Assembly: GCA_005889405.1 (NCBI GenBank)
Contig: VBFY01000062.1
Coordinates: forward strand, 1-59,710
Length of the DNA: 59,710 nucleotides
From: Chloroflexota bacterium
Lineage (GTDB): Bacteria > Chloroflexota > Limnocylindria > P2-11E
Reading direction: 5' to 3'
The notes under the pieces are model-generated. The model searched no databases. It saw only the letters and a list, made by a program, of their open reading frames with translations, and was not told the origin of the DNA. Below are positions 1 to 59,710 of this stretch, piece by piece. A program made the translations under genes and the position numbers. Every line of letters starts with the position of its first letter. The stretch's first letter is position 1.

Positions 1-837
1 ACCGAGGGCGTGAGCGCCGTTGGCGCGCAGTCGCTCATCGGCAACCGCGACGGCCTGCGGCAGACGACGATCGACTTGATGCAGCTCGTAAAGGTGGTCC
101 GAGGCGGCGTCGACGTCGACGGCGACGGGTCGCCCGACCTGAGCGGCTCGCGGATCTACTACGCCGGCCAGTCGTTCGGCGGCATCTACGGCGTGCAGCT
201 CCTCGGGCTAGAGCCGGACATCCACGCGGGCGTCGCGAACGTGCCGGGCGGGCCGATCATCGAGATCGCCCGGTTGAGCCCGAGCTTCCGGCCGCTGGTC
301 GGGAGCTCACTGATCACGCGGACCCCGTCGCTCTACAACGCGGCGCCGAACGCATCGTTCACGTCGTTCGTCGAGAACATCCCGCTTCGCAACGTACCGC
401 TCCTGGTCGATACCGTACCGGGCGCCTCAGCGATCCAAGCCGTGATCGACAACACGGAGTGGGCGCAGCAGGCCGCCAACCCGGCGGCCTATGCGCCGTT
501 CATCACCCGGCCGGTGATCATCCAGTTCGCGCGCGGCGACAAGACGGTTCCGAACCCGACGGCGACCGCGATCCTGCGAGCCGGCAAGCTCGCGTCGCGC
601 GCGACGATCTTCCGGAACGACCTCGCGTTCGCGGCGAACCCCGCGGTGAACAAGAACCCGCACACCTTCCTGACGAGCATCACCGGAGCGGGTGCGTCGT
701 ACGCGCTCGCCGCCCAGCTTCAGATCGCAACGTTCTTCGCCAGCGACGGCGCGATCACCATCGACCCGGACGGGCCGGGGCCGTTCTTCGAGACGCCGAC
801 GTCGATGTTGCCAGAGGACCTCGCGTTCATCCCGTAG
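1..837 (+). CDS. Secreted-type lipase / alpha-beta hydrolase, C-terminal part
   Basis: The reading frame is open from the first base of the window, so the N-terminus lies outside; a GTG at 10 is internal. The visible 278 residues carry a nucleophile elbow GQSFGG (Ser about 55 counted from base 10), an Asp in RGDKTVP (about 177) and a His in NKNPHTF (about 218), the order of an alpha/beta-hydrolase triad. A calcium-loop-like DVDGDGSPDL stretch precedes the elbow. This resembles large bacterial lipases or esterases of the virulence-factor lipase type. Substrate cannot be inferred, and any signal peptide would lie upstream of the window. Confidence 0.75.
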   Translation, partial: TEGVSAVGAQSLIGNRDGLRQTTIDLMQLVKVVRGGVDVDGDGSPDLSGSRIYYAGQSFGGIYGVQLLGLEPDIHAGVANVPGGPIIEIARLSPSFRPLVGSSLITRTPSLYNAAPNASFTSFVENIPLRNVPLLVDTVPGASAIQAVIDNTEWAQQAANPAAYAPFITRPVIIQFARGDKTVPNPTATAILRAGKLASRATIFRNDLAFAANPAVNKNPHTFLTSITGAGASYALAAQLQIATFFASDGAITIDPDGPGPFFETPTSMLPEDLAFIP

Positions 838-885
838 CTGCGCGACCTGACGCTTCTCGGAGATCGACTCGATGGGGCGGATCGT

Positions 886-1128
886 GTGACGTACAAGGCA
901 TACATCGACAACATCAAGACCCGGACGGGCAAGGGCCCGGAGCAGTACCGCGCGATGGCGAAGCGGAAGGGCCTCACGAAGCACAGCGAGCTACTCGCGT
1001 GGCTGAAGACGGACATGGGCCTCGGTCACGGTCATGCCAACGCGATCATTCTCTACATCAAGGATCCCGAGCTCGGCAAGAGGAAAACCAGTGAAGACGC
1101 GAAGAGAAAAGCCGCAAAGAAGAGGTAG
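886..1128 (+). CDS. DUF4287 domain protein
   Basis: An 80-residue basic protein starting at GTG 886, 48 bases after the lipase stop, with a purine-rich GGGCGG upstream. The sequence (TYKAYIDNIKTRTGKGPEQY, then KGLTKHSELLAWLKTDMGLGHGHANAI) matches the DUF4287 family of small soluble proteins of unknown function, often found alone or beside DUF5655 domains. The C-terminal tail KRKTSEDAKRKAAKKR is lysine-rich and could contact nucleic acid, but that is a guess. It converges on the cyclase gene, with 63 bases between the two stops and no clear hairpin. Confidence 0.8.
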   Translation: MTYKAYIDNIKTRTGKGPEQYRAMAKRKGLTKHSELLAWLKTDMGLGHGHANAIILYIKDPELGKRKTSEDAKRKAAKKR

Positions 1129-1191
1129 CCCAGCCAGATCTGCCTGATGAGCCGAAGCGCGGCCTGTGTTCGAAACTGACTGCGCAGAGCG

Positions 1192-2499
1192 TCACGGAGC
1201 GCTCGCCGCGACCACGCCCGGCCGCGCACTCTCGGCGTGGGCGTGGCGTTCGCCGAGGAGAAACCACGTGCGCATCGGACCCTTCCCCTTCACCTCGATC
1301 GTCCCGCGCGGCTCGCAGTTGAACTCGTCGCGAATGAGCTCGTAGGTCGCGTCACTCAGGTGGACCCGCCCCGGAACGCTGTGCGACTCCATCCTGCTGG
1401 CCGTGTTCACGGAATCGCCCCAGATGTCGAACACGAACTTCCGCAAACCGATGACCCCGCCGACGCAGGGCCCGCTGTTCATGCCAATCCGGAGGTCGAT
1501 GCGCTCCTCGCCCGCCGCACGGAGCTCGTCGAGGTAGGCGCGGATATCCAGGGCCATGCGGGCCATCGCCTGGGCGTGATCCGGCCGCCGCCGCGGAACT
1601 CCCGCAACGCACATGTAGTTGTCGCCGATGGTGCGGATCTTCTCGACGCCGTGCTTCTCCGCGAGGAGGTCGAAGCGGGAGAAGATCGCGTTGAGGAGCG
1701 CAACGAGCTGCTTCGCGTCGAGCCGCTCGGCGAGCATCGTGGATCCGACGATGTCCGCGTAAAGCACCGTCGCGTGCTCGTACGCGTCGGCAATCGGGCT
1801 CTCACCAGCCTTGAGCCGGGGCGCGATCTCCTTGGGCAGCACGTTCAGAAGGAGCCGCTCCGAGCGTTCCTGCTCGCGTGCGAGTGCGTCCATGGCGCGG
1901 TCGCGCTGGCCGAGGAACGTCGCGAGCAGGATGAAGACGATCGAGCCTCCCACGGCGACGTTGAGGCCGAGCATCGTGCTCGTGAACCACTCCGGTAGCG
2001 TTGAGACCGGCCCCACGATCTGGCCGGCGACGCCCGAAGTGATGAACACCGCGAGGTAAGCGACGAACCAGCGCAGTCCGGCGCGCGGCCCGCGGAACAC
2101 GAGGGCGCCGACCGGAGCGAGGATGCCCCACAGCCCCACACCCCCTGAGGGGAGAAAGCCGCCCAGCGGGACCATCGACAGCGTGGGCGCGAGCAGGATG
2201 TCGACCACGCTCACGTACAGCAGGAGCGCGAAATTCCGTGTCCGTGCGAACGCGATGATCGCGCCGAGCAGGATGACGGCATACAGGAACGGCACATATC
2301 CGACCGGCGAGCCGAAGATGAGGTACAGGCTGCCCCACACCACCGCGATCGGCAGGATCAACACCGAGGTCAGGACGAGCAACACCTTGCCCTGCCGCGT
2401 TTGCTCGTCGTCCCTCGGATCCGCGCCGACCGCGGCCAAGCGGGCCAGCATCGCGTTCGACACGATTTGGACGCGACGCATCATCCCCTGGAAAGTCAT
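1192..2499 (-). CDS. Membrane-bound class III adenylate/guanylate cyclase
   Basis: The N-terminal half holds about six hydrophobic segments, followed by a short coiled linker (ALAREQERSERLLLNVLPKEI) and a class III nucleotide cyclase domain over roughly the last 190 residues. The metal-binding Asp sits in VLYADIVGST and the second in TIGDNYMCVAGVP; the RIGMNSGPCVGGVIG and FDIWGDSVNTASRMES motifs are intact, so the domain should be active and make cAMP (or cGMP) at the inner membrane face. The frame extends to a TTG at 2568 that would add 23 residues; the ATG at 2499 is preferred because no ribosome site precedes the TTG. No cAMP receptor gene is adjacent. Confidence 0.9.
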   Translation of the reverse strand: MTFQGMMRRVQIVSNAMLARLAAVGADPRDDEQTRQGKVLLVLTSVLILPIAVVWGSLYLIFGSPVGYVPFLYAVILLGAIIAFARTRNFALLLYVSVVDILLAPTLSMVPLGGFLPSGGVGLWGILAPVGALVFRGPRAGLRWFVAYLAVFITSGVAGQIVGPVSTLPEWFTSTMLGLNVAVGGSIVFILLATFLGQRDRAMDALAREQERSERLLLNVLPKEIAPRLKAGESPIADAYEHATVLYADIVGSTMLAERLDAKQLVALLNAIFSRFDLLAEKHGVEKIRTIGDNYMCVAGVPRRRPDHAQAMARMALDIRAYLDELRAAGEERIDLRIGMNSGPCVGGVIGLRKFVFDIWGDSVNTASRMESHSVPGRVHLSDATYELIRDEFNCEPRGTIEVKGKGPMRTWFLLGERHAHAESARPGVVAASAP

Positions 2500-2620
2500 G
2501 AGTCTCGCCGCTTCGCCTTCGCCGAGGCGGACCGATAGCGTCGACCGCTGGTCTGGTCCGTCGGGCAAGCGTCAACCACTAGCGGTACGGTACATCGAGG
2601 CCCGCTCGACCCATGACACA

Positions 2621-2635
2621 GAGGCGACGGCGGGA
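2621..2635 (+). repeat. 15-bp copy of the tRNA-Cys 3' end
   Basis: The 15 bases GAGGCGACGGCGGGA are identical to 3171-3185, which cover the 3' acceptor strand, discriminator and start of the T stem of tRNA-Cys. Weaker agreement continues for about 9 bases. The two direct copies bracket the small membrane-protein gene 2735-3109. No 5' acceptor strand lies at tRNA distance, so this is not a second tRNA. An old integration scar is possible. Confidence 0.5.
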
Positions 2636-2725
2636 CACGAGCACCCCCGGCACAAACGTACGACTTCGCCTATTACGTGGACGGCTGGTGCGTGCGGCCT
2701 GACGAAAAGAGCAGCACGACCACTC

Positions 2726-2757
2726 GGCTGATGATCACCAACTCGTGATCATTAGCC
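2726..2757. terminator. 13-bp hairpin overlapping a stop codon
   Basis: Arms 2726-2738 and 2745-2757 (GGCTGATGATCAC / GTGATCATTAGCC) pair at 12 of 13 positions, with the mismatch a G-T wobble on the plus strand, around a 6-base loop. The element includes the stop codon of the leftward membrane-protein gene. On the minus strand a CTCTTTT run follows about 15 bases later. It is a plausible transcript end for that gene. Confidence 0.5.
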
Positions 2758-3109
2758 AGACGACCGGGGCGAGAAACCAGATGACAGCGATCACGATGCA
2801 TAGGCCCCCGGCGGTTATCCATCGTCTGAACGTGCGCCGCATCGCCTCAAGCTCTGTGTCGGCGATCGGAGTGGTTCCGACAGCCAGCATGCGGCGTGCG
2901 ACGCTCGGAGCCTCCCAGAGCCAGAGCCATGGGCGTTCGAGATAGCGGTTAGCGAGCTCGTCGAGGCCGTATAGGTCCTTACCCATCTTCTGCGCGAAGC
3001 GTCGCCGAAGCCGCCACTGTTGAGCAAGGCCGATGAGCCATGCGACTGAGCCGACAACCCACAGGGCAACCGTGACCTGGATCCACGCTGCCACGAGACC
3101 GTCGCCCAT
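2735..3109 (-). CDS. Small membrane protein with two TM helices
   Basis: A 124-residue protein with one hydrophobic helix near the N-terminus (about 8-28) and another at the C-terminus (about 100-120), joined by a basic cytoplasmic-looking loop (QWRLRRRF, ARRMLAVG, MRRTFRRW). I recognise no family. The ATG at 3109 has only a weak upstream AGG. It lies between two direct copies of the tRNA-Cys 3' end and ends inside a strong hairpin. It could be cargo of a lost element or simply an orphan gene; function unknown. Confidence 0.6.
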   Translation of the reverse strand: MGDGLVAAWIQVTVALWVVGSVAWLIGLAQQWRLRRRFAQKMGKDLYGLDELANRYLERPWLWLWEAPSVARRMLAVGTTPIADTELEAMRRTFRRWITAGGLCIVIAVIWFLAPVVWLMITSW

Positions 3110-3171
3110 CGGAACAACCTAGTCCTATCGACGAGCCAGGCTGAACGGCCGGCGTGACAGCCCGCAACGAG

Positions 3172-3242
<71 letters not shown>

Positions 3243-3289
3243 CTAGGAGCCCGATCCGGCAAGCGTGCTTGCCGAGGCGGGCCACGACG

Positions 3290-3317
3290 GGCGACGTGAG
3301 CGAAGCGATACGTCGCC
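3290..3317. repeat. Inverted repeat sharing the tRNA-Cys acceptor sequence
   Basis: GGCGACGT (3290-3297) and ACGTCGCC (3310-3317) are perfect inverted arms with a 12-base spacer; flanking GAC/GTC extends the pairing around one bulged base. The arm equals the first eight bases of tRNA-Cys (3235-3242 on the minus strand), and the bases after the left arm also resemble the tRNA 5' part. It sits between tRNA-Cys and the rhomboid gene. It may be a tRNA-derived scar or a plain hairpin. Confidence 0.45.
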
Positions 3318-3381
3318 GTCGGGTCCTCCAAGTTTACGGGGGAAACTCCACAAGGGCAGGCGACGTGCATACTGCCGCCGC

Positions 3382-4119
3382 ATGCTTCCCATCGGCGATC
3401 AGGACGAGCCGGGCGGGCTCCCCGTCGTCAACATCGCGATCATCGCGATCAACGTCCTCGTCTTCGTCCTGCTCCAGCTCCCGAGCGACGCGTTCACGAT
3501 GGGCTTCAGCACGATCCCGAAAGAGATCACGACCGGCGTCGACCTGGTCGGCCCGGTCTCGATCACGCTTCCCGATGGCACCGTCGATACGATCGTCGAG
3601 GCGCCCGGTCCCAGCCCCATCTGGCTGACGCTCTTCACCTCGATGTTCATGCACGGCGGCTGGCTACACCTCGGCGGGAACATGCTGTTCCTCTTCATCT
3701 TCGGCGATAACGTCGAACGCCGGCTCGGATCGCTTCTCTATCTCGCCTTCTATCTAGTCTGCGGCGTCATCGCGTCAGCGGCGCAGATCGCGACCGACCC
3801 GAGCTCGGTGATCCCGAGCCTCGGTGCATCGGGCGCGATCAGCGGCGTGCTCGCCGCGTATCTCGTGTACTTCCCGCAGAACAAGGTGCGCGTGCTCGTC
3901 GGATTCCGCTTTGTCACTGAAGTGCCGGCGCTCGTGATGATCGGCCTCTGGGCGCTGATCCAGTTCGTCTCAGGCATCGGCTCGATCGCCGTGACCGATC
4001 AGACCGGAGGGGGCGTGGCGTACTTCGCGCACATCGGTGGATTCATCGCCGGCCTCGTGCTCGCGTTCCTGCTGCGTGCGTTCGGCCGGGGGCCCACGCA
4101 GCCGTTCGCCACCGCCTGA
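3382..4119 (+). CDS. Rhomboid-family intramembrane serine protease
   Basis: A 245-residue polytopic protein with about seven hydrophobic segments. The catalytic Ser is in GASGA (Ser150) and the His in AHIGG (His217); the family hallmarks HGGWLHLGGNML and GDNVERRLG are present between helices 2 and 3. It should cleave transmembrane substrates within the bilayer. A loop of about 40 residues between helices 1 and 2 (ITTGVDLVGPVSITLPDGTV) is typical of the GlpG-unlike, 'rhomboid family' group common in GC-rich bacteria. The ATG at 3382 is chosen because homology starts there and a CATACT box lies 8 bases upstream; the frame is open further 5' without conserved sequence. Confidence 0.93.
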   Translation: MLPIGDQDEPGGLPVVNIAIIAINVLVFVLLQLPSDAFTMGFSTIPKEITTGVDLVGPVSITLPDGTVDTIVEAPGPSPIWLTLFTSMFMHGGWLHLGGNMLFLFIFGDNVERRLGSLLYLAFYLVCGVIASAAQIATDPSSVIPSLGASGAISGVLAAYLVYFPQNKVRVLVGFRFVTEVPALVMIGLWALIQFVSGIGSIAVTDQTGGGVAYFAHIGGFIAGLVLAFLLRAFGRGPTQPFATA

Positions 4120-4128
4120 GGCGGTGGG

Positions 4129-5745
4129 CTAGAGGATGCGGGCGATCCGCTCCACGTCCTCGGCGACATCGGTGCGGCCGTCGAGGCGGTAGGCGTGCGA
4201 CAGCAGGTGGCACTTCTCTTTCGCGGTGTCGCGGCGGCCGATCGCGCAATCGATCTCGATGAGCAGGCGCTGCGCTTCGCGATCGGTGAACCCGTGCGCG
4301 ATGTAGTCGAGGAGCAGGTCCGAGGCCGGCACCAGCTTTCCAAGGGTCAGAAGCCGGCGCGCCGCGTCCAACGTCGCGTCGGTCGCGCGCTTGTCGCGCA
4401 TACCGATGAGGAGAGTCGCCCGCGTTGCGACGGTGTTCGCAGCCGCCATGTCGTTGCCCTTCGCCACGAGGGCCTTGATCTCCAGCTCCATGTCGAGCGG
4501 CGGGCGCGCGGGACGCGGGGGACGTGCGGGCGCGGCGACAGGCTCGGGCGTGTGACCGTTCGATCCGAAGCCGGCGCGCGCGAGGAGGTCGGCCGGCCCG
4601 CCGAGATCGACCTGCTGCGCATGCGTGACCGTGCTCGCGCCCTTCAGCACGACGGTCGTCTGTGACGCTGACGGCCGCGTGGTCGGCTCGGCCGCGTGCA
4701 GCCGCTGGCCGAGCGGTTGTGGCATCGGGGCGGCGGCGGCGACTGGCTTCGCTGGCTCGGCGCGCCGCGCGGTTGATTCGGCTCGCAGCGCTGCCGGTTC
4801 GGCTCGCAGCGCGGCCGGTTCTGGCCGCAGAGCAGGCGGCTCCGGTCGTAGGGCCGGCGGCTCGGGCCGGATGGCGGGGGGCTCGGATCTTGGCGTGAGC
4901 GCGGTCGGCCGCGACATCGCGACCGGAGAGGGAATGTGCGTCTGCGGCGCCGCTGCGCGCGGTGCGAGCTCGGATCGCGCGATGATCGGCGGCACCTCGC
5001 CGGTCCGCGGCGCGGGTCCGGCTGCGCCACCGGACGCGGCCGCGACGCGGTCGACGATCGCGCGCAGACCCGGCAGATCCCCGAGCGTCTCGCGTCCGTA
5101 CGCGAGCTCGAGCCACGCGCGACGCGTGTCGTGCTGCACGAGCGCCATGTCCACGAAGCGTCCGTACTCACGGATCGCGCTCGGGAGGTCGCCCTGGTTC
5201 GCGAGCGCCGCCGCAAGACGCCGGTGCGCCGCGAGATCCGACGGAGCGATGGCGACGGCCTCGAGCAGCAGACCAACCGCGCTCGCGCGGTCGCCGGCCT
5301 GGGCGAACCTCGCCGCGGCGTCGCGCAGCGTCGTCAGGGCGGCGCCGATGTCCTGTTGTGCGGCCTGAGCGCGCGCGAGACCGCAGTACGCATCGATGTC
5401 GCCATGCTTCTCGACGAGCTGGCGGTATGCGACCTCCGCGGGACGCGCCTTGCCGTTCGAAAGGAGCTTCCCGGCCGCGTCGCTCGCGAGACGGTGAGTG
5501 CCGCTCGTCTGCTTCTGGGCTATGCCGCACGCGGCGAGCGCCGACGCGAGCTCCGCCGCACGTTCGTCGCCCATCGCGCGCGCGGCTTTCGTGCGCACGC
5601 GCGCGACGAGGGCCTCGAGCTGTGCGGGTTCGATGGTGTTGGCGTTGACACCGAGCGCTTGGAATTCAGACGAGAGGAACGTTTGCGTAGCCGGCCCGAG
5701 GTAGCCCTTGGCCACACCGAGCAGCTGCTGCGCAAACGCGTTCAA
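4129..5745 (-). CDS. TPR protein with a proline-rich heptad-repeat linker
   Basis: The 538-residue protein begins at a TTG that overlaps the TGA of the upstream dCache gene (TTGA), implying coupled translation. Residues 1-90 resemble a small helical domain; 90-240 carry tetratricopeptide-like helices (AYRQLVEKHGDIDAYCGLARA, AVGLLLEAVAIAPSDLAAHRRLA); 286-334 are seven tandem heptads of the RPEPPAL type; the last 130 residues are again TPR-like (AANTVATRATLLIGMRDKRA, LLTLGKLVPASDLLLDYIAHG). No catalytic domain and no signal peptide are visible. It is probably a cytoplasmic scaffold partner of the membrane sensor encoded just before it. Confidence 0.8.
   Translation of the reverse strand: MNAFAQQLLGVAKGYLGPATQTFLSSEFQALGVNANTIEPAQLEALVARVRTKAARAMGDERAAELASALAACGIAQKQTSGTHRLASDAAGKLLSNGKARPAEVAYRQLVEKHGDIDAYCGLARAQAAQQDIGAALTTLRDAAARFAQAGDRASAVGLLLEAVAIAPSDLAAHRRLAAALANQGDLPSAIREYGRFVDMALVQHDTRRAWLELAYGRETLGDLPGLRAIVDRVAAASGGAAGPAPRTGEVPPIIARSELAPRAAAPQTHIPSPVAMSRPTALTPRSEPPAIRPEPPALRPEPPALRPEPAALRAEPAALRAESTARRAEPAKPVAAAAPMPQPLGQRLHAAEPTTRPSASQTTVVLKGASTVTHAQQVDLGGPADLLARAGFGSNGHTPEPVAAPARPPRPARPPLDMELEIKALVAKGNDMAAANTVATRATLLIGMRDKRATDATLDAARRLLTLGKLVPASDLLLDYIAHGFTDREAQRLLIEIDCAIGRRDTAKEKCHLLSHAYRLDGRTDVAEDVERIARIL
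4744..4890 (-). repeat. Seven tandem 21-bp repeats coding RPEPPAL heptads
   Basis: Seven consecutive 7-residue units (RSEPPAI, RPEPPAL twice, RPEPAAL, RAEPAAL, RAESTAR, RAEPAKP) within the TPR protein. The units become less alike toward the 3' end. Codon-level similarity between neighbours suggests slippage or unequal exchange as origin; the product would be an extended, rigid proline-rich spacer. Confidence 0.85.
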
Positions 5746-6983
5746 TCTTCGCCCGAGGTCGCGTCATCCGACAACGCGTAGAACCGGAGCGCGTTCAGCA
5801 TGCGATCGAAGGCCGACGCGACTTCGCGCGTGATGTCATCGCCGGAACGCGTGTCGAAGCTCGCGTACCGCAGGTCGACGTCGCCGGTGGAGACCATCGT
5901 CGCCTCACCCACGAGGCGGCGCAGTGGACGAACGAGAGACCGCGTCAGGAGCACGCCGATCACGATGGAGAGAAGCAGGCCGACGATCACCATGCTCATC
6001 GCGTTGAGCGTCGCGTCGTCGGCGGCCTTCGTATACGTCGCGATCGGCACCGCCAGGATGTACGCCCAGGGCTTGGCCGTGAGACGCGTCACGACACCGC
6101 GCTGCTCCGACGAGGTCGCGCCGTAGGAGAACTGTGACGACGTCGTGATGCCCCGGGGCAGAACGTCGAGTGCGCTCTTCAGCGTCGGGAGCGGATCGAT
6201 CACGAGCTGCTCTGGCGTCTTCTGTCCGAAGCGCTTGTCGGCGACGAGCTTCTTCACGGTCTCGGCGTCGATCGGCGCGATGGGCTTGTAGATGAGGGAC
6301 TCGGCCAGGTCGCGGTGACCCCTCGTCTCCGAGACGGCGAGCCGGATGCCGTAGTCGTCGACGAGGAAGCCGTGCGCACCTTCGCCGACCGAGCCGAGGT
6401 CGCCCTCGACCACGTCCCAGATCGCGGCCATGTTCACGCGGGTGCGGACGACCGCGAGGACCTTGTCGCCGTCCTTCACCGGCGAGGAGAAGAAGAGGGC
6501 GGGCTTGTTCGTGATCACCGAGTAGCTCGGGTCGCTGATGTATGGCGTCCCCTTGAAGGCCGTCGTGAAGTACTCGCGGAACTTCACGCTCGTGCCCTCA
6601 TCCGTGAGGATCGACGCGGCCGCGATGTTGCCGTCGGGGTCGACGACCGCGACCGATTCGTATTCAGGCGAGCGGGCGGCCGCGGCGGAGAGAGCCACGC
6701 GCGCGGCCGCCTTCGCAGCGGGGTCTTTCAGGTTTTGGCCGAAGCGAACGATGTCGGGCAGCTTGCCGACAAGCACGATGTCACCGAGTCGGCTCTGGAG
6801 ATACGCGTCGATCGCACCGGCGGTCGAGGTGGAACGCTGCAAGATGTTCGTGACGCCGAGAGAGGTGAGGTCCTGACGCGTCGTTTGGATCGAGACCATG
6901 CTCACGAGCGCGACGGGCACGATGCCGACGCAGAGCAGAGCACCGAGCACCTTCTGCCAGAAACGGATGCGTAGGAAGGCCAT
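5742..6983 (-). CDS. dCache-HAMP membrane sensor without output domain
   Basis: A 413-residue protein starting at ATG 6983, preceded by GGGGGAG. An N-terminal TM helix (about 8-30) leads to a periplasmic dCache_1-type ligand domain of about 260 residues (YESVAVVDPDGNIAAAS, GTPYISDPSYSVITNKPALFFSSPVK), a second TM helix (MSMVIVGLLLSIVIGVLLT) and a HAMP domain (RPLRRLVGEATMVSTGDVDLR). After HAMP only about 40 residues remain, so there is no methyl-accepting, kinase or cyclase output. The signal presumably passes to another protein; the overlapping TPR gene is the obvious candidate. Confidence 0.85.
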   Translation of the reverse strand: MAFLRIRFWQKVLGALLCVGIVPVALVSMVSIQTTRQDLTSLGVTNILQRSTSTAGAIDAYLQSRLGDIVLVGKLPDIVRFGQNLKDPAAKAAARVALSAAAARSPEYESVAVVDPDGNIAAASILTDEGTSVKFREYFTTAFKGTPYISDPSYSVITNKPALFFSSPVKDGDKVLAVVRTRVNMAAIWDVVEGDLGSVGEGAHGFLVDDYGIRLAVSETRGHRDLAESLIYKPIAPIDAETVKKLVADKRFGQKTPEQLVIDPLPTLKSALDVLPRGITTSSQFSYGATSSEQRGVVTRLTAKPWAYILAVPIATYTKAADDATLNAMSMVIVGLLLSIVIGVLLTRSLVRPLRRLVGEATMVSTGDVDLRYASFDTRSGDDITREVASAFDRMLNALRFYALSDDATSGED

Positions 6984-7137
6984 AGCTCCCCCAGCCTCTC
7001 TGTGTGCCAACGCTGTGGCGCGCCGCCACGAGGCACTGTGGGCGCGCACACGGACGTCGGGAAGTCAGGCTCGGGTAAACCGTAGGTACCGGAAAGGAAC
7101 TAGTACCCGTATCGGGGGGATGTATGACGCTCCGGCG

Positions 7138-7647
7138 TCAGCGCGGGACGCGCTGCGAGCGCCTCGCATCGCGCATCAGACCACGCAGCAATCGCTTGGA
7201 TTCTTCGATCTCGGTGCGGTCGGAGTCGCTCAGGCCGCCCCGCTGAGGATCGAGCCGCCACCAGCACTCGAAGCCCCAGAGGCGCTCCTCGGCCATCCGA
7301 AGGCGCGGGATCCCGGTCCCGGCGCGCCGGAGCTCGCCCGTTTCGAAGTCGAAATAGCCCTCAAAGGTCGCGGCCTGCCCGGTACGGTCGGGCTCGCCCT
7401 CGCGGCAGTCGAGGAGGATCACGACCGGTGTACCGGGGCGGATCTCATCAGGTGCGCGCACCGGCCGACCGCGAGTCGCGCGCCGCGTCGTCGGACGCCG
7501 GTCCACTCGCGCATCGCGCGCGGGTGCGCGACGCGCGTCGCGTAGCGCTGGCGGGCGCTCGGGCGGAGCCGGAGCCTGTTGAGGACGCGCGCCGCGGCGC
7601 CGTCCGCCGCGCGATCGGCGTCGCGGTGATCGAGGCTCGTCCGGCAC
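7138..7647 (-). CDS. Conserved hypothetical protein, basic N-terminus
   Basis: A 169-residue protein with an arginine- and proline-rich first 65 residues ([14 protein letters not shown]) and a folded-looking C-terminal part ([57 protein letters not shown]). The C-terminal half reads like a compact beta-rich domain; I do not recognise it. The GTG at 7647 is chosen because the frame further upstream runs antisense to the dehydrogenase gene. It is divergent from that gene with 69 bases between starts, so both may share a promoter region. Confidence 0.6.
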
Positions 7648-7701
7648 GCCGTCAGTGTGGCATGCCTCGACTCGCTCGATCTTCGAGACCTGTCGCGCCG
7701 G

Positions 7702-7707
7702 TACACT
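7702..7707 (+). promoter_or_regulatory. Candidate -10 box of the E1 gene
   Basis: TACACT lies 9 bases before the ATG at 7717 and no Shine-Dalgarno intervenes. The same spacing recurs at other operon heads here, so the message is probably leaderless. Confidence 0.4.
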
Positions 7708-7716
7708 TTTCATCGG

Positions 7717-10398
7717 ATGCACGAAGTCTTCGACGAGTTCAAGCGGCAGCTCCCCGATATCGATCCGGCCGAGACCGATGAGTGGATCGAGTCGCTCGAC
7801 GCCCTGGTCAAGCAAGCGGGCCCCGAGAGAGCGCGGTTCGTCCTCTACAAGCTCCTCAAGCGCGCGCGCATGCTCCAGGTGGGCCTGCCCCCGCTGACGC
7901 AGACACGCTATATCAACACGATCTCTCCGGAGCAGGAACCGGACTTTCCGGGCGACGAGGAGATGGAACACCGCATCCGGCAGTTCATCCGGTGGAACGC
8001 GGTGGCCATGGTGGTCCGCGCGAACCACCACTACGAGGGCATCGGCGGCCACCTCGCAACGTACGCGTCGTCGGCCACGCTCTACGAGGTCGGTTTCAAC
8101 CACTTCTTCCGCGGCAAGGACGATGGCAAGGACGGCGACCAGGTCTTCTACCAGGGCCACGCTTCGCCCGGCATCTATGCCCGCGCATTTCTGGAAGGGC
8201 GCCTGACCGAGAGCCAGCTGGATCATTTCCGGCGCGAGACAAAGCCCGGCGAGGGCCTCTCCTCGTATCCGCACCCCCGGCTCATGCCCGACTACTGGGA
8301 GTTCCCGACGGTGTCGATGGGCCTCGGCCCGATCACCGCGATCTACCAGGCGCGTTTCAACCGCTACCTGCAGAACCGCGGGATCAAGGACACCAGCGCG
8401 CAGCGCGTGTGGGGCTTCCTTGGCGACGGGGAGTGCGACGAGCCCGAATCGCTCGGCGCGCTGCACCTCGCGGCGCGCGAGGGTCTCGACAACCTCACCT
8501 TCGTCGTGAACTGCAACCTTCAGCGCCTCGACGGCCCGGTGCGCGGCAACGGCAAGATCATCCAGGAGCTCGAAGCGGTGTTCCGCGGGTCCGGTTGGAA
8601 CGTCATCAAGGTGATCTGGGGACGCGAGTGGGACGACCTCCTCGCGCGCGATGTCGACGGCCTGCTCGTGAACAAGATGAACGAGACGACGGACGGCGAG
8701 TCGCAGCGCCTCACGATCGCCGACGGCGCGTACATCCGCGAGCACTTCTTCGGACCGGACCCGCGTCTCCGCAAGCTCGTCGAGCATCTCTCGGACGCCG
8801 ACCTCATGAAGCTGCGACGCGGGGGCCACGACTATCGCAAGGTCTACGCGGCGTACCACGAGGCGGTGCGTCACACCGCGGCGCCGACGGCGATCCTCGC
8901 GCAGACCGTGAAGGGTTGGGCTCTTGGGCCGAACGTCGAAGGACGCAACATCACGCACCAGGCGAAGAAGCTCTCGTTCGAAGAGCTCAAGACCTTCCGC
9001 GATCGTCTCGAGCTTCCGATCAGCGACGACCAGCTCGAAGAAGATCCGCCGTACTACCACCCGGGCATGGACAGCCCCGAGATGCGCTACATGCTCGAGC
9101 GACGTCGCGCGCTGGGCGGTCTCGTGCCAAAACGCGTCGTGCGCGGGAAGCCGCTCCCCGTGCCCGCCGACGGCGTGTTCGCGGAGTTCCCCAAGGGGTC
9201 CGGCAAGGCCGCCGCATCGACGACGATGGCGTTCACGCGACTCCTGCGGAACCTGCTCCGGGACGAAAGCATCGGCCTGCGCGTGGTCCCGATCATCCCG
9301 GACGAAGCGCGCACGTTCGGCATGGACCCGCTCTTCAAAGAGGTCGGCATCTACTCGTCGCTCGGGCAGACCTACGAGCCGGTCGACGCGGAGACGCTGC
9401 TGCCCTATCGCGAAGCGACGAACGGACAGGTGCTCGAGGAGGGCATCACCGAAGCCGGATCGATGGCCAGCTTCACCGCCGCGGGCACGAGCTACGCGAC
9501 GCACGCCGAGCCGATGCTGCCCTTCTACATCTTCTATTCGATGTTCGGCTTCCAGCGAACGATGGACCAGATCTGGGCGTTCGGCGATGCGCGCGGCCGC
9601 GGCTTTCTCCTCGGCGCGACCGCTGGGCGCACGACGCTCAACGGCGAGGGCCTCCAGCACGAGGACGGACACAGCCACCTGCTCGCGACGGCCGTCCCCA
9701 ACATCCGCGCGTACGACCCGGCCTTCGCGTTCGAGACCGCGGTCATCGTGTGCGACGGCATTCGCCGCATGTTCGTCGACAACGCCGACGTCTTCTATTA
9801 CCTGACGCTCTACAACGAGAACTATCCGATGCCGCCGATGCCGCCCGGCGTCGAAGAGGGGATCCTCCGCGGGATCTATCTCTTCCGAAAGGGCGAGGAA
9901 GGCCGTCGTCGCGTCACGCTGCTGGGCTCCGGGCCGATCCTCATGCAGGTGCTGCGGACGCAGGAGCTCCTCCAGGAGAAATACGACATCGCCGCGGACG
10001 TCTACAGCGTCACGAGCTACCAGCAGCTCCGCAACGAAGCGCTCGAGGTCGAGCGTTGGAACCGTCTGCATCCGACGGAGAGCGCGAAGGTCCCCTACGT
10101 CGTGCAGGTGCTCGGCGGCGCGACGCCGATCATCGCCGCGAGCGACTTCATGAAGGCCGTTCCGGATCAGATCTCGCGCTGGCTGTCGCAGCCGTTCGTG
10201 CCGATGGGGACGGACGGCTTCGGACGGAGCGACACGCGTGAAGCGCTACGCCGTCATTTCGAGATCGATGCGGAGAGCATCGCCGTCGCATCGCTCAACG
10301 CGCTCGCGCTCTGCGAGCAGTACTCGCCGCCCGACGTCGCGAAGGCGATCGCGGATCTGGGCCTCGATCCGAACAAACCGGAGCCGCGGACGGCATAG
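7717..10398 (+). CDS. aceE: Pyruvate dehydrogenase E1, homodimeric type
   Basis: At 893 residues this matches the length of the AceE-type homodimeric E1 (E. coli 887). The thiamine-diphosphate/Mg site is [10 protein letters not shown] followed by [19 protein letters not shown] (about residues 236-275). Later E1 landmarks include the transketolase-like middle domain ([35 protein letters not shown]) and the C-terminal domain ([19 protein letters not shown]). It decarboxylates pyruvate (or a related 2-oxoacid) and acetylates E2 lipoyl groups. No E2, E3 or lipoylation gene lies nearby. The C-terminal 20 residues recur in diverged form at 11137-11217. Leaderless start inferred at ATG 7717. Confidence 0.95.
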
Positions 10399-10406
10399 AT
10401 CGAGGC

Positions 10407-10832
10407 TCAGCTGGGCAAGACCGCGAAGCCCTCTGTCTCGGCGGCGGCCCGGAGATGGCCGTCAAATGTGACCAGACCCTTGCCTGCCGGACGCGAATCG
10501 CACCACTCCAGGGCTGCGGCGAGCTGAAGGGCATCCGCCGCTCGCAACGAATGCACAGCGAGAAGCCGTTCGGCCGAGAGACGCACGGCCTCAAGCGGCT
10601 GTATCTCAGCCCAGGCTCGTGACAGGGTCGCCAGGATCTCGCGGGATTGATGCTCGCCCGCGGACGTCAATGCGCCCTCGCGGACTTGGCGCCGCAGCGC
10701 GGAAACGCACTCCACTCGGGTACCCCACCAGACGACCATCGACTCATCGTCCTCAAGGAGGCTACGGACCGTCGGCGTGCTCGGGCCGGATATGGCGAGC
10801 CCAACGACCGCTGAGGAGTCCCAGAATTTCAG
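10407..10832 (-). CDS. vapC: VapC-type PIN-domain toxin (CTG start)
   Basis: A PIN-domain ribonuclease of 141 residues. The N-terminal signature KFWDSSAVVGLA with the first metal-binding Asp lies upstream of the first ATG (10739), and an in-frame TAG stands three codons before it, so translation must begin at CTG 10832. That CTG overlaps the antitoxin TGA as CTGA, the place of the usual ATGA. Other acidic sites: E in TRVECVSALRR, D in RAADALQLAAA and D in LVTFDGHLRAAA. It should cleave RNA and be neutralised by the product of the preceding gene. It ends 9 bases after the aceE stop, convergent. Confidence 0.85.
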   Translation of the reverse strand: MKFWDSSAVVGLAISGPSTPTVRSLLEDDESMVVWWGTRVECVSALRRQVREGALTSAGEHQSREILATLSRAWAEIQPLEAVRLSAERLLAVHSLRAADALQLAAALEWCDSRPAGKGLVTFDGHLRAAAETEGFAVLPS

Positions 10833-11116
10833 CGACCGCTATCCCGTTCCGCCAAGAGAGACCGCAGCACCCGGCCTTTCGAATCCTTCGGTCGCGGCAG
10901 ACGCCAGAATCGCTTGCCCAGACGCCCCGTGCCAAGCTTGATGCGACCGTCAGAGGCCATCGTCGCCAAGTGACCAGAGATCTCGAGCGCCGTGATCGGA
11001 CTTAGCTTCGCGATCGGCCTTCCTCGCTCCGTCACGACGACCTCGTCACCGGCTTTCACGTGGCGCAGGTATTCGCTGAGCGAAGCCTTCAGTTTGGCGA
11101 CCGGTGCCATCCGCAT
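10829..11116 (-). CDS. vapB: Phd/YefM-family antitoxin
   Basis: 95 residues. The N-terminal part (VAKLKASLSEYLRHVKAGDEVVVTERGRPIAKLSPI) is the Phd/YefM DNA-binding and dimerisation domain; the rest (TGRLGKRFWRLPRPKDSKGR) would wrap the PIN toxin. Two ATGs are possible, 11116 and 11110; an exact TATAAT ends 6 bases before 11116, leaving no room for a leader. It overlaps vapC by 4 bases. It should repress its own promoter and inhibit VapC. Confidence 0.88.
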   Translation of the reverse strand: MRMAPVAKLKASLSEYLRHVKAGDEVVVTERGRPIAKLSPITALEISGHLATMASDGRIKLGTGRLGKRFWRLPRPKDSKGRVLRSLLAERDSGR

Positions 11117-11117
11117 A

Positions 11118-11132
11118 TGACCATTATAGTCA
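11118..11132 (-). promoter_or_regulatory. vapB promoter with overlapping palindromic operator
   Basis: The minus strand carries a consensus -10 TATAAT (plus-strand 11123-11128) inside the inverted repeat TGAC-N7-GTCA (11118-11132). Start of transcription would fall at or next to the ATG at 11116. A palindrome over the -10 box fits autorepression by the antitoxin. No good -35 is seen. Confidence 0.6.
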
Positions 11133-11136
11133 CATC

Positions 11137-11217
11137 ATGCGCAAGCCTGATCGCGTCGCGAACGCGATCGCGGAGCTCGGCATCGATACGAACAGACCGG
11201 AGCCGCGCACCGCCTAA
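11137..11217 (+). pseudogene. Remnant of a second E1 gene 3' end
   Basis: Read from ATG 11137 to TAA 11217 this encodes 26 residues, of which the last 20 match the aceE C-terminus: VANAIAELGIDTNRPEPRTA against [20 protein letters not shown] (15 of 20 identical, the rest mostly conservative), both followed at once by a stop. Third-position changes are frequent. This indicates an ancient paralogue or replaced copy now reduced to its end. Together with the aceE 3' end it brackets vapBC. Its stop overlaps the stop of the convergent acetyltransferase gene. Confidence 0.75.
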
Positions 11218-11960
11218 GGCACGCCAGGCGGGACGACAAGCGGAAGCGCCCCGTGGTCCGCGAAACCGCGACGCGCGAGGATCGGCGCCGACGTTTCGCT
11301 GTTCGCGAGGACGGCCGCGACCTTGCAACCCCGTGCGTGAGCGGTAGCCGCGCGATACGCGATGAGGGTCTTGTAAATGCCGCGCCCGCGATGGGCCTCC
11401 ACCGTCTCGGCGCCCGTCAGATAGACACAGCGTCCGTCTGACGAGTAGCGCCACGCCGCGTTCGCAACAGGCACGTCGCCGACATACGCAACCATCATCG
11501 CCCCCCGTCGCCACGGCGCGGTGATGTAGGCCATGCGCTCGGGAAGCATCCGCGCGATGTCATTCGCGTTGTGGTGTGCGAGCTCGAGCGACAGGCGCGC
11601 GATGGCTTCGTCCCGGACCTCGGCGATCCGCACGGCGTCGTTCGTCGGCCAGCCAGCCGGCAACGGGAGTTCGATCGTCATCATTCGCGGACGCGCCGCG
11701 ACAACGAGGCCGCGACGGATGAGCCGATCGGCAAGGTCAGCCGGTGACGACGACGGGCCGACGTGCCAGTGGAACGGCGCGTCGCCGAAGAACGCAAAGA
11801 GCTCCTCGATCCGCGTCTCTGCTGTTCGCTCGTCCCATTTCGCGTACGCGACACGGTTGAACCCCGCCGGCCATCCTGGTCGCTTCCAGGCGAGCACGTC
11901 GGTCTGATCGAGCTCGACGATGCCCGTAGGTCGCCACTCCGGCTCGTAGTCGTAGAGCAT
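11214..11960 (-). CDS. GNAT-family N-acetyltransferase
   Basis: 248 residues. The N-terminal third (YDYEPEWRPTGIVELDQTDV, PFHWHVGPSSSPADLADRLIRRG) is a variable substrate domain; the C-terminal part is a GNAT fold with acetyl-CoA loop AHRGRGIYKTLIAYRAATAHARGC and terminal strand VLANSETSAPILARRGF. Acceptor unknown. A GTG at 12002 overlapping the EttA stop (GTGA) could add 14 residues and would couple the two genes; the ATG at 11960 is taken conservatively. Downstream of ettA, same strand. Confidence 0.85.
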   Translation of the reverse strand: MLYDYEPEWRPTGIVELDQTDVLAWKRPGWPAGFNRVAYAKWDERTAETRIEELFAFFGDAPFHWHVGPSSSPADLADRLIRRGLVVAARPRMMTIELPLPAGWPTNDAVRIAEVRDEAIARLSLELAHHNANDIARMLPERMAYITAPWRRGAMMVAYVGDVPVANAAWRYSSDGRCVYLTGAETVEAHRGRGIYKTLIAYRAATAHARGCKVAAVLANSETSAPILARRGFADHGALPLVVPPGVP

Positions 11961-11998
11961 CGCCTCGCACCGCAATGCTCCTTCGGAATCGTGCGAGG

Positions 11999-13678
11999 TC
12001 ACGCGCGCGTGAGCGGCCGATAACGGATCCGATGCGGCTGCCAGTCGGCGCCGTGCTCCTTCCGCATGAACTCCTCGTACGAGTGGTAGTTCCCTTCGAA
12101 CCAGCGCACGCGGCTGTCGCCCTCGAAGACGAGGAGGTGTGTCGCGACACGGTCGAGGAACCAACGGTCGTGGCTGATCACCACGACGCAGCCGGCGAAG
12201 TCGAGAAGCGCTTCCTCCAGCGCGCGCAGCGTGTCGACGTCGAGATCGTTCGACGGCTCGTCGAGCAGCAAGACGTTCGCGCCGGACTTCAGCATCTTCG
12301 CGAGATGCACACGGTTGCGCTCGCCGCCTGAGAGATCGCCGACGCGCTTCTGCTGGTCGGGCCCGCGGAAGTTGAAGGACGCGACGTACGCGCGCGCGTT
12401 GCGCGTGCGGGCGCCGATCTGGATGTTCTCCTGGCCCTCGGCGATCTCCTCCCACACGTTCTTCTTCGGATCCAGCGCGTCGCGCGACTGCGAGACGTAT
12501 CCGAGCTTCACCGTCTCGCCGACCACGAGGGTGCCGCCGTCCGCCTTCTCTTCGCCGGTGATGAGCCGGAAGAGCGTCGTCTTGCCGGCGCCGTTCGGGC
12601 CGATGATCCCCACGATGCCACCGCGCGGCAGCGCGAAGGTGAGGTCGTCGAACAGGAGGCGATCGCCGTACCCCTTGCGCAGCTTGTCCGCGTTGATGAC
12701 GACGTCGCCCAGCCGCGGTCCCGGCGGGATGCTGATCTCCAGCTCGCGCTCGCGACGCTCCGGTTCCTCCGCGAGCAGTCGCTCGTATGACTCGATGCGC
12801 GCCTTGCTCTTCGCCTGCCGAGCACGCGGCGAGGCCTGTACCCACTCGAGCTCGCGCGCGAGGCTGCGCTGTCGCGCCGACTCCTGCTTCTCCTCATCGG
12901 CGAGGCGCTTGCGCTTCTGATCGAGCCATGAGCTGTAATTGCCCTCGTACGGGATGCCCGCGCCCTTGTCGAGCTCGAGGATCCAGCCGGCGGCGTTGTC
13001 GAGGAAGTAGCGGTCGTGCGTCACCGCGACGACACAGCCGTCGTAGCCGGTCAGCGTCCGCTCCAGCCATGCGACCGAGTCCGCGTCGAGATGGTTCGTG
13101 GGCTCGTCGAGCAGCAGCAGATCGGGGTGCGACAGCAGCAAACGGCAAAGCGCGACGCGACGGCGCTCGCCGCCCGAGAGCGTTTTGGTGTCCTGCTCGC
13201 CAGGCGGCAGACGGAGCGCATCCATCGCGTGGTCGATCTGGCTGTCGAGATCCCAGAGACCCTTCGCCTCGATCTCGTCCTGCGCCTTCTGGAAGTCAGA
13301 GTTCAGCTTGTCCATTTCGTCATCCGAAAGCGACTCGCCGAACTTCGCCGACAGCTCTTCGTACCGCTTCAGGACCGCCCGCCGCTCCGCGACGCCTTCC
13401 TCGACGTTGCCGCGCACGTCCTTGGCGGCGTCGAGCTGCGGCTCCTGGGCGAGCAAGCCGGCGCGGTAACCCTCCGTGATGCGCGCGTCGCCGACGTACT
13501 CCTTGTCGACACCGGCCATGATGCGGAGAAGCGTCGATTTGCCGGCACCGTTGGGGCCGAGCACGCCGATCTTGGCAGTCGGGTAGAAGGCGAGCGTGAT
13601 CCCCTTCAGGATCTCGCGCTGAGTGCCGGGCACGATCTTCTTGAGCCCGTACATCGTGTAGATGAACTGGGGCGGCAT
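11999..13678 (-). CDS. ettA: ABC-F translation factor EttA
   Basis: 559 residues, the usual EttA length (E. coli 555), with the N-terminal hallmark QFIYTMYGLKKIVP. Two ATPase cassettes: Walker A GPNGAGKST (about 38-46) and GPNGAGKTT (about 360), two LSGGERRRV / LSGGERNRV signatures and Walker B motifs LLLLDEPTNHLD and VLLLDEPSNDLD. The linker carries the basic coiled P-site-tRNA interaction region. No membrane domain. It binds the ribosomal E site and gates elongation according to ATP/ADP ratio. A TACGGT box (13685-13690) ends 6 bases before the ATG, suggesting a leaderless message. Confidence 0.96.
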   Translation of the reverse strand: MPPQFIYTMYGLKKIVPGTQREILKGITLAFYPTAKIGVLGPNGAGKSTLLRIMAGVDKEYVGDARITEGYRAGLLAQEPQLDAAKDVRGNVEEGVAERRAVLKRYEELSAKFGESLSDDEMDKLNSDFQKAQDEIEAKGLWDLDSQIDHAMDALRLPPGEQDTKTLSGGERRRVALCRLLLSHPDLLLLDEPTNHLDADSVAWLERTLTGYDGCVVAVTHDRYFLDNAAGWILELDKGAGIPYEGNYSSWLDQKRKRLADEEKQESARQRSLARELEWVQASPRARQAKSKARIESYERLLAEEPERRERELEISIPPGPRLGDVVINADKLRKGYGDRLLFDDLTFALPRGGIVGIIGPNGAGKTTLFRLITGEEKADGGTLVVGETVKLGYVSQSRDALDPKKNVWEEIAEGQENIQIGARTRNARAYVASFNFRGPDQQKRVGDLSGGERNRVHLAKMLKSGANVLLLDEPSNDLDVDTLRALEEALLDFAGCVVVISHDRWFLDRVATHLLVFEGDSRVRWFEGNYHSYEEFMRKEHGADWQPHRIRYRPLTRA

Positions 13679-13740
13679 GTAAGAACCGTATCAGCGCACG
13701 ACGCGATACGCTTTCGCCCCAGCACCGCTGGGAGGCAAAA

Positions 13741-16311
13741 TTGAGCGACGAGGCCCGCAATTTCCGGCTATCGAAGGACGTGCTGCCAAGCCGCTACGAG
13801 CTCCGGTTCGAGCTCGAGTTCGACACGTGGACGTCCACCGGCTGGGAGCGGATCAGGCTTCGCACGTCGCGCCCGACGCGAGAGATCGTGTTGCACGCTC
13901 TGGAGCTCGAGATTCGCAAGGTCACGCTCGACGGCGCCGCCGCCCAGAAAACGACCTACGACGTGGATGCGCAGACGGCGGCCCTGCGCTTCGAGCGCGA
14001 GATCCCAGTGGGCGAGCACACGCTTGAGATCTCATGGACGGGCGGGATCCGCGAATCGCTCCGCGGGCTCTACCGCTCGCTACGCGGCGAGGAGCGTTAC
14101 GCGGCGACGCAGTTCGAGGCCGCCGACGCGCGCCGCGCGTTCCCCTGCTTCGACGAGCCCGAGTTCAAGGCCCGCTTCAGCGTCGAGCTGGTCCATCCGA
14201 CGGGCAACGCCGCCATCGCGAACATGCCAATTGCGTCCCAGGAAGCCGCGGACGACCGACGAACGCGGACGATCTTCCGCGAGACACCGAAGATCTCCAC
14301 GTACCTCGTCGCGTTCACGGTGGGGCCGTACGAGTTCACGGAGGTCGCGACGACGCCCTCGGGCATCCCGGTGCGCGTGTGCCTGCCCCCGGGCCTGGCG
14401 GCGCAGGGGATCTACGCCCGCGACGCGCACGTGCGCTCCGTCGAGTGGCTCCAGGGCTACACGGCGCTCCCCTATCCGTATTACAAGGTCGACGCGATCG
14501 GCATCCCCGATTTCGAGGCCGGCGCGATGGAGAACCCGGGCGCGATCACCTATCGCACGCGTCTCCTCGCCGCCGACGAGCGCAACGCGTCGATCCAGGT
14601 CCTGAAGGGCGCGTTCAGCACCGCGGCCCACGAGCTCACGCACATGTGGTGGGGCGATCTGGTCACGATGCGGTGGTGGACCGATCTCTGGCTCAACGAA
14701 TCGTTCGCGTCGTTCGTCGGCGAGAAGGCGACCGCCGCGCTCAATCCCGAGTGGCGCTACTGGCGCGACTTCGTCGCTGAGAACACGAGCGCGTTCAACC
14801 TCGACGCGCTTGCGACGACACACCCCATCTCGGTCGAGGCGAAGAGCGCGGAAGAGGCGTCGCAGCGATTCGACGCGATCTCGTACACGAAGGGCGCGGC
14901 CGTGCTTCGCATGATCGAGGGCTATCTCGGCGAGGACGCGTTCCGCGAAGGCGTGCGCATCTACCTAAAGCGGCACGCCGAGGCGAACGCGTCTGCTGAC
15001 GATTTCTGGCACGCGCTCGACGAATCGTCGGGCCAGGACGTCACGAAGATCGCGAACGCATGGATCAAGGAATCGGGCCATCCCCTCATCGACATCCGCG
15101 CGCGTGACGCCGACGGCGGTCTCGAGCTCGAACTTTCGCAGACACGCTACTTCTCCGACACGGACGCCGCGCCGACGGCGCAGCGGTGGCCGGTCCCGCT
15201 CGTCATCAAGTACGGCACCGCGCAGGGCGTGCGCGAGCATCGCTCCGTCCTCAGCGACAAGCGCGCGACCATCCGGCTTCCGGGCGCGGAGTGGTTCTTC
15301 CCGAACGCGGGTGGTCGGGGCTTCTACCGCTTCCGCTTCGCGAGCGCGTTCGAGGGCGACCGACTCGACGCCGGGATCGCGCATCTCGCGGCGGAGGAGC
15401 GGCTCGCGATGATCGACGACCTCTGGGCGCTCGCGCGCCACGGGAAGGCGACCCTCGCGATGTTCCTCGCGCGCCTCGAGACGCTACGCGGCGAGGAAGA
15501 CCGCGCGGTCCTCGCCGCGATCGGCGACTCGCTGTCGTGGCTCGGTAACTACGCGGTACGCGACGCGACTGAGCGTCCCTTCGCGCGTCTCGTCGACGAT
15601 CTCTACCGCCCGATCCTCGAAGCCGCGGGGTGGACCGTCCGCGACGGCGACGACACCGACACGCGGGAGAAGCGCACGCGCGCGATCCTGATGCTGGGTA
15701 TCCACGCCCGCGCGAAGGATGTTCGCGACGAGGCACAGCGCCGGGTTCGCGACCACATGGAAGGGCGCGAGCGACTACACCCGGACGTCGCGGGCACGGT
15801 GGTCGCGGTGGCCGCGACGGTCGGCGACAACGCGCTGTGGGACCGCTACGTCGCGCGCATGCAACAGGCGCAGGCGACCGACACGCAGGAGGAGGCGCGC
15901 TTCCGCCAGGGGCTCATCTTCTTCGAAGATCCCGCTCTCGCGGAACGCACCGCCGAGGCGATCTTCTCGCCTTTGATCCGGGTGCAGGACCGTGGCCTGA
16001 TGCTGATCCCGATGATGCAGTCACGGCGCACGCGGCTCGCCGCGTGGAAGGCCGTGCGGGCGCACTGGGACAGCGACATCGCGGGCACGGACATGGCGCC
16101 CCTGCTGAAGCAGGGCTACGTGACCGCGATCAGCCAGCTCACGCAGCGCGGCCTTGCGGAGGACGCCGGGGTATTCCTCAAGGCGAAGCGCACGCCCGAT
16201 ATCCAGGAGACCGTGGCGCAGAGCCTGGAACGGCTGCGCACCAACACCGCTGCGGCGGAGCGCCTTGCCGACGAACTCGAGGACGCGCTGCGGGTGCCGA
16301 CCACCCGCTGA
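13741..16311 (+). CDS. pepN: M1-family zinc aminopeptidase
   Basis: 856 residues from a TTG at 13741 with GGGAGG six bases upstream. The exopeptidase motif GAMENPGAITY and zinc motif HELTHMWWGDLVTMRWWTDLWLNESF are intact (HExxH-x18-E), followed by the ERAP1-like helical C-terminal domain. The N-terminal beta domain includes RRAFPCFDEPEFKARF. There is no signal peptide, so it acts in the cytoplasm, trimming N-terminal residues from peptides. Divergent from ettA with a 62-base gap. Confidence 0.95.
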   Translation: MSDEARNFRLSKDVLPSRYELRFELEFDTWTSTGWERIRLRTSRPTREIVLHALELEIRKVTLDGAAAQKTTYDVDAQTAALRFEREIPVGEHTLEISWTGGIRESLRGLYRSLRGEERYAATQFEAADARRAFPCFDEPEFKARFSVELVHPTGNAAIANMPIASQEAADDRRTRTIFRETPKISTYLVAFTVGPYEFTEVATTPSGIPVRVCLPPGLAAQGIYARDAHVRSVEWLQGYTALPYPYYKVDAIGIPDFEAGAMENPGAITYRTRLLAADERNASIQVLKGAFSTAAHELTHMWWGDLVTMRWWTDLWLNESFASFVGEKATAALNPEWRYWRDFVAENTSAFNLDALATTHPISVEAKSAEEASQRFDAISYTKGAAVLRMIEGYLGEDAFREGVRIYLKRHAEANASADDFWHALDESSGQDVTKIANAWIKESGHPLIDIRARDADGGLELELSQTRYFSDTDAAPTAQRWPVPLVIKYGTAQGVREHRSVLSDKRATIRLPGAEWFFPNAGGRGFYRFRFASAFEGDRLDAGIAHLAAEERLAMIDDLWALARHGKATLAMFLARLETLRGEEDRAVLAAIGDSLSWLGNYAVRDATERPFARLVDDLYRPILEAAGWTVRDGDDTDTREKRTRAILMLGIHARAKDVRDEAQRRVRDHMEGRERLHPDVAGTVVAVAATVGDNALWDRYVARMQQAQATDTQEEARFRQGLIFFEDPALAERTAEAIFSPLIRVQDRGLMLIPMMQSRRTRLAAWKAVRAHWDSDIAGTDMAPLLKQGYVTAISQLTQRGLAEDAGVFLKAKRTPDIQETVAQSLERLRTNTAAAERLADELEDALRVPTTR

Positions 16312-16313
16312 CG

Positions 16314-16332
16314 GTCCCGACGCTCGCGGGAC
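16314..16332. terminator. Hairpin between convergent genes
   Basis: GTCCCG (16314-16319) and CGGGAC (16327-16332) form a 6-bp stem with a 7-base loop in the 23 bases between the aminopeptidase and SHOCT stops. There is no T run, so a terminator role rests on position. Confidence 0.35.
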
Positions 16333-16334
16333 GG

Positions 16335-16646
16335 TCAGGGGTGCGGAAATGCGTTCAGGCGCGGGAGGAAGACGAGCACGAAGACGACCAGGAACAAGAC
16401 CAGACCCAGAACCGACATCCCGATCTGGAAGTTCACGTAGCGGTTCGCCGCCTTGCCGAGCGACGCGCTATCGCGGTCAGCCGGCGCGCTGTCCGATCGA
16501 GCCCCGCCGCGACCGAGCGCGGCGTCCTTCGCTCTCGCGAACTCCTCGTCTGACAAGGTGCCGCTGTCGTGCAAGCGCGCAAGTCGCTCCAGCTCGGCCG
16601 CGATGTCTACCGTTGTCCCTCTGGGCGCGGCCTCGGCGTCACCCAC
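16335..16646 (-). CDS. SHOCT-domain single-pass membrane protein
   Basis: 103 residues. The first part (AAELERLARLHDSGTLSDEEFARAKDAAL) is a SHOCT short oligomerisation domain; after a polar linker one strong TM helix follows (MSVLGLVLFLVVFVLVFL) near the C-terminus. Such proteins are small membrane-anchored oligomerisation modules without enzymatic function. The GTG start at 16646 is one base past the moaA stop, so the two are co-transcribed and probably translationally coupled; a functional link to molybdenum cofactor is not evident. Confidence 0.8.
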   Translation of the reverse strand: MGDAEAAPRGTTVDIAAELERLARLHDSGTLSDEEFARAKDAALGRGGARSDSAPADRDSASLGKAANRYVNFQIGMSVLGLVLFLVVFVLVFLPRLNAFPHP

Positions 16647-16647
16647 C

Positions 16648-17655
16648 TCAGCCTCCGATGAAGCTCATCTCGATCTTCTTGAGGCCAGCGGTCTCCTCCG
16701 AGCGCAGCTCGGAGTAACGGTCATCGCGCGAGGTCCAGATAGCGGCGATCGCATCGGCGATCTGACTATCGGTCAGGTCTCCGCGCACCAGGCCGCGGAG
16801 ATCGTGACCCTGTGACGCGAACAGGCACGTGTAGAGCGATCCGTCGGCCGAGAGTCGCGCGCGTGTGCAGTCCGCGCAGAACGCCTGCGTGACCGAAGCG
16901 ATCACGCCGATCTCACCGCTGCCGTCGCGATAGCGCCACCGCTCGGCGACCTCGCCCGGATAGTTCTTCTCGATCGGCTCAAGCGGAAGCTCGCGGTCGA
17001 TCGTTGCGACGATCTCGCGCGCCGACACGACGTCGTCCAGTCGCCAGCCATTCGAGGAGCCGACGTCCATGTACTCGATGAATCGGAGGATGCGACCGGT
17101 CCCGCGGAAATAGCGCGCCATCGGCAGGATGCTGTTCTCGTTGAGGCCGCGCTTCACGACCATGTTGACCTTGAGTGGCGCGAGCCCGGCGGCCTCGGCC
17201 GCGTCCATGCCCTCGAGCACGCGCGCGACCGGGAAGTCGACGTCGTTCATGCTCTTGAAGACTTCGTCGTCGAGCGAGTCGAGGCTCACGGTCACCCGCT
17301 TGAGTCCGGCGTCGCGCAGCGCTCGCGCCTTCCCGGCGAGGAGCGAACCATTCGTGGTGAGCGTCAGATCGAGATCGCTCACCCTCGCGAGCATCTCGAC
17401 CAGGCGCTCGATGTTGCGCCGGACGAGCGGCTCGCCGCCGGTGAGCCGCACCTTCTGCACGCCGAGGCCGACGAAGACGCGCACGAGGCGCTCGATCTCC
17501 TCGAACGAGAGGATCTCCGCGCGCGGAAGGAACTGGAAGTCCTTGCCGAAGACCTCCTTGGGCATGCAATACACGCAGCGGAAGTTGCATCGATCCGTGA
17601 CGCTGACCCGGAGGTCGCGCAGCGGACGCCTGAAGGTGTCGAGCGGCTCCCCCAT
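16648..17655 (-). CDS. moaA: GTP 3',8-cyclase MoaA
   Basis: 335 residues. Radical-SAM cluster motif CNFRCVYC near residue 20, the SAM-binding [11 protein letters not shown], the second cluster [19 protein letters not shown] in the C-terminal part, and the terminal double glycine (SFIGG) required for activity in this family. It converts GTP to 3',8-cyclo-7,8-dihydro-GTP, the first step of molybdopterin synthesis. The frame is open further upstream but homology starts at [11 protein letters not shown] 17655 has a TACTTT box (17662-17667) six bases before it. No other moa genes are in the window. Confidence 0.95.
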
Positions 17656-17668
17656 CGCTAGAAAGTAT

Positions 17669-17703
17669 GAGGCCCCGGATCGCTCCGGGGCCTCACCGTT
17701 TTT
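17669..17703. terminator. Strong intrinsic-type hairpin below the subtilase gene
   Basis: GAGGCCCCGGA (17669-17679) and TCCGGGGCCTC (17684-17694) form a perfect 11-bp stem with a 4-base loop. On the plus strand five T follow (17699-17703). Biologically it most likely ends the leftward subtilase transcript, whose stop is 24 bases away; on that strand the downstream tract is the weaker ATACTTTC, which also holds the moaA -10. Confidence 0.7.
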
Positions 17704-17717
17704 GCCAGGTCGCCCCG

Positions 17718-20700
17718 TTAGGGCGCCGCGGAGATCGTCTGGGCCTCGCCCGGACCGGCCGCGTTGTCGATGCCGACGACCATCAGACCCTTCGGTGGCG
17801 TCAGGTCCCACTCGGTGGAGTTCACCGTGATCGTCGCGGTGGCGCTACCGCCGGCCGCGATCGACGCCGTCGGCGTTCCGGTCACCGACATCGCCGGAGT
17901 GAACGCGTTGAAGTGGCCGACTTCGCTCGGAGCGTTGTCATCGCCAGTGCTGAAGAGGTCGAAGCCGGCAACGGTGTAGTCGAACCGAGGATGCGTCGCG
18001 GCGGAGAGACCGATGTCGGCCAGGAGGACCGGAGCGTTGATGGTGCTGCTGTCGGTCGGGGTTCCCGTGAGGAACGCAGTCGGGCCGAGCTGTCCAGTTG
18101 CGACGTTGAAGACGAAGCTTGCATACCTGCCATCAAATGCATTCGCGGTGACCAGACCGAAGTCGTCGGTGAACACGATGAAGTCGACCGTCCCGTTCTG
18201 GTCAACATCGATGTAGATGTCGAACTCATTCACGTTCGGCGCCGACCAGCGCCGATAGGTGTTGATGGCGAAGCGAAGGGCTGTTGCTCCGGACCTCCGA
18301 ACGCCCACGGCCCGGACGTCGTTGGAGCCGAAGCCTTCGTCCGCATCGGCGATGCCCCAGGTGAAGAGGTCGGCGGAACTCGCGATGGCACCGCCCGCGT
18401 TCGAGACGGTCGCGGTGTTGGACGCCGTGGCCTTCGCCAGTGGCGGCGAGGCCGTCGTGTCAAGGTTCGAGAGCGCGCGCGGAACGAGGTAGTAGGGAAC
18501 GCGAAGTACGACTCCACCATTGGTCCCGGCGGCCGGCGTCAGCGTGAGCAATCCAGCGACCTCGCGGAACGCGGCAGAATCGCCGGCCTGCGACGCCGTG
18601 AGAGACAGCGTGAGACCGAGCGTCGCGCTGCCGCCAGCGGGAACAGTGACGCTGGCCGCGCTCGGAGTTGCTGTGTGCGCGCGAGTGAACGGAGCGTTCT
18701 GAGTCGTGGATGTGGTGAACGTCAACGGGGTCGCACCGTGGTTGCTGATCGTGACGTTCTTCGTCTGGTTGAAGCCGGCGGTACCGATCTCCGCAAAGCC
18801 GAAGCTCAGCGAGCCGGCATAGGGATCGCCGAGTGCCGTTGCGGAGGTGGTCGTCGAACCGAGCGGCTGCACGAGGCCCGTGCCGGCGCGGCTCGTTTGA
18901 TAGCCGGCGACCTTGCCCGGATCGGCGGTGTTCATGATCGCGGCCTTGATCTCGGCGACGCTCCAGGTCGAGTGCGCCTGCCGCGTCAACGCGGCCACAC
19001 CCGTGACATGGGGCGCAGCCATCGATGTCCCGGACATGACCGCCCCCTTGTTCCCGGTGCCGACGCCGGTCGACAGGACGCTGACACCAGGAGCCGTCAC
19101 GTCCGGTTTGAGGCTGCTGTCGCCACCGCGCGGACCATTGGACGTGAAGCTCGCCAGCGTCTGGAAGCCCGGATTGTTGATCGTGATATTCGTCGCGGCC
19201 GCGTTCGCCGCCGCGGCCAGGTCATTGCCATCGGTGGCGGGCGTCGTCGGGCCACGGAGTCCGAAGAACGGGATCGTGACGTCGAACATCTCGCCGCCGG
19301 GGTCGGGATTGCCCGTGATCTTGCCGTCGAACGGCGGATAGCCCGCGGCGTTGTTGATCATCGCCACGGCCGCCGCGCCGTGCTTTTGTCCGAAAACCGC
19401 GCGCGCCACCCGCGCGCAGGTACCGCGGGCTGTCAGGACGAGTTTTCCGGTGATGAGGGCGGGGTCATATGCGGTTTCGTCGCAACCGAGGGAGATCGAA
19501 CCGTCCGTATTGCGCAGCACGTAGACCGGCCAGCCGCTGCCGTCGGCGAACGTCGCGCCGTTTTCGTTCAAGGCGACGACCGACTTGCCGGTGTCGAGCG
19601 CGAGGGTTGCTCCAGGGTACATGGGCGTCGAATCGTTCGCGGCAACGCTGATGCCACGCGTCGTGGTTGAGGGAGCGCCGAGGATGTAGCGGGGCGTTCC
19701 GGAGTTGCCGGCGGAGACGACGACGATGATGCCCGCGGCTGAAGCGTTGTCTGAAGCGAGGGCCGTCGCGGAATCGGCACGGCCGTAGGACGAACCGAGT
19801 GACATGTTGACCACATCCATGTCGTTGTCCACGGCCCAGTCAAGAGCCTGCACCACGACGTTCGTCGAGCCGACGCACCCGAAGACGCGCACTGCGTACA
19901 GGTCGGCACGCGGTGCGACGCCGGGGCCGACGGCGAAGTTCTCATTGCCGTATGCGGCAGTCGTCCAGGGGCCCTTGTACGTCGTTCCGTTCTCGCGAAC
20001 GCCGAATCCCGCGGCCGTACCCGCGACGTGGGAGCCGTGTCCGGCGCAGTCGAGCGGGTTCGGGTCCGGATGTGGAACGCGTATTGCGGGATCGGCCGAG
20101 CTGGCGTTGTAGGCATCGCCGACCAGATCGATGCCGCCCTTCACCTTGTCGGCTTTCGGTCCGAAAAGGCCGGCGGGCGCCGGACGGGTGGACTTCGCGG
20201 CGTTGTCGTTGAACGCTTCAACCGTTCCGGGTCCACCGAAATTCTTGTGCGTGAAGTCGATCCCGGTGTCGATGATGGCGACCTTGACGCCCTCACCGCG
20301 GAAGGCGGTCTGGTCCCAGGTCGCGGGCGCGCCGATGTAAGGCACGCTGACTGAGTTGGTAGGGATGTACGTCGCGAGTGGCGTCACCTCTATGACGTCC
20401 GGAAGGCTCGCGAGCGCCGCGAGCTGCGACGATGCGATCTCCACCTGGACGCCGTTGATCGCGCTCTGCAGCTGCGCCGTGACGGTACCGCCGCGTGCTG
20501 CGATGGCAGGCACGATCGCGTCCTGCTTTGCTTTGAGCGAGCTCTTGATCGCGTCCTTGCGCGCTTGATCGAGTTTGCCGCCGGCGCGGGATTGCACGAC
20601 CGCGACGGGATCACCCGAGAGGCGCACGAATGCCGCGATACGCGCCGCGGTGCGCGCCCCAAGGGGAATGAAGTCGGTCTGCCCGACGCTGAGTGCGATC

Positions 20701-20819
20701 GGCTGAAGTTCGTCCTCATCAGCAGACGCCGGCCCCGCGCCGAGTGCGATGGCCCCGAAGACCAGCGAGGCGGCGGCGACGGCTGAGAACGCTCGCGCGC
20801 GCATCCGGTGTGCAGTCAT
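17718..20819 (-). CDS. Secreted subtilisin-like serine protease (S8) with PA domain
   Basis: 1033 residues. A signal peptide (about 1-33, ending GPASA) is followed by an I9-like propeptide ([29 protein letters not shown]), then the S8 domain with Asp184 (VAIIDTGID), His261 (GHGSHVAG) and Ser599 ([11 protein letters not shown]). The 340 residues between His and Ser accommodate a protease-associated (PA) insert. The C-terminal third is beta-rich: a Fn3-like repeat ([17 protein letters not shown]) and a further domain with [14 protein letters not shown]. It is an extracellular endopeptidase, probably for nutrient scavenging. No sorting signal is visible. ATG 20819 follows a purine-rich GGAGGGGACCC site. 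Confidence 0.95.
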
Positions 20820-20905
20820 GTGGGTCCCCTCCCTGCGCTCGGCCTCTCAGCCGGCCCGCGCGCAGTGTAGGGACTGGTCGTATGGGGGCGGTCTCGGGGA
20901 GTGGG

Positions 20906-20923
20906 GTTTAGTGGGTACTAAAC
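20906..20923. promoter_or_regulatory. 18-bp perfect palindrome before the subtilase gene
   Basis: GTTTAGT (20906-20912) and ACTAAAC (20917-20923) are perfect inverted arms around GGGT. It lies about 90 bases upstream of the subtilase start and overlaps the stop of the Rdx gene. Related TAGTACC palindromes occur at 55046-55059 and, imperfectly, at 7101-7108, so it may be an operator. Confidence 0.45.
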
Positions 20924-21184
20924 GGTGGGCGCGCTCCCCAGTCGCGAACGCACGGCCGATTTGACGGTCGCATGCTCGGGGAAACCACCGTCGCGCTTCA
21001 TCGAATGCACCAGGTCGCCGTCGACGGAGACGTCGAAGCTGCCCGATTCCCAGGGGATGATCTCGATGGCCGAGAGCCGCGAGCCGAACTCGTACATAAG
21101 GGCTTGGGTGAGATCGAGCGCCTGCCGCTCGTAGCCGCATTCGGCGCAGTAGGTGATCTTCACCCGCAGCGGCTTAGCGCTCAC
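20918..21184 (-). CDS. Rdx/SelW-family thioredoxin-fold protein
   Basis: 88 residues starting at GTG 21184, which overlaps the TGA of the thioredoxin gene (GTGA). The N-terminal motif TYCAECGYERQA gives a CxxC redox pair at the position where eukaryotic SelW/SelT proteins carry CxxU, and the domain continues with FGSRLSAIEIIPWESGSFDVSVDG and HSMKRDGGFPEHATVK, typical of Rdx proteins. It is probably a cytoplasmic redox partner; substrates unknown. Coupling to a thioredoxin-like gene supports a shared redox role. Confidence 0.85.
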   Translation of the reverse strand: MSAKPLRVKITYCAECGYERQALDLTQALMYEFGSRLSAIEIIPWESGSFDVSVDGDLVHSMKRDGGFPEHATVKSAVRSRLGSAPTV

Positions 21185-21780
21185 ACCGCCACCCGGCTCA
21201 CCAGCTCGCGCAGCTCCCGCTGCACCTCGGCGTTGGCGAAGGGCACCATGTTTTCGCGCATCTGCTGCAGGTCGGCCTGGAGGCGCACGCGCACGTCCTC
21301 GGGCAGCTGGTCCACCGGCGCGTCGGGCGCTCCGAACTCGGGATGGGCGGCGAAGATCTTCTTTCGCTCCTGGGCGCGGCGCGCGGTCACCGACGCGGGC
21401 CGCTCGATCCAGTGCCCCAGCTCGCGGAAGTCCTGGTCCAGGAACACGAACACCGGGATCGACTGGTACTTGCCCTGATTGAGCCAGCGCGCGATCAGAT
21501 CGGGGTTCTGGTCGCGGTAGAAGATGCGCACGTCGAGGGTCGGTACCTCTTTCGCGAGGCGCCCAAGGATGGGCAGGTTGGCGACGACGTCGCCGCACCA
21601 GTCCTCCGCGAGCACCAGGACGCGCAGGCCTTTAGGCAGCGACTTGAAGGTCCGCACCGTTTCAGGGTCGAGGGCGACCCGCGCCTCGTTCTCGCTGAAG
21701 CGATCCTGGTTGCGCGTCATCGTGGCCTTGAAGGCGTCGTACGTCATGCCCGTGTCCCAGCGCGCACGATCAAGCGTCAT
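21181..21780 (-). CDS. Thioredoxin-fold family protein
   Basis: 199 residues. The redox site is EDWCGDVVANLP (CxD in place of CxxC: only one Cys), followed by the cis-Pro region YQSIPVFVFLDQDF and a C-terminal helical extension (RVRLQADLQQMRENMVPFANAEVQREL). This is the Thioredoxin_9 type, in which W-C-G-D replaces WCGPC, so it may act as a monothiol enzyme or chaperone. ATG 21780 has GGAGGG six bases upstream. The downstream Rdx gene overlaps it by 4 bases. Confidence 0.85.
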   Translation of the reverse strand: MTLDRARWDTGMTYDAFKATMTRNQDRFSENEARVALDPETVRTFKSLPKGLRVLVLAEDWCGDVVANLPILGRLAKEVPTLDVRIFYRDQNPDLIARWLNQGKYQSIPVFVFLDQDFRELGHWIERPASVTARRAQERKKIFAAHPEFGAPDAPVDQLPEDVRVRLQADLQQMRENMVPFANAEVQRELRELVSRVAV

Positions 21781-21858
21781 GTCGTCCCTCCGGGTCGAAT
21801 GTATCCATCTTCACACAACACCCGCGGCAGAGGTCGTGTTCCCGCCGAGATGCACGCA

Positions 21859-21864
21859 TACACT
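21859..21864 (+). promoter_or_regulatory. Candidate -10 box of the tandem GNAT gene
   Basis: TACACT lies 6 bases before ATG 21871 with no Shine-Dalgarno between, which decides against the nearby ATG at 21850 and implies a leaderless message. Confidence 0.45.
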
Positions 21865-21870
21865 CCCGAC

Positions 21871-22869
21871 ATGCCCACGATCACCGACCCGTCTGTCACG
21901 CTGCGCCGTGGCGATCTTGCGTTCCGGCCCGCCACGCTGGACGACGCCGCGTTCGCGGCCGACGTCGCGACCGCATCGCGCCCCGACGAGCCGGAAGATG
22001 CCGCGTCGTGGCGACACTGGTGGTCCACCGACGACCCGGCTTGGACCAACGAGCGCTTCATCGTCCTCCGTACCGGCACACCGATCGGCTTCGCGCGCCA
22101 CAACCACGCTCCCTGGGACCAGATGAAGAAGCGGTACGGGCGCATCGGCTTCGAGCTCCTTCCTGCTGAGCGTACGGATGCGCGGCTTGGGACGATCTTC
22201 GACGTCATGGAGGAGCGCGCGCGGGTGTCGGGTACTCGGATCTTCGCAAGCTACGGCCGCGAGGACGACGAGTGGCTCGCGCGGTGGTTCGCGGACCGCG
22301 GCTATCGCGTGGAGCGGCGAAGCAAGGCATGGGAGCTCGACCTCGTTGCGCAGCGTGGACGGATCGAGAAGATGGCCTCGGAGAGCCGGCAGAAGATGCG
22401 CGCGGTGGGCATCACGGTCCAGACCATCGACCGCGACGCTGATCCCGATACGTTCCACAAGATCCACGAGATGAGTGAGGAAGCCGCGTCGGACGTACCG
22501 ACGACGATCCCGCATGTCCGTCAGGCGTTCGAGGTCTTCGTCCGCTGGTTCGACTCGCCGACCGTGCGCCTGGACCGGATGTGGATCGCGCGCGAGCGCG
22601 AGGACGTCGTCGGCATCTCGGTTCTCTCGTATCCCCCCACGCGCGGGAACGTCTGGACCGACTGGACCGCCACCGCCCGCAGAGTCCGCGGACGCGGCGT
22701 CGCGCGAGCGCTCAAGCTCGAGACCGTCATGCAAGCGATCGCGCTCGGCGTCAAGAGCGTGCGCACCGAGAACGATGGCGAGAACGCGCCCATCCTTCAT
22801 CTGAACGAAGAGATGGGCTACGCGCGGATCCCCGGGTGGATCCAGTTCCTGAAGGACGCGCCCGGCTAG
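21871..22869 (+). CDS. Tandem-GNAT acetyltransferase
   Basis: 332 residues made of two GNAT-like halves. The first (FRPATLDDAAFAADVATAS, TPIGFARHNHAPWDQMKKRY) lacks an obvious acetyl-CoA loop; the second (AREREDVVGISVLSYPPTRG, TATARRVRGRGVARALKLETVMQAI, TENDGENAPILHLNEEMGY) has the full RxRGxA loop. Two-domain GNATs of this shape include mycothiol synthase-like and antibiotic-modifying enzymes; the substrate here is unknown. It ends 4 bases inside the stop of the convergent HtrA gene and is divergent from the thioredoxin gene. Confidence 0.85.
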   Translation: MPTITDPSVTLRRGDLAFRPATLDDAAFAADVATASRPDEPEDAASWRHWWSTDDPAWTNERFIVLRTGTPIGFARHNHAPWDQMKKRYGRIGFELLPAERTDARLGTIFDVMEERARVSGTRIFASYGREDDEWLARWFADRGYRVERRSKAWELDLVAQRGRIEKMASESRQKMRAVGITVQTIDRDADPDTFHKIHEMSEEAASDVPTTIPHVRQAFEVFVRWFDSPTVRLDRMWIAREREDVVGISVLSYPPTRGNVWTDWTATARRVRGRGVARALKLETVMQAIALGVKSVRTENDGENAPILHLNEEMGYARIPGWIQFLKDAPG

Positions 22870-23819
22870 CGCGACTCCTCGGGCGTGATGCTCAGTGCGA
22901 CACGCTCCCCGCGGCGAACGATCGTGACGAGTGTCGAAGCTCCGACGCGTTCCGCGGTGAGCGCGCGCTGCAGATCCGACAGCGTCGCGAGCCCGGCGCC
23001 ATCGAGCGCGACGAGGATGTCGCCTTCGCGGATGCCGGCACGTCGCGCCGGCGAGTTCGGCGTGACCTCGAGCACGCGGATGCCGGACTCCACGCCGAGT
23101 CCGAGCGCGAACGACAGCTGCCGTCCGATCGGAGTGGCGGCGCCCGAGATGCCCAGGTAGGCGCGGCGGACACGACCATCACGGATGAGCGCGGTCGCCA
23201 CGAGCCGCGCGGTCGCCGCCGGGATCGCGAACGCGATGCCCTGCGCCATCGCGTTGATCGCGGTGTTCACACCGACGACCTTGCCGTGCGTGTCCACCAA
23301 GGGGCCACCCGAGTTGCCCGGATTGAGCGCCGCGTCGGTCTGTATGACGTTCTCGATGATGCGACCATCCTTGGCGCGGAGCGAGCGTCCGAGCGCGCTC
23401 ACGACACCTGTCGTCACGGTCGATTGCAGCCCGAGCGGATCGCCGATCGCGATCACAAGCTGCCCGACGCGCAGAGCGTCGGAGTCGCCGAGCTCGGCGG
23501 CGGGAAGCGACGGTCCGAGAACACGCACCAGGGCGAGATCCGTGGCTGCGTCGCTGCCGACGACGGGAGCGCGATAGCTCGCGCCTTCCGCGAACGCCAC
23601 TTCGACCTCCGCCGCGCCCTCGACCACGTGCGCATTGGTCAGCACGTAGCCATCCGGTGTGATCACCAGCCCGCTCCCGCCGCCGTGGCCGCGACGTACG
23701 TGCGCGACCGCGGGGGTCACGCGCTCCACGACGCGGATGACTGCCTGCGAGTACGCGTCGAGGAGCGCGCTGGCCGGGTCGGAGTCCGCGCTTGCTTGAC
23801 GCCGGATCTCGGTCGCCAT
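22866..23819 (-). CDS. HtrA-like S1C protease with PDZ domain, no visible export signal
   Basis: 317 residues. Catalytic His in LTNAHVVEG, Asp in DAATDLALVRV, Ser in NPGNSGGPLVD, then one PDZ domain (LGLGVESGIRVLEVTPNSPARRAGIREGDILVALDG). DegP/HtrA relatives normally have a signal peptide or TM anchor; here the N-terminus MATEIRRQASADSDPASALL is polar, so the enzyme would be cytoplasmic unless the start is wrong. ATG 23819 lies 2 bases after the stop of the preceding gene, making a bicistron. Confidence 0.92.
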   Translation of the reverse strand: MATEIRRQASADSDPASALLDAYSQAVIRVVERVTPAVAHVRRGHGGGSGLVITPDGYVLTNAHVVEGAAEVEVAFAEGASYRAPVVGSDAATDLALVRVLGPSLPAAELGDSDALRVGQLVIAIGDPLGLQSTVTTGVVSALGRSLRAKDGRIIENVIQTDAALNPGNSGGPLVDTHGKVVGVNTAINAMAQGIAFAIPAATARLVATALIRDGRVRRAYLGISGAATPIGRQLSFALGLGVESGIRVLEVTPNSPARRAGIREGDILVALDGAGLATLSDLQRALTAERVGASTLVTIVRRGERVALSITPEESR

Positions 23820-23821
23820 GC

Positions 23822-24334
23822 TCAGTTCAGCGGGCCCTGTTGCCGGACCGCCCCGACCTGCTCGACCGCGGCTTTCAGCTCCTCGAGCCACTCGCCCTGC
23901 TTCTGCTGCACGAGCTTCACGCACCACGCGAGGGCGTGCGCACGGCTTCGCGCCACACCCGAGTCGACCAGCGCATCGAGCACTTCCCGCTCGGGAAGGC
24001 GAAGCCGCGTCATCGCCGGAACGGCGAGATGCGTGAACATCTCCTTCGAATCCCCGCACCGAGCACCCCATGAGACCTTGCGACCGAAGCGCTTCTCAGC
24101 CTCCTCGGAGATCTGGATGCGAAGGTCACGCGTGTCCTCGCGGTATCGCTTGATGCGGCCCGAGCGCGCCGCGCTCGCGGCCTCCGGGCCCGCGTCGCCC
24201 GGCAGCGGCACGTCCGCCAGGGTGCCGATGACCCAGATCTCGTCGCGATCTGCTCGGACCTCGGGCGCGCCGGTGAACCAGTCCTTCGGGATACGGCCGG
24301 CGAACCAGCCCTTCAGCTCGTCATTTGCGCTCAT
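23822..24334 (-). CDS. Conserved hypothetical protein upstream of HtrA
   Basis: 170 residues from ATG 24334, with GGAGG five bases upstream. The N-terminal part (WFAGRIPKDWFTGAPEVRADRDEIWVIGTL) looks like a small alpha/beta domain; the rest (RFGRKVSWGARCGDSKEMFTHLAVPAMTRLRLPEREVLDALVDSGVARSRAHALAWCV, shown here only as landmarks WGARCGD and SRAHALAWCV) ends in a ribbon-helix-like helical region. Similar proteins occur in actinobacteria and relatives without assigned function. It precedes the HtrA gene by 2 bases and its promoter region has ATTAC repeats, so it might sense or regulate. Confidence 0.7.
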   Translation of the reverse strand: MSANDELKGWFAGRIPKDWFTGAPEVRADRDEIWVIGTLADVPLPGDAGPEAASAARSGRIKRYREDTRDLRIQISEEAEKRFGRKVSWGARCGDSKEMFTHLAVPAMTRLRLPEREVLDALVDSGVARSRAHALAWCVKLVQQKQGEWLEELKAAVEQVGAVRQQGPLN

Positions 24335-24345
24335 TCTTGCCTCCA

Positions 24346-24366
24346 ATTACGTAGTAATCATGTAAT
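24346..24366. promoter_or_regulatory. ATTAC/GTAAT repeat cluster
   Basis: ATTAC (24346-24350) and GTAAT (24354-24358) are inverted around GTA; a second GTAAT follows at 24362-24366. This AT-rich cluster sits directly upstream of the Shine-Dalgarno of the gene starting at 24334, in otherwise GC-rich DNA, and is a candidate operator. Confidence 0.5.
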
Positions 24367-24392
24367 CACGAGGCTTGCCGGAGCGCAAGGGG

Positions 24393-25343
24393 TTATTTGC
24401 GAGCGCCTCCGCCGACGGCGCCACGCAGGCGCGGGTCGAGTGCGTCGCGCAGCCCGTCGCCAACGAGGTAAAGGCACAGGACCGTCACGAGGACCGCGAT
24501 CCCAGGCGGGTAGATCAGGTAGGGCGCCTTGCCCAGGTACTGCGACGCGTTCGTAAGCATGTTCCCCCACGAGGGCGTGGGGGGCTGGATACCGAAGCCG
24601 ATGAAGGAGATCGCCGACTCGATAAGGATCAGCTGCCCGACCTCGATCATCGCCAGCACGATCATGAGCGGCAGGATGTTCGGAGCGATGTGCCGGACCA
24701 TCAGGCGAACGGCGGTGCTGCCCACGGTCCGCGCGGCCACGACGTACTCGCGTTCGCGCAGGGCGATCGTCTGGCCCCGCGCGTAATTCGCGATCCCGAG
24801 CCAGCCGAGTCCTCCGAGCAAGATCGCGAAGGGCAGTGGTTCGAGTCGGAACAGCACGCCAATGATCAGCAGCAGATAGAGGAGCGGGATGCTGTTGAGG
24901 GTCGTCACCAGCCAGACGACGAGATCGTCCCAGTGGCCGCCAAAGTAGCCGGCGGTGAGACCCATCGCGAGGCCGATCACAAATGCCGTGAGCGCGCCAA
25001 ACGTTCCGATGAAGAGCGAGACGCGCGCACCGTAAAGGAGCCGCACGATCTGGCTCCGTCCGAGCTCATCGGTGCCCAGCCACATCCATGGCTCGGTGCC
25101 GTTCGGCTTCTCGTAGTTCGACAGGATGTCTTGCTGGGTGAAGCTGCGGTGGAAGAAGTTGGCGGCGAGGAGATCCGCCGCGAGCGCGACCGCGACCATC
25201 GTCACGACGACCGCGATCGCGGCGAGCGTCGTTGGATCGCGTCGCAGACGCCAGAGAGCATCCGACCAGAGTCCTGCCGCCGATCGCTCGGCGCCGGCCG
25301 GTTGCATGAGGGGCGTCGCGGTCGTCGTCGCTTGCGTTGCCAT
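24393..25343 (-). CDS. Peptide/nickel-type ABC transporter permease (OppC/DppC)
   Basis: 316 residues with about six TM helices and the extended cytoplasmic N-terminus of DppC-type permeases. The EAA-like loop is RTVGSTAVRLMVRHIAPNILP; the ending LVGDGLRDALDPRLRG is diagnostic. The start ATG overlaps the last base of the upstream permease stop (TGATG). With the binding protein and second permease it forms an importer for oligopeptides or similar solutes. The ATPase genes (DppD/F) are absent from the window; a few bases after this gene the operon stops. Confidence 0.94.
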   Translation of the reverse strand: MATQATTTATPLMQPAGAERSAAGLWSDALWRLRRDPTTLAAIAVVVTMVAVALAADLLAANFFHRSFTQQDILSNYEKPNGTEPWMWLGTDELGRSQIVRLLYGARVSLFIGTFGALTAFVIGLAMGLTAGYFGGHWDDLVVWLVTTLNSIPLLYLLLIIGVLFRLEPLPFAILLGGLGWLGIANYARGQTIALREREYVVAARTVGSTAVRLMVRHIAPNILPLMIVLAMIEVGQLILIESAISFIGFGIQPPTPSWGNMLTNASQYLGKAPYLIYPPGIAVLVTVLCLYLVGDGLRDALDPRLRGAVGGGARK

Positions 25344-26302
25344 CAGCGGACTTTGATCCGGGGGTCGACCCAGGCATACGCGACATCGCGCACCAGATAC
25401 GACAGGATGAGGAGAACGCTCGAGATCACGACGCCCGCCTGAACGACGGGGAAGTCCTTCCCCACCGCCGCTTCGAACGTCAGACGACCTAGCCCCGGCC
25501 AGTTGAAGACCCGCTCGATGATCAGCGACCCGCTGAAGAACACGAGCAGGATGGTCCCGAACGAGGTGACGACCGGAATGAGCGCGTTCCGGAGGATGTG
25601 TCGCGCGACGATCATCCTCTCCTTGAGTCCTTTGCTTCGCGCCGTCCGGACGTAGTCCTGCGCGATGACCTCGAGGACCTCGGTCCGGAGGATCCGCGGA
25701 AGGTTCGCGATGCCGGCGACCGATATCACCAAGACCGGTCCGAGGAGATGCCAGAGCCGGTCCCAACAGAACGTGCAGTCGACGCCCACGGTGTTCATGC
25801 TGCCGATCGGGAACCAGCGCAGCTGGACCGCGAGGGTGAGAACGAAGATCAGGCCCAGCCAGAACTGAGGGATCGCGTGCCCCGCGACGCTGAAGATCCG
25901 TATCGCGTGATCTTCGATGTGGCCGCGGCGCATCGCGGCGATGACTCCGAAGGGAATGCCGATCGCCACGGTCACGATCAGCGCAGCGATCGAGATCTGA
26001 AGGCTGTTCGGCAGACGCTCGAGGATCAGGTCCAGCGCCGGTCGGTGGTAGTAGATCGAGTTACCGAAGTTCAGGTGCGCGAGCTGCCAGAGCCAGGCAA
26101 GGAATTGCAGCGGAAGCGGCTGGTCGAGCCCGAGCGAATGCCGAAGGCTGTCACGCTCCTCCGGCGTCACGTCGTATTGACCCGCGAGCATGAGCTGGAC
26201 CGGGTCTGACGGAGACAGGCGAGACAAGAGGAAGGTAAGAAGGAGCACGCCGAATAGCGTCGGGATCGCCTGCACCAACCGGCGCGCGATGAATCGGCCC
26301 AT
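25343..26302 (-). CDS. Peptide/nickel-type ABC transporter permease (OppB/DppB)
   Basis: 319 residues. The N-terminus FIARRLVQAIPTLFGVLLLTFLLSRLSPSDP is the DppB signature; the EAA loop reads YVRTARSKGLKERMIVARHILRNALIPV and the C-terminus ends in LVRDVAYAWVDPRIKVR. About six TM helices. It pairs with the following DppC-type permease to form the membrane channel. It follows the binding-protein gene after a 65-base gap holding a strong hairpin. Confidence 0.95.
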   Translation of the reverse strand: MGRFIARRLVQAIPTLFGVLLLTFLLSRLSPSDPVQLMLAGQYDVTPEERDSLRHSLGLDQPLPLQFLAWLWQLAHLNFGNSIYYHRPALDLILERLPNSLQISIAALIVTVAIGIPFGVIAAMRRGHIEDHAIRIFSVAGHAIPQFWLGLIFVLTLAVQLRWFPIGSMNTVGVDCTFCWDRLWHLLGPVLVISVAGIANLPRILRTEVLEVIAQDYVRTARSKGLKERMIVARHILRNALIPVVTSFGTILLVFFSGSLIIERVFNWPGLGRLTFEAAVGKDFPVVQAGVVISSVLLILSYLVRDVAYAWVDPRIKVR

Positions 26303-26314
26303 CCGTCTCCAACT

Positions 26315-26350
26315 GCGCGGCCCGGACGGTTCGCTCCGCCCGGGCCGCGC
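26315..26350. promoter_or_regulatory. Intercistronic hairpin between binding-protein and permease genes
   Basis: GCGCGGCCCGG (26315-26325) and CCGGGCCGCGC (26340-26350) are perfect 11-bp arms, with a further GG/CC pair inside. There is no T run on the minus strand. Its position directly after the binding-protein gene suits 3'-end stabilisation or partial termination that lowers permease expression. Confidence 0.6.
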
Positions 26351-26367
26351 CGAGTCGCGCTAGACGC

Positions 26368-28083
26368 CTATTTCTTGAACCACCACTTCTCCACGTTCCA
26401 CTGCGTGAGTCCGTACGTGTTCGGGTCGGTGCCTTGCAGCTGCTTGTTGGCGAAGAACAGGACGTCCGCCGCGTACAGGAACGTGTACGGCGCGTCCTGG
26501 TTCAGCGCCTGGTCGACCTTCTTGAGGGCGGCCTTGCGCGCGGTCTGGCTGCAGTCCGGCCCGTTGCGGTTGTCGAGCAGGGCTTGGTCGACGTTCGGGT
26601 TCACGTAGCCCACGTTGTTGAACTGACCCTTGCCCTGCTGGCTCGAGTGCCAGATCGAGTACGGATCGGGGTCGGCGCCGAGAGACCACCCGATGATGAA
26701 CCCCTCGTAGTCTGTGCCCGGGTCCGTTCGGTCGAGCAGCGCGTTGAACGACTCGAGCAGCGGATCGATCTGGATGCCGATCGCCTTGTACTGCTCCTGC
26801 GCGAACTGGAGGATCGTCTCGCGAGCGTTGTTGCCCTGGTTCGTCTCGATGCGCATCTTCATCGGCTGCCCATCGGTCCAGCGGTAGACGCCGTCTGCTC
26901 CCAGCTTCGCACCGGCCTTTTCGAGCAGCGACTTCGCCTTCGCGACGTCGTTGCTGTACTGCGTGAGGCCGGTGGGGTCATACGCCCATGAGGGAGGTGG
27001 GTTGTGCGCGTATACCTGGGTCCCCAGGCCGAAGAGGATCTTCTGCATGATCGCGTTGACGTTGATCCCGTACCACAGCGCCTGGCGGACGTCGCGATTC
27101 GCGAGCCACGGCGCCTTGGCTGCCTTCGCGTTCCAGCCGATGTACGTGTAGCCCGACGACTTGTAGCGGACACCCTTGAGAGCGTCGACCTTCGAGACTT
27201 CGTCGTAGTCCTTCGCCTCGATCGTGCCATAGGTCACCTCACCGGTGACGAGCGCGTTCTTGATGGCGGTCGCGTCGGCGTACGTCTTGACCACGAACTC
27301 GTCGGCATACGGCGCGCCCCGGAAATACTTGTCGTTCTTGACGAACGTCACCTGCACGCCGGGCTTGAACTCCTTGAATATCCAGGGGCCCATCGAGGCC
27401 GGCGGGTTCATGTTCAAGGGGTTGTCATCGATGTTCGTCTTGGTGTCGGTGGTCTTGTTGTCCCACACCTTCTTGAAGGCGGCGCTCGGTAGGATGCCGC
27501 CGGCGCCAGCGCCGCCGAGAGCGGCCGTTGCCGGGCAGAAGACCTTCGCGAATTTGATCTCGATCGTCTTACCGTTGTCCTTCACGGCGACGCCCGCGAG
27601 GGAGTCGGTCTTGCCATCGCGATAATCAGCCCAGCCGACGATGTCCTGGAGCGTTGACTTGCGGACGGTCTTCACGCTGCGCGCGACGGCCTCGGCCGTG
27701 TATTTCCAATCCTCGCCGGTGAAGGGCGTGCCGTCGCTCCAGACCAGCTTGTCGCGGAGCGTGTACGTAAGCGTGAGGCCGTCGCTGGAGAGCTCGAACT
27801 TCTCGGCGAGGTTCGGCTCAGTCTCGCCGGTCTTCGTGTTGGCACGGGTCAGGCTCAGGTAGACCTTGTTCCAGATCTCGCTCGACTGCGTATCGGTCGC
27901 GATGACCGGTTGCATCGTCTTCGGGTCGCCGGTGGCACCGAACACGATCCGGCCCCCGGCTTGTGGCTGCTCCGATGCCGAAACCGCCGGGCTCGGCGAG
28001 TTCGACGTGGTGCTCGCCGGGGCTTGACCACACGAGACGGCGACGAGCAGCGCCGCTCCAAGGACCGCGGACAGCCTGCGCAT
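26368..28083 (-). CDS. ABC transporter substrate-binding lipoprotein (OppA/DppA family)
   Basis: 571 residues. Lipoprotein signal with lipobox VAVSC (Cys about 18), a Ser/Pro-rich tether, then a family-5 solute-binding domain (GGRIVFGATGDPKTMQPV, LVWSDGTPFTGEDWKYTAEAV, NRDVRQALWYGINVNAIMQ, KMRIETNQGNNARETILQFAQEQYKAIG by landmark). It would capture peptides or related solutes outside the membrane and deliver them to the two permeases encoded next. The start at ATG 28083 has GGAGGGGG upstream. Divergent from the MFS gene. Confidence 0.93.
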   Translation of the reverse strand: MRRLSAVLGAALLVAVSCGQAPASTTSNSPSPAVSASEQPQAGGRIVFGATGDPKTMQPVIATDTQSSEIWNKVYLSLTRANTKTGETEPNLAEKFELSSDGLTLTYTLRDKLVWSDGTPFTGEDWKYTAEAVARSVKTVRKSTLQDIVGWADYRDGKTDSLAGVAVKDNGKTIEIKFAKVFCPATAALGGAGAGGILPSAAFKKVWDNKTTDTKTNIDDNPLNMNPPASMGPWIFKEFKPGVQVTFVKNDKYFRGAPYADEFVVKTYADATAIKNALVTGEVTYGTIEAKDYDEVSKVDALKGVRYKSSGYTYIGWNAKAAKAPWLANRDVRQALWYGINVNAIMQKILFGLGTQVYAHNPPPSWAYDPTGLTQYSNDVAKAKSLLEKAGAKLGADGVYRWTDGQPMKMRIETNQGNNARETILQFAQEQYKAIGIQIDPLLESFNALLDRTDPGTDYEGFIIGWSLGADPDPYSIWHSSQQGKGQFNNVGYVNPNVDQALLDNRNGPDCSQTARKAALKKVDQALNQDAPYTFLYAADVLFFANKQLQGTDPNTYGLTQWNVEKWWFKK

Positions 28084-28201
28084 GGCACCCCCTCCAGCGT
28101 CGTTTGTTGCGGCAGATACCAACGGAATACGTACTGGGTGACAGATCGGTTCGGCGCGGAGGATACATGTCGGCTTGCGCTCGTTCACGTACCGTCGGCA
28201 T

Positions 28202-29347
28202 GTGCGCGTGGCCGTTGCGCTCCTGTCGCTGAGCGCCGTCGCCTTCGGCTTCACGTATTCGGACCATGCGCCGCTCATTCCGCTCGTGTCGGCCGATTTC
28301 CGGCTCGATGATCTCGGCGTCGGACTGCTCTCCACCGCCCTGTTCACTTCGTACATGGCGACGACGTTCCTCACGACCGGCCTGGCCGAGCGGCTCGGTC
28401 CGAAGCGGATGGTCGGTGCGGGGCTTGCCGTCTCGGCCGCCGGCACGGCTGCCTTCGCGCTATCGCCTGGTTACTCCGTCGCCCTCGCGGCGAAGGCGAT
28501 ACAAGGGGTCGGCTCGGCCCTCGCATTCGTCGCCGCGGCGCGCTATCTCGCCGGTCTCTACGGGGAGCGTCGCAATCACTTCGCGCTCGGCTTGTACGGA
28601 GGAGGATTCCCGCTCGGTAGCGCCGTCGCGCTGGTCGCGATGCCGCCGCTGGCCGCGGCGCTCGGCGGCTGGCGCGGCGCGTTCTGGTTCGAAGCCGCAT
28701 TCGTCGCCGTCGCCGCGACGGCATGGTGGCGCGTGCCGGCAGTTCCGCGCGTCGCGCGCCCGGGCAACATCCGTGACGCCCTGCGCTGCCCGAACTGTTG
28801 GTGGACCAGCCTGCAGCACGCCGCCGGGTTCGGCCTCGCGATCGCCTCCGGCACTTGGATCACCGTGTATCTCGTTCGCGAGTTCCATCTGCCGCTCGAG
28901 CTGTCCGGTCTCCTCGGCTCGCTGCTCCTCGTGCTCGCGGTCCTCGCGCGCCCCCTCGGTGGCCTGTTGCTCGCGCGCGAGCACATGCCGACGCGACGCG
29001 TGATGCGCATCGGCGATCTCGCGATCGTCGCGGGCGTCGCCCTGCTGGCGTTCCCAGATCGCCCGCTGACGGTCGCGCTCCTTGGCGCGGTCCTCGTTGG
29101 GATCGGCGTGGGCCTTCCCTACTCCGCGGTGTTCAACACCGCCGCTGCATCGCTGCCCGGCGCGCCCGGCGCGGCGCAGGGCCTGGCGGCGGTCGGCGGG
29201 ACCGCCGGCGTCATGGTCGGCGCGCCGGCGATGGGTTTCGCGGTCCAGACCTTCGGCTTTTGGGCGGCGTGGCTTTTCGTCGGCGCCGTGTCGGCCATCG
29301 CGTTCCTCGGCACCGCCTACATGCGCGGTGAAGAGGAGCTGACGTGA
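28202..29347 (+). CDS. Major facilitator superfamily transporter
   Basis: 381 residues with about 12 TM helices in two halves. The loop 2-3 motif reads GLAERLGPKRMVGAG, the form typical of nitrate/cyanate-type MFS carriers, and GxGGGxPLGSAV appears in helix 5. The substrate is not evident. The start is placed at GTG 28202 because TACCGT ends 6 bases before it; an upstream TTG at 28175 would add nine residues. Its TGA overlaps the GTG of the next gene. Confidence 0.85.
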   Translation: MRVAVALLSLSAVAFGFTYSDHAPLIPLVSADFRLDDLGVGLLSTALFTSYMATTFLTTGLAERLGPKRMVGAGLAVSAAGTAAFALSPGYSVALAAKAIQGVGSALAFVAAARYLAGLYGERRNHFALGLYGGGFPLGSAVALVAMPPLAAALGGWRGAFWFEAAFVAVAATAWWRVPAVPRVARPGNIRDALRCPNCWWTSLQHAAGFGLAIASGTWITVYLVREFHLPLELSGLLGSLLLVLAVLARPLGGLLLAREHMPTRRVMRIGDLAIVAGVALLAFPDRPLTVALLGAVLVGIGVGLPYSAVFNTAAASLPGAPGAAQGLAAVGGTAGVMVGAPAMGFAVQTFGFWAAWLFVGAVSAIAFLGTAYMRGEEELT

Positions 29348-29796
29348 GCCGCATCGTTGCGCCGCTCGCCACGGTCGTGCTCATCGCGATCGGTGCGATC
29401 GAGGCGCGCGTGAGCGCGCAGCAGCTCGCGGAGACGGTCGGGCGCCCGCGCCTCGAAAGCGCGGGCGTGATGCTGACCGCCGCGGGTCTGCTCGCGAGCA
29501 CGGTCGTCTACCTCGTGCTCGGCCATCTCGCGGAGAACGACCGCGTGGCGCTGCGCGCCGGTGCGCTCACGGGCGCGCTCGCCGGGCTCATCGGTGGCAC
29601 GGCCCGCGCCTTCATCATCGACGACCCCGTCTCGGATCTCGTGACGCGATACGCGTCGGTCCCGGATTGGTTCGTTCCCGCGGCGCTGGCGGTGTTCGTC
29701 GCGCTCTCGTGCGCGGGGAGCGCGGTGGGCGGTGCGGCGCTCGCGTGGACCGGACGCAGACTCAGTCGAGCCGCGCGGTCGCGACCTCCTGCCTGA
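29344..29796 (+). CDS. Small integral membrane protein
   Basis: 150 residues with about four hydrophobic helices (VAPLATVVLIAIGAI, VMLTAAGLLASTVVYLVLG, RAGALTGALAGLIGG, WFVPAALAVFVALSCAGSAVGGAAL). No family recognised. The GTG at 29344 overlaps the MFS stop (GTGA), so the two are translationally coupled and may function together. Its 3' end overlaps the convergent HD-GYP gene by 35 bases. Confidence 0.7.
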   Translation: MSRIVAPLATVVLIAIGAIEARVSAQQLAETVGRPRLESAGVMLTAAGLLASTVVYLVLGHLAENDRVALRAGALTGALAGLIGGTARAFIIDDPVSDLVTRYASVPDWFVPAALAVFVALSCAGSAVGGAALAWTGRRLSRAARSRPPA

Positions 29797-30709
29797 CGCG
29801 CTCGATGCTGCCGTCCGCCTGCAGCGACTGGAAGATCGCGACGACCTCGGGGTCGAATTGCGCGCCAGAACCCGCGATGACCGCAGCCATGCCCTCTTCG
29901 ATCGACCACGCGGTCTTATACGGCCGCTTCGACGTGAGGGCATCGAAGACGTCGGCAACGGAGACGATCCGCGCGGCGAGCGAGATCCCGTCGCCCTTCT
30001 TCCCGTCTGGGTAGCCGCGCCCGTCCCAGCGCTCGTGATGCTCGCGCGCGATCGCGCGCGCGGTCTCGAAGAAGCGCGCGTCGCCGAGCATCACCTCGCC
30101 GTCGATGCAGTGCTGCTTGATGACCTCGAATTCCTCGGTCGAGAGGTGGTGCTCGCTCTGGAGGATGTGGTCGGGCGTGTGGATCTTGCCCACGTCGTGC
30201 ATGACGCTCGAGTAGCCGAATTCCTCGACGACCTGCGGCGGCAGCCCGAGACGCGTGCCGATCGCCTCGACATACTTCCGAACGCGCAGGAGGTGCGCTC
30301 CGGTCGTCTGGTCCTTGATCGTCGCGGCCAGAAGCAGGTGGCTGATGCCCTGAAGACCGGTGCGCCGGAGCTCCTCGTTCGCGATGCGCTCACTCTCGAG
30401 TGCGGTCTCGAGCTGCTCGCGCCGCTCGCGTTCGCTGCGCAGCATCTCGGCGAGATCCTCGGCGTACCGCGTGCTCTGCCGTTCGAGGAGGCGCATCTCG
30501 CGCAGCTTCGTCTCGTACTCGAGGCGCACTGACTGCTCGCGGCGGTAGACCTCGGCGAAGTCGCTTGCCATGCGGACGGCTTGCGAATTCGCCTGGTCCG
30601 CGACGCGGATCGCCTGCTGCAGCAGCTGGCGGAAGACCTCGCCGGCGACGGTCGAGCCCGCCTGCGGCACGCTGATATGGGGAGAGACTTCGATCACTTC
30701 GATCGACAT
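29762..30709 (-). CDS. HD-GYP cyclic-di-GMP phosphodiesterase with coiled-coil N-terminus
   Basis: 315 residues. Residues about 50-120 form a long charged coiled coil (RREQSVRLEYETKLREMRLL and onward), residues 120-315 an HD-GYP domain with intact MHDVGKIH (His171-Asp172) and HHERWDGRGYPDG. It should hydrolyse cyclic-di-GMP to pGpG or GMP. No receiver is attached; the separate receiver gene just upstream (30741-31112) could regulate it in trans. Last gene of the leftward signalling operon. An alternative ATG at 30733 adds eight residues. Confidence 0.92.
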   Translation of the reverse strand: MSIEVIEVSPHISVPQAGSTVAGEVFRQLLQQAIRVADQANSQAVRMASDFAEVYRREQSVRLEYETKLREMRLLERQSTRYAEDLAEMLRSERERREQLETALESERIANEELRRTGLQGISHLLLAATIKDQTTGAHLLRVRKYVEAIGTRLGLPPQVVEEFGYSSVMHDVGKIHTPDHILQSEHHLSTEEFEVIKQHCIDGEVMLGDARFFETARAIAREHHERWDGRGYPDGKKGDGISLAARIVSVADVFDALTSKRPYKTAWSIEEGMAAVIAGSGAQFDPEVVAIFQSLQADGSIERVRQEVATARLD

Positions 30710-30740
30710 CCGCTCGGGCCTTTCCTCCGGCACGGCTGGA

Positions 30741-31112
30741 TCAGCTGTGCGCGAGGATCCCGCGAATGGTGTCGATCAGCTCCAGCGGCCCGAAGGGCTT
30801 CGTGAGGTACTGGGTCGCGCCGACCGAGAATCCGGTCTTCTTGTCGCTCTCGCTCTCGTGGGCCGTCAGCATCACGACCGGGATGTCCTTGGTGCCGGGC
30901 TCGGACTTGAGCTGGCGGCAGACTTCGAAGCCGTTCGGCCCGGGTCCCATGTCGACGTCGAGGAGGACCAGATCCGGCTTCTCCGCGCGCGCGAGCTCGA
31001 GCGCCTCGGTGCCGTTCTTGGCCTCGAGGATCGTCCAGCCCTGCGTGGACAGGGTGATGCGGACCATCTGTCGGATGGGCACCAGATCGTCGGCAATGAG
31101 CAGTTTTGCCAT
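30741..31112 (-). CDS. Stand-alone response-regulator receiver
   Basis: 123 residues, a single CheY-like receiver: acidic pocket ADD (8-9), phospho-acceptor Asp52 (LVLLDVDMG), Thr in VVMLTAHE and Lys in YLTKPFGP. No output domain, so it must act through a partner, most simply the HD-GYP enzyme encoded 32 bases downstream. ATG 31112 has a TACCAT box (31120-31125) seven bases before it and no ribosome site, suggesting an internal leaderless start inside the operon. Confidence 0.92.
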   Translation of the reverse strand: MAKLLIADDLVPIRQMVRITLSTQGWTILEAKNGTEALELARAEKPDLVLLDVDMGPGPNGFEVCRQLKSEPGTKDIPVVMLTAHESESDKKTGFSVGATQYLTKPFGPLELIDTIRGILAHS

Positions 31113-31164
31113 GCGACGGATGGTAGCCGGGTCCTCCCGCAGCCGACCCCCCTCCCGTGGGGAG

Positions 31165-31869
31165 TTAGGCGCCACGGACGAGCACTTTCCCCCCGCGCGG
31201 GGAGGTCGGGCCCTGGCGCGTCCACGAATCCAGCGTCACAAGGCCGAGTCGAGCGGCCTCGGCGACCGCTTCCAGGCGGGAGTGCGCGCCAAGCTTCCGG
31301 AGTACCGCCTGAACGTGCGCGCGAAGCGTGGCCGTCGAGATGCCGAGGGCCGCGGCGGCCGTGGCGGTACTTGCTCCGCTCGCGAGCAGATGCAGGACCT
31401 CGAGCTCGCGCGGCGTGAGCGGTTCGGTCGCGGTCGCGGGCTCGCTGCGTTCCGAGAGCAGCAGGCGCTGCAGCTCGCTCGACGAGAACAGCACCTCGCC
31501 CGAGGCCGCGGCGCGCACCGCACCGACGACGTCGTTGAAGCCGCGCTCCTTCGTGAGATGTCCGGAAGCACCGGACCGCGCGACGTCCGCGAGCGTGTAC
31601 GCGCTGGGATCGCCCGTGAGGACGACGATCGCGACCTGCGGGAGCGACGCACGCACCGCGCGGGCGAGATCGGCGCCGGTGCCGTCGGGCAGGTGGTAGT
31701 CCGCGAGTACGACGTCGGGTCGGGCCTCGTCGAGCGCGGCGATAGCGCTGCGCAGATCGTGCGCCACGGCCACGACATCGATGTCGTCGGCCTCGCGCAT
31801 CGCGACGCGGAGGAGCTCGGCGAAGAGCCGCTCGTCGTCGACGATCATCACGCGCACGCGGTCGCTCAC
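31165..31869 (-). CDS. NarL/LuxR-type DNA-binding response regulator
   Basis: 234 residues: N-terminal receiver (IVDDERLF, Asp in VVLADYHLPDG, Lys in GHLTKERG) and a C-terminal LuxR helix-turn-helix (LTPRELEVLHLLASGASTATAAAALGISTATLRAHVQAVLRKL, by landmarks LTPRELEVL and STATLRAHV). It is the only obvious DNA-binding protein of the signalling operon and the likely transcriptional output. GTG 31869 overlaps the stop of the receiver/HD-GYP gene (GTGA). Confidence 0.94.
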   Translation of the reverse strand: MSDRVRVMIVDDERLFAELLRVAMREADDIDVVAVAHDLRSAIAALDEARPDVVLADYHLPDGTGADLARAVRASLPQVAIVVLTGDPSAYTLADVARSGASGHLTKERGFNDVVGAVRAAASGEVLFSSSELQRLLLSERSEPATATEPLTPRELEVLHLLASGASTATAAAALGISTATLRAHVQAVLRKLGAHSRLEAVAEAARLGLVTLDSWTRQGPTSPRGGKVLVRGA

Positions 31870-33194
31870 TGCTCCGCTTCCTGACCGGCGGTGCGCACCT
31901 GCGCGGCGAGTGCCGCGACCACCGCGGGATCCAGCTCGCCGCGACCGACAGCCCCTTGAAGGATGCGCACGGCCTCCGGCTCCGAGACCGCGGCGCGGTC
32001 CGGGCGATCGGCGAGGAGCGCCTCGAAACGATCGGCAACGCTGACGACGCGGACCTCGAGCGGGATCTTCTCGGCAGTGAGGTGATCCGGATAGCCATGC
32101 CCGTCGAGGCGTTCGTGGTGCCAGCGGATGATCGGCAGGATCGGCGCGAGCGGCGTCACGCGGCGGAGAAGGTCCTCGCCGAGCAGCGGGTGTTGCTCGA
32201 GCGACTCGCGCTCGTGGGCGGTGAGCTCGCCGGCCTTGTGCACGATCGGTGGCGGCAGCTTCGCGTTGCCGATGTCGCGCAGCAACGCGCCGAGCCGGAT
32301 CGTCCCGACCGCCGCCTGGTCGAGCCCGAGCAACCCCGCGACCGAGACCGCGCGCGCCGCGACGCGCTCGCTGTGACCCATCATGAACCGGTCGTGCGCC
32401 TCGAGCGACGTGGCGAGCGTGATGAGCGCATCGGCCGCCGCGCCCATGTCGCGCACGAGACGCATCTCGCGCACGAGGAGCTCGGCGTGACGCGCGAGAT
32501 CGCCGTCGAGCCGCGCGAACTCGGCCGCCGGGGTCTCCGAGCCCCTGGCGATCACGAGGATGGCGGCGCCGTCATCGGCGAGGTCGCGGTCCGGCGTCGC
32601 GCTGTCGTCGACGAGGATGAGATCCACGGCGACCGAGCCGTCCTGGATGATGTCGAACCGCGGTGCCAGCAGCTTCTCCGCCTCGGCGCGGCGCGCCGGG
32701 TCCTTGAGCGTGATGGCGGCAACCGGCCGGCCGCGTTCCGGACGCTCCGCCTGTGGCTCGAGTCGCGGCGGGCGCGCGTTGCGCGACTGCAACAGCACGG
32801 CGTCGATCCGGGCCAGGAGCTCCGCGGCATTCCAGGGCTTGGTCACGTAGTCGGCCGCGCCGCACGAAAGACCGCGCACCTTGTCGACGACCTCGCCCCG
32901 AGCCGACAGGAAGATCACGGGGATGTGCGCGATCGAGCCGTCGCTCTTGATACGGAGGCACACGTCGTAACCGTCGGTATCCGGCAGCATCACGTCGAGC
33001 AGCACCAGATCGGGGACGATCTGACGCACGAGCGCGAGGCCCTCGCCACCGTCGCGACCGACGACGACCTTCATACCGTTCGCCTGCAGCCGGCGCTGAA
33101 GGACGTCGGCCGACGCCGGATCGTCTTCGACGACCACGACGCTCGTCGGGATCGTCGAGGATCCGGGTGGCATCGTCACGGCGAAGTCTTTCAC
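31866..33194 (-). CDS. Receiver plus degenerate HD-GYP protein
   Basis: 442 residues: a receiver (VVEDD, Asp67 in LVLLDVMLPDTDGYD, Lys in YVTKPWNAAE), a linker of about 110 residues and an HD-GYP domain. The GYP part HHERLDGHGYPDHL is intact and HSERVAARA, EQHPLLGEDLL and SVADRFEAL are kept, but the HD motif reads RDIGN (Arg306-Asn310) instead of HDxGK. Loss of the metal-binding His predicts a non-catalytic or altered enzyme, perhaps a cyclic-di-GMP receptor. ATG 33194; its end and start overlap the flanking genes by 4 bases. Confidence 0.92.
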   Translation of the reverse strand: MKDFAVTMPPGSSTIPTSVVVVEDDPASADVLQRRLQANGMKVVVGRDGGEGLALVRQIVPDLVLLDVMLPDTDGYDVCLRIKSDGSIAHIPVIFLSARGEVVDKVRGLSCGAADYVTKPWNAAELLARIDAVLLQSRNARPPRLEPQAERPERGRPVAAITLKDPARRAEAEKLLAPRFDIIQDGSVAVDLILVDDSATPDRDLADDGAAILVIARGSETPAAEFARLDGDLARHAELLVREMRLVRDMGAAADALITLATSLEAHDRFMMGHSERVAARAVSVAGLLGLDQAAVGTIRLGALLRDIGNAKLPPPIVHKAGELTAHERESLEQHPLLGEDLLRRVTPLAPILPIIRWHHERLDGHGYPDHLTAEKIPLEVRVVSVADRFEALLADRPDRAAVSEPEAVRILQGAVGRGELDPAVVAALAAQVRTAGQEAEQ

Positions 33195-33948
33195 TGCGCC
33201 ACGCTCTTCTGCTCCTCGCCGAGCAGATGACGCAGCGCGACGACGAATTTCGACGGACGCTCGTTCACCATGTGGTCGCGGATGTAGGAGTAGAGCTCAT
33301 CCGCCCAGCGCGGAAGCTCCTGGTACCACTTCACTTCGATGATCACACCGGGCTCGCGCGCGATGACCGGGCCGATCCGGCACGGGAGCGAGCTCTCGTC
33401 GTTGGCCACCCACGGCACCGCCAGGTACATGAGGTTGTGGTCCGCGGTGATGCGCATGCTCGCATCCGGCGCTGAGTACGCGATCCGGTTGTACTGCGTG
33501 ACCACGACCGGCCGGACTCCGCCCGCGATCGTCCGCTCGGCGCGCTCGACGAGGCCGTTCTCGTCGCGCGGCAGCTTCTGCTCGCCGCGGAGGTACGCGG
33601 GGAGCGACATCGTCGGCACCTCGTAGCGCTCCTTGAACGACGTGCTCGCGGAGTCGTCCTTCATCTCGAGGTACACGGATGCACCCGCGAGGATCTCGTT
33701 CGGCCTCGTGCGGTGATACTCGCGGACCCGGAGCTGGAGCGCCTGCCCGGCCTCGGCGGACCGAAAGATGCGCCAGTCGTAGCTGTCGAGGTACGCCGTC
33801 GTCGACCACTGATAGGGCCGATCGTCGCGGTCGAGCGGCAGGTACGTGCCGCTGGTGCGGAGCGCGAGTCGGGCGACGGCCTCGTTCACCAGAAAGCGGT
33901 GCTCGTACCGACGTGCGCTGTCACTGGTCGCGTCGAGGACGATGTTCT

Positions 33949-33952
<4 letters not shown>
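33191..33952 (-). CDS. VTC-domain (polyphosphate polymerase-like) protein
   Basis: 253 residues forming one VTC tunnel domain: YEHRFLV, STTAYLDSYDWRIFR, the paired arginines LQLRVREY, acidic/lysine strand YLEMKDDSASTSFKER, QYNRIAY, MRITAD, IIEVKW and C-terminal SKFVVAL. These correspond to the basic and acidic residues that line the yeast Vtc4 catalytic tunnel, so polyphosphate synthesis from ATP is plausible. There is no TM segment and no SPX domain. Bacterial VTC proteins usually sit beside DUF4956 or CotH genes; here it is embedded, with 4-base overlaps, among two-component genes. Confidence 0.88.
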
Positions 33953-35498
<1,546 letters not shown>

Positions 35499-35502
<4 letters not shown>

Positions 35503-37814
35503 GACCGTACCGCCGTCGCCGCGCCCGCGAGCCCGCCATCGGCGAGCGCCGTGGCGCGCACGCGTACTGGCAACGTGAACAGGAAGCTGCTGCCGACGCC
35601 CACCGTGCTGTCGACCCAGATACGGCCGCCGTGCAGCGCGATGAGGCGCTTCGAGATCGCAAGGCCGAGGCCGGTCCCGCCGTAGCGGCGTGTCGTGGAC
35701 GCGTCGACCTGGCGGAACTCATCGAAGATGTACGTCTGCGCTTCCGGCGGGATGCCCACGCCGGTGTCGACCACGCCCAGGGTGATCCACCCGTCGACCA
35801 CCGTCGCCCGGATCGTGACGCCACCGTGCTCGGTGAACTTCACAGCGTTCGCCACGAGGTTCACGAGCACCTGGCGGATGCGCGCGCGGTCCGCCCACGC
35901 GGCCGGCAGTGCGCTCGCGACGTCGGCGCGGAGGCTGAGCGCCTTCGCATCGGCGCTCGCCCGCATCAGCTCGATGACGTCATCGACGACGAGCGGGATG
36001 TCGACCTCCTCGACGTTGAGCTCCATCTTGCCGGCCTCGATCTTCGCGAGGTCGAGCAGTCCGTTGATCAGGCTGAGAAGGTTGTCGGCGGCCTGCACGA
36101 CACGCTCGAGGTCGGCGGTCTGCTGCTCGGTGAGATCGCCGTCGAGCCCGTCGAGCATCAGCTTCGTGTAGCCGATGATCGCGTTCATCGGGGTGCGCAG
36201 CTCGTGGCTCACGGATGCGAGGAACTCGCTCTTCAGACGGTTCGCGCGCTCGAGCTGCAGGTTGTTGTCTTTGAGCTCGTTGACGAGATCCGCGTTCTCC
36301 TTCGCCACGCTCACGAGACGGGCGATGGTGCGCAGCGCGCGCGCCTCCGTGTCGGTGATCTCGCGCGGCCTCTTGAAGTACGCGGAGAGGAGGCCAGCTG
36401 CGCGGCCGCGAGCGGACAGCGGGATGTGCGCGACGTGCGGCATCGGGCTCTGTGGCACGTGCAGGTGCTGGATCTGGTTCGGGTCGTAGACCGGATTCAC
36501 CAGGACCCGCGTCGCGAGCATGACGGCCGTGTCTGGGTCGATGCCGATCGTCGTCGGCGCGATGAGCCGGCCGCCGGATCCCAGCGGCGCACCTGGTGCG
36601 TCCTCGCGGATGACGATCGACGCGCCGTCGGCGTGGAACAGGGCGACCATACGTGACAACGACTCGGCGAAGATTCGCTCGCGGTCGGTGACACCGACGA
36701 CGGCGTCGGCCACTTCGTTCACCGTGCGGACCTCAGCGAGGTATTCCTGCTGTGCACGCTCACGTTCGCTCAGCGACCGGGCCATGGTGTCGAACGCGCG
36801 CTCGAGCGTGCCGATCTCGTGATGCGAGCGCTGGCGGATGCGCACGCCGAGGTCTCCGGCTTCGATCTGCTGGGCGGCGGCCGCGAGGTCCTCGAGCGGC
36901 CGCGTCATCGCCGTGGCCGAGCGGTACGCGAAGAACGTGACGAGCGCGATCAGGCTGGCCGCGAGGACGAACAGGATCACGAGCAGCGTCCGCTGCGAGG
37001 CGTTCAGGGCGTCGAGCGGCAGCAAAACGGCCAGCACCCCGAGATTCGCCCGCTGTCCGACGACCTGGAAGATGCCGTAGTAGCTCCTCCCGCCGATCGT
37101 CACGTCCTGCACGAAGACGTCGCGTGGGGCGCCGTCGACCTGCTCCAGCGTCGGGAAGACCGTGTCGTCCGGCAGGGACGTGGTGTACGCACGCACCTTG
37201 CCGTTCCAGATCAGCGCGAGCTGCGCGTCGCTCTTGGTGTTGATCGTCTTGAGGTAATCGTTTCCGAGGATCGTGCCGACCTCGAGGAAGCCTATCTTCT
37301 CGACGTCGGCGCCCCGGATCTCCCAGATAGCGCGGATCACGAGGCCCCGCCCCGGTTCGTCGGACAGGATCCACGACTGTTGCACGCCCGCCTTGGCGTC
37401 GACGACAAGCTGCGGCAGCAGCGTCTCCCCCGGGACGAAGTCCTGAGCGCCGGCGACAAGGACTCCGTCCTTATCCGCCACGCTCATGAACTGGACTCCC
37501 AGGCGCGATTTCTGCGGCAACAGGAATGCCTCGAGCGCGCTGCGGTTCTTCGCCTCCGCGAGCTCGCGCGTCGTCGGTAGGCCGGCGATCAGGGACGCCG
37601 CCCGCAACGCCAACGACGCCTGGTCCTGGATGTCGTTCTTCGCGGCGACCGCGACGATGCTTGCCTCGTCTTCGAACTGCTTCGCCACGAGATCGTTGGA
37701 TTCGTAGAGGGCGACGGCCGCGAGTACCACGAGGGCACCCACGGCCACCGCCACTGTCCGACCGACGAGCGCGCGAAGGAGACTCGGCGCGAAGAGCTGG
37801 TTGAGGAATTCCAC
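35499..37814 (-). CDS. Membrane sensor histidine kinase (dCache-HAMP-GAF-HisKA-HATPase)
   Basis: 771 residues from GTG 37814, which has AGGA eight bases upstream. TM1 (about 16-38), an extracytoplasmic dCache-like domain of about 240 residues, TM2 (LLVILFVLAASLIALVTFF), HAMP (RPLEDLAAAAQQIEAGDLGVRI), a GAF-like domain with DPNQIQHLHVPQSP, HisKA with His537 (SHELRTPMNAIIGY), and HATPase with NLVANAVKFTE, DTGVGI and GGTGLGLAISKR. It starts 11 bases after the stop of the PstS-like gene, so that lipoprotein may present its ligand to the sensor domain. Confidence 0.93.
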
Positions 37815-37824
37815 GAAGACCGTC

Positions 37825-38664
37825 CTAGAGGCCGGCCAGGATCTTCTGCCCCTCGGCACCCTTCACGAAGTCGATGAAAGCCTTGATCGTCGGCTTCACC
37901 TTTGCCGGCTCCGGGTGGTACACGAAGTACAGGGGACGCCGGATCGGGTAGGTGCCGTTCGCGAGGGTCTCACGGGTCGCGGCGATGTTGTCGATCGTGA
38001 GTAGGCCCACGTCGACGGTGCTGAACGCCTTCGCGTTCATCGTCATCATCCCGATCGCGTCCTTGAATGAACCAATGGCCTTGAGCGTCTCATCGATCTG
38101 GAACACCTCGACGGCGTCCTTTGCGTACGCCGGCTTGGTCGAGCCGAAGAAGTACGACTCGAACGCCGAGCGCGTCGAGGACTCGGGCTCGCGCAGCAGC
38201 ACGCGGATCTTGCCGGGCGTGCCGCCGACGTCCTTCCAGTCCGTGATCTGGCCGGTGAAGATCTTCGCGACCTGATCCTTGGTGAGCGCCTTGACCGGGT
38301 TCGTCGCGTTCACGCCGACGCCCGTGCCCGATGCACCGATAGCCACGGTCTCGACGGTGCCCTTCTCAGGGGCCTTGAGGTCGCGGCTGATGAAGCCGAG
38401 GTCGACCGTTCCGCTGACGGTGAGCGACACGCCTGCGTCTGACCCAACGTCGTCAAATCCCTGCCAGATCACCGTCGGGTGGACGGCTGAGAATCCTGAG
38501 GTCAGCGCTTTCACGGCGTCGAGCGCGCCGCCGCCGCCCTTGGTGACGTAGGTCCCGGCGAGCGGATCGGCGGTCGGTTTGCTGGCGATCGGGCTGGCAC
38601 CGCCGCAGCTCGCGGCGAACAGCGCCGCCAGGGCGATGTACAGGCATTTGCGCAGAAGCGTCAT
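37825..38664 (-). CDS. PstS-like phosphate-binding lipoprotein
   Basis: 279 residues. Lipobox FAASC (Cys about 20), then a type-2 periplasmic binding fold as in PstS of Gram-positives: YVTKGGGGALDAVKALTSGF, LGFISRDLKAPEKG, NPVKALTKDQVAKIFTGQITDWKDVGG, and the phosphate-contact region LLREPESSTRSAFESYFFG. ATG 38664 has AGGA upstream. It is the first gene of the signalling operon and no PstC, PstA, PstB or PhoU gene is adjacent, so a sensory rather than transport role is likely. Phosphate is inferred; another oxyanion is possible. Confidence 0.9.
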   Translation of the reverse strand: MTLLRKCLYIALAALFAASCGGASPIASKPTADPLAGTYVTKGGGGALDAVKALTSGFSAVHPTVIWQGFDDVGSDAGVSLTVSGTVDLGFISRDLKAPEKGTVETVAIGASGTGVGVNATNPVKALTKDQVAKIFTGQITDWKDVGGTPGKIRVLLREPESSTRSAFESYFFGSTKPAYAKDAVEVFQIDETLKAIGSFKDAIGMMTMNAKAFSTVDVGLLTIDNIAATRETLANGTYPIRRPLYFVYHPEPAKVKPTIKAFIDFVKGAEGQKILAGL

Positions 38665-38725
38665 GTTGTCCTTGTCCTCCAGGGCCGGCGCCATGCCGGT
38701 TAAGCCAATTGCGGGAAGTGTGGCT

Positions 38726-38754
38726 CCGCTAACTGGCCTGTCTATCCCTCTAAC
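38726..38754 (-). promoter_or_regulatory. GTTAGNGG direct repeats before the PstS-like gene
   Basis: On the minus strand GTTAGAGG (38747-38754) and GTTAGCGG (38726-38733) repeat at a 21-base interval, two helical turns, about 65-90 bases before the ATG at 38664. GGCTCC/GGAGCC arms (38722-38727, 38762-38767) enclose them. Same-face repeats suit a response-regulator dimer, but no known Pho box is matched. Confidence 0.4.
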
Positions 38755-38789
38755 GGGGAGTGGAGCCGCCGAAACGCCCTGATTAGGCC

Positions 38790-39032
38790 CTATACCTCAG
38801 TTGGTCTAGCAGTTGGTCTAGCCGCCGGGCGCGCGCGCTTGGCTGGGAGCCGGTGCAGGAGCCGCTCGGAGGAGGCCCTGATCTCCTCCACGGCGGCGTC
38901 GAAAGCCTGAGCGTTGGCTGGCGCCGGGGCCCGGAAACCGCTGATCTTGCGGACGAACTGGAGGGCCGCCGCTCGGACCTCCTCATCCGTGGCGGGCGCC
39001 GTACCCCGGAGCGTCTTGATGCTGCGACACAT
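38790..39032 (-). CDS. DUF2277 family protein
   Basis: 80 residues. The N-terminus MCRSIKTLRG and the core ATDEEVRAAALQFVRKISGF...AFDAAVEEI match DUF2277, small proteins of unknown function common in actinobacteria and relatives. The alanine/arginine/proline tail ARPAARPTARPTEV comes from a 12-bp tandem duplication (38799-38822). ATG 39032 is chosen over GTG 39038; TATCTT (39041-39046) lies 8 bases before it with no ribosome site. Divergent from the ornithine cyclodeaminase gene. Confidence 0.85.
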   Translation of the reverse strand: MCRSIKTLRGTAPATDEEVRAAALQFVRKISGFRAPAPANAQAFDAAVEEIRASSERLLHRLPAKRARPAARPTARPTEV

Positions 39033-39073
39033 ACACACAAAAGATACGACGACTCGGTCGGCTCGGCCCTCGG

Positions 39074-39079
39074 TAGCAT
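39074..39079 (+). promoter_or_regulatory. Candidate -10 box of the cyclodeaminase-family gene
   Basis: TAGCAT lies 6 bases before GTG 39086, with no Shine-Dalgarno. It fits the leaderless arrangement seen at other operon heads in the window. Confidence 0.4.
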
Positions 39080-39085
39080 CCGCCG

Positions 39086-40063
39086 GTGCTGGTCCTGGAC
39101 AAGCGAGAGGTCGAGTCGCTCCTCGATCCGGACGCCCTCCGCGCCGCCGTGGCGGCTGCGCTGTCTGACCTCTCCGCGGGACGCGCCTCGATGCCCACCC
39201 GCATTGCCGCGATGGTCGCGGAACGCGACGCGCTCCTCGCCGCGATGCCGGCTTACCTGCCGAGCGCAGGCGCGCTGACGACGAAGCTGGTCTCGCTCTT
39301 TCCGCGGAACACCGATCGGCCGACGCACCAGGCGGTGATCGTCGCCTTCGATCCGCTGACGGGGACGCCAGCCGCGCTCATGGACGGCGAGGCGATCACC
39401 GCAGCGCGCACCGCCGCCGGCTCCGCGCTCGCCACCGACCTCCTCGCGCGCAAAGACGCTGCGACGCTCGCGGTGCTCGGCGCCGGCGTCCAGGCGCGCG
39501 CTCATCTGCGCGCGTTGCCGCGCGTGCGTCCGTTCCGCGAGATCGTCATCGGCGCACGGGACGCGTCGAAGGCGTCGGTGCTCGCGCGGGAGATCGCGTC
39601 AGCGACCGGACTGCCGGTGCGCGCGGCGTCCTTCTCGGACGCGGTGCGCGTGGCGGATGTCGTGTGCGCATGCACGCACAGCGCGGAGCCGGTCGTGCGG
39701 CGCGACTGGCTGCGCCCCGGCACGCACGTGAACTCCGTCGGCTACAACACCGCGGGCCGCGAGGTCGACGGCGAGACCGTCGCGGCGTCCCGGGTCGTGG
39801 TGGAATCGCGCGCCGCGGCGCTTGCTCCACCACCGGGTGGCTCGAACGATCTCCTCTGGCCGATCCGCGACGGGCTCATCGCCGCGACGCACGTGCACGC
39901 CGAGCTCGGCGAGCTCGTATCTGGCGCACGACCGGGACGCGCCGACGCGACGCAGCTCACGCTCTACAAATCCGTCGGAGTCGCGGTCGAGGACGCCGCG
40001 GCCGCCGCTCTCGTGCTCAGGCTCGCGCGCGAACGCGGCGTTGGCAGGACGATCGAGCTCTAG
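39086..40063 (+). CDS. Ornithine cyclodeaminase / mu-crystallin family dehydrogenase
   Basis: 325 residues from GTG 39086. The substrate-side residues lie in RIAAMV and GALTTKLVSLFPRNTDRPTHQAVIVAFDP; GEAITAARTAAGSALATDLLARKD is the family signature; the Rossmann motif is VLGAGVQARAHLRAL. Members are NAD(P)-dependent and act as ornithine cyclodeaminase, alanine dehydrogenase or ketimine/imine reductase; sequence alone does not choose. Single gene, divergent from DUF2277, no amino-acid pathway neighbour. Confidence 0.9.
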   Translation: MLVLDKREVESLLDPDALRAAVAAALSDLSAGRASMPTRIAAMVAERDALLAAMPAYLPSAGALTTKLVSLFPRNTDRPTHQAVIVAFDPLTGTPAALMDGEAITAARTAAGSALATDLLARKDAATLAVLGAGVQARAHLRALPRVRPFREIVIGARDASKASVLAREIASATGLPVRAASFSDAVRVADVVCACTHSAEPVVRRDWLRPGTHVNSVGYNTAGREVDGETVAASRVVVESRAAALAPPPGGSNDLLWPIRDGLIAATHVHAELGELVSGARPGRADATQLTLYKSVGVAVEDAAAAALVLRLARERGVGRTIEL

Positions 40064-40073
40064 CTGAGAGCCA

Positions 40074-40090
40074 GCGAGCGCATCGCTCGC
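40074..40090. terminator. Palindrome in the convergent gap after the cyclodeaminase gene
   Basis: GCGAGCG (40074-40080) and CGCTCGC (40084-40090) are perfect arms with a 3-base loop, 11 bases after the stop. No T run. The remaining 110 bases up to the BatB/C stop show no other signal. Confidence 0.3.
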
Positions 40091-40199
40091 TCGAAACGCG
40101 GCCGCGCTGTCCTGTGACGCCACGGGGTCGGTGCGCGCGTCCGCGACTCTCGCTCGCGACGCGCTCGCTGTCTCCTCACACTCCGCACCGCTGGGCGAT

Positions 40200-42005
40200 T
40201 TAGTACTCGCCGCCGGTGCCTTTGCGAGGGCCCTCGAGCAATTGGCCGACGCCGCGTTGCTCGCCACGTAGCGCGTCGAGCACACGAAGCGCTTCGTCGA
40301 TGGTGAGACCGCGCCGGAAGTCGTCGAGCGCCGGCCGCAGCTCCGGCGATGCCTGCGCGTTCGGGTCGGTCGAGTTCGTCGGATCGCTCGTCGGCTCCTG
40401 CGGCTGCCCGGGATTCTGGCCGGGCTGCGCCGACGCCCCGGCGCTCGGCTGACCACTCTGTGCCGGGCCCTGCGCGCCGGGATTCGGGCTGCCGGGCTGT
40501 CGGGGTCCCGGGCCGGACTGCTGGCCCGGTTGCGCCGGCCGGGCCGAGAGGATGCGCTGGACGATCTCGAGGTTGAACTTCGCGTCCCGATCGGTCGGAT
40601 CCATGCGCAGCGCCTCGCGGTACGCGTCACGCGCGTCCTCGTACCGACCCATGCGGAAGAGCGTGTTCCCCCGGTCGTACTGCGCGATCGCGCGGAGATG
40701 CAGATCCTTTCCGTCGATGGCCTTGCCGTACTCCGCGAGCGCGCGGGGGTATTCGGCCATCTTGTGGAGCGCGTTCGCAGCGTTGATGGCGAGCTCGGGC
40801 AAATCGGGCTGGTCCAGCTGCAGATCCCTATATGCCGCCAGCGCTCCGGCGTAATTGCCGCCCGCGAACAGGCCGTTCGCGGTCTCATTCGAAAGCGCGG
40901 CGTCGCCGCACGCGATCGCCCACAGCGCGGCGGAGCCGATCGCGATGCCGAGGATGCGGCGTCCGCGGCGCGCGGCCGGCCGGCCGAGACCGCGCGGCGA
41001 GGGCATCGCGCGCCGCTCCGAGATGAGCCACTCGAGCAGCAGCAGCGCGACGGCGATGGTGACCATCGGCGCGGATCGTTCGTCGGGTACCGAGCCCGCG
41101 TCGTCGAGCGGCTCGACGGCCTCCATCGTGCGCAGCGCGCGGGCGAGATCCCCGATCACTCCGTCGTTGCCGATGTAGTGGAAGTAGCTGCCGCCGCCCT
41201 TGTCGGCGACCGACCGTAGCGTCTCCTCGACGAGGTGGGTCACCACGGGGACGCCGCCGGCATCGCGCAGGTAGCCCGTGAACTTCCCGTCGTTCGCGTC
41301 GTAGGTCGGGATCTGGCCACCGGCCTCCGTGCCGACGCCGACCGTGTAGATGCGCGCGCCCACGAGGTCGCTGGCCTCGGGCACGTCGCTGTTCGTGATC
41401 TCACCGTCGGATACGAGCACGATCGCACGCTGCCGTAGCGGATCGAGATCGGCCGGAAACGCGCCGAGCGATGACTCGAGACCCGAGCGAAGCGAGGATC
41501 CCTGCTGAAGCTTCACGCCGCGCCCCGAGTTATCGAGGACCTCACCGAGGATGCGCGGATCCGTTGTCGCCGGATACCGCACGGTCCCCTGGCCGGCGAA
41601 GAGCACCAGCGCGACGCGGCTGCCGATCATCTGGCGTCCGAGCTCTTCCGCGAAGTGACGCGCGGCGCGCAGTCGGTCGGGCTCGACATCGCGGGCGGCC
41701 ATGCTCTGCGATACGTCCACGGCGAGGACGATGTCGACGCCCAACCTGCGAGCCGCGCGCGCGCGCAGGTCGACGTACGGACCGGCGAGCGCGATCACCA
41801 GGCTCGCGAGCGCGACGAGGAGGAGCGCCGACTTGAGCAGCCAGCGCGCACCACTGCGCGAGACCAGCGGCGTCGCGCCGCCGAACGATCGCAGCGCGCG
41901 GATGCGCGCGCGGTACGCAAGCGTGACGAGCGCCGCGACGAGCGGGACCGCAAGGAGGAGGAGCAACAGCTCCGGCCGCGCGAAGCCGACCGCGGGAAGG
42001 TTCAC
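40200..42005 (-). CDS. BatB/BatC-like fusion: VWA domain plus TPR
   Basis: 601 residues. Two N-terminal TM helices (LLLLLLAVPLVAALVTLAY; SALLLVALASLVIALAG), a von Willebrand A domain with MIDAS DVSQS (VLAVDVSQSMAARDVEPDRL), a third TM before about residue 330 and a fourth (ILGIAIGSAALWAIACG), then TPR units (YAGALAAYRDLQLDQPDLPELAINAANALHKMAEYPRALAEYGKAI by landmark) and a Gly/Pro/Gln-rich linker before DEALRVLDALRGEQ. It joins BatB and BatC in one chain. Last gene of the MoxR cluster, overlapping BatA by 4 bases. Confidence 0.88.
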   Translation of the reverse strand: MNLPAVGFARPELLLLLLAVPLVAALVTLAYRARIRALRSFGGATPLVSRSGARWLLKSALLLVALASLVIALAGPYVDLRARAARRLGVDIVLAVDVSQSMAARDVEPDRLRAARHFAEELGRQMIGSRVALVLFAGQGTVRYPATTDPRILGEVLDNSGRGVKLQQGSSLRSGLESSLGAFPADLDPLRQRAIVLVSDGEITNSDVPEASDLVGARIYTVGVGTEAGGQIPTYDANDGKFTGYLRDAGGVPVVTHLVEETLRSVADKGGGSYFHYIGNDGVIGDLARALRTMEAVEPLDDAGSVPDERSAPMVTIAVALLLLEWLISERRAMPSPRGLGRPAARRGRRILGIAIGSAALWAIACGDAALSNETANGLFAGGNYAGALAAYRDLQLDQPDLPELAINAANALHKMAEYPRALAEYGKAIDGKDLHLRAIAQYDRGNTLFRMGRYEDARDAYREALRMDPTDRDAKFNLEIVQRILSARPAQPGQQSGPGPRQPGSPNPGAQGPAQSGQPSAGASAQPGQNPGQPQEPTSDPTNSTDPNAQASPELRPALDDFRRGLTIDEALRVLDALRGEQRGVGQLLEGPRKGTGGEY

Positions 42006-42970
42006 GGCGTCCTCCGGAAGACCGTGAGCGCCAGAAGGAACTGCAGCGCGAGAAGTCCGGCGCCGGCCGCCGCGAATGGCAGCGACGCGTCCTCGGTCGA
42101 GATGAAGGCACGCGTGCCGACCCGAGCCTTCTCGAGCGTCTCAATCTCGCGGTACACATCACGGAGCGCGGTCTCGTCGGAGGCCCGGAAATAAAGGCCG
42201 CCGGTCGTCTCGCTCATGCGCTTCATGAGCGCCTCGTCGACCTCGGCGCGCGAGCGCGCCGCGACGGCGCCGATCGTGTACAGGCGCACGCCGAGCAGCT
42301 TCGCGATCTGCGCCGCGTCGGTCGGCTGCACATCGCCGGCGTTGTTCTGCCCGTCCGTGAGGAGGATCGCGACCTTGCCGCGCGCCGAGGATTCGCGCAG
42401 CAGATTGAGGCCCGTCGCGAGCCCGGTCCCGATGGCCGTTCCGTCCCGAAGCGGACGGCCCGCCGTCACCGGCTGGACGAGGCGCTGCGCCGCGCCGTAG
42501 TCCAGCGTGAGCGGGCTCAGCACCATCGACTCGGCGCTGAAGATGACCACGCCGACGCGATCGTTCTTCAGGCCGTCGAGGAAGTCGTTGACGACGCGCT
42601 TGACGACGTCGATCCGCGGCTGGCCGCCGAGGTCCGGCGTGGTCATCGACGACGAAGTGTCGAGGACGATGACGATGTCGATCCCCTCTGCCGGAACGTC
42701 GAACGCGGCCTGCACGACGGACGGAGCGGCCAGCGCCACGATGAGCGCGGTCGCGGCCACCACACGCAGGGGCAGCAGCAGCCACCGCAGACGCACCCGC
42801 CAGCTGCCGCGCGCCCGCGGAACGAGCCCGAGCGAAGAGAACAGCACGCCGCCGCCTGGGCCGCGCTCGCGACGCAGCTCCAGGGCCGCGGCGATCACGA
42901 CGAGCACGAGCAAAGCGAGCGCCCACGGCGCGTCGAAGCGGACCTCCGTCCCGAGGATGCGCGCGCTCAT
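42002..42970 (-). CDS. BatA-like VWA membrane protein
   Basis: 322 residues: N-terminal TM (APWALALLVLVVIAAALEL), a second TM (LLLPLRVVAATALIVALA), VWA domain with MIDAS DTSSS (IVIVLDTSSSMTTPDLGGQ), downstream Thr and Asp sites in LRDGTAIGTGLATG and AILLTDGQNNAG, and a C-terminal TM. It belongs with MoxR, DUF58 and BatB in envelope stress or metal-insertase-like complexes assembled by MoxR chaperones. Stop/start overlaps of 4 bases on both sides. Confidence 0.9.
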   Translation of the reverse strand: MSARILGTEVRFDAPWALALLVLVVIAAALELRRERGPGGGVLFSSLGLVPRARGSWRVRLRWLLLPLRVVAATALIVALAAPSVVQAAFDVPAEGIDIVIVLDTSSSMTTPDLGGQPRIDVVKRVVNDFLDGLKNDRVGVVIFSAESMVLSPLTLDYGAAQRLVQPVTAGRPLRDGTAIGTGLATGLNLLRESSARGKVAILLTDGQNNAGDVQPTDAAQIAKLLGVRLYTIGAVAARSRAEVDEALMKRMSETTGGLYFRASDETALRDVYREIETLEKARVGTRAFISTEDASLPFAAAGAGLLALQFLLALTVFRRTP

Positions 42971-43923
42971 TGCGGTCGGAGGGCGGCGATCTCGTACTCC
43001 TCAGCGGTGGCCGCGCGCCGCACCACCTCCAGCGCCTGGCGCACCGCGTTCTGCGCGTGCGCGGGATACGGGATCGCGTGGCGGAAGCGGACCTCGTCGC
43101 CCTCACGGAGGATCTCGTAGATCGCGCTCGCTTGCGCGCGGTCGACGCCCGCGCGCTCCATGGCGGCGCGAAGCTCGCGACTGGTGCGACCCGGGTCGAT
43201 GCCGAAACGTTGGACCGCGTACTGGCGCAGGCTCGCGGTGAGGAGCGCGTAGTGCTCGGCCGTCTTCCCCTTTTCCGGAAGGCGCTGCTCGGCGAGCGCA
43301 TCGAGCTCGCGCAGCGCGCGCTGCACCGGCGTGAGGCGCTCCGCGGCGGGGATGCGGTCGCGTCGCCTCAGCAGGACCCAGAAGATCACGCCGGCCAGCG
43401 CCGTGAACGCGGCCGCAGCCAGAACGCCGAGCGCGATGCGCCCGAGCTTCGCGGCGAGCGCCTCGGGTAGGTCGAGCTGCGGCTTCAGCGGTTTCACATC
43501 CGTCGTGTCCTCGCCGTCCTTGATGACTGACGCGATGTGGAGGACGAGCGGCGTCGTCGTCGCCACGCCGTTCTCGCCATTCGGCCCGGCGTACGGGATC
43601 GAGATGGGCGGGACGCTGATATCGCCGACGACCCACCCGGTGACCCGGTAGCGGAAGGTCCAGCGTGTGACGCCGCCGGGGCGGGTCGAGCGGCCGGACG
43701 GGAGGACCTCCAGGACCTCGAGATCGCCGACGGTGTGCGCGATCGTCGGGTCGCTGACCTGGTACCCCGCTTCCGCATCGGCGATCACCGTCAGGAACGC
43801 CCCGTCCCCGACGGTGATCGTGGTCCGGTCGAGGGTCGCCGCCGCGGTCACCGCATCGGCGGCGGCGGCCCCGCTCGCCATGACGAACGGCAACGCGAGG
43901 GCCAGCGTGAGGACGAGCCGCAT
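42967..43923 (-). CDS. BatD-like membrane protein
   Basis: 318 residues. Signal peptide (about 1-22, ending GAAAADA), two beta-sandwich regions (TLDRTTITVGDGAFLTVIADAEAGYQ; VTRWTFRYRVTGWVVGDISVPPISIPYAG), a TM helix (IALGVLAAAAFTALAGVIFWVLL, about 198-220) and a helical cytoplasmic tail that includes LTASLRQYAVQRFGIDPGRTSRELRAAM. Layout matches BatD/DUF4381 proteins of the aerotolerance-type cluster. ATG overlaps the DUF58 stop by one base (TGATG). Confidence 0.82.
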   Translation of the reverse strand: MRLVLTLALALPFVMASGAAAADAVTAAATLDRTTITVGDGAFLTVIADAEAGYQVSDPTIAHTVGDLEVLEVLPSGRSTRPGGVTRWTFRYRVTGWVVGDISVPPISIPYAGPNGENGVATTTPLVLHIASVIKDGEDTTDVKPLKPQLDLPEALAAKLGRIALGVLAAAAFTALAGVIFWVLLRRRDRIPAAERLTPVQRALRELDALAEQRLPEKGKTAEHYALLTASLRQYAVQRFGIDPGRTSRELRAAMERAGVDRAQASAIYEILREGDEVRFRHAIPYPAHAQNAVRQALEVVRRAATAEEYEIAALRPQ

Positions 43924-44846
43924 CAGTTGCGCCGCGTCCGCGCGTTGAACAGCGCCATGAGCGTGGGGACGAACGGTCGATCGGTGTAGAGGTCCACGCT
44001 GTCGATCTTCAGGCGCGCGAGGGCCTGCCGGCGCTCCGTACGTCGACGCCGAGCGGTGCTGGCGTACTCGTCGCGCAATCGTCCGTCGGCCGTGTCGACA
44101 TACGCGATGTGGCCCGTCTCGGCATCCTCGAGCGCGACGACGCCGACGTTCGGGAGCTCGAGCTCGCGCGGGTCGTTGAGCGCGAGTGCGATGACGTCGT
44201 GCTTCCGGCCGAGCATGCGAACCGCCGGATCGTCGACGAGGCCGACGTCGAGGAAATCGGAGATGAGGAACACCACGCTGCGTTTCTTCGTGATGTTCGT
44301 GAGGAAGCGGGCCGCGTCGGTCATCTCGGTGCGCACGCGGCGCGGCGGCGCGAACAGAAGTTCGCGGATCACGTGCAGGAGATGTTCGCGCCCGCGGCGC
44401 GAGGGCATCCATTCCTGGAGTCCCTCGGCGAAACGGAGGAGCCCGACGCGGTCGTGACTCCGCATCGCGGCCATCGCGAGCAGCGCCGCGACCTCCGCCG
44501 CGAGATCGCGCTTGCTCTGATCGACCGAACCGAACCACGACGACGCGGAGACGTCGACCGCCAGCAGGATGTTGAGCTCGCGGTCCTCGCGGAACTTCTT
44601 GATGAAGGGCGTGCCCATTCGAGCCGTGACGTTCCAGTCGATGCTGCGGATGTCGTCGCCCGGCTCGTACTCGCGCACCTCTTCGAACTCGAGCCCCGAC
44701 CCGCGGAAGACGCTCCGATAGGTGCCGAGCAGCGCTTCGTCAGCGAGGATGCGCGCCTTGATCTCGACCTGACGGATGCGCCGCAGCACGTTCGCTGGGA
44801 GGGCCTGATCGCCCTGGACGGCGTGAGCGCGTGCCGTGGCGACCAC
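43923..44846 (-). CDS. DUF58 domain protein
   Basis: 307 residues with the DUF58 core SGLEFEEVREYEPGDDIRSIDWNVTARMGTPFIKKFREDRELNILLAVDVS (landmarks YEPGDDIRSIDWN and LAVDVSASSW), which contains a VWA-like MIDAS. Proteins of this type partner MoxR ATPases. No TM segment here: soluble. The GTG at 44846 starts 2 bases after the moxR stop. Confidence 0.93.
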   Translation of the reverse strand: MVATARAHAVQGDQALPANVLRRIRQVEIKARILADEALLGTYRSVFRGSGLEFEEVREYEPGDDIRSIDWNVTARMGTPFIKKFREDRELNILLAVDVSASSWFGSVDQSKRDLAAEVAALLAMAAMRSHDRVGLLRFAEGLQEWMPSRRGREHLLHVIRELLFAPPRRVRTEMTDAARFLTNITKKRSVVFLISDFLDVGLVDDPAVRMLGRKHDVIALALNDPRELELPNVGVVALEDAETGHIAYVDTADGRLRDEYASTARRRRTERRQALARLKIDSVDLYTDRPFVPTLMALFNARTRRN

Positions 44847-44848
44847 GG

Positions 44849-45841
44849 TCAGGGGAGCGGGACCTTGTCCAGCACCTTCGCGATGACGGACTCGGGCGTG
44901 ATCTCCTCCGCCTCGGCCTGGTAGGTCACGATGAGACGGTGACGCATGACGTCCGGCGCGACGGCCTTCACGTCGTCCGGCAGGACGTAGTCGCGCCCTT
45001 CGAGGAAGGCGTTCGCGCGCGCGGCGAGCGAGATGAAGATCGACGCGCGCGGTGACACGCCGTACGCGATCATCGGTCGGAGCTCGCTCAGGCCGAATTG
45101 CTCCGGTTCGCGCGTCGCGAACACGATGCGCACGACGTAGTCCTTGAGCGAGTCATCCATATGGATCTGCTTCACCGCGGCGCGCGCATCGAGCACCGCC
45201 TTCGGCGAGGCGACGCGGCGGACCTGCGGGATCTCCCCGATCGTCTGGCGGTCCATGATCTCGCGCTCTTCCTGCTGTGAGGGATAGCCGATGACGACCT
45301 TCATCATGAAGCGGTCGACCTGCGCCTCCGGAAGGCGATACGTCCCTTCGTGCTCGATCGGATTCTGCGTCGCGAGCACCATGAACAGCTCACCGAGCGG
45401 ATGCGTGGTCCCGCCGATGCTCACCTGCTTCTCCTGCATCGCCTCGAGGAGCGCGCTCTGCACCTTGGGTGGGGCGCGGTTGACCTCGTCGGCGAGGAGG
45501 ATGTCGGTGAAGATCGGACCCAGTCGCGGCCGGAACGTCTGGTCGGCGGGGTTGTAGATCATCGTGCCGTTGAGGTCCGCCGGGAGCAGGTCCGGCGTGA
45601 ACTGGACGCGCTTGAAGCTCGCCTCGATCGTGTCCGACAGCGTCTTCACCGCGAGCGTCTTCGCGAGGCCGGGCACGCCCTCGATGAGCAGGTGACCGTT
45701 GCAGAGGAGTCCCAGCAGCAGCCGGTTCACGAGGTAGTCCTGGCCGACGATGACCTTACGGATCTCGTGCAGGACCGGCGCGATGAAGTCGCCGCGCCGC
45801 AGGACCGCGTCGTTCGAGGTCGGCGGCCGATACGTCTTCAT
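44849..45841 (-). CDS. MoxR-family AAA+ ATPase
   Basis: 330 residues. Walker A is the MoxR variant EGVPGLAKTL, Walker B ILLADEVNRAPPKVQSALLEAM, sensor-1 LATQNPIEHEGTYRLPEAQVDRFMMK. It acts as a chaperone that remodels the VWA partners encoded downstream. ATG 45841 is preferred because a TACGCT box (45851-45856) lies 9 bases upstream; the frame has another start at 45850. Head of the moxR-DUF58-batD-batA-batB/C operon. Confidence 0.95.
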   Translation of the reverse strand: MKTYRPPTSNDAVLRRGDFIAPVLHEIRKVIVGQDYLVNRLLLGLLCNGHLLIEGVPGLAKTLAVKTLSDTIEASFKRVQFTPDLLPADLNGTMIYNPADQTFRPRLGPIFTDILLADEVNRAPPKVQSALLEAMQEKQVSIGGTTHPLGELFMVLATQNPIEHEGTYRLPEAQVDRFMMKVVIGYPSQQEEREIMDRQTIGEIPQVRRVASPKAVLDARAAVKQIHMDDSLKDYVVRIVFATREPEQFGLSELRPMIAYGVSPRASIFISLAARANAFLEGRDYVLPDDVKAVAPDVMRHRLIVTYQAEAEEITPESVIAKVLDKVPLP

Positions 45842-45872
45842 CGCTCGCACAGCGTACTGGCTGGGTGTGTCG

Positions 45873-45897
45873 CCGGTTCGGTTTTCACCGAAACCGG
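45873..45897. terminator. Hairpin downstream of bcp
   Basis: CCGGTTCGGT (45873-45882) pairs with ACCGAAACCGG (45887-45897) with one bulge and loop TTTC, four bases past the bcp stop. It probably ends the leftward bcp transcript and insulates the moxR promoter. No T run on the minus strand. Confidence 0.5.
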
Positions 45898-45901
45898 TGC
45901 G

Positions 45902-46354
45902 TTAGCCCTTGAGCTCCGCGAGCACTTCCTGCGCGTGGCCATCCGGCTTCACGCCGTACCACGCCTTCTTCACCTTGCCGCGCTCGTCCACCAGGAACGT
46001 CGACCGGATCACGCCCTCGCCGCGACCGGGCCGCTCGCCCCAGGCGCCGTACGCGTCATGGGCTCTCCGGTCGGGATCGCTCAGCAGCGGGAACTTGAGC
46101 TTGAACTTCTCCTGGAACGCGCGGTGCGACGCGGCGTCGTCGCGCGAAACGCCGAGCACCGGGATGCCGAGCCCCTGGAACGCGGTCAGGTTGTCGTTGA
46201 ACTGGCAGGCCTCGACGGTGCAGCCCGGTGTGTCGTCCTTCGGGTAGAAGTACACGACGTACTTCGTTCCGCGCATCGCGTCGGTCGAGACGAGCTTTCC
46301 GTTCTCATCGGTCAGGGCGAACGCGGGCGCGGCGTCGCCGGAATGCAGCTCCAT
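45902..46354 (-). CDS. bcp: Thioredoxin-dependent peroxiredoxin (Bcp/PrxQ)
   Basis: 150 residues. Peroxidatic Cys in YPKDDTPGCTVEAC, with the resolving Cys five residues later (C-x4-C), the alpha-type PrxQ arrangement. FPLLSDPDRRAHDAYGAWGER and STFLVDERGKVKKAWYGV complete the fold. It reduces hydrogen peroxide and organic hydroperoxides in the cytoplasm, recharged by thioredoxin. ATG 46354 has GGGGAGAAG upstream. Probably monocistronic. Confidence 0.95.
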   Translation of the reverse strand: MELHSGDAAPAFALTDENGKLVSTDAMRGTKYVVYFYPKDDTPGCTVEACQFNDNLTAFQGLGIPVLGVSRDDAASHRAFQEKFKLKFPLLSDPDRRAHDAYGAWGERPGRGEGVIRSTFLVDERGKVKKAWYGVKPDGHAQEVLAELKG

Positions 46355-46387
46355 CGATCTTCTCCCCTCGTGTGGCTACGTCTGAGT

Positions 46388-48298
46388 TTAGGAGGCGGCG
46401 ACCATGCGCGAAGCCGTGCGCCGCGCGAGCGCCATGACGGTGAGCATCGGGTTGACGCCGGACGCATTCGGGAACGCGCTCGCATCCGTGATGTAGAGAC
46501 CGCGTACGCCGTACACCTGTCCATCCGGATCCGCGACCGAGGTCGCGGGATCGACCCCGATCCGGCAGCTCGACATCTGATGCGCCGAGAAGAGCGTCAC
46601 GCGGTTCGGCGCGACGCCGCGCCGCTCGATCTCCGCGACGAACGGCTCGATCGGGCCACCGGCGTGCTGGAGCGGTGGCGTGTGCAGCGTGAACACGCTG
46701 CGCGCCCCGGCCGCCGCGTGGATGCGGGCACATTCGCTCATGCCGTGCGTCAGACGGCGGCGGTCGTGGAACCCGCATGAGTAGTCGACCAGAGGCTCGC
46801 CATCACGGTCGACGCGCACGCGACCTTCGGTCTCATCACGCGCGATCGCGATGAACGGCGCGATGTTGCGGGCCTGCGCGGTGCGCGTGCGGTGCGCCTC
46901 GCTTCCCCACCACGGGAACGACGCCGCGAGGACGCCGGGATACGCCTGCGGTATCTCGATCCGGAATCCGTAGCCGCTGTCTTCCTCAGCGAATTCGTCA
47001 CCCAGCACCGACTGCGGAACGCCCGACCACACCCCGCCCAGGTCCTCGTCGTACGCACCGGCGGTGACCGCGACGGGATGGAGGTGGAAGTGCCGACCCG
47101 CCTGCGCCGTCGCGATACCCGAACGAAGCAGCAGCGCGGGCGAGAAGATCGCGCCACCCGCGAGCGCGACAAGCGGCGCGCGCACTCGCAGCTCGCCGCC
47201 CGCGACGCGCGCAACGACGCCGCTGACGCGGCCACCCTGCGTCTCGATGCGCCGCGCCTCGGTGCTGTGCAGGATCTCGGCACCGCGCGCGGACGCGTCC
47301 GCGAGATACGTCCGGAGCGTCGAGCGTTTCGCGCCGCGCCGGCAGCCGAGGGTGCAGTGCCCGCACGCCGGGACCGCCGTCGGGTCGGTGACGCAGCCGC
47401 GAACGTTGCGCGCGATCGTGACGCTCGCGAGACCGAGCACCCGGAGTCCTCGCTCGAGGACCGCGTTCGGCCCGTTGCGCGAGCTCTCGTCGGTGTTCAC
47501 GTCGATCCGCTCGGAGACCGCGTCGTAGTGCTCGTCGAGGTCGTCGATCCCCGCCTCGTGCCAGTCCTGCCGAACCGCCGCGGGGATCCGCAGCGAGGTG
47601 TTCCAGTTCACGATGGTGCCGCCGCCGACGGCGGAGCCCGCGAGCAGCGCGATGGCGCGGTCGCTCGTCGCGGCGATGCCGCGGTCGACGAAAAGCGCTG
47701 CGTAGCCGGCGAGCTCACGGCTGTCGAAATCCGGCTCCGTTCGCAGCGGCGCTCGCTCGAGCACGACGACCCGCTTGCCCGCAGCGGCGAGCTCCGCTGC
47801 GACGACGCCACCACCCGCGCCGGACCCGATGACGCAGACGTCCGCTTCGATCGTTTCGCCGGCTACGCCTCGCCGCGCACGCAGCGGCACCGCGTCGGCT
47901 GGACGATCGAGTGGTGGACGCACATAGCCGGCGAGCGCCGCGTACGGCGAGCCGTCCTGCCCGTACGTGTAGAGCATCACGAGCCGCTTCATCACCTGGA
48001 ACGCTCGACGCTTCAACGACAGCGGACTCGCGGCCCACCGCTTCAGATAGTCCTCACGAGCCGCCTGGCCGAGCGTCGTGAAGCGCACCGCGCGACCGGT
48101 GAGCGCGACATTCAGGATGGGCGACTCGATCGTGTCGAGGAGCTGATCGAGCTCCGCGACGAGCGCCGGCCGTGCGAGTGCGACGACCTCGGCGCGCAGC
48201 ATGCGATGGACCCCGAGATGGCTCGCGCTGGGGAGATCCCCGTCACCGGGGACGAAGGCGTCGCAGAGAGCGGCGAGGGCGCGGTCGCGATCGGTCAT
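46388..48298 (-). CDS. GMC oxidoreductase, long-chain alcohol oxidase type
   Basis: 636 residues. A helical N-terminal extension (about 1-135) resembles the gluconate-dehydrogenase subunit-3-like region of fatty alcohol oxidases; the FAD motif VIGSGAGGGVVAAELAAAGKRVVVLE follows at about 152. CGHCTLGCRRGAKRSTLRTYL is characteristic of the FAO branch, and the C-terminus carries the GMC catalytic region FSAHQMSSCRIGVDP and the FAD-closing DASAFPNASGVNPMLTVMALA. Likely oxidises a hydrophobic or sugar-derived alcohol. No signal peptide. Begins 14 bases after the stop of the CvpA gene. Confidence 0.9.
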   Translation of the reverse strand: MTDRDRALAALCDAFVPGDGDLPSASHLGVHRMLRAEVVALARPALVAELDQLLDTIESPILNVALTGRAVRFTTLGQAAREDYLKRWAASPLSLKRRAFQVMKRLVMLYTYGQDGSPYAALAGYVRPPLDRPADAVPLRARRGVAGETIEADVCVIGSGAGGGVVAAELAAAGKRVVVLERAPLRTEPDFDSRELAGYAALFVDRGIAATSDRAIALLAGSAVGGGTIVNWNTSLRIPAAVRQDWHEAGIDDLDEHYDAVSERIDVNTDESSRNGPNAVLERGLRVLGLASVTIARNVRGCVTDPTAVPACGHCTLGCRRGAKRSTLRTYLADASARGAEILHSTEARRIETQGGRVSGVVARVAGGELRVRAPLVALAGGAIFSPALLLRSGIATAQAGRHFHLHPVAVTAGAYDEDLGGVWSGVPQSVLGDEFAEEDSGYGFRIEIPQAYPGVLAASFPWWGSEAHRTRTAQARNIAPFIAIARDETEGRVRVDRDGEPLVDYSCGFHDRRRLTHGMSECARIHAAAGARSVFTLHTPPLQHAGGPIEPFVAEIERRGVAPNRVTLFSAHQMSSCRIGVDPATSVADPDGQVYGVRGLYITDASAFPNASGVNPMLTVMALARRTASRMVAAS

Positions 48299-48311
48299 CG
48301 CGCTGCGGAGG

Positions 48312-48971
48312 TTAGTGGGTCGGAAGCTCCGCGTGCCGTCCGATGAAGGGAAGCGACTCTCCGAGAACGAGGAACACCGGCACGATGCGGCTCTGAAGCA
48401 GCTCGGGCCGGACGGTCTGCTCGTAGAACGCGAGCGACGCGTCGAACTTCGCGAGCTGATCCGCGGCGACCGGTGAGCTCGTGGCCGCCGTCGCCATCGC
48501 CTTCAGGACCCCCGGGTCCGCGAACAATCCGAGCGACGGATTCGCGGCGGCGAGCGCCTGCACCGCCGCGATGTCCTGCACGTCGATCGTCGCCTTGCCA
48601 TGGAGCGGCGAGAGCCAACCGTCGAGCGCGAGCGTCCCGAGAACCGCGACGTACACGGCCACCGCGGCCGTCACCGTGCCGAGCGGGATGCCGATGATCT
48701 GATCGAACCGCCGCAGCGCGGGGACCTTGTAGACCAGGCCCACGAGGACGCCACCGACGCGGCCGAGGATCGTGCCGCCGAGGAAGAGCGCGACCGCGCC
48801 GAGTCCGAGGCCCGCGGTGCCGCTCGGGACGATGCCGTTCAGCGGACCCGCGTACAGCGCGGCGATCGAGAGCAACGCACCACCCAGCGCGATGAGGGGG
48901 AGAACGAAACCCTTACGCCAGCCGGCGATCGCGCCGAACACGAGCGCGCCGACGATCACGAGGTCTGCCAT
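48312..48971 (-). CDS. CvpA-family membrane protein
   Basis: 219 residues with four predicted TM helices in the first 115 residues (VIVGALVFGAIAGWRKG, GGALLSIAALYAG, LGLGAVALFLGGTILG, VTAAVAVYVAVLGTLAL) and a soluble helical C-terminal part (FDASLAFYEQTVRPELL). The RKGF motif after helix 1 is typical of CvpA/colicin V production proteins. Role in general physiology unclear. ATG 48971 has TAGACT (48980-48985) eight bases before it. Divergent from the LLM gene with 33 bases between starts. Confidence 0.88.
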   Translation of the reverse strand: MADLVIVGALVFGAIAGWRKGFVLPLIALGGALLSIAALYAGPLNGIVPSGTAGLGLGAVALFLGGTILGRVGGVLVGLVYKVPALRRFDQIIGIPLGTVTAAVAVYVAVLGTLALDGWLSPLHGKATIDVQDIAAVQALAAANPSLGLFADPGVLKAMATAATSSPVAADQLAKFDASLAFYEQTVRPELLQSRIVPVFLVLGESLPFIGRHAELPTH

Positions 48972-49004
48972 GCGCCGCGAGTCTACGTGTCAGCATGCGC
49001 GCGG

Positions 49005-50012
49005 ATGTCTCGGATCGGGATCGCGCTGAGCGCCGTGCACGACCGCCCCTTCGCGGAGGTCGTCGCCTTCGCGAGTGCGGCCGAGCAGTCCGGTTACGAG
49101 ACGTTGTTCGTCCCTGAGGCGTGGGGTCGCGACGCCTTCGTAACGCTCGGCGCGCTCGCGCGCGTAACGGAGCGCATCGGCCTCGGCACCGGGATCGTCA
49201 ACGTATACAGCCGCACACCAGCGCTGCTCGCGATGGCGGCGCTCACGCTCGATGAGATCTCGGGCGGGCGCGCGACGCTCGGCCTCGGTACGTCGGGACA
49301 GCGCGTGGTCGAGGGCTGGCACGGCGTGCCGATGGCGCGACCGCTGCGCCGGCTGCGCGAGACGACCGAAGCGGTGCGCGCGATCGTGAGTGGATCGCGT
49401 CGCGGCTACACCGGCGAGACGCTGCGCATCGCGCCCGGTTTCGCGGTCGCGCTCGCACGGCCGCGCGACCGCATCCCCATCTATCACGCGAGCCTCACGC
49501 CGCGCGGGATACGACAGTGCGCGGAAGTGGCCGACGGATGGCTGCCGTACTTCGTGAGTCCGGAGACGCTGCGCGCCGACCTCGTCGCGATCGAGGAGAC
49601 GCTGCGCGGGGTCGGCCGCGAGCGCGCGTCGTTCACGGTCGCGCCCTTCCTTCCCGTCATCGTGAGCGATGACGACGCGGCGGCACGCGCGGTGCTCAGG
49701 CGACATCTCGCTTTCTACATCGGCGGCATGGGCCGTTTCTACCGCGAGACCGTCGCGCGTCACGGATTCGGCGACCGCGCGGCCGAGATCCTGCGTCTCT
49801 GGGAGGCGCGTCAGCGCGATGCGGCTGCCGACGCGGTCACCGACAAGCTGCTCGACGCGTTTGCGATCGTCGGCGACGCGCGACGTTGCCGCGCGCGACT
49901 CGACGACTACCGCGCGGCCGGCGCGGACCTACCGATCCTCGCGTTGCCCGGTGACGTTGCGCTCGCGGATGCCGAGCGCACCGTACGCGCGCTCGGCGCG
50001 ACGGCGCGCTAG
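49005..50012 (+). CDS. LLM-class flavin- or F420-dependent oxidoreductase
   Basis: 335 residues with a TIM-barrel luciferase-like sequence: GYETLFVPEAWGRDAFVTLGALARVTERIGLGTGIVNVYSRTPALLAM (landmarks VPEAWGRDAF, GLGTGIVN), LDEISGGRATLGLGTSGQ and IYHASLTPRGIRQCAEVADGWLP. The cofactor (FMN or F420) is not decided by sequence; GLGTG-type loops occur in F420-dependent members. Substrate unknown. The stop overlaps the convergent DUF1761 gene by 4 bases. Confidence 0.92.
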   Translation: MSRIGIALSAVHDRPFAEVVAFASAAEQSGYETLFVPEAWGRDAFVTLGALARVTERIGLGTGIVNVYSRTPALLAMAALTLDEISGGRATLGLGTSGQRVVEGWHGVPMARPLRRLRETTEAVRAIVSGSRRGYTGETLRIAPGFAVALARPRDRIPIYHASLTPRGIRQCAEVADGWLPYFVSPETLRADLVAIEETLRGVGRERASFTVAPFLPVIVSDDDAAARAVLRRHLAFYIGGMGRFYRETVARHGFGDRAAEILRLWEARQRDAAADAVTDKLLDAFAIVGDARRCRARLDDYRAAGADLPILALPGDVALADAERTVRALGATAR

Positions 50013-50413
50013 CGCCAGGCCGCGACGATCGCGGCCATGATCATCTGGCCGATCAGCCCATGGGCGGCATCGATGGCGAAGAGGCTCCACGGCCGCTTCG
50101 TGATCACGGTGTTCGCCGCGAAGGCGGCACCGAAGAATCCGACACCGACGAGCGCCCCGAGGACGAGGCCGTCGGAGAGCGTCGATGCGCCGAGCGAGCG
50201 CGCGAGGACGGCAAGCGTCCAGGCGTTGATGAATGCCGCCAGGATCGAGACGACGAACTCCGGGCCGGGCCGCAGCGGCTCGTTGGGTCGGCCGATGAGC
50301 GCCATCCAGCGCGCGCCGAACACCTGGGGCAGGAAGAACACGAAGCCGAAGACCATCACCGCGATGGTCGCGACGATGACGGCGATGTAGTTGACGCCAA
50401 GATCCAAAGACAC
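50009..50413 (-). CDS. DUF1761 membrane protein
   Basis: 134 residues, four hydrophobic helices, starting at GTG 50413 with GGGAGGG upstream. NYIAVIVATIAVMVFGFVFFLPQVFGARWMALIG and the C-terminal FAIDAAHGLIGQMIMAAIVAAW match the DUF1761 family of four-helix membrane proteins of unknown function. It lies downstream of the coiled-coil gene on the same strand, separated by a hairpin. Confidence 0.85.
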   Translation of the reverse strand: MSLDLGVNYIAVIVATIAVMVFGFVFFLPQVFGARWMALIGRPNEPLRPGPEFVVSILAAFINAWTLAVLARSLGASTLSDGLVLGALVGVGFFGAAFAANTVITKRPWSLFAIDAAHGLIGQMIMAAIVAAWR

Positions 50414-50425
50414 GCTTCCCTCCCA

Positions 50426-50443
50426 CGTCGCAGGTATGCGACG
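50426..50443. terminator. Small hairpin between coiled-coil and DUF1761 genes
   Basis: CGTCGC (50426-50431) and GCGACG (50438-50443) with a 6-base loop, directly upstream of the DUF1761 ribosome site. Possible attenuator or 3' end of the coiled-coil transcript; no T run. Confidence 0.3.
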
Positions 50444-50468
50444 GGCGGGATGCTATGCCTGCGCGAAG

Positions 50469-51305
50469 CTAGGAGCCGGCCAGCGACTTCTTCGAGAGCG
50501 TTTCGTCGAGCAGCGCAGCGACGCGCTGCCGCGCGAGCTGTTCCGCTTCGTCCCACCACTGCACCAGACGCTGCTCCTGCTCTTTTTGGCGTTCGCCAAG
50601 CTGGAATTCGAATTCCTTGAGCTGACCCAGAAGACGGTCGCTGAAGCGCTGCTCCTCGGACGCGAGCTCGGCCTCGATCCGCTGGCGCTCAGACCGGCGC
50701 CAGGTCTCGAGACGCTCGGCCTCCTCGCGGCGCCGCCCTTCGAACTCGGCGTGCAACCTCACCTCGGCCGCCTCGTAGCGCCGCCTCGTCTCCACCAGCT
50801 CCACCGTGAGCGCGCGGTTGAGACGCTCGGCCAGATTCTGCGGCTGCTCGGCCGACCACAGTCGGTCTGATTCCGCACGCCGGCGTGCCATCGCTTCGCG
50901 CTCGAGGCGAAGCTCCTCGCCCAAGCGCCGCTCGGCTTCCGCGCGTTGAAGCTCCATCGACTGCATGAGCTCGGCCCTTCGTGTGCGCATCTCCGCATCG
51001 AGGCGCTCGAATGCCTCCGTCCGACGACGTGCGAGCTCGGAGGCGAGAGCGCCGGCGGTCGCATCGATGACCTCGACCGGCGTCTCCTCGGTCACCGAGT
51101 GCGGCAGCGGCTCGGGATCGAGATCCTGAGCGGTCGCGCGCGGCGGTTGGCTCGCCGCGTTCGTGACACCGCCTTCTTCATTCCACACGAGCTCGCCACG
51201 CGCCGGCACCGGATCCGGCCCGCGCCGGATGAGTGATGTGCGCGGATGCGAGCCCTGCGAAGGCGTTTCGTTGTCCATCCCCGACCCCCCGTCAGTTCCT
51301 GTCAT
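50469..51305 (-). CDS. Long coiled-coil protein beside bactofilin
   Basis: 278 residues. The first 85 are polar and disordered-looking (RTSLIRRGPDPVPARGELVWNEEGG); residues about 85-260 are an almost continuous Glu/Arg-rich coiled coil (ELARRRTEAFERLDAEMRTRR onward, with repeated RRxEAERL phrases). No TM, no enzyme motif. Transcribed after the bactofilin gene with a 63-base gap, it may be a cytoskeletal or polar scaffold partner. Family not recognised; an internal ATG at 51278 is an alternative start. Confidence 0.75.
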   Translation of the reverse strand: MTGTDGGSGMDNETPSQGSHPRTSLIRRGPDPVPARGELVWNEEGGVTNAASQPPRATAQDLDPEPLPHSVTEETPVEVIDATAGALASELARRRTEAFERLDAEMRTRRAELMQSMELQRAEAERRLGEELRLEREAMARRRAESDRLWSAEQPQNLAERLNRALTVELVETRRRYEAAEVRLHAEFEGRRREEAERLETWRRSERQRIEAELASEEQRFSDRLLGQLKEFEFQLGERQKEQEQRLVQWWDEAEQLARQRVAALLDETLSKKSLAGS

Positions 51306-51368
51306 AGGTGTACCGCCCGCATGTCATCCGGCGCATCACCTCGGCGGGGGTTCGAGACCTGACTGTGA

Positions 51369-51866
51369 CTACTCGACCGGGTGGTCGCCCTCGTCACTGT
51401 GACCGTTCTCCTGCGCCGACGGGCCGCTCGGCACGAGCTCGCGTCCGTAGGCGAGGTTTTTGCCCTTCTTGTGACGCTCACGGCGGTCGCCCGCGGCGAC
51501 CGTGACCAGGTTCCGCGCACCGCTCGTCATCCGCGTGTTGCCCTCGAAGACGGCGCCCTTGTCGATCACGAGCGAGGGTGCGTAGATGTCGGCCTCGACG
51601 TGCGCTGTCGCGCGCAGGACGATCGATTCGCTGGCGTTGATGTTCCCGGTGCTGTTTCCCCTGATCTCGACCGAGCCGCAGTTGATGGTGGCCGATACGT
51701 GCGCTCCCTCGCCGATGACCAGGAGGTCGGTGGTCGTGATCTCGCCCGTGAACGTGCCATCGATCCGGACCTGACCCTCGAAGTGCAGCTTGCCCTCGAA
51801 GACCGACCCGGCGCCAAGCATCGCGTTCAGCGACGCGGTCGAACCTACTTGCCCAAGATCACGCAT
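51369..51866 (-). CDS. Bactofilin (polymer-forming cytoskeletal protein)
   Basis: 165 residues. The central right-handed beta-helix is evident in the regular GSVFEGKLHFEGQVRIDGTFTGEI, LLVIGEGAHVSATINCGSVEIRGNSTGNI and VLRATAHVEADIYAPSLVIDKGAVFEG turns. Short disordered tails flank it; the C-terminal tail is charged (DRRERHKKGKNL, then acidic). It should form nucleotide-independent filaments at the inner membrane. ATG 51866 has AGGAGGT five bases upstream, one of the best ribosome sites in the window, implying high expression. Confidence 0.95.
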   Translation of the reverse strand: MRDLGQVGSTASLNAMLGAGSVFEGKLHFEGQVRIDGTFTGEITTTDLLVIGEGAHVSATINCGSVEIRGNSTGNINASESIVLRATAHVEADIYAPSLVIDKGAVFEGNTRMTSGARNLVTVAAGDRRERHKKGKNLAYGRELVPSGPSAQENGHSDEGDHPVE

Positions 51867-51924
51867 GGATACCTCCTGTCGCGCTTACGAAGAACGCTCC
51901 AGGGTCACGGGCGCTACGGGCTGC

Positions 51925-52422
51925 CTAGGCCTTTTGGCCCGGCGTGCGACCGTCGCGCAGGAGCTTCGCGTAGATCCCCGGCGTCGAACCCGCGATCGGT
52001 ACCGCGCCGACAGCCTTGGCGTAGAAGTCCGCGGGCCCGACGCCGCCGATGATCGCGTAGGCGTAGCCCTCCGCGGCCATGGCGTGGAGCGCGACAAGGA
52101 GGAGGGTCGTCCCGATCCCCTGTCTTCGCTCGCGCTCGAGCACGCCGGTCGGCCCGAAGAAGGCCTTCGCGGTCGTGTCGTAGCAGGCGAAGCCGAGGAT
52201 CTCCTGGCCGCGCTGCGCTCGGAAGCACGTGATCGGCAGCCGGCCGAAGCCGACCTCGCACTCGCTCGCCCAGCCCTCGCCGAAATGCTCGCGCACCCAG
52301 GACACCACGACGTGCCGCTCCGGCGCGAGGGCGCGACGCACGTCGACGCCGACGCCACCGAGCGCTACGACGCGGGACGCCACGTCGGGAAGGTCATACA
52401 GACGGACGAGCATGTCGTGCAT
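51925..52422 (-). CDS. GNAT-family N-acetyltransferase
   Basis: 165 residues. N-terminal RLYDLPDVASRVVALGGVGVDVRRALAPERHVVVSWVREHF, then GNAT strands with the acetyl-CoA loop LERERRQGIGTTLLLVALHAMAAEGYAYAII and the C-terminal DFYAKAVGAVPIAGSTPGIY. Acceptor unknown. Start uncertain: ATG 52422 or 52413, or a GTG at 52461 that overlaps the glycosylase stop by 14 bases. Probably in one transcript with the glycosylase. Confidence 0.85.
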   Translation of the reverse strand: MHDMLVRLYDLPDVASRVVALGGVGVDVRRALAPERHVVVSWVREHFGEGWASECEVGFGRLPITCFRAQRGQEILGFACYDTTAKAFFGPTGVLERERRQGIGTTLLLVALHAMAAEGYAYAIIGGVGPADFYAKAVGAVPIAGSTPGIYAKLLRDGRTPGQKA

Positions 52423-52447
52423 CGGTGCGCCGTGCGGTGAGTTCGCC

Positions 52448-53110
52448 CTAGCTCCGTCCACGCTCGCTCAGATAGTGATGCCACAGGAGCCGCGCCGCGA
52501 CCGCGCGGTGCGGCCGCCACGCGCGAGCGCGCCGCGCGAGCGCATCTGGCGACGGTCTCGCTCTGAGCTTCCAGAGGTCGCGGACCGCCTCCATCAGCGC
52601 GAGGTCGGCAGCGGGGAACACGTCCGCGCGGCGCAGCGCGAAGAGGAGATAGCACTGAGCGGTCCACGGCCCGACGCCGCGCAGGGCATCGAGAGCGGCA
52701 TCGGCGTCGACATCGGACAGCGTGCCGAGCGCGTCGAGATCGACCGCCTTCTCCTCGAGCTGCGTCGCGAGCGCGGCGAGATACGAGGACTTCTGTCGCG
52801 TGACGCCGATCGCGCGAAGCCCCGCTTCACCCAGGCGCGAGACGTTCGCCGGCGTCACCGTCCCGGTCGCATTCGCGATGCGCGCATACATCGCGCGTCC
52901 CTGCGCGAGCGAGACCTGCTGCTCCAGCATCAGCAACACCAGCGTTTGGAAGCCCGGCTCGCGTGGCCACAGCGGCGGCGAGCCGTGTCGCTTCACGATC
53001 TGTGCGAAGCGCGGCTCGGCGCGGGCGAGCCCGTGTACGGCTCGGGCCAGTGTGGGCTCGTCCAGGGGGACCGATGTAGCGATCGCACGCCGCGCTCCGC
53101 GCAGCGTCAA
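52448..53110 (-). CDS. DNA-3-methyladenine glycosylase II-like (HhH-GPD)
   Basis: 220 residues of the AlkA-type helix-hairpin-helix superfamily: LEQQVSLAQGRAMYARI, hairpin motif LRGVGPWTAQCYLLFAL and catalytic Asp in ADVFPAADLALMEAV. It excises alkylated purines in base-excision repair. The AlkA N-terminal beta domain is missing, as in short MagIII/AfAlkA-like relatives. The start is a TTG at 53110 overlapping the DUF1003 stop (TTGA). Confidence 0.9.
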   Translation of the reverse strand: MTLRGARRAIATSVPLDEPTLARAVHGLARAEPRFAQIVKRHGSPPLWPREPGFQTLVLLMLEQQVSLAQGRAMYARIANATGTVTPANVSRLGEAGLRAIGVTRQKSSYLAALATQLEEKAVDLDALGTLSDVDADAALDALRGVGPWTAQCYLLFALRRADVFPAADLALMEAVRDLWKLRARPSPDALARRARAWRPHRAVAARLLWHHYLSERGRS

Positions 53111-53583
53111 ATTGCCTTCTGCTTCAGGAGATCGAGGATCTCGTTCTGGCCGTGCAGGATGTCGATCTGCAGCTTCGACAGCTCGTGCAGCGCGGTGAGC
53201 GTCTCATGGTCGGCCTCGGCGCGGGCGTCCTGTGCTTTCGAGATCACGCTCTGCCCGACGAGGATGATGGGCAGCAGCACGAGCTGAAGGAAGTTCGACG
53301 AGAGCCAGTTGACGAGGACCGTCGGAGAACCCTGTGCGAGCGCCGCGGGTAGCGCGACGAGCGCGATGAGCGTGAAGGCATACGCGCAGTACATCGTTCC
53401 GACGACCTTCGTGACCAACACGGCCACCGCGGCGTTGAAGCCGCCGATCGCAGTGGTTCCGTGCACCTGCCGCTGGATCTCGACGTTCCCGATGTGCCGC
53501 GGGATGAATAGCAGCGGCGTCTTTCTCGCTTCGTCCATCGCGCGTTTGTGGGCTGGTGTTTCGGTCGACCTCTCGGCGCTCAT
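53107..53583 (-). CDS. DUF1003 membrane protein
   Basis: 158 residues from ATG 53583 with GGAGGAG upstream. Two TM helices (TMYCAYAFTLIALVALPAAL; WLSSNFLQLVLLPIILVGQSVI) and a C-terminal coiled segment (LTALHELSKLQIDILHGQNEIL). The second helix plus NFLQLVLLPIILVGQ is the DUF1003 hallmark; these are often annotated as CorA-related or as cyclic-nucleotide-associated membrane proteins, function unknown. Its stop overlaps the glycosylase start. Confidence 0.88.
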   Translation of the reverse strand: MSAERSTETPAHKRAMDEARKTPLLFIPRHIGNVEIQRQVHGTTAIGGFNAAVAVLVTKVVGTMYCAYAFTLIALVALPAALAQGSPTVLVNWLSSNFLQLVLLPIILVGQSVISKAQDARAEADHETLTALHELSKLQIDILHGQNEILDLLKQKAI

Positions 53584-53665
53584 CGCTCTCTCCTCCGGTG
53601 TCGTCACTCCGACCGCTCCACACGAACGGGGATGATTGCGGAAGAGCCTAAGCGCGAGGCCGACG

Positions 53666-54991
53666 CTAAGGCTTCGTCGACACCGTGACCGTGGCGAAGA
53701 TCCCGAGGTCCGGCAGCGGACCGCGACCGTCGATGCGCGGTCGGAGGGGCAGGTTGTACACCCCCACCTCCGCGGATGCGCGCAGATGGATGACGAACCA
53801 ACCGACCTGACCCGGCCCCACGTACGGCGTCGTCTGCACCGCGGCATTGGTGCCGTCCGGAAGCACCAAGGATGCCTGAGCGCCGTCGATCCCCTTGTAC
53901 CAACCGACGGAGCCCGTGTTGCGGAGCGCGACGACCCATTCCAGCGGGCCGTTCGGTCTCGCGGTGGGATACGCCGCCTGCGTTTCGAAGGTAGCGCCGT
54001 ACGCGCTGAGAGGCGGAAGCTCGAAGGTCGCGCGCGTCAACACCGGCGCCGCGGACGGTGCGGGCTGCAGCACCTGGTCGAGCCTCGTGTCGAACTCGCT
54101 CTTGAGATTCGTCGCGAGACTCGCGGCGAGGTCCGGCGGGAACGTCGCGGCAAAGATCGCGATGAGACCCAGGCTGAGGCCACGGAAAAGGACACGACCC
54201 CACCGCACACGAATTGTCGGTCGATGGCCGATCCTCGGCGCCCGAGGCGCACGCTCGGGCCGAACGACCGTCTCGACGCGCGGAGGTGCGACCTGCGGCG
54301 CGCGCCGGACGCGTGGGGCGGGCATCGAAAGACGCGGCAGGGACGGATTCCGCAGCGTCGGTAGGCGAAGGTGGGGCCGGAGGCTTGTCAGGCGCTGCGC
54401 GGCGACGACGCCGCGTTCGAAGACCGAACCGAGCCCGGAGGTATCGACACCCTCGAGAAGAGCACGAGTCTCGAGAACGCCGCGACCCAGAAGAGCCCGG
54501 CCTCCGGCGACCATGGTCTTCAGCTGCGCCTCGTCGAAGTGGACCTCCGCGAGCCTCGAGCGCGCTGATGCGGCGACCTCGGACGCCGACTCCACGAGGA
54601 GCCGCGTATCGATGAGCGCGGGATCGTGCAGGTTGATCACGGTACGCAGACCGTTCAACCCGTGTCCGATCGAAGGATCCTCCGCCTGAGCAACGAGATC
54701 CTCGTACACGATGAATGTCCCGTCGCCGTCATCGTGGATGTCGGCCACGCGCATCACGGTCGGTGGTTGCATCGCGATGCGGCGCGCCTCGGTGACGAAG
54801 AGCTCACGGCTCGCGGGACTCCGATCGCGAAGGAACGCGAGGATGACCACATGGTGACCTGACTCGTCGAACGCACGCCAGACGTCGTTGGTCTCGTCCT
54901 CGCGGTGACGGGCCGTCAAACGGTAGCGACCGGCGACGAGCTGGCCTTCCTGGAGGCTTACCTCGGTGGCAGCCTGCTCTAAATCTGGCAT
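53666..54991 (-). CDS. Membrane protein: protein-kinase N-lobe remnant, TM helix, NBR1-like Ig domain
   Basis: 441 residues. Residues 15-100 read like a Ser/Thr kinase N-lobe (GQLVAGRYRLTARHREDETNDVWRAFD, then EARRIAMQPPTVMRVADIHDDGDGTFIVYEDLV), but the ATP-binding Lys strand is HHVVILAF and no C-lobe (HRD, DFG) follows. A 130-residue helical and Arg/Pro-rich stretch leads to one TM (VLFRGLSLGLIAIFAATF, about 272-290) and an external domain with WVVALRNTGSVGWYKG and GQVGWFVIHLRASAEVGVYNLPL, resembling NBR1-type Ig domains. Topology suggests inside pseudokinase, outside Ig module. Function unknown. Confidence 0.75.
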   Translation of the reverse strand: MPDLEQAATEVSLQEGQLVAGRYRLTARHREDETNDVWRAFDESGHHVVILAFLRDRSPASRELFVTEARRIAMQPPTVMRVADIHDDGDGTFIVYEDLVAQAEDPSIGHGLNGLRTVINLHDPALIDTRLLVESASEVAASARSRLAEVHFDEAQLKTMVAGGRALLGRGVLETRALLEGVDTSGLGSVFERGVVAAQRLTSLRPHLRLPTLRNPSLPRLSMPAPRVRRAPQVAPPRVETVVRPERAPRAPRIGHRPTIRVRWGRVLFRGLSLGLIAIFAATFPPDLAASLATNLKSEFDTRLDQVLQPAPSAAPVLTRATFELPPLSAYGATFETQAAYPTARPNGPLEWVVALRNTGSVGWYKGIDGAQASLVLPDGTNAAVQTTPYVGPGQVGWFVIHLRASAEVGVYNLPLRPRIDGRGPLPDLGIFATVTVSTKP

Positions 54992-55045
54992 TTCCTTGAC
55001 TAACGCCGGACCGCGCGCAACCTCACCGGCACATTCGAACGGGCC

Positions 55046-55059
55046 AGTACCCCGGTACT
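55046..55059. promoter_or_regulatory. AGTACC/GGTACT palindrome in a divergent promoter region
   Basis: AGTACC (55046-55051) and GGTACT (55054-55059) are perfect arms around CC, 65 bases before xylA and 55 before the divergent pseudokinase gene. It resembles the palindrome at 20906-20923. Candidate operator, possibly for xylose control. Confidence 0.4.
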
Positions 55060-55123
55060 AACCGCGACGTCATCCGTTTTCGTGCGGCAGAATCGTCCCG
55101 CGCGGCGGTGCGGGAGGATCGAA

Positions 55124-56491
55124 ATGAGCGGCGACTTCTTCAGCGAAGTGCCGGGACGTATCACGTACGGCGGGCCTGACTCCATCGATCCACTCGTGTA
55201 TGCGGTCTACCAGCCCGACCGCGAGGTCCTCGGCAAGCGAATGGAAGACCAGCTCCGCATCGCGGTCTGTCTCTGGCACTCGTTCAATTGGCCGGGCTCC
55301 GATGTCTTCGGTGTCGGGACCTTCGATCGACCGTGGCTGAGTGCCGGCATCGATGCCGCATCCGCAGCGCGATCGAAGCTCGACGCTGCCTTCGAGTTCA
55401 TCGACAAGCTCCACGTTCCGTTCTTCACCTTTCACGACCGCGATGTCGCACCGGAGGGTCGGACCTACGCGGAGACGCGCGCGAACCTCGATGCGAGCGT
55501 GGGCCAGATCGAACGGCACATGGCCCGGACCGGCGCGCGGCTCCTCTGGGGCACCGCGAACCTCTTCTCGCACCCCAGGTACGCCGCGGGCGCCGCGACC
55601 AATCCCGATCCCGAGGTGTTCGCCTACGCCGCCGCCCAGGTCAAGACGATGCTCGAGGTCACGCATCGCCTCGGCGGCGCGAATTACGTTCTGTGGGGCG
55701 GGCGTGAAGGTTACGAGACGCTGCTGAACACCGATCTCGGGCGAGAGGAAGCGCAGTTCGCACGGTTCCTGGCCCTCGTCGCGGAGCACAAGCAACGGAT
55801 CGGCTTCGAGGGCACGCTCCTCATCGAGCCGAAGCCACAGGAGCCGACGAAGCACCAGTACGACTACGACGTCGCGACCGTCGTTGGATTTCTGCAGCGC
55901 CACGACCTCGCTGGCGAGTACCGCTTGAACCTCGAGGCCAACCACGCCACGCTCGCCGGTCACAGCTTCCACCACGAGGTCGCAAGCGCGATCGCGCTCG
56001 GCGCCTTCGGCAGCATCGACGTCAACCGCGGCGACTACCAGAACGGCTGGGACACCGACCAGTTCCCGAACTCGGTCGACGAGCTATCGCTGGCCCTGTA
56101 CGAGAGCCTCTCTGCGGGAGGCTTCACGACCGGCGGCTTCAACTTCGACGCGAAGCTCCGCAGACAGAGCGTGAGCCGGACCGATCTGTTCCACGCGCAC
56201 ATCAGCGGCATCGACACGCTCGCGCGGTCCCTGCTCGTCGCCGCCGACATGGTCGAGCAGCGCACCCTCGCGGCGGCGCGGGCGGCGCGCTACGCGGGTT
56301 GGTCCGGCGCGCTGGGAGCGGCGATCCAGTCCGGTTCGATGACCCTCACCGACCTCGAGCGCCGGGTCGCGGCCGGCGAGATCGATCCGCGACCGAGATC
56401 GGGCCAGCAGGAGCTGCTGGAGGGCCTGGTCAACCGCCGCATCTGGGCGGCCGATCGGACACGCGAACGGGCAACGAAGAAGGCCGAGTGA
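55124..56491 (+). CDS. xylA: Xylose isomerase
   Basis: 455 residues, class II length. Active-site His/Asp in [13 protein letters not shown], substrate Trp in [14 protein letters not shown], metal ligands in [16 protein letters not shown] (Glu, with catalytic Lys), [12 protein letters not shown] (Glu, His), [15 protein letters not shown] and NFDAK. It interconverts D-xylose and D-xylulose in the cytoplasm. ATG 55124 has GGGAGG six bases upstream; the frame is open earlier without homology. Convergent with the xylose-type ABC genes. No xylulokinase in the window. Confidence 0.96.
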
Positions 56492-56501
56492 CCGGGCGCG
56501 G

Positions 56502-57314
56502 CTAGCCGTGCAGCTCGGCCAGGTCCTGTTGCGTCAGCTTCGTCGGCGGCTTGCCCAGGATGATCATCCCGAGGACTTCGTCGGTCGTGACGTCGTTCTT
56601 GTTCACCGTGCCGACGAGCTTGCCGTGGTACATCACGCTGATCCGCTCCGAGAGGTCGAAGACGTCGTGGATGTCGTGGCTGACAAGGAAGATCCCGATT
56701 CCCTCGCTCTTGAGCTGCCTGATCAGGGTGTGCACCTGGGCCGTCTCCGCGGGTCCGAGCGCGGCGGTCGGCTCATCCATGATCAGCACGCGCGCGTTGA
56801 AGTGGATCGCCCGCGCGATCGCGACCGCCTGGCGCTGTCCGCCTGAGAGTCGGAGCACCGGCGCCTTGAAATTCTTGAAGTTCGGATTGAGGCGACCGAT
56901 GACCTTGCGCGTGGCGGATTCCATCGCCGCGTCGTCGAGCGTCGTCGCGGCCGTGACCTCACGGCCGAGGAAGACGTTCGCAGGCGCGTCGAGGTTGTCC
57001 GCGAGCGCGAGCGTCTGGTAGATCGTCTCGATCCCGAGCGCTTTCGCATCGCGCGGGTTGCCGATCGTGACCGGCTGACCGTTGATGACGATCTGTCCCG
57101 AATCAGGTGGTCGCGCTCCCGAAAGCGTCCGCATGAGCGTCGACTTGCCGGCGCCGTTGCCGCCGACAAGGCCAACGACCTCTCCGGCGTAGAGATCGAT
57201 CGACACGCCGCCGACCGCGCGCACGCCGCCAAAGGAGACCTGGATGTTGCGCATTTCGACCAGCGGTACGCGCTGGGTCACCGGGGCCGGCGTCGGTGTC
57301 GTCTGCGTCAGCAT
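56502..57314 (-). CDS. Sugar ABC transporter ATP-binding protein, single cassette (XylG-like)
   Basis: 270 residues, one ATPase domain: Walker [11 protein letters not shown] loop [10 protein letters not shown], signature [16 protein letters not shown], Walker [12 protein letters not shown], switch His in [13 protein letters not shown]2 ATPases such as XylG and RbsA normally hold two cassettes (about 500 residues), so this protein must dimerise. The C-terminal 30 residues ([16 protein letters not shown]) are short of the second domain. ATG 57314 is 7 bases after the permease stop. Confidence 0.93.
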
Positions 57315-57321
57315 GGTCCGC

Positions 57322-58668
57322 TCAACGTACGCCCCTGCGCACGAATGTGTCGAGGCCGACGGCCACGACGAGGACCAGGCCGACGACGATGTCCTGCGTT
57401 GGCGAGTCGACGAGGAGCAGCACCATCCCCGAGCGCAGCGACTGCATGACCACCGCACCGAGGATCGCGCCGGGCACCGTCCCGATGCCACCTGAGAACG
57501 ACGTGCCGCCGATGACGGCGGCCGAGATGACGTCGAGCTCGTTCTGAACACCAAGGTTGGTCACCGCGGCGTTGAGACGAGCGGTCTGCACGGCGGCACT
57601 GATCGCCGCGAGGCTGCCCATGAGCGCGAAGGTCAACATGATCGTGCGCCGCACGTTGATTCCAGCGAGGGCAGCCGCATCGGGGTTCCCACCGATCGCG
57701 TAGACGTAGCGGCCGAAGCGCCGCCGCGTCGCGAGGAACGTCACGACGAGCGTGACGATCAGCATGATCAAGACCGGGAAGGCCACCCCGGTCGGTATGA
57801 ACAGACCCCCAGGCGGCACCGTGATCCCGTGTTCCTCCGCGTACTGCAGCGCGACGTTCACCGGCAACGGGTAGCTGTTCGCGACCCAAACGACCCCGAG
57901 CACGATGCCGCAGCTGACCGCGCCAACGAGCCCCTCGGCCCACAGCGGACGAACCGGGAATGCGTAGCGGCGGCGGCGGCGGCGCGAAGAGATCTGCAGA
58001 TACACGATCGCCAGGCACAACACGATGCCGAGCGTCCAGCTTGGCCACTCGCCGAGCGCGCCCACGCGCGTCCCGACGGTGCCACCGCCGAGCATCTGGA
58101 ACGTCGACTCCATCGGCGCGATCGTTTGGCCCTGCGCATAGCGGAAGATCAGACCGCGCCAGACGAGCAGACCGCCGAGGGTCACGATGAACGAGGGCAC
58201 GCCACCGTACGCGACGACGAAGCCCTGCAGCCCGCCGATGAGCGCCCCGAGCGCGATGCCCAGGACGAGCGTGATGATCCAGGTGAGGGGCTGCTCGTGT
58301 CCGAACCCGAGGTCATTCGGGATCCAGACGGCCTGGATCATCGCCATCGTGTAACCGAGGAAGCCGAGCATCGATCCAACCGACAGGTCGATGTTGCGCG
58401 ACACGATGATCAGGACCATCCCCGTGGCCATGATCGCGATCGAGGCGCTCTGGACCGAGAGGTTCCAGAGATTGCGCGCGGACAGGAACGTTCCGCCCGA
58501 CAGGATGTTGAAGCCGACCCAGATGAGCAGCAGCGCACCGAGCATGCCGAGCAGGCGCGTGTCGACCTCGAGCGAGCGGAGCGCGCTCATCGCCGGAGCG
58601 AACGCGGCTCCGATCCTCGTTTGGGTCCCGCGCTCGGGCGCGGCCTGGGTCGGGACTGAGACTCCCAT
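57322..58668 (-). CDS. Sugar ABC transporter permease (XylH-like)
   Basis: 448 residues with about ten TM helices. CUT2 hallmarks: [61 protein letters not shown] (landmark VPSFIVTLG) and the EAA-like [20 protein letters not shown] large insert around residues 170-290, including the basic [13 protein letters not shown], is as in XylH. It pairs with the downstream ATPase and upstream binding protein for import of xylose or a similar pentose. Confidence 0.94.
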
Positions 58669-58707
58669 CAGCCTGCTGCCTCGATCTCCGTTCTAGACGC
58701 GGACAAG

Positions 58708-58746
58708 GACGCGCCCTGCCCCGCGTGAGCGAGAGCAGGGCGCGTC
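58708..58746. promoter_or_regulatory. Intercistronic hairpin between xylF- and xylH-like genes
   Basis: GACGCGCCCTGC (58708-58719) and GCAGGGCGCGTC (58735-58746) are perfect 12-bp arms with a 15-base loop, 24 bases after the binding-protein stop. No T run on the minus strand. The position mirrors the hairpin at 26315-26350 and suits differential expression of binding protein over permease. Confidence 0.6.
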
Positions 58747-58769
58747 ATGACACGAGCGCGAGGAAAGCA

Positions 58770-59710
58770 TCAACCGCAGGCGGAGACCTTCCCGGCCGCG
58801 ACACCCTGACACAGGTCGGCCTTGGTCACCCAACCCGCGTCGAGGACCTCCTTGAGGTTGGCCTGGGTGATCGGGTTCGGCGTCAGAAGGATCGAGCTGA
58901 CGCTGTTCCCGCCAGGGGTCTTGAAGATCGCGGTGTTCTTGACCTTGCTCACATCGGAGTTACCGCAGAGCTGAGTCGCCGCCTCGCCGGCACTCTTGCC
59001 GAGCGCACGCGCGTCCTTCCACACGTCGACCGTCTGCGTCCCGAGCGCCACGCGGTTGAGGGCGGCCTTGTCGCCGTCCTGGCCAGATACCGGCACCTTG
59101 CCGGCGAGGCCCTGCGCGGTGAGCGCGGCGATCACGCCGCCGGCCATGCCGTCGTTCTCCGACAACACGGCATCAACGGCGTTCTTGTTGGCCGTCAGGA
59201 TCTGTTCCATGTTGGTCTGGGCCTTCGCCGGGTCCCAGTTGTCGGTGTACGTCTCGCCGACGATCTTGATGTCGCCGGACTTCACGGCAGCGCCGATGAC
59301 CTGCTCCATGCCGCTCCGCAGGAAGTCGGCGTTCGCGTCGGCCTTGTTGCCCTTGATGATCGCGTAGTTGCCCTTCGGCTTGGCCTTGAAGACGGCCTCC
59401 GCCTCGAGCTTGCCCACGAGGACGTTGTCAAAGGTGATGTACAGCGCCTTCGGGTCCTCGATGAGACGGTCATAGGAGATGACGGGGACGCCGCCCGAGA
59501 TCGCCTTCGCGACGGCGGGCTTGATGGCCGTGCCGTCCTGCGCGAGCACGATCACGACCTTGGCACCCTGCGAGATCAGGTTGTCGACGTTGCTCGCCTG
59601 CGTCTCCGCCGACGACTTCGCGTCGTTCGAGATGTATTTCCCGCCGGCGTCCGTGATGGCCTTCTTGATCGCCGGCTCATCCCACTTGGCCCAGCGCTCC
59701 TCCTGATAGT
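58770..59710 (-). CDS. Xylose/sugar ABC transporter substrate-binding protein, partial (XylF-like)
   Basis: The last 313 residues of a type-1 periplasmic binding protein; the frame is open to the window edge, so the signal peptide and start lie outside. Visible landmarks: ERWAKWDEPAIKKAI, SNVDNLISQGAKVVIVLAQDGTAIKPAV, GVPVISYDRLIEDPKALYITFDNVLVG, ILTANKNAVDAVLSENDGMAGGVIAAL and KVPVSGQDGDKAALNRV, all close to XylF. It binds xylose (or a similar aldopentose) outside the membrane for the XylH/XylG-type proteins encoded next. Confidence 0.92.
   Translation of the reverse strand, partial: YQEERWAKWDEPAIKKAITDAGGKYISNDAKSSAETQASNVDNLISQGAKVVIVLAQDGTAIKPAVAKAISGGVPVISYDRLIEDPKALYITFDNVLVGKLEAEAVFKAKPKGNYAIIKGNKADANADFLRSGMEQVIGAAVKSGDIKIVGETYTDNWDPAKAQTNMEQILTANKNAVDAVLSENDGMAGGVIAALTAQGLAGKVPVSGQDGDKAALNRVALGTQTVDVWKDARALGKSAGEAATQLCGNSDVSKVKNTAIFKTPGGNSVSSILLTPNPITQANLKEVLDAGWVTKADLCQGVAAGKVSACG

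What the first reader, a model, noticed from the sequence alone, without database searches (positions are those of the whole stretch)
29762..38664. Phosphate-sensor, polyphosphate and cyclic-di-GMP operon
Eight leftward genes, most joined by 4-base stop/start overlaps: PstS-like lipoprotein, dCache-HAMP-GAF histidine kinase, receiver-receiver-kinase hybrid, VTC polyphosphate-polymerase-like protein, receiver/HD-GYP, NarL-type regulator, lone receiver, HD-GYP. No PstCAB or PhoU is present. Seen: order, overlaps, motifs. Known: PstS binds phosphate, VTC makes polyphosphate, HD-GYP degrades cyclic-di-GMP. Inferred: the lipoprotein feeds a multi-step relay that links external phosphate to polyphosphate storage and cyclic-di-GMP level. 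I know of no described system with this set.
Basis: partly seen in the sequence, partly recalled or inferred. Interest (0 to 1): 0.82.

Follow-up and report, generated by a model that had tools for sequence, protein, structure and literature searches.

The report
Phosphate-protein-like sensor operon with polyphosphate synthase
A soil bacterium of the Chloroflexota carries an operon, kept in the same order in its relatives, that puts a phosphate-binding-protein-like sensor and a multi-step signalling relay together with a polyphosphate-polymerase-like enzyme (and, in most relatives, an ATP/ADP-carrier-like membrane protein), which suggests a way of controlling phosphate storage that has not been described, although no activity has been shown.

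Summary
The same order recurs in all 15 other VTC-bearing genomes of the order, as far as contigs reach, including a genus and a second family where nothing flanking the operon is shared. VTC is absent from the other 148 genomes of the class examined.

In three of four genera an ATP/ADP-translocator-like (NTT-fold) membrane protein sits between the second kinase and VTC; in the window's genus it lies elsewhere. It was found in exactly the 16 genomes with VTC.

No VTC genome has a detectable PPK1, and 15 of 16 lack PstC. Other Chloroflexota VTC genes sit with DUF4956/CotH instead.

Two corrections. The REC/HD-GYP protein has lost the HD histidine and catalytic lysine in all 16 orthologues, so only the last HD-GYP is a credible phosphodiesterase. 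The PstS-like protein has a PstS fold but scores below the family cut-off and has lost part of the phosphate pocket; its ligand is unknown.

Best reading: a binding-protein-coupled phosphorelay controlling a VTC + NTT-like polyphosphate module, with a c-di-GMP arm. Gene content and linkage are shown; ligand, polymer synthesis and signal flow are inferred.

The parts
37825..38694 (-). PstS-fold substrate-binding lipoprotein (lipobox AASC); likely start at 38664
   Evidence: Pfam PBP_like_2 3.5e-31; TIGR02136 123.5 bits, below cut-off 206.6; PDB profile match to PstS 4q8r/4gd5 ~2e-35; Foldseek top hit 4gd5 on a low-confidence model; lipobox kept in orthologues
35499..37859 (-). Membrane sensor histidine kinase: dCache-like periplasmic domain, HAMP, GAF, HisKA, HATPase
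   Evidence: Pfam; H and ATP-binding boxes conserved in orthologues
33949..35502 (-). Soluble REC-REC-HisKA-HATPase hybrid kinase (phosphorelay hub)
   Evidence: Pfam; both REC aspartates and the HisKA histidine conserved
33191..33952 (-). VTC-domain triphosphate-tunnel protein, polyphosphate-polymerase-like, no SPX or transmembrane domain found
   Evidence: Pfam VTC 2e-23; profile matches yeast Vtc4 structures, 6.4e-7; R264/R266/E426 equivalents R75/R77/E206 invariant
31866..33194 (-). REC-HD-GYP with degenerate HD (H to R/K, K to N/H/Y), probable pseudo-phosphodiesterase or receptor
   Evidence: Pfam; degenerate in all 16 sequences; ligand roles from PMC4159591
31165..31869 (-). NarL-type response regulator (REC + LuxR/GerE HTH)
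   Evidence: Pfam; REC aspartate and HTH conserved
30741..31175 (-). Stand-alone receiver (CheY-like)
   Evidence: Pfam; conserved REC aspartate and lysine
29762..30733 (-). HD-GYP protein with intact HD and GYP motifs and no receiver; likely c-di-GMP phosphodiesterase
   Evidence: Pfam HD_5 3.8e-34; HDVGK and HHERWDGxGYP invariant in the alignment of 13
38740..38753 (-). Conserved box TTAGAGGGATAGAC upstream of the lipoprotein gene; candidate promoter or operator element
   Evidence: AGAGGGATAGAC exact in many relatives' operon upstream regions; exact 14-mer once in the window

Best explanation
This is a binding-protein-coupled phosphorelay operon whose metabolic output is a VTC-type polyphosphate module. 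Proposed working: (1) the secreted PstS-fold lipoprotein binds an oxyanion, most likely phosphate, outside the cell [fold shown, ligand inferred]; (2) the loaded or empty lipoprotein contacts the dCache-like domain of the adjacent membrane kinase [inferred from adjacency and from AioX/AioS-type systems]; (3) phosphate passes between this kinase, the soluble REC-REC kinase and the three response regulators [phospho-sites shown, route inferred]; (4) outputs are transcription through the NarL-type regulator, possibly at the conserved box upstream of the operon, c-di-GMP removal by the intact HD-GYP protein through the lone receiver, and a conserved non-catalytic REC-HD-GYP acting as a c-di-GMP sensor or adaptor [inferred]; (5) the VTC enzyme makes polyphosphate from ATP, working with an NTT-like ATP/ADP-translocator-fold membrane protein encoded in the same operon in most relatives and elsewhere in this genus [co-occurrence shown, activity inferred]. 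In these genomes the operon would stand in for the missing Pst/PhoU sensing and PPK1.
For: Same gene order in all VTC-bearing genomes of the order, including g8 and family f2 with unrelated flanks. VTC and the NTT-like protein found in exactly the same 16 of 29 genomes, and adjacent in the same operon in g2 and g8. NTT identification: model pLDDT 79, best PDB folds AtNTT1 9j3l and 9j3m, with Chlamydia NTT1 9j3n sixth; distant relatives in the same genomes carry HEAT and cNMP domains, and one matches Pfam TLC over its cut-off. VTC catalytic residues conserved (with yeast residues from PMC9911596). No PPK1 in 16 of 16. PstC in 1 of 16 operon genomes against 5 of 13 others. Classical PhoU scores almost only in Pst-bearing genomes; in the own genome the PhoU domain belongs to a Na+/Pi cotransporter. 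Phospho-acceptor sites intact. 14 GGDEF domains in the own genome.
Against: The PstS-like protein is below the family cut-off and lacks the loop-1 hydroxyl residues; in g8 the SR serine is also lost, so the ligand may differ or vary. The VTC protein has Arg where other bacterial VTCs have Lys in strand 1 and no fused membrane or SPX domain, and tunnel enzymes include phosphatases and cyclases (PMC4641920). The Pst anti-correlation is weak (Fisher p = 0.064), not corrected for phylogeny, and G016 has both. The perfect VTC/NTT co-occurrence is likewise not corrected for shared ancestry. MAGs are incomplete. No expression, binding or enzyme data.
Confidence: 0.45

Rival explanations
1. The operon is a real sensory unit, but the lipoprotein senses another ligand (arsenate, arsenite, another oxyanion or an organic phosphate), with VTC and the c-di-GMP proteins as a general stress or storage response, in the manner of AioX-AioS-AioR.
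For: Degenerate phosphate pocket and score below the PstS cut-off. A periplasmic binding protein feeding a sensor kinase is an established plan in AioXSR (PMC3834237). Pocket residues vary between genera.
Against: Closest solved folds are phosphate-bound PstS proteins. R168 and T174 of the R...T phosphate loop are invariant. No arsenic genes were recognised among the genes examined near the operon. The other conserved parts (VTC, NTT-like) handle phosphate compounds.
Confidence: 0.27
2. VTC here is not a polymerase but another triphosphate-tunnel activity (polyphosphatase, nucleotide triphosphatase or a nucleotide-signal enzyme), and the operon controls nucleotide or tripolyphosphate turnover together with the NTT-like nucleotide carrier.
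For: Tunnel enzymes do diverse reactions, and the Vtc4-like TTM protein AtTTM3 failed to polymerise (PMC4641920). The partner resembles an ATP/ADP translocator. K to R in strand 1. No bacterial VTC shown to make polyphosphate was found in the papers searched.
Against: The protein matches the VTC family and Vtc4 structures and keeps R264/R266/K281/R361/E426 equivalents. No other full-length PPK-type polymerase was detected in 15 of 16 genomes.
Confidence: 0.18
3. The genes are neighbours in a syntenic chromosomal block with no joint function.
For: In g1 and g2 several flanking genes are also in the same order.
Against: In g8 and family f2 no flank gene matched although the operon order is kept. 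4-base overlaps recur between genera. The NTT-like gene found in all VTC genomes is in the operon in three of four genera.
Confidence: 0.05

Closest known systems
Yeast VTC complex (Vtc4 tunnel-domain polyphosphate polymerase)
   Same: VTC domain with R264/R266/E426 equivalents; ATP-dependent polymerase expected; a membrane partner seems to go with it
   Different: No SPX domain, no Vtc1-type transmembrane domain; bacterial; control apparently by a phosphorelay rather than inositol pyrophosphates; candidate membrane partner is NTT-like
Usual bacterial VTC - DUF4956 - CotH loci (seen here in other Chloroflexota)
   Same: VTC gene paired with a small set of conserved genes; two-component genes sometimes adjacent
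   Different: Here no DUF4956 or CotH is adjacent; instead PstS-like protein, two kinases, receivers, HD-GYP proteins and an NTT-like carrier
PstSCAB-PhoU-PhoR phosphate sensing
   Same: A PstS-fold binding protein linked to a histidine kinase and response regulators
   Different: No permease, ATPase or PhoU in the operon and, by PstC/PhoU searches, none of the classical kind in the genome; kinase is dCache-HAMP-GAF; outputs include VTC and HD-GYP
AioX-AioS-AioR (binding protein + kinase + regulator)
   Same: Periplasmic binding protein encoded next to the kinase it is thought to feed
   Different: More relay parts, NarL-type and HD-GYP outputs, VTC enzyme; ligand unknown
RpfG-type REC-HD-GYP c-di-GMP phosphodiesterases
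   Same: Domain order of the fused protein; intact HD-GYP in the last gene, next to a lone REC
   Different: The fused protein has a dead HD motif; the intact one has no receiver of its own
NTT/TLC ATP/ADP translocators
   Same: Best PDB fold matches of the ninth gene's model are AtNTT1, with Chlamydia NTT1 in the top six
   Different: Sequence does not reach Pfam TLC or any NCBIfam model; in operon with VTC; substrate unknown

Membership tests
VTC (Vtc4-type) polyphosphate polymerase | VTC tunnel domain over the family cut-off | tested here: met
   83.6 bits against cut-off 23
VTC (Vtc4-type) polyphosphate polymerase | Catalytic residues equivalent to Vtc4 R264, R266, E426 | tested here: met
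   R75, R77, E206 invariant in 16 sequences; importance of the yeast residues from PMC9911596. HMMER instead lined up R81/R83; those are also invariant.
VTC (Vtc4-type) polyphosphate polymerase | Strand-1 lysine of the tunnel | tested here: not met
   Arg in all 16 order members; Lys in the other Chloroflexota VTCs aligned; conservative change
VTC (Vtc4-type) polyphosphate polymerase | SPX domain and Vtc1-type membrane domain | tested here: not met
   Protein is 253 aa with only the VTC domain
VTC (Vtc4-type) polyphosphate polymerase | ATP-dependent polyphosphate synthesis | not testable with these tools
   needs purified protein
PstS phosphate-binding protein (TIGR02136) | Score over curated cut-off | tested here: not met
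   123.5 bits against 206.6
PstS phosphate-binding protein (TIGR02136) | PstS fold | tested here: met
   PDB profile hits ~2e-35 to phosphate-binding proteins; Foldseek 4gd5 E 4e-15, on a model of mean pLDDT 62.7
PstS phosphate-binding protein (TIGR02136) | Phosphate-contact loops (GSTS, SR, R..SGT) | tested here: inconclusive
   GSTS replaced by GGGA; SR kept in 11 of 12; R and T of R..SGT invariant, S and G positions S or A
PstS phosphate-binding protein (TIGR02136) | Encoded with PstCAB | tested here: not met
   No ABC genes in the operon; no PstC over cut-off in the genome
HD-GYP c-di-GMP phosphodiesterase (29762-30733) | HD motif, following Lys and GYP motif | tested here: met
   HDVGK and HHERWDGxGYP invariant in 13 sequences
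HD-GYP c-di-GMP phosphodiesterase (31866-33194) | HD histidine and catalytic Lys | tested here: not met
   R/K and N/H/Y in all 16; alanine at the equivalent HD histidine abolishes activity in PmGH and the Lys is a putative catalytic residue (PMC4159591)
Binding-protein/kinase/regulator three-component system (AioXSR-like) | Exported binding protein gene adjacent to membrane kinase gene and regulator | tested here: met
   Operon order in all genomes where the contig covers it
Binding-protein/kinase/regulator three-component system (AioXSR-like) | Direct contact of binding protein and kinase sensor domain | not testable with these tools
   needs interaction assay
NTT/TLC ATP/ADP translocator (ninth gene) | Fold | tested here: met
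   Foldseek ranks 1-2 AtNTT1, E 8.4e-7; other MFS folds also match
NTT/TLC ATP/ADP translocator (ninth gene) | Pfam TLC / NCBIfam match | tested here: not met
   no Pfam TLC or NCBIfam hit
NTT/TLC ATP/ADP translocator (ninth gene) | Nucleotide-contact residues | not tested
   no residue-level structural alignment available

The most novel reading that the evidence does not exclude
A lineage of soil Chloroflexota without Pst/PhoU sensing and without PPK1 uses a dedicated nine-gene system in which a PstS-fold lipoprotein and a two-kinase phosphorelay control a VTC polymerase coupled to an NTT-like carrier, so that polyphosphate is made, and perhaps moved across the membrane, under joint control of an external oxyanion signal and c-di-GMP.
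Probability: 0.25. Interest if true: 0.85.

Novelty: new variant of a known kind. Interest (0 to 1): 0.66.

Why it matters
The function of bacterial VTC proteins is poorly known; here one is tied to a complete sensory system, and the signal, enzyme and likely membrane partner are all named and testable. The NTT-like carrier found in the same genomes as VTC gives a concrete hypothesis for the missing membrane half of a bacterial polyphosphate polymerase. The genomes also pose a question of wider interest: how cells without Pst, PhoU and PPK1 sense phosphate and store it.

Tried and rejected
Structure of the lipoprotein: model of low confidence (pLDDT 62.7), so used only for the fold match, not for the pocket. 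Search for an NTT relative in the PDB by sequence found nothing; the fold search did. The 494-aa neighbour of VTC in L165 was suspected to be the same carrier but is a secreted non-membrane protein. The genome-collection scan with the VTC profile found only members of the same order, so distribution beyond Chloroflexota was not resolved. Literature searches for PstS-kinase-c-di-GMP or VTC-c-di-GMP combinations returned nothing. Pure neighbourhood coincidence rejected on the flank test.

Full report
OBSERVATION. Four of seven junctions are 4-base overlaps. The NCBIfam scan gives no specific name to any of the eight; the PstS model is matched at 123.5 bits, below its cut-off of 206.6.

WHERE IT IS. 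The window is contig 67 of a 3.05 Mb, 114-contig MAG. Relatives are soil MAGs labelled Chloroflexi. In the order held here (29 genomes) the VTC protein is found in 16, and in none of the other 148 genomes of the class examined.

CONSERVATION. Neighbourhoods of 15 other VTC genes were fetched and compared. The order lipoprotein - kinase - REC-REC kinase - [extra gene] - VTC - REC-HD-GYP - NarL - REC - HD-GYP is the same in every one as far as contigs reach. In genome G001 (second family) the first half, including the extra gene, ends one contig and the VTC half lies at the end of another. Flanking genes are syntenic between g1 and g2, but none of eight window flank genes matches around the operon in g8 or in f2, so operon linkage outlasts regional synteny. 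Mean identities of the window proteins to their g2 orthologues are 52-76%.

THE MISSED NINTH GENE. In g2 and g8 a ~495-aa membrane protein sits between the REC-REC kinase and VTC. It was found in 16 of 16 VTC genomes; the only other match in the order at the threshold was a weak partial one in G026. In the window's genus it lies elsewhere (G000:C89:26169-27656, locus L105). It has no Pfam or NCBIfam match over cut-off. Its AlphaFold model (pLDDT 79) matches the plant ATP/ADP translocator NTT1 best and Chlamydia NTT1 in sixth place. Distant relatives in the same genomes carry HEAT and cyclic-nucleotide domains, and one matches Pfam TLC above its cut-off. Three of four genera have the gene inside the operon, so a nine-gene operon is the likely ancestral state.

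VTC. The protein matches the VTC family, and an order-level profile matches yeast Vtc4 structures at 6.4e-7. In an alignment with other Chloroflexota VTCs and a Vtc4 fragment, the residues equivalent to R264, R266, K281, R361 and E426 are conserved (the Vtc4 numbering other than R264, R266 and E426 is from my own knowledge). R264, R266 and E426 are the ones mutated to inactivate the yeast enzyme (PMC9911596); HMMER instead lined up R264/R266 with R81/R83, also invariant. The strand-1 lysine is arginine throughout the order. VTC in other Chloroflexota sits with DUF4956 and often CotH: seven of eight loci tested had DUF4956. None of those neighbourhoods had a PstS-like match; matches to the REC-HD-GYP query there were short proteins of response-regulator size.

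PHOSPHATE CONTEXT. PPK1 is absent from all 16 VTC genomes. PPK2 over cut-off occurs only in G016 and G018. PstC over cut-off occurs in six genomes, of which one (G016) has VTC; Fisher p = 0.064 without correction for relatedness. PhoU of the classical kind goes with those Pst genomes (G004, a VTC genome, also has one strong match); weaker PhoU matches elsewhere lie in ~550-aa frames, and the one tested, in the window's genome, is a Na+/Pi cotransporter. The lipoprotein of the operon is the only TIGR02136-type match in the window's genome. These facts fit a phosphate-sensing and storage role but do not prove it.

THE LIPOPROTEIN. Profile and fold matches are to phosphate-bound PstS proteins. 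The SR and R...T contacts are mostly kept, but the GSTS loop is GGGA, and in g8 SR is GR. Phosphate remains the leading guess; another oxyanion is a real alternative. AioX, an arsenite-binding protein that feeds kinase AioS, is a precedent for the architecture (PMC3834237).

RELAY AND c-di-GMP. Phospho-acceptor histidines and aspartates are intact across orthologues. The last gene keeps HD and GYP. The REC-fused HD-GYP has R/K for the HD histidine and N/H/Y for the catalytic lysine in all 16 sequences. In PmGH that histidine is a metal ligand whose removal abolishes activity (PMC4159591). It is therefore predicted to be a conserved non-enzyme. The genome has 14 GGDEF domains, so c-di-GMP can be made.

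CONTROL REGION. A box AGAGGGATAGAC lies upstream of the lipoprotein gene in the window and in many relatives; it is a candidate promoter or regulator site.

VERDICT. As a combination it is not described in the literature searched. Its parts are of known kinds, hence 'new variant'. Shown: content, order, conservation, co-occurrence, motif states. Inferred: ligand, signal path, polyphosphate synthesis, role of the NTT-like protein.

Noticed in passing
G000:C89:26169-27656 (L105:9167-10648, minus): Window genome's copy of the NTT-like carrier that goes with VTC; it sits among unrelated genes (succinyl-CoA-ligase-like and oxidoreductase-like).
   Followed up: partly
L111:6447-11005 (G002:C47): A second PstS-like gene lies about 1 kb from an NTT-like + HEAT + cyclic-nucleotide-binding protein on the same strand, hinting that PstS-like and NTT-like proteins work together more widely.
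   Followed up: partly
window 38740-38753: Conserved box TTAGAGGGATAGAC upstream of the operon, shared between genera.
   Followed up: partly
L022-L027, upstream of the lipoprotein gene: In genus g2 a divergent kinase and a receiver (~60% identical to the hybrid kinase's first REC) sit next to the operon; absent in the window.
   Followed up: no
window 40200-45850: MoxR AAA ATPase / von Willebrand A / TPR cluster (Bat-like) upstream of the operon.
   Followed up: no
window 39086-40063: Ornithine cyclodeaminase/mu-crystallin family gene, divergent to the operon and syntenic in genera g1 and g2.
   Followed up: partly
L178:460-2112 (G000:C89): Na+/Pi cotransporter with PhoU domains, a likely phosphate uptake route in a genome without a detected Pst system.
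   Followed up: partly
L023, L031, L109, L112: Apparent frameshifts or splits in operon or carrier genes of draft MAGs; probably assembly errors.
   Followed up: no

Follow-up and report, generated by a model that had tools for sequence, protein, structure and literature searches.

The window (the whole stretch of 59,710 nucleotides that was analyzed) contains an operon in which genes for a PstS-like lipoprotein, a membrane kinase, a REC-REC-kinase, a VTC-domain protein, a REC-HD-GYP protein, a REC-LuxR protein, a stand-alone receiver (REC) and an HD-GYP protein follow one another in this order, all on the minus strand (Table 1).

Table 1. Genes of the operon, listed in operon order, with the basis of each assignment.
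Feature	Positions	Strand	Basis
PstS-like periplasmic binding lipoprotein	37825..38694	-	PBP_like_2, 109 bits; lipobox-like LFAASC by eye
Membrane sensor kinase: HAMP, GAF, HisKA, HATPase, weak dCache_3-like sensor	35499..37859	-	Pfam
Soluble REC-REC-histidine kinase	33949..35502	-	Response_reg (two), HisKA, HATPase_c; conserved Asp and His
VTC-domain (triphosphate-tunnel) protein, predicted ATP-dependent polyphosphate polymerase	33191..33952	-	PF09359, fold, tunnel residues
REC with degenerate HD-GYP	31866..33194	-	Pfam; R/K-D for H-D, GYP retained
REC-LuxR (GerE) response regulator	31165..31869	-	Pfam
Stand-alone CheY-like receiver with unusual conserved LLDVDMGPGPNGF phospho-site loop	30741..31175	-	Pfam, alignment
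HD-GYP protein, HD motif intact, predicted c-di-GMP phosphodiesterase	29762..30733	-	Pfam, alignment

The VTC ORF begins with ATG, ends with TGA and encodes 253 amino acids. It matched PF09359 (VTC, Pfam) at E = 2e-23 and 83.6 bits (cut-off 23), which bears out the original prediction of a VTC-domain ORF at this place, and it is the single VTC gene in the window's 3.05 Mb genome. The VTC domain was the sole Pfam domain in the protein; no SPX or transmembrane part was found in the 253 residues, and NCBIfam returned no match for it. The motifs quoted in that prediction were all present at the named residues: LRVREY (R75, R77), LEMKDD (E96, K98), YNR (R156), R-x-T-x-D (R167, D171), IIEVKW (E206, K208) and SKF (S234, K235). 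Their charged residues and the serine showed no variation across 16 orthologues, and in a set of 20 proteins (5 of the window's group and 15 from other Chloroflexota) 14 positions were invariant in 20/20 (Y54, D56, R75, R77, Y79, E96, K98, K107, R156, D171, E206, K208, S234 and K235). By sequence, the ORF is a member of the VTC family and a candidate polyphosphate polymerase.

Both ends of the VTC gene overlap signaling genes by 4 bases, as had been read from the sequence: the kinase stop codon (TGA) and the VTC ATG share positions 33949-33952, and the VTC TGA and the GTG of the REC-HD-GYP gene share positions 33191-33194. The genes for the PstS-like lipoprotein and the sensor kinase overlap by 35 bases. 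Phospho-His and phospho-Asp sites of the relay were conserved in the alignment rows covering them, and the dCache_3 match of the membrane kinase was sub-threshold (19.4 vs 25.7). The idea that polyphosphate might serve as the phosphodonor gained no support, nothing having been found for or against it; both the HisKA/HATPase domains of the kinases and their phospho-His are of the normal kind. In the REC-HD-GYP protein beside VTC, the HD dyad was R/K-D in 16/16 orthologues and the GYP part was kept; given what is generally known of HD-dyad chemistry, this protein is likely to be catalytically dead and may have a binding or scaffold role. The dyad of the stand-alone HD-GYP protein was kept in 15/15 rows. 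The CheY-like receiver gave a weak cREC_REC match, and its LLDVDMGPGPNGF loop was present in nearly all rows, the contig-cut locus L030 having shown a paralogue.

The lipoprotein resembles the PstS family (TIGR02136) at 123.5 bits, under the 206.6 cut-off, and its gene adjoins that of a sensor kinase, as in PstS/Pho sensing. Unlike a Pst transporter locus, the operon has no PstC, PstA or PstB gene beside the PstS-like gene, and no PstC over cut-off was found in the window's genome (best 43.8 vs 196 bits), so that the PstS-like protein may work in sensing more than in transport. Because the PstS-like and PstC matches both lie under the NCBIfam cut-offs, phosphate is a weakly based assignment for the signal.

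VTC orthologues (53-100% identity) were found in 16 of the 177 genomes of the class, the window's included: 4 in the window's genus, 10 in a second genus, 1 in a third and 1 in another family of the order. The carriers, uncultured soil Chloroflexi, are related and therefore represent few independent events, not 16. Within the limits set by contig ends, none of the 15 other loci departed from the gene order of the window, and the tight coupling of VTC to signaling genes proposed from the overlaps was thus kept across genera. When 84,980 species genomes were scanned with two patterns, 14 loci were returned, all in Chloroflexi metagenome-assembled genomes (sample depths of 20-40 cm for most; one was UBA4730). 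That this Chloroflexi group only was returned follows from the specificity of both patterns, and the scan has no bearing on VTC-beside-receiver loci elsewhere.

In two other genera (g2, g8), a gene encoding a 12-helix MFS protein lies between the kinase and VTC genes, occupying a kinase-VTC gap of about 1.5 kb that was seen in 11/15 loci. The protein, here called NTT-like, is 493-494 amino acids long in the three loci read. Its stop codon and the VTC ATG share 4 bases at L021/L048 (one genome); at the other gap loci a VTC start codon lies 1-12 bases beyond its stop. G127, the outgroup genome, has the PstS-like gene, two kinase genes and the MFS-like gene at the end of one contig and VTC onward at the end of another. 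The window's genus has no such gap, and its NTT-like gene is on another contig (G000:C89:26169-27647 in the window's genome); the copy in G139 is split over two frames. Since the MFS-like gene intervenes in g2, g8 and G127 (there across contig ends), the kinase-VTC junction of the window's genus arose secondarily, and the 4-base kinase-VTC overlap was ruled out as the ancestral arrangement. A TPR-like gene, with sub-cut-off Pfam matches, precedes the relocated NTT-like gene in the window's genus (L041:10008-11000, L042:2-1063).

At E<1e-160, the NTT-like gene was detected in exactly the 16 VTC genomes among the 177 of the class; a 17th genome, G058, contained no more than a distant relative (3.3e-19). 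In a 400-genome Chloroflexota sample, the 7 strong matches all belonged to this group, and weak matches occurred in 19 other genomes. The degenerate REC-HD-GYP was found in 17/177 genomes of the class, namely the 16 VTC genomes and G134, in which the gene begins at contig base 2, so that the place of VTC lies beyond the contig end. G141, a genome of the window's genus that is 97% complete, was without VTC, the NTT-like gene and the degenerate REC-HD-GYP. VTC, the NTT-like gene and the degenerate REC-HD-GYP act as one unit; the Fisher value (4.5e-23) ignores relatedness and was not taken as a probability. A view of VTC as an orphan without a membrane partner was ruled out by the presence of the NTT-like gene in all 16 VTC genomes.

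The MFS match of the NTT-like protein was weak at best, NCBIfam gave no match, and a profile of the family found no solved-structure relative by sequence. Its model (pLDDT 66, 11 sequences) has an MFS fold and was best fitted by AtNTT1 (Z 31.1, 3.2 Å, 413 residues; Z 30.4, 3.1 Å, 409 residues), followed by a tie between SotB, an unrelated MFS protein (27.4), and Chlamydia NTT1 (27.1); Foldseek also placed AtNTT1 first. PF03219 matched none of the partner proteins scanned, and for this reason they are named NTT-like and not NTT. Their detectable relatives are mostly longer proteins of NTT-HEAT or NTT-HEAT-cNMP type, and PF03219 was over cut-off in 4/6 relatives tested (L044, L129, L134 and L135; not L045 or L133). 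Compared with NTT proteins and NTT-HEAT fusions (PF03219), the partner is unfused and goes together with a VTC gene. NTTs and HEAT fusions are reported from free-living bacteria in PMC5381601, which describes the fusions as uncharacterized and lists Chloroflexi in one clade of unfused NTTs. The window's genome itself encodes, at L044:1903-4722 (G000:C102), a 939-amino acid NTT-HEAT-cyclic-nucleotide-binding fusion (PF03219 23.4 bits, cut-off 21) with a protein-kinase-like ORF immediately upstream.

PPK1, PPK2, DUF4956 and Ppx-GppA searches gave no match in the window's genome, and VTC is therefore its sole polyphosphate-synthase candidate among the families searched. Across the 28 genomes of the family, PPK1 was found in 1, PPK2 over cut-off in 2 and weakly in 6 more, DUF4956 in 0/28, and Ppx-GppA over cut-off in 0/28 and weakly in 2; the Ppx-GppA search found the family in 10/14 control genomes. 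The absence of Ppx-GppA leaves no evident route for re-use of the polymer and counts in some measure against a storage role. VTC had been said to lack its usual companions, and this stood for DUF4956; a companion nevertheless exists in the NTT-like MFS gene.

PF09359 was found in 38/400 Chloroflexota genomes, and neighborhoods were compared, using all reading frames, at 25 of the 33 VTC places outside the window's group. DUF4956 lay within 1.5 kb in 20/25 (the model was built from picked neighbors at the same loci, and Pfam confirmed 19/19), a REC or HK domain lay within 3 kb in 10/25, and the NTT-like gene was near 0/25. REC/HK density was 0.119 per kb within 3 kb vs 0.043 beyond, a crude figure from short stretches. 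The proposed search for further VTC genes beside receivers thus yielded other cases: a two-component context unique to the window's group was ruled out, and, with 10/25 other loci near REC/HK genes, proximity of VTC to two-component genes recurs. The window's group stands apart in having no DUF4956, an NTT-like partner and a large relay. At L089, another Chloroflexota VTC locus, nearby ORFs resemble PhoU/DUF47 and a PiT phosphate transporter by eye, a second phosphate link.

Structure prediction and superposition on Vtc4, which had been proposed as a check, were carried out; Vtc proteins fitted best and the catalytic residues aligned with the tunnel. The AlphaFold2 model of the VTC protein (pLDDT 87.7, 15 sequences) matched Vtc4 (3g3q_A) first in Foldseek (E 9.1e-15, vs 2.7e-8 outside the VTC family). 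In VIA-align 2, Vtc2, Vtc4 and Vtc3 led (Z 17.2-19.0 over the first seven rows; for 3g3r_A, Vtc4, Z 18.9, 3.4 Å, 227 residues), and CYTH-type ygiF trailed at Z 14.1. The fold is shared with ygiF, AtTTM3 and class IV adenylate cyclase (Z 11.8-14.1), and no family was excluded on the strength of these fold lists. In a search of solved structures with the single sequence, Vtc matches were marginal and a profile was required; the profile of 20 Chloroflexota VTC sequences covered the whole Vtc4 domain at E 4.7e-30.

Vtc4 residues were numbered by counting in the profile alignment (entry 5iiq, offset 3), a count that reproduces the R264/R266/E426 triple named in PMC9911596. Of 11 Vtc4 tunnel positions compared, 9 were identical in the VTC protein: R264 (R75), R266 (R77), K281 (K98), K294 (K107), R361 (R156), E426 (E206), K428 (K208), S457 (S234) and K458 (K235), the last being the equivalent of the catalytic lysine. 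The prediction of a complete set of tunnel residues therefore held for nearly all of them, and failed at K200 and K455, where the VTC protein has arginine (R19 and R232).

The tunnel fold could instead belong to a phosphohydrolase (a tri- or polyphosphatase or a nucleotide triphosphatase) acting to adjust a phosphorylated signal, a reading that agrees with the fold common to ygiF, AtTTM3 and class IV adenylate cyclase, with the change of K200 to arginine and with Ppx-GppA being under cut-off in 28/28 family genomes. VTC-family structures are nevertheless clearly the better matches by both programs, and the tunnel differs from that of phosphatases. As described in PMC4641920, phosphatase-type tunnels have an acidic patch (Glu-2, Glu-4, Glu-90 and Glu-171 in AtTTM3) that Vtc4 is without. 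Neither this patch nor the ExExK and ExE motifs of CYTH/TTM proteins were found in the VTC protein, in which the first strand reads R15-x-E17-x-R19 (vs ExExK), the last strand reads E206-x-K208 (vs ExE), and 3/4 acidic-patch positions appear basic (R15, K107 and K208, the correspondence of Glu-2 with R15 and of Glu-90 with K107 being inferred). K235 is also retained, whereas its AtTTM3 counterpart is reported to have little weight in phosphatase activity (PMC4641920). E17 is an acidic-patch position that is kept, which speaks for a phosphohydrolase and may leave room for a second metal site; an acidic residue is usual there in the bacterial VTCs compared (20-protein set). Since the patch is mostly basic, the sequence favors polymerase chemistry over a CYTH-like triphosphatase, the alternative named at the outset, and a phosphohydrolase appears unlikely.

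The preferred reading, given a probability of about 0.5, is a signal-controlled polyphosphate module in which a phosphorelay would run synthesis by VTC and the NTT-like protein would replace the usual membrane partner. The PstS-like lipoprotein and membrane kinase would sense something external to the cell, with phosphate as the likeliest signal, and the REC-REC-kinase, judging from its domains and phospho-sites, would pass phosphate to the receivers. REC-LuxR would then set transcription, the HD-GYP proteins would link the relay to c-di-GMP, and the REC-HD-GYP beside VTC would probably contribute a dead, binding-only domain. VTC would be translated in step with its neighbors, and its tunnel, given the fold and residues, would build polyphosphate by polymerizing the terminal phosphate of ATP. 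The NTT-like MFS protein, from its co-occurrence and predicted fold, would be the membrane partner of VTC instead of DUF4956, and would move the polymer, or phosphate or nucleotide used or released in the reaction; its gene would have adjoined VTC in the ancestral operon, and lies elsewhere in the window's genome. A fuller version, in which a VTC polymerase works with an NTT-fold translocator (with no DUF4956 or yeast channel), is run by a phosphate phosphorelay of its own and is the clade's only polyphosphate synthase, is tentative and rather less probable.

The same genes could also form a cell-surface or biofilm system making polyphosphate or a phosphorylated exopolymer under c-di-GMP-type control, and the two HD-GYP proteins and LuxR regulator of the operon would suit this, as would the sets of CotH, polyphosphate polymerase and DUF4956 genes beside Pel operons, with DGC/PDE genes in Bifidobacteria, described in PMC7112168. 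Exopolysaccharide genes were not found in the operon, however, DUF4956 is absent from the family (0/28) and the PstS-like gene points to phosphate, which makes such a system improbable. A hitch-hiking association, in which one regulatory operon houses VTC and the NTT-like gene but no common pathway joins them, agrees with the relatedness of all carriers, with signaling genes drawn from huge families and with the position of the NTT-like gene outside the operon in one genus, but is doubtful, since co-occurrence survived that relocation (4/4 VTC genomes of the window's genus keep the gene elsewhere) and the genome of that genus without VTC is also without the NTT-like gene.

The polyphosphate module preferred here is a variant of bacterial VTC systems. 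With the VTC-DUF4956 operons of Chloroflexota it shares PF09359, the invariant residues and, often, nearby REC/HK genes (10/25), and it differs from them in the linked membrane protein, NTT-like MFS vs DUF4956; CotH-linked VTC-DUF4956 operons are known from streptococci, clostridia and bifidobacteria (PMC7112168). With yeast Vtc4 (3g3q, 3g3r) it shares the tunnel fold and 9 aligned residues, but the SPX and transmembrane parts of the yeast protein were not found in the window's protein, K200 and K455 are replaced, and, whereas yeast VTC is controlled by inositol pyrophosphates, the window's VTC would be controlled by a bacterial phosphorelay. In the open-access literature searched, no account was found that links a VTC gene with receivers or with an NTT-like protein. 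Overall, the VTC tunnel, the coupling to signaling and the lack of DUF4956 survive from the original prediction; the setting near receivers is not unique, a companion exists in the NTT-like gene, and the phosphodonor idea gained no support.

Two reviews assign polyphosphate synthesis to VTC in eukaryotes and to PPK in bacteria (PMC12526157, PMC10657179). A bacterial lineage with VTC in a conserved operon, and with no PPK or Ppx-GppA match in the window's genome, offers a clean test of bacterial VTC polymerase activity. The group also bears on membrane handling of a charged polymer, or of the substrates for it, where the yeast channel is lacking, and the VTC-NTT-like pair bears on NTT-like roles outside parasites and plastids; if the proposal is true, a machine of VTC and an NTT fold would be the first concrete role for an NTT-like protein of free-living bacteria. 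Elsewhere in the window, positions 40200-45850 encode an aerotolerance-like cluster made up of a MoxR ATPase and VWA, BatA-like and TPR proteins.
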